NCBI GenBank assembly: GCA_004524515.1
Contig: SDNV01000097.1
Coordinates: 1 to 9,988 of the forward strand
Direction: 5' to 3'
Length of the DNA stretch: 9,988 nucleotides
Source: Promethearchaeota archaeon
GTDB taxonomy: Archaea > Asgardarchaeota > Lokiarchaeia > Sigynarchaeales > SOKP01
The translations under genes and the position numbers were made by a program. The notes beneath the pieces were generated by a model. That model was not told where the DNA came from. It saw only the letters and a program-made list of their open reading frames with translations, and searched no databases. Positions 1 to 9,988 of the stretch are shown here, one piece after another (the stretch's first letter is position 1; every line of letters starts with the position of its first letter).

Positions 1-806
1 AATATTTTAACATAGTTTTGTTCTGCGAAATCTAATACATTATCGATATCCGTAAAGAATTTAGTATAATAGAATTTTAATTTTTGAGATTTTCTTCTGT
101 TTAACTTATTTAAAAAAACCGGCTTTCCTATAAAACCTGCATATATATATTTGAGCGTTAGTTTTTCACCCGATTTTAATTCATTATACGCCAAAAAACC
201 TCTGGAATCATCCTCATTATCTTTATAATATTTTGATGTATCTTGTTGAAGCCTTTTTAATACTAACTTTTTTTGGTCTTTTTCGATATAATTTTTACCA
301 TTATCATCAAAAACGAGATTTTTGTTGATTAATTGTCCTTGCATATCGAATCCAATAAACGTACTGACCTCATGAGGAACTTTAGAATTGTTCTCTATTT
401 CAATATCAACATAGAAAAATGGAGAATGCAAAATTTTGATTTTCTCATCATTTTCCAATTCTGAAGTAATCGCTATTGGACTATGTATTGTAAATTCAAC
501 CTTTAGTTCCGAAGAATGTATACCTTTTAAGGTTAAATAAGTTAGCCCCAAGTTTAATTCTTGAGCAGCTAAATATGATTTTAATTTTGAAAAATAAAAG
601 CCTTCTTGGAGAGAACTTCCAGATTCTACATAAAATTTAAGTTCTTGTAAATTTTGATGAGAATATCTTATTTTTCGGTCATGAGCAATATCAATACCTA
701 AATTTCCCGTCTCGATTGCATGTTCCATGAAATTTAAATTAAAAGTAAGCCTTGAACCCCATCGTGAATTCATCAGACATAATTTTGTGTCTTTACTTAT
801 TATCAT
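1..806 (-). CDS. GH52 (beta-xylosidase)-like protein, N-terminal part; 3' end beyond window
   Basis: An uninterrupted reading frame of 268 codons starts at the ATG at 806-804 and runs off the left edge, so the C-terminus and any catalytic domain are not visible. The visible part looks like a beta-sandwich: strands such as LKVEFTIHSPIA, then a stretch reading FYVDIEIENNS followed by FIGFD, then LKSGEKLTLKY. It closes at residues 245-257 with FYYTKFFTDIDNV. This order recalls GH52 beta-xylosidases as I remember them: a TIYSP strand, a VIVEMTIDNTN...FFGFE strand pair, a VPAGEKKTYQF strand, then FYTRFFHNIEEV at the start of the helical (alpha/alpha)6 domain. GH52 enzymes hydrolyse xylosides with retention of configuration. 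No signal peptide is visible, so a cytoplasmic location is likely. The frame stays open upstream of the ATG, but I see no better start. Another glycosidase family with a similar sandwich-plus-barrel layout (GH116) is the main alternative. Confidence 0.5.
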   Translation of the reverse strand, partial: MIISKDTKLCLMNSRWGSRLTFNLNFMEHAIETGNLGIDIAHDRKIRYSHQNLQELKFYVESGSSLQEGFYFSKLKSYLAAQELNLGLTYLTLKGIHSSELKVEFTIHSPIAITSELENDEKIKILHSPFFYVDIEIENNSKVPHEVSTFIGFDMQGQLINKNLVFDDNGKNYIEKDQKKLVLKRLQQDTSKYYKDNEDDSRGFLAYNELKSGEKLTLKYIYAGFIGKPVFLNKLNRRKSQKLKFYYTKFFTDIDNVLDFAEQNYVKI

Positions 807-899
807 AATTTTTTTGTTTTTAGATTTTAAAGCAAAAATATAAAATATCAAATTTTCAAAATATAATATTAAGTAAAATATAGTTCAATATTAAATAAG
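807..899. promoter_or_regulatory. Divergent promoter region between the GH52-like and SpoIIAA-like genes
   Basis: This 93 bp, almost entirely A/T, separates two divergent starts and must carry both promoters. An A/T-rich TATA-like stretch (aaaatata, around 876-883) lies about 20-25 bp before the plus-strand ATG at 900. That would suit a nearly leaderless transcript. A TATA-like run around 833-845, read on the minus strand, is suitably placed for the start at 806. The exact boxes are uncertain because the whole interval is A/T-rich. Confidence 0.35.
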
Positions 900-1277
900 A
901 TGTATAAAATAGAAAATATTGGAGAAAATTGTTTATATATTAAAGTACTTGGAACGATGCCGCCATCAGTGGCTAAAAAATTTGTAAAAGATTTTAAAGC
1001 AAAAACCAAAAATTTAGATAATTTCTCCTCACTTGTCGATGGGTTAGACCTTATAATCCTTAATCTTAAATCATTCAAAATTATTCTGAAGTTATTAAAA
1101 AAAAATAACAAAAAATTAAATAGAGCAGCATATATTATCGGAAAAAGCCCTGTATTAAATAAAGAGGCTGAAATTTTATTAGAAGAAGCAAAATCTTCAA
1201 AAAGAAAGATTGTAGCAACCCTAGATGAGGCAAAAGATTGGGTGGGGATTAAAGATATTGTAATACAAAAAGACTAG
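900..1277 (+). CDS. Small SpoIIAA/STAS-like protein
   Basis: This 125-residue soluble protein has no membrane segment or signal peptide. The pattern is alternating strands and helices: an N-terminal strand pair (ENCLYIKVLGTM), a helix with many lysines (about 24-40), a hydrophobic strand (LDLIILNL), a helix (KIILKLLKKNN), a strand (AAYIIG, about 76-81), a helix rich in Glu/Lys (about 86-99), a strand (KIVATL) and a terminal EAKDWVG helix start. This resembles SpoIIAA-like/STAS-SEC14-type proteins, which commonly end with a strand followed by an 'EAxxWL' helix. It could bind a small molecule or a protein partner, but no kinase, phosphatase or transporter lies beside it to suggest a signalling pathway. 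The ATG at 900 is the first start in the frame and has no Shine-Dalgarno site. The real-gene call is firm; the fold call is a pattern match. Confidence 0.6.
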   Translation: MYKIENIGENCLYIKVLGTMPPSVAKKFVKDFKAKTKNLDNFSSLVDGLDLIILNLKSFKIILKLLKKNNKKLNRAAYIIGKSPVLNKEAEILLEEAKSSKRKIVATLDEAKDWVGIKDIVIQKD

Positions 1278-1327
1278 ATAATGATTTTTTTATGGGTGTT
1301 GTTTACTATTTCTCTGATTAGAGTTAA

Positions 1328-1678
1328 TTAAAATGTGATGATATCATATCCCTGTTCAATATATTTTCCCATACTCGGATGTCCCATCATTTCATCACAA
1401 GTTGGAAACCCTGCTCTTTCAACCTCTTTTAAAGAATCCATTTTATTACTACACGCCTTACAAAAGCAATCGATTAGATTCTTATCTTTTAATTCTTTAT
1501 ATTTTTTATAAAACGGATTGGATTGATTATTAAATTCACCAACCAATTTACAGGCTGAACCTTCCACAATTACTTTTACATCATGGCCTCTGTCATTCAA
1601 ATCTAAAGCATTTAATATCACATGAATAAAACACATAGGATCCCCATTAAATGCGAATAATGCAAATTTTCCTGTCAT
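1328..1678 (-). CDS. DsrE/DsrF-like sulfur-relay family protein
   Basis: This 116-residue protein fits the DsrE-like fold in length and layout. It has an N-terminal strand ending in a loop (KFALFAFNGDP, 4-14), a helix with Cys16-His19, a strand (HDVKVIVEGSAC, 32-43), a Lys-rich helix with an aromatic pair (about 55-67), a Cys cluster C71-F-C-K-A-C76 and a final strand (YDIITF). DsrE family proteins act in the cytoplasm in sulfur transfer, or as less defined small oligomers; catalytic members carry a conserved cysteine. Here there are six cysteines (16, 43, 71, 73, 76, 94). The 71-76 cluster is where related archaeal and bacterial cytoplasmic proteins carry Cys. No dsr, tus or sulfur-oxidation genes are nearby, so the substrate is unknown. 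It lies 81 bp downstream of the methyltransferase on the same strand and may have its own promoter. Confidence 0.7.
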   Translation of the reverse strand: MTGKFALFAFNGDPMCFIHVILNALDLNDRGHDVKVIVEGSACKLVGEFNNQSNPFYKKYKELKDKNLIDCFCKACSNKMDSLKEVERAGFPTCDEMMGHPSMGKYIEQGYDIITF

Positions 1679-1726
1679 CTTATTTTCAACTTTTTATAAT
1701 TTTATTTTTTAATTAATTTATATGAG

Positions 1727-1746
1727 TTAATCACGATCAGAATTAA
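1727..1746. promoter_or_regulatory. Partial dyad TTAAT-N3-GATC-N3-ATTAA, candidate operator
   Basis: A 20-bp imperfect inverted repeat: TTAAT at 1727-1731, GATC at the centre (1735-1738) and ATTAA at 1742-1746. It lies between the methyltransferase stop and the DsrE-like start, about 50 bp before that start on the minus strand. A/T-rich TATA-like sequence follows between the dyad and the start. It could be a protein-binding site or a chance pattern in A/T-rich DNA. Confidence 0.25.
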
Positions 1747-1759
1747 AATTTTTATTGTT

Positions 1760-2560
1760 TTATTTTAATCCTAGTCTCATTTTACAAAAATCAATCGCTT
1801 TTGGATTATTATCCGTTCCAATCCAGTTTCTGTTCAATTTTTTTGCTGCCAGTAATGTGGTACCCGTTCCACAAAAAAAATCTGCGATTATATCTCCCTC
1901 ATTAGAAGAAGCCTGTATTATTCGTTCTAATAGTTTTAATGGTTTTTGAGTAGGATATCCTAAATATTCCTTCGATCTGGTCCTGGTTTGGTAAGAGTAT
2001 ATATCATTCCACACATCTCCTACTACATTTCCGGGTTTTTCATCTAAATATTGCTTTCCTCCTCTTCTTTTCCTATATAACCGTCCGTCATCATCTTTAT
2101 ATCTAAACATTTTTTTTATATAGTCTTTTTTATATGGAACATAGATTTTATTAAACGTAAAATCCTCAGATTTGGTATAATATAAAATATTGTCATGTTG
2201 TCTAACCCAGCCATTTACTTGACTTTTAAAACCCGAAACGCTCCCAACATTCCATATAATTTCTCTTCGAAAATTATTTTTTCCAAAAATTTCATCACAT
2301 AACATTTTTAAATCAAAAATAGCGTTAGCATCACAATGTAAATAAAAACTACCAGTTATTTTAAGAATTCTGAACATTTCCTTAATTCTTAACTTCATAA
2401 AATCTAAATAATCATCTATTGAAGACCACAAATCAGAAAACTCTTTATAATCCACTCCACTAAAGAAAGGGGGATCAATATATATTAAATCAATAATTTC
2501 AGAATCTAATTTTCTTAGAAATTCCAAATTTTCTATAAGATAAACTGTGTTAAGTTCCAT
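1760..2560 (-). CDS. Beta-class site-specific DNA (adenine-N6) methyltransferase, solitary
   Basis: This protein transfers a methyl group from S-adenosylmethionine to a base in DNA. The order of motifs makes it beta class: catalytic motif IV, DPPF (residues 29-32, in YIDPPFFSG), comes first; the SAM-binding motif I, DFFCGTGTT (227-235), is near the C-terminus, preceded by the typical PTQKP (203-207) and followed by WIGTDNN. DPPY/F points to adenine N6 rather than cytosine N4. The middle (about 120-200), with a basic KRRGGKQY segment and GDVWNDI, is where the target-recognition region sits. At 266 residues it is compact and complete. No restriction endonuclease is adjacent, so it is either an orphan methyltransferase or part of a system outside the window. 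The first ATG at 2560 leaves the motif IV region at its usual place. The DsrE-like gene follows on the same strand. Confidence 0.9.
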   Translation of the reverse strand: MELNTVYLIENLEFLRKLDSEIIDLIYIDPPFFSGVDYKEFSDLWSSIDDYLDFMKLRIKEMFRILKITGSFYLHCDANAIFDLKMLCDEIFGKNNFRREIIWNVGSVSGFKSQVNGWVRQHDNILYYTKSEDFTFNKIYVPYKKDYIKKMFRYKDDDGRLYRKRRGGKQYLDEKPGNVVGDVWNDIYSYQTRTRSKEYLGYPTQKPLKLLERIIQASSNEGDIIADFFCGTGTTLLAAKKLNRNWIGTDNNPKAIDFCKMRLGLK

Positions 2561-2595
2561 TTGGAATTAAATAGAATAGAAAATTAATAAATATT
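2561..2595. promoter_or_regulatory. 35-bp divergent promoter region between methyltransferase and NDT-like gene
   Basis: Two divergent start codons are only 35 bp apart. An A/T box at about 2586-2595 (aatatttatt on the minus strand) lies about 25-30 bp ahead of the methyltransferase ATG. Another, around 2564-2573 (gaattaaata), lies about 25 bp ahead of the plus-strand ATG at 2596. If these are the TATA boxes, the promoters interleave and both mRNAs are nearly leaderless. This is inferred from spacing only. Confidence 0.35.
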
Positions 2596-2979
2596 ATGAA
2601 TGTAGAGAGATTAAATCAAAGATTTTTGAGTGAATTTAAAAATTATGATTTTTCAAAAATAAAAGAGAACAAAATCTTTTTGGTAGGGTCTATAACCAAA
2701 GCAAAAGACTATTTCATCGAGATTGAATCAATCTTACAAATTATTTATAATAAATTAGTATCTATATGTTCTATAGATGGTCTTTTGAATAAGAATAGAT
2801 TCTCAGCGGAAGAATGGGATAAATTACAGAAAATTGCCTTAAGAAAATTAAATGACCAAGAAGCAATTTTAGTTTTAGATGTAAATGGCTATATTGGAGA
2901 ACAATCTCAAGAAGAAATTGAATATTTTGAGCAAAAATTGAAAAGACCAATCTATTTTTTATCAGATTTAAAAAAATAG
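2596..2979 (+). CDS. Nucleoside 2-deoxyribosyltransferase-like small protein
   Basis: This 127-residue protein has the marks of the nucleoside 2-deoxyribosyltransferase/DUF4406-like Rossmannoid fold. It has a first strand with a turn (KIFLVGSIT, 26-34), a long helix, an acidic EEWDKLQ segment (72-78), a strand AILVLDVNGYIGE (90-102) and a helix starting with Gln103-Ser104 and Glu106/Glu107 (QEEIEYF). It ends with strand PIYFLSD (118-124). The 'DVNGYIGExS..EIEY' block is a recurring signature of this family, in which an acidic residue acts on the N-glycosidic bond of nucleotides or nucleosides. It is slightly short for a full transferase, so a hydrolase or binding role is equally possible. It is divergent from the DNA methyltransferase with only 35 bp between them, which may indicate a shared role in nucleotide or DNA-base metabolism. 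It has no transmembrane segment. Confidence 0.65.
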   Translation: MNVERLNQRFLSEFKNYDFSKIKENKIFLVGSITKAKDYFIEIESILQIIYNKLVSICSIDGLLNKNRFSAEEWDKLQKIALRKLNDQEAILVLDVNGYIGEQSQEEIEYFEQKLKRPIYFLSDLKK

Positions 2980-2994
2980 ATCTCCATCTATTTT
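2973..2994 (+). terminator. 9-bp hairpin overlapping the stop codon of the NDT-like gene
   Basis: AAAATAGAT (2973-2981) and ATCTATTTT (2986-2994) form a perfect 9-bp stem with a CTCC loop. The TAG stop lies inside the left arm. The stem is A/T-rich and is not followed directly by a T run, so a terminator or 3'-end stabilising role is plausible but not certain. Confidence 0.35.
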
Positions 2995-3093
2995 AGTTTA
3001 ATGAAAATAAATTCTACTAATTCTTAAAAAAAATAAAAATCAAAAAATCTCTAAGGTCTTTAAATTTTAAACTTGAAGTTAGAATTTTTAATT

Positions 3094-3105
3094 TAGAGTA
3101 CTCTA
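3094..3105. promoter_or_regulatory. Perfect 12-bp palindrome TAGAGTACTCTA beside a TATA-like box
   Basis: TAGAGTACTCTA is its own reverse complement. It is followed at once by a TATA-like tattttaaa (about 3105-3113), some 40 bp ahead of the ATG at 3148. This is a typical position for an archaeal repressor or activator site (BRE/TATA-flanking). The binding protein is unknown, and no second copy was noticed elsewhere in the window. Confidence 0.35.
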
Positions 3106-3147
3106 TTTTAAAAAGCTAATTTAGCGCCGCGAGGTTTCATATATAAG

Positions 3148-4104
3148 ATGGAATTGTTCCAAGTATTCTGGGACGACCAAAGAAATTTATTTTTAGAGTT
3201 TAAAAAAGATGAAGAGGAAAACCAACTCTTTCTTCCAGAAACGGTGAAGCGAATTAATCTTCGCTATGAAATCTCCCGAGTTTTTAAACATGATAACTAC
3301 CAAAATCAAATTCCTCAATTAATTTCAATTAAAACGATTTATTTTTTTAATGACTTTATGGCTTTTTGTATTGATTTAAGTGAAATTAATGATACAGAGG
3401 AAGTACAAATCAAAATTTTAAGTCTAACAATTTTTTTATATTCAGGTCATAGAATGGAATATTCAATTAAAAGCACGTATATCTTATCGGAAATCTGCAT
3501 AAATGAAGAATGTTATGCAAATTTCAGTTATGAAGAGATCAATACTGAAAATAAAGCCACTTCAGAAAGATCAGCCACTCAAGAGAAATTCTATCATGAA
3601 TTTGAAACGGACTTCAAAAATCATAAAGAAAGAGGAAGATTTATTTACGAAAAAAGTGGAGTGAAAAATATAACTAAAAATGATCCAATGATGTCTTTAA
3701 TCCAAGCGAATACGAATGCAATTAATTGTATTGTTGAACAATTAAAAGAATTAAATTCTACTTTAAAAAATATATCCGCGAATAATATTGGATATATATC
3801 TCCCGGACTTTCGCAAGGTGGACCGCCTAGAAGGCTTGAAAGTGCAATTAAACCAAAAACTAAAATACATATAAAACCTCCCGGACAATTACCATTTATA
3901 CCTGAACTAAAAGAGATTTTTGGTGATAGCGAAAAATTTAAGAGCTATTTAAAACCCATGAGCGAAAGTGATCTAAAAGCTATCACCCTGAATGATGAGG
4001 AATTAGAAAAAAAGCAAGTGCAGGCAATTAAAAGACAAATTAAACGTTTAGAAAAAGAAGAATCTGAAATGATTGAGTTAGCGGATTTAAAAAAGCCAGA
4101 TTAA
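3148..4104 (+). CDS. Unrecognised 318-residue protein with Pro/Lys linker and C-terminal helix
   Basis: I do not recognise this family. The N-terminal part (about 1-125) alternates hydrophobic strands (FQVFWDD; IKTIYFFNDFMAFCIDL; IKILSLTIFLY) and looks like a compact alpha/beta or beta-rich domain. A charged region follows (about 130-180). Then comes a heptad-like helix (SLIQANTNAINCIVEQLKEL, from about 183), a Gly/Pro/Lys linker with IKPKTK (234-239) and KPPG, and a charged C-terminal helix (about 272-312) ending in a lysine-rich tail. There is no signal peptide or transmembrane segment, so it is probably cytoplasmic, and the helices suggest oligomerisation or partner binding. The same layout, including IKPKTK, occurs in the GIFT-domain protein further along the strand. 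The start is the first ATG, preceded by catatataag; GAGG at 3131-3134 is too distant for a good ribosome site. Confidence 0.7.
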   Translation: MELFQVFWDDQRNLFLEFKKDEEENQLFLPETVKRINLRYEISRVFKHDNYQNQIPQLISIKTIYFFNDFMAFCIDLSEINDTEEVQIKILSLTIFLYSGHRMEYSIKSTYILSEICINEECYANFSYEEINTENKATSERSATQEKFYHEFETDFKNHKERGRFIYEKSGVKNITKNDPMMSLIQANTNAINCIVEQLKELNSTLKNISANNIGYISPGLSQGGPPRRLESAIKPKTKIHIKPPGQLPFIPELKEIFGDSEKFKSYLKPMSESDLKAITLNDEELEKKQVQAIKRQIKRLEKEESEMIELADLKKPD

Positions 4105-4155
4105 ATGCTGAAAACAAATCTGCTTGAAAATTTTTTATATTCATTATATTTTTTG

Positions 4156-4180
4156 AAAGGTATTTTCCTTTATCTTTTTT
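4156..4180 (+). terminator. Weak hairpin with T-rich tail after the unrecognised gene
   Basis: AAAGG (4156-4160) pairs with CCTTT (4167-4171) around a six-base loop, and ATC plus six T residues follow (4175-4180). The stem is short. It sits about 50 bp after the stop at 4104 and before the GTPase leader, so a termination site is plausible. Confidence 0.3.
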
Positions 4181-4223
4181 AGAGATGATAAATTAGCAAC
4201 TATTAATAATTTAAAGTTAAAAA

Positions 4224-4229
4224 GAGGAG
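4224..4229 (+). promoter_or_regulatory. Shine-Dalgarno site GAGGAG deciding the GTPase start
   Basis: GAGGAG is the strongest ribosome-binding-like site in the window. It ends 7 nt before an ATT codon at 4237, the usual spacing, and supports translation from that non-ATG codon (see the GTPase entry). Confidence 0.5.
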
Positions 4230-4236
4230 TCCAAAA

Positions 4237-5013
4237 ATTCTTCTAAATTATTTTATAGGTACAGCAGGTTCTGGCAAATCCACTGTAACTGGTGAATTAA
4301 AGGCATATATTTTGAACCGGGATCCCGAAGTCTCGGCAATTACCTTGAACTTAGATCCCGGTGTTAAAGTAATTCCCTATATTCCCGATATTGATATTCG
4401 AGATTTTATAGTATTAGAGGAGATTATGGAGGAGTATGGATTAGGTCCTAATGGTGGGATGATCTTAGCCAGTGATTTAATGGTCAATTATTTAGATGAT
4501 TTAAGGAATGAAATTGATGAGTTTAATCCTGACTGGGTCTTGGTAGATACTGCTGGACAATTAGAACTTTTTGCGTTTAGAGAAACTGGACCGTTAATAG
4601 CAAGTTCATTAGGTTTTGGGGATATCCAAAAATCAGTATCTTTCCTTTTCGATGCTAATTTTACGCTTCGACCAAATGGCTTTATTTCTACGTTATTATT
4701 AGCTGCTTCTGTACAATTTAGATTCAGAAAAATATCTCAAATTAATGTGCTTTCTAAGGTAGATCTTTTAGATGATGACCAAATAGATATGATAGTAAAC
4801 TGGTCTCAAGATTTTAAAGCTTTAGAAGAATCTACAAGTGAACGTGAGAGTGGATTAATTAGAGAATTATCTATGAATTTATCTGAAGTCTTTGTTGAGA
4901 TGGGTTCAACAGCAGAATTAATTCCTTGTACAATTAAACGGGAAGATGGACTCGATTTACTATTTGGTTATTTACAAAGAATTTTTGATTCGGATAAATC
5001 AAAATTTTATTAA
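4237..5013 (+). CDS. GPN-loop GTPase, apparently starting at ATT
   Basis: This is a SIMIBI-class GTPase of the GPN family. In eukaryotes GPN1-3 help assemble and import RNA polymerase II; archaeal members are homodimers of poorly known role. Numbered from ATT 4237, motifs are: P-loop GTAGSGKST (8-16), G2-region NLDPGVKVIPY (38-48), the family's Gly-Pro-Asn insert (70-72, in GLGPNGG), G3 DTAGQLE (104-110), and SKVD (173-176) for guanine. At 258 residues the length is right for the family. The in-frame upstream TAA at 4207 leaves no ATG or GTG before the P-loop. The first TTG, at 4312, would delete the P-loop. ATT at 4237 gives the family's usual short leader strand (residues LLNYFIGTAG) and has GAGGAG 7 nt upstream, so I place the start there. 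A sequencing error that removed an ATG is the alternative. Confidence 0.85.
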   Translation: MLLNYFIGTAGSGKSTVTGELKAYILNRDPEVSAITLNLDPGVKVIPYIPDIDIRDFIVLEEIMEEYGLGPNGGMILASDLMVNYLDDLRNEIDEFNPDWVLVDTAGQLELFAFRETGPLIASSLGFGDIQKSVSFLFDANFTLRPNGFISTLLLAASVQFRFRKISQINVLSKVDLLDDDQIDMIVNWSQDFKALEESTSERESGLIRELSMNLSEVFVEMGSTAELIPCTIKREDGLDLLFGYLQRIFDSDKSKFY

Positions 5014-5110
5014 TCAAAAGAGTATTTCTGAAAATTTAAGTAAATTAGATTAATTTTATTATTATATTACCTTCAAATAGAGTATAATTACTACAGAATT
5101 ATTCAATAAA

Positions 5111-6208
5111 ATGAAAATCATTGGTCCAATTGCAGGGATTGGCTCTCGTTTACGCCCTTTTACATTAAGCAAGCCTAAAGCATTTATCACCGTGGCGGGG
5201 AAAACAGTAGTTGATCATATTCTAACCAGTTTTAGTAATACTTTTGATCCAGAAACGGAATTAATTCTCATAGTGGGTTACAAAAAAAGACAGATTATTG
5301 ATTATATTACTAAAAATTATGATGATAAATTTAAACTAAAATTTGTTGAACAGGTTCCAAGAGGATATAGGGATAATGTCCCATACTATTGGGGTTTAGG
5401 TGAAGCAGTATATTTGGCTCATAAAAGATTTAGAAAAATTACGTATGAAAACAGAGAAGAAGATAAACGTGAAGGCTCATTGATTTTTCTAGGAGATATG
5501 ATAATTCTTGATGAATATTCTTATGTAATGTATCGCTACCATGAATATGATGTGGATGGAATAATTACTGTCATGAGAGTACCAAAGAAAGAAGCTAGTT
5601 CTTATGGAGTAGTTGTAACAGATGATAACAATATTATAACACGATTAGTTGAAAAACCCCCTCAATTTATCTCAGATTTAGCTATTGCGGGAATTTATGC
5701 GTTTTCACATTCTACTAGTTTAGCTCTTTTTAAAAATATTAAAAGATACTTAGATAAGAGAACCAATGAATCTAAAGAAATATATATGACAGAGAGCCTT
5801 CAAGATTTAGTAGATAATGGATTTAAAATTGCTGCAATTGAACTCAAAAAAGGTATTCTCGATTTCGGTCGACCTTCTGAAGTGTTAAAAGGAAATCAAT
5901 TCCTTTTGGAGCATCAATCGATTAAAAAAGAAGAGTATGAGAATCGAAATATTTCCATCGAGAGAAGTTTTATAAAAAATCCAAATTATATCGGGAAAAA
6001 CACAAAAATAATTAATTCAGTCATAGGACCCCATGTTTCAATTGGAGATGATTGTGTGATAAACAGCTCAATACTTAAGAGCTGTGTAATCGAGAATAAT
6101 GCAAATTTAACCAATGTTATCTCTGAAAATTCTATTATTGGAGGGAATGTAATAATAGAAAATATAAGTAAAGATAATTTGATTATTGGAGATAAATCCA
6201 TTTATTAA
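5111..6208 (+). CDS. Sugar-1-phosphate nucleotidyltransferase with left-handed beta-helix tail
   Basis: This 365-residue enzyme couples a sugar-1-phosphate to a nucleoside triphosphate to make an activated sugar for glycans or glycoproteins. The N-terminal Rossmann-like domain has the signature AGIGSRLRPFTLSKPKA (8-24), the LGDM segment with the likely metal/sugar Asp129, EKPP (181-184), AGIYAF (193-198) and DFGRPSEVL (251-259). The C-terminal part (about 289-360) carries hexapeptide-type repeats (IGKN, IGPHVSIGDD, SIIGGNVII) forming a left-handed beta-helix, as in archaeal long glucose-1-phosphate thymidylyltransferase and mannose-1-phosphate guanylyltransferase relatives. There is no acetyltransferase motif that I can name. 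I cannot tell the nucleotide or sugar from sequence alone. It starts at ATG 97 bp after the GTPase, and a strong hairpin follows its stop, so it likely ends a transcription unit. It is cytoplasmic. Confidence 0.9.
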   Translation: MKIIGPIAGIGSRLRPFTLSKPKAFITVAGKTVVDHILTSFSNTFDPETELILIVGYKKRQIIDYITKNYDDKFKLKFVEQVPRGYRDNVPYYWGLGEAVYLAHKRFRKITYENREEDKREGSLIFLGDMIILDEYSYVMYRYHEYDVDGIITVMRVPKKEASSYGVVVTDDNNIITRLVEKPPQFISDLAIAGIYAFSHSTSLALFKNIKRYLDKRTNESKEIYMTESLQDLVDNGFKIAAIELKKGILDFGRPSEVLKGNQFLLEHQSIKKEEYENRNISIERSFIKNPNYIGKNTKIINSVIGPHVSIGDDCVINSSILKSCVIENNANLTNVISENSIIGGNVIIENISKDNLIIGDKSIY

Positions 6209-6241
6209 GAATTATTACTATATTTGATCTAAAAAAAAAAA

Positions 6242-6268
6242 TTATTGAAAATCCAAAGATTTCAATAA
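6242..6268 (+). terminator. Hairpin terminator after the nucleotidyltransferase gene
   Basis: TTATTGAAAATC (6242-6253) pairs with GATTTCAATAA (6258-6268) around a CAAA loop, giving 11 base pairs with one bulged A. A short T run (ATTTTTATT, around 6279-6287) follows. It lies 34 bp past the stop at 6208 and well before the next gene, so a transcription terminator is the simplest reading. Confidence 0.5.
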
Positions 6269-6342
6269 CTTTAGTAAAATTTTTATTCCGAAAGGTTAAA
6301 TTATTAACTGATAGATATTTTTTATTTAGTCATATATTTACA

Positions 6343-6355
6343 TAATTTATAAAAA
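6343..6355 (+). promoter_or_regulatory. TATA-like box ahead of the GIFT-domain gene
   Basis: TTTATAAA at 6346-6353 is about 20-25 bp ahead of the GTG start at 6372, at archaeal TATA spacing. This implies transcription starting at or very near the start codon. An upstream ATG at 6361 is followed within two codons by TAG and is not a start. Confidence 0.3.
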
Positions 6356-6371
6356 AAGAGATGGTTAAATA

Positions 6372-7856
6372 GTGCCTTATTACATTGCTTTTGATAATTC
6401 CCATAAAGAACGAGCAAGATTGGATGAGAATTTTACAGAATTAAGAGATTATTTAAATGCTAATGGGTTTATCTGCTATAATTTTCTTGAAGTTCCAATA
6501 ACCCAAGAATCTTTAAATCCTTTTGATATTCTTGTAATTGCTTGTCCGGATTTTTCAAAATTATCTCATATCGAGATTATGGAAATTGTAAGTTGGGTAA
6601 AAGAAGATGGAGGAGGATTGCTTTTATTATCTCATGCTGGGGGTGATCGCGGCAGAAATAGCAATTTGAGTGAATTATCTGAGCAATTTGGTATAGCCTT
6701 TGAAAATGATCAAGTACTGGATGATGTAAATAATATTGGAATAGAAAATATGCCCATAATATCTTCTATTAATTTTATTCCTCCACATCCTATTACTAAT
6801 GATGTATCTTCAATATGTTATAGAGCAGGATGTTCTTTAAGTGTGATTGGAAGCGCCATCTCCATTGTTTCCTCAAATGAAACCTCTGAACCATACAGTT
6901 GTCCATTAATGTGTACATCAGAACCAAATAAAGGGAGGGTATGTGCAATTGGAAGCTACGAAATGTTTAGAGACAAAACAGGCGGAGGTTTACAGTATGA
7001 TGACCATCCAATTTTAGCTGCAAATATCTTTAATTGGCTTATATCTGATTATCGCTTGGAATTAACGAACCAAGGTACAGAACATAAATTACCTGTTTCA
7101 GGAAAACCTACGCTGCAAATGGAAGAGTATCAATCCTTAGATGATTCAAACTCTCAGATTGAAAGTATACAACCAGTTGATACTACAATTACTTTCTCTA
7201 CTAAAGCCGATTTACTTAAGATATTAAATAATTATATGAATCAAATTAATATTATAAAAAATTCCATTAATAAATTAATCGAGATAATATCAGAATCAGC
7301 AAATGAAATCTTTACTGAACAAACTGCACAACTTATTCAGGACTCTACTTCCATTAATCCGGATTTTATATATGAACCCTATGAGGACGAAGAAGAGACG
7401 GAAAGTGGTGAGCTACAAACTCAAAGTGATTCAGAGCTAACAAAATTACCTCCCAAACCGGCAGAATTGAAGCAAAAAGGACCAAACACCTCCGAAGAGG
7501 TATTTATCAAACCAATACCTTCAGCTCCATCAAAAATTAGTGAACCTCCTAAACCTCCTAAATCATCTATGATATCAATAAAACCAAAGACGAAATCTAA
7601 ACAATTAGAAGTTAAACCAATAAAAAAAGAAGAGAAAGTCGTAAGAACCATCGATGATTTAACTGCAGAATTAGATAGTTTAGAAAGTAAATCAAATTCT
7701 GTTATAAATCTTATAAAATTCATTGAGAAAAAACATGACGATGGAAAGTTAGATGATAAAACCTACGATAAACAAATTCAAAAGTTGCAGAAAGATTTAG
7801 ATCAGACTAAAAAAAGAATTGAGGAGATAAAAACAACTCTAGGTAAAAAAAGTTAA
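6372..7856 (+). CDS. IFT52-like GIFT-domain protein with coiled coils
   Basis: Residues 1 to about 225 form a class-I glutamine-amidotransferase-like (GATase1/DUF4350-type) domain of the GIFT kind, named after Bacteroidetes GldG and eukaryotic IFT52. Visible marks are YYIAFDNSHKE, a glycine turn GGGLLLLSHAGGDRG (80-94), a following FGIAFENDQVLDDV segment, and GSYEMFRD (194-201), which matches the LGSCHMFSD-type block of IFT52, then a helix ending NWLISD. There is no catalytic Cys-nucleophile elbow that I can see, so it is likely a binding domain. After it come a helix-rich part (about 277-323), an acidic patch (EDEEETESGE), a long Pro/Lys linker (357-425) with IKPKTK, and a charged C-terminal coiled coil (428-494) with no membrane segment. 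IFT52 is a core intraflagellar-transport subunit; here the role is unknown. GTG at 6372 is the first start after an in-frame stop. Confidence 0.75.
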   Translation: MPYYIAFDNSHKERARLDENFTELRDYLNANGFICYNFLEVPITQESLNPFDILVIACPDFSKLSHIEIMEIVSWVKEDGGGLLLLSHAGGDRGRNSNLSELSEQFGIAFENDQVLDDVNNIGIENMPIISSINFIPPHPITNDVSSICYRAGCSLSVIGSAISIVSSNETSEPYSCPLMCTSEPNKGRVCAIGSYEMFRDKTGGGLQYDDHPILAANIFNWLISDYRLELTNQGTEHKLPVSGKPTLQMEEYQSLDDSNSQIESIQPVDTTITFSTKADLLKILNNYMNQINIIKNSINKLIEIISESANEIFTEQTAQLIQDSTSINPDFIYEPYEDEEETESGELQTQSDSELTKLPPKPAELKQKGPNTSEEVFIKPIPSAPSKISEPPKPPKSSMISIKPKTKSKQLEVKPIKKEEKVVRTIDDLTAELDSLESKSNSVINLIKFIEKKHDDGKLDDKTYDKQIQKLQKDLDQTKKRIEEIKTTLGKKS

Positions 7857-7898
7857 ACATATCTATTCTTTATTGCTTATAGTTAATTGAGAAACAAT
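7857..7898. other. Convergent gap of 42 bp
   Basis: The GIFT gene and the synthase gene end facing each other with 42 bp between stops. I see no strong hairpin, only A/T-rich sequence; the two transcripts may overlap. Confidence 0.6.
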
Positions 7899-9254
7899 TT
7901 AAGGGAAATTATCTTTTACAGCTTTTTCTTCTTTTGGTTTTACAGGATGTCCTTCAGGAATATAAGGTTGAGCATATTTATTGACAATCTCAAAAAAATC
8001 TCGATCAGTAACCCCTTTAGTAATTTTCTTTAATTCTTCTTTAATAATGTCGAAAGATTTTCTTAAATCTTCTTTCGAAGTTGTTTCATGCTTAACTTTA
8101 ACTTCAGTCACAATTTTTTGTATAATTTCCTCTGGAATGTCTAAATCAAGAACTTTAATTTTATTTTTTAGAGCATGAGTAATCGATTTAGTGCCGGAAA
8201 ATTTACCCAAGTAAAATTTTCTTCGTCGACCAACCATGCGAGGATTGATAGGCTCATAAGTCAATGGATGAGCTAAAATAGCAGCAATATGCAGTCCACT
8301 TTCATGACTAAACGCATAATCCCCAACAATTGGTTTATATTGGGATAATGGCTTACAGAAATACTTTTCACAAACTTCACTAAGTTCAGGTAATTTTTCT
8401 AATTTTATCCCCGTTTTAATTCCTAATCGCTCAAGAATAACTGCAACTTCTTCTAATGCGGCATTTCCAGCACGTTCCCCATATCCATTAATACATGTAT
8501 GCGGATACTCACAACCCTCAATTACTCCCGTAATTGTATTAGATACAGCCAAACCAAAATCATTGTGAGTGTGTATGCCCATGTAAACCTTTTTCTTTGA
8601 GGGAATGATTACTTCTTCCTTTATCTTTTTAATCAAATAGGTAGTGGAATATGGAGTTAAGACTCCAACTGTATCTCCTATAACTATTCTCTCTGCTCCC
8701 GCTTCTATGGCAGTTTGAAATACATTTTTTAAATGATTGAATTCTGCTCTAGTACCATCTTCAGAGACCCAATTCACCTTAAGTCCATGATCTTTCGCAC
8801 AATGAATCGCTTCCTTAATTTGATTTAATTGATCCTGTTCTGTTAATTTCAATGTTTTCATGAAAATAGGAGAAACTGGCATAAAAATTACAATTTCTTC
8901 CGCGTCTGCCGATATACAAGCTTCTATATCACTTTTTCTGGGTCTCGCAATAGATAAAATTGTGGCGTTTTTAAAACCTTCATTAATAATCGTTTTCACA
9001 ATTTTTTTTTCTGATTCAGACACGGCTGGAAATCCAACAGCAATTAATTTTACTCCAATTTCATCCATCATTTTTGTTAGGTGGATTTTTTCATTAAGAG
9101 TAAGATAAACAGTTGGGCTCTGCTCTCCGTCTCTTAAAGTCTCATCCCATATACAAGCACGTTCAGGAATTTGGATCTTGGATTCTTTTAATGCAATTTC
9201 ATTATAGTCTATTAATAAATTTTTAAGTTCTTCTTTGGTGAATTTATAGCTCAT
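7899..9254 (-). CDS. Homocitrate/2-isopropylmalate/citramalate synthase family enzyme
   Basis: This enzyme condenses acetyl-CoA with a 2-oxo acid (2-oxoglutarate, 2-oxoisovalerate or pyruvate), opening lysine, leucine, isoleucine or 2-oxosuberate-type pathways. With the start at 9254, the TIM barrel shows DETLRDGEQ (37-45: metal Asp, catalytic Arg41), HTHND (228-232: metal His228, His230) and NGYGERAGN (256-264), then the SHESGLHIAAIL segment with the likely catalytic His. After these the GRRRKFYLGKFSG block leads into a short helical tail; the C-terminal LeuA regulatory domain is not visible, so leucine feedback through that domain is unlikely. The size and the AHPLTYEPI block fit homocitrate synthase/AksA/NifV types better than long LeuA, but the substrate cannot be set from sequence. 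The longer frame to TTG 9266 adds only four residues (MKLI); ATG 9254 (MSYKF) is preferred. Confidence 0.85.
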   Translation of the reverse strand: MSYKFTKEELKNLLIDYNEIALKESKIQIPERACIWDETLRDGEQSPTVYLTLNEKIHLTKMMDEIGVKLIAVGFPAVSESEKKIVKTIINEGFKNATILSIARPRKSDIEACISADAEEIVIFMPVSPIFMKTLKLTEQDQLNQIKEAIHCAKDHGLKVNWVSEDGTRAEFNHLKNVFQTAIEAGAERIVIGDTVGVLTPYSTTYLIKKIKEEVIIPSKKKVYMGIHTHNDFGLAVSNTITGVIEGCEYPHTCINGYGERAGNAALEEVAVILERLGIKTGIKLEKLPELSEVCEKYFCKPLSQYKPIVGDYAFSHESGLHIAAILAHPLTYEPINPRMVGRRRKFYLGKFSGTKSITHALKNKIKVLDLDIPEEIIQKIVTEVKVKHETTSKEDLRKSFDIIKEELKKITKGVTDRDFFEIVNKYAQPYIPEGHPVKPKEEKAVKDNFP

Positions 9255-9302
9255 TATTAGTTTCAAGCAATTAATGATAATTAATAATTATAAAAATATG
9301 CG

Positions 9303-9310
9303 AATATAAA
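9303..9310 (-). promoter_or_regulatory. TATA-like box ahead of the synthase gene
   Basis: Read on the minus strand this is TTTATATT, about 50 bp before the ATG at 9254. That allows a short leader of about 25 nt. The same octamer appears ahead of the FKBP gene. Confidence 0.35.
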
Positions 9311-9391
9311 TAAAATGAATTGTTTAGTTGGAAATAATACTCAATTAAATTGGTAATAGATTAAAAAGGAAATAAATTGCTTAACAAATTA

Positions 9392-9892
9392 TTAATGATG
9401 ATCGCAACTATCATCACAACCACATCCGAAAATGAAAGGATTTACCACAGGTTCTGGTTCTAAATCTGTTTCTAAAATTTTTACGTCGAAAATTAAAGTC
9501 TTACCTGCGCATGGATGGTTCATATCAATAATTACAAAACCATTTTCAATTAGCCTGATCAAACCTGGTGAATTCATACCGTTAGGACCTATAACATCTA
9601 CACTCTTTCCAAGCTCAAGGCTAACATCCGCTGGAAATTGTGAGGCTTCTATTTTTTCCACTAATAAGGGATCAAACTCTCCATATGCTTCTTCTGGTTC
9701 AAGTATGAAACTTTTTTCTTCTCCAACTTCCATACCAATTATGGACTCTTCAAAACCATTAATAACTTGTCCCGTCCCTAATTGAATTTTTAAAGGTTCT
9801 CCACCATGCATTTCGGTACTATCAACAATTTTTCCATCGTCGTATTTTACTTCATATTGGATTTTTATTACATCTCCTCTCTTGATTGGCAT
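9392..9892 (-). CDS. FKBP-type peptidyl-prolyl isomerase, SlyD-like, with Cys/His tail
   Basis: This protein speeds cis-trans isomerisation of peptidyl-proline bonds and probably also acts as a cytosolic chaperone. The FKBP part is split, as in SlyD: residues 1-70 (DVIKIQYEVKYDDGKIVDST; GTGQVINGFEESIIGM; EPEEAYG), then an inserted flap domain (about 72-124) involved in chaperone contacts, then the returning NHPCAGKTLIFDVKILE (125-141). The insert makes this the long archaeal/SlyD-type protein (166 residues). The tail, CGCDDSCDHH (157-166), holds three Cys and two His and looks like a metal-binding site, as in the metal-binding tail of E. coli SlyD, though far shorter. The start is ATG 9892. 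It lies 137 bp upstream of the synthase ATG on the same strand, with TATA-like boxes ahead of each, so they may be transcribed separately. Confidence 0.92.
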   Translation of the reverse strand: MPIKRGDVIKIQYEVKYDDGKIVDSTEMHGGEPLKIQLGTGQVINGFEESIIGMEVGEEKSFILEPEEAYGEFDPLLVEKIEASQFPADVSLELGKSVDVIGPNGMNSPGLIRLIENGFVIIDMNHPCAGKTLIFDVKILETDLEPEPVVNPFIFGCGCDDSCDHH

Positions 9893-9922
9893 AAATTATC
9901 AACTCTCAATTTGTTTGCTAAT

Positions 9923-9936
9923 AATATAAAGGAGAA
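9923..9936 (-). promoter_or_regulatory. BRE/TATA-like promoter ahead of the FKBP gene
   Basis: On the minus strand the sequence reads TTCTCC then TTTATATT. The TATA centre lies about 35 bp before the ATG at 9892. That gives a predicted transcription start near 9901 and a leader of about 9 nt, a common arrangement in archaea. Confidence 0.4.
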
Positions 9937-9988
9937 AGAATATATTAGTCAATTGTTTATGAAATAAAAAAAATTATTCCTTCCTTTA

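Follow-up and report, generated by a model that had tools for sequence, protein, structure and literature searches.

A Lokiarchaeial protein with an IFT52-type GIFT domain and its family in Asgard archaea

The locus and the domain layout of the protein

The window, that is, the whole stretch of 9,988 nucleotides that was analysed, carries on its plus strand an open reading frame that starts with GTG at 6372, ends with its stop codon at 7856 and encodes a GIFT protein of 494 amino acids, in the very position given by the original prediction. The start was supported by the MPY found at the same place in most close homologues. The protein begins with an IFT52-type GIFT domain (residues 1-233; 6372..7070, plus strand) and belongs to the family called group A below. 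A coiled coil and a Pro/Lys linker had been noted behind this domain. The structure model placed there, on the same strand, a helix of middling confidence (residues 278-308; 7203..7295; pLDDT blocks 66-79), which is partly conserved in Loki homologues, a Pro/Lys-rich linker (residues 309-426; 7296..7649) and a confident C-terminal two-helix hairpin (residues 427-493; 7650..7850), which was also recognised by a hairpin profile. The linker was modelled with low confidence across most of 310-422, and the alignment of Loki homologues revealed a conserved LPPKP motif in it. NCBIfam gave only weak coiled-coil matches for the protein (E 0.12 or worse), and by hydropathy it is without a membrane segment (highest 19-residue mean 1.53).

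The sequence blocks from which an IFT52-like fold had been proposed, GGGLLLLSHAGGD, FGIAFENDQVLDD, GSYEMF and FNWL, were all present. They hold columns that were invariant or nearly invariant among 24 homologues and among 23 proteins from many Asgard genomes; such columns include G80, G81, G91, D92, N98, D117, G188, G194, and F199.

In a database search, each of the best 120 among 543 homologues (E <= 0.001) carried the Pfam family IFT52_GIFT (PF23355), and those naming an organism were mostly MAGs of Promethearchaeota, Lokiarchaeota, and Hodarchaeota. Among the matches listed, one homologue (P0050, 72% identity) has a bacterial name, Candidatus Nanopelagicaceae. When GTDB genomes were scanned, 73 stretches matched; 55 of them code for a relative, and these fall into 53 loci. 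Every one of these loci was assigned to Lokiarchaeota, Lokiarchaeia, Prometheoarchaeum (three) or Harpocratesius (one); the scan patterns were drawn from Loki sequences, so other lineages would be missed. The archaeal host suspected from the sequence was thus borne out by both searches, and it is Lokiarchaeial.

The next gene upstream (5111..6208, plus strand) encodes a sugar-1-phosphate nucleotidyltransferase with NTP_transferase and hexapeptide matches in Pfam and NCBIfam. It is preceded by a GPN-loop GTPase (ATP_bind_1 in Pfam; 4312..5013, plus strand) and by a protein with an N-terminal beta-sheet part and a helical tail (3148..4104, plus strand), which was delineated by its structure model and by the same string of genes in other Loki genomes. 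Since several Loki loci are cut by contig ends, the counts of these neighbours are minima: the nucleotidyltransferase preceded the GIFT gene, in the same orientation, in 50 of the 53 loci, the GTPase was present in 44, and the 3148-4104 protein was near the GIFT gene in 35. The last of these had no Pfam family above the cut-off, and fold searches with its model (mean pLDDT 67.6) gave no clear match. A further 18 Asgard genomes were compared (20 loci, of which two came from genomes counted before), and neither the GTPase nor the 3148-4104 protein was found near the GIFT gene there. No ABC transporter partner was detected among the window ORFs scanned. The P-loop of the GTPase, GTAGSGKS, is encoded in frame at 4258-4281, before the first ATG, GTG or TTG (4312), so the true start must precede 4312; either it uses a rarer codon or the sequence contains an error. 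An ORF on the minus strand (1760-2560) looked DNA methyltransferase-like by eye, and related stretches occurred in 22 of the 53 Loki loci.

Spread of the family among Asgard archaea

PF23355 was found at E <= 0.001 in 219 of the 227 Asgard genomes, in 209 of them above the cut-off, and in none of the 14 control genomes outside the Asgard phylum. The positive Asgard genomes had 1 to 11 matched stretches each, where one protein can give two. For the grouping of these GIFT domains, the ORFs of loci L054-L182, chosen from the best hits and by hand, were searched with a group A GIFT profile, and 129 hits, or 89 without duplicates, were obtained. They were divided by profile score into group A (n=32, >190, the family of the window protein), group B (n=33, 100 to 165), and group C (n=24, up to 100), which are operational groups because their limits are score ranges. 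A 19-residue mean hydropathy of >=1.6 was reached by 4 of the 32 group A members, by 4 of the 33 in group B, and by 21 of the 24 in group C. Of all archaeal proteins scanned, L093:4793-5998:- (G179) scored best with IFT52_GIFT (100.2 bits); a protein search started from it retrieved no more than L093 itself, which reflects a strict word filter, since group A relatives exist.

With a profile restricted to the GIFT domain, group A was matched at E <= 1e-40 in 160 of the 227 Asgard genomes, 121 of which had one match, and at this level no match was obtained in the remaining 67. Four of the genomes (G120, G124, G161, and G165) gave E values between 1e-40 and 1.6e-55. The genomes without group A at this threshold included runs of neighbouring genomes, e.g., G007-G012 and G036-G049, and this pattern suggests that entire lineages have lost it or carry strongly divergent copies. 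Among 72,556 plasmid records, the group A GIFT domain matched five, and the best of these, at E 0.02, was a haloarchaeal DUF4350 protein. The window protein is a member of a wide Asgard family and no one-off.

IFT52 as the closest relative of the GIFT domain

In hmmscan, the window protein matched IFT52_GIFT with an E value of 9.4e-17, and its score of 61.3 bits exceeds the curated cut-off of 27.2. When the PDB was searched with phmmer, Chlamydomonas IFT52 (5fmr, 3.6e-8; 8bd7, 1.4e-7) and mouse IFT52 (5fms, 4.7e-6) were retrieved, and the next match after these three sequences was at E 0.54. A profile of 23 Asgard proteins (A3) gave 6.2e-25 (91.3 bits) for 5fmr, 1.8e-24 for 8bd7, and 1.3e-21 for 5fms; among the best 60 of 317 PDB sequences with E <=10, the other 57 aligned from profile position 203 onward and were mostly coiled coils. 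The structure prediction agreed with this, since IFT52 was the best fold match (213 aligned residues, 2.4 A, 24% identity) and its crystal structures were clearly ahead of the other folds; the weaker matches comprised ThuA, OST48, GATase1 domains, sugar-enzyme domains, and S1P. In the reverse direction, a search with mouse IFT52 returned rows whose organism names, where given, were all eukaryotic (best 120 of 491 proteins), so prokaryotes were not ranked by it.

In a profile-profile comparison with hhalign, IFT52 aligned best, among the GIFT groups compared, with group A (5.7e-28), followed by group B (1.8e-23), a mixed secreted set (2.3e-13, n=4), OST48-like proteins (1.1e-7, n=2), and GldG-like proteins (8.3e-6, n=3).

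It is very improbable that the window protein is a generic GATase1-like or DUF4350 protein that is no closer to IFT52 than to that superfamily at large. The fold is indeed common to ThuA, OST48, and GATase1 domains, and some group A proteins pass the cut-offs of other families: L103 passes that of DUF4350 (PF14258, 30.4 bits) with 38.1 bits, and L093, L099, and L096 pass that of ABC_transp_aux (PF09822, 34.7 bits) with 37.7, 40.1, and 45.3 bits, respectively. However, IFT52_GIFT was the top-scoring of the compared families in 17 of 17 group A proteins scanned. In the window protein, no match to ABC_transp_aux, DUF4350, ThuA or OST48_N (PF03345, cut-off 36 bits) was found at a limit of E 10, at which the HMMER filters drop most matches >0.1. 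The search of the PDB with A3, the fold comparison, and hhalign likewise contradict a generic assignment. By Pfam scores, PDB sequence profile, fold, and profile-profile comparison, IFT52 is closer than the DUF4350 or GATase1-like families. The GIFT domain of the window protein is homologous to IFT52, which is its best match in sequence and fold among solved structures.

Tails beyond the GIFT domain

IFT52_central (PF23352) had no match in the window protein or in the other archaeal proteins scanned, and Itf52_C (PF21178) had none in the archaeal proteins scanned; the eukaryotic control P0239 gave 1.8e-36 and 5.1e-27, respectively. In 28 Asgard genomes, neither PF23352 nor IFT46 (PF12317) was detected, and the control genomes gave no match either. 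The Loki hairpin had no detectable relation to the IFT52 tails (hhalign probability 0.1). The likeness to IFT52 is confined to the GIFT domain, and judged by its tail domains the window protein is no IFT52.

A profile of the Loki C-terminal hairpin matched 15 of the 31 tails from group A at E <1e-8, with the other 16 short of that level. Nine of the positive proteins (L069, L074, L076, L079, L090, L108, L109, L112, and L178) were not close to the Loki training rows by GIFT identity. None of 32 group B and 21 group C tails fell <0.05, and among 430 control ORFs one reached 2.8e-4.

Descent of IFT52

Three trees were built, all without bacterial GldG or eukaryotic OST48 and with mostly animal IFT52 rows. 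In the first tree (66 rows, columns filled >=30%), the deep branches were unsupported at the base. In a reduced tree, the column limit was set to 60% and ten long or odd rows were left out (C_L122, C_L177, C_L114, C_L091, C_L067, C_L173, B_L158, B_L153, B_L065, and A_L171). Here group A and IFT52 formed a clade (96/87) that group B joined next (95/86), and the OST48-like and GldG-like Asgard proteins stood outside. In a replicate with other group A and B rows, the same column limit of 60%, and the partial Chlamydomonas sequence removed, IFT52 again stood beside group A, joined by the divergent group B protein L169, which was flagged as a long-branch join; a clade of A and IFT52 alone cost 1.46 log units (p 0.2).

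Profile scores and single residues were compared as well. Each of the 10 IFT52 sequences reached a better score with the profile of group A (84-114 bits) than with that of group B (69-95 bits), a gain of 6-21 bits. In an alignment of 24 A, 14 B, and 10 IFT52 rows (window numbering), five residues were common to group A and IFT52 and not to group B, namely E13 (79% of A, 100% of IFT52), K63 (92%, 90%), V115 (96%, 100%), P174 (100%, 100%), and S195 (88%, 100%).

Judged from these alignments and trees, descent of IFT52 from group A is favoured rather than proven. We give an about even chance to the full proposal that IFT52 has its archaeal source in group A. In this proposal the soluble GIFT protein would have passed vertically to the first eukaryotes, where its conserved polar edge changed and tails that thread IFT88/70 and bind IFT46 were added, to yield the central IFT-B1 scaffold. 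In AU tests A + B without IFT52 was not rejected (0.103; cost 4.97, p 0.231), which weighs against a descent from group A. An origin of IFT52 in a different Asgard GIFT branch (group B or one not sampled), which would make group A a cousin, we regard as possible but rather unlikely. AU tests did not reject B + IFT52 in the reduced tree (p-AU 0.141) or in the replicate (cost 4.54, p 0.178), and the joining of L169 to IFT52, with its long-branch flag, also speaks for such an origin. The gain of all 10 IFT52 sequences with group A, the diagnostic residues, the profile-profile scores, and the place of IFT52 next to group A in both reduced trees speak against it. Acquisition of the domain by an Asgard lineage from a eukaryote is most improbable, since beyond the similarity itself nothing was found in its favour, whereas group A occurs in 160 of the 227 Asgard genomes at the level given above, IFT52 neither nests inside nor encloses it in the reduced trees, and many of its members carry a C-terminal hairpin unlike the IFT52 tail.

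Scaffold or ligand-binding protein

In the model, residues conserved in the alignment are placed at the ends of strands or behind them (D8, C58-P59, G90-D92, D117, and G194-Y196), and the edge formed after strand ends is the usual binding edge in such folds. Groups A and B keep D92, D117, H139, and C154, positions at which E, R, R, and A predominate in IFT52, with the alignment at H139 unsure because of an IFT52 insertion nearby. The polar residues kept in archaea and changed in IFT52 can be read in two ways, as an archaeal ligand site that was lost in IFT52 or as a docking face whose partner changed.

The disordered linker and the hairpin favour a scaffold, a role that is probable for the family of the window protein; we infer for the window protein, in line with the original prediction, an adaptor rather than an enzyme. 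As a whole, it is fairly probable that the window encodes a Lokiarchaeial member of a soluble Asgard family, with an IFT52-type GIFT domain, a disordered linker and often a hairpin, which serves as a scaffold with a docking edge. The protein would act as a soluble scaffold whose GIFT domain docks a partner via the conserved edge of post-strand loops, and whose flexible linker and hairpin may bind further partners or form oligomers. Eukaryotes would then have retained the docking domain, altered several polar residues of its edge, and gained new tails, which run through the TPR proteins of IFT-B1. It speaks against a scaffold that the hairpin has no detectable relation to the IFT52 tails and went undetected in about half of the group A tails, as given above.

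Less probable, in our judgement, yet a serious alternative is that the conserved loops of the GIFT domain form a pocket in which a small molecule binds, with a sugar or nucleotide sugar as the probable ligand, and that the protein takes part in glycan metabolism with the neighbouring nucleotidyltransferase, IFT52 being a pocket-less descendant. The conservation of D92, D117, H139, and C154 in groups A and B speaks for it, and the last three could be such a ligand site; the Loki gene order, with a sugar nucleotidyltransferase upstream, points towards metabolism. Sugar-enzyme domains were among the weaker structural matches. Sugar binding has been proposed for GIFT domains before (PMC7226087, citing Beatson and Ponting 2004). 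However, the nucleotidyltransferase was nearby in only two of the 18 other Asgard genomes, at 27-28% identity, and the GTPase in none. C154 is replaced by serine in some group A proteins (L095 and L102), so a strict catalytic cysteine is unlikely, and the long linker and hairpin would be odd for a plain sugar-binding enzyme.

Comparison with known GIFT systems

IFT52 (OSM-6; PDB 5fmr, 5fms, 8bd7), a subunit of IFT-B1, is matched over the whole length of its GIFT domain, and in both proteins a long stretch of low confidence or disorder comes next, before a folded C-terminal part. They differ in that the central domain of IFT52, which threads through IFT88 and IFT70, has no counterpart in the window protein, that a helical hairpin takes the place of the IFT46-binding Itf52_C, and that the archaeal D117, H139, and C154 are replaced in IFT52. 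The IFT52 system is ciliary, and Asgard hosts are not known to have cilia.

A widespread Asgard GIFT family that is IFT52-like is real, and with IFT52 as its best match it provides a concrete archaeal relative of the central IFT-B1 protein. The relevance to a eukaryotic transport complex that had been suggested for this gene is supported in so far as sequence and fold measures both speak for IFT52-type homology of the GIFT domain. If group A is the source of IFT52, a core component of the ciliary transport train would be older than cilia, with an earlier role as a general Asgard scaffold or ligand-binding protein. From the residues kept in archaea and changed in IFT52, a specific prediction follows for the conversion of a docking or ligand site into a scaffold. 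Since members occur in genomes of Prometheoarchaeum sp. (loci L048-L050), a genus with a cultured strain, localisation and partners are testable. The usual account derives IFT from coatomer-like components whose diversification fell between the first and the last eukaryotic common ancestor (PMC6601246, PMC6141808), and IFT-B1 is described as organised around IFT52 (PMC10191852). Among the best matches of a literature search (titles, starts of abstracts, and term counts, with most subscription journals and bioRxiv outside its scope), no paper tied IFT52, GIFT or intraflagellar transport to Asgard or other archaea; Pfam already labels such proteins, so the link is perhaps known to others.

GldG and its Pfam family ABC_transp_aux belong to the same GIFT superfamily as the window protein. 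Some group A members pass the cut-off of that family below their own IFT52_GIFT scores, whereas the window protein does not match it. The GldG-like Asgard proteins L128 and L140 have hydrophobic segments, unlike the window protein, and form a separate branch in the tree.

Asgard group B paralogues measure 293-503 aa, except for the longer L065 and L123, and 29 of 33 stay below the hydropathy threshold, so that they are mostly without a membrane segment, like the window protein. They had 26-34% identity to its GIFT domain in the pairs checked, mostly lack the five residues common to A and IFT52, and had no detectable group A hairpin. In L065 (G086), the group B GIFT domain is fused to a domain that was judged by eye to be protein-isoaspartate methyltransferase-like.

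OST48 / Wbp1, an oligosaccharyltransferase subunit, has an N-terminal GIFT domain (PDB 8b6l, 6s7o, 7oci, 6ezn, 6c26), and its OST48_N is absent from the window protein at the limit given above. The OST48_N cut-off was passed in 2 of 28 Asgard genomes searched, by L113:1036-2787:+ (G062) and L115 (G067), which are candidate OST48 relatives. Each carries a strongly hydrophobic segment close to its C-terminus, and by eye the N-terminus of each resembles a signal peptide; the window protein has neither. L113 scored 42.9 bits with IFT52_GIFT versus 41.5 with OST48_N and also gave a weak cupredoxin-like match. Another protein, L067:199-3630:- (G166), consists of a subtilisin-like protease, a GIFT domain, and a C-terminal hydrophobic segment. 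Its domain order resembles that of eukaryotic site-1 protease, and it matched S1P in the PDB at 2.5e-24, with ordinary subtilisins scoring higher.
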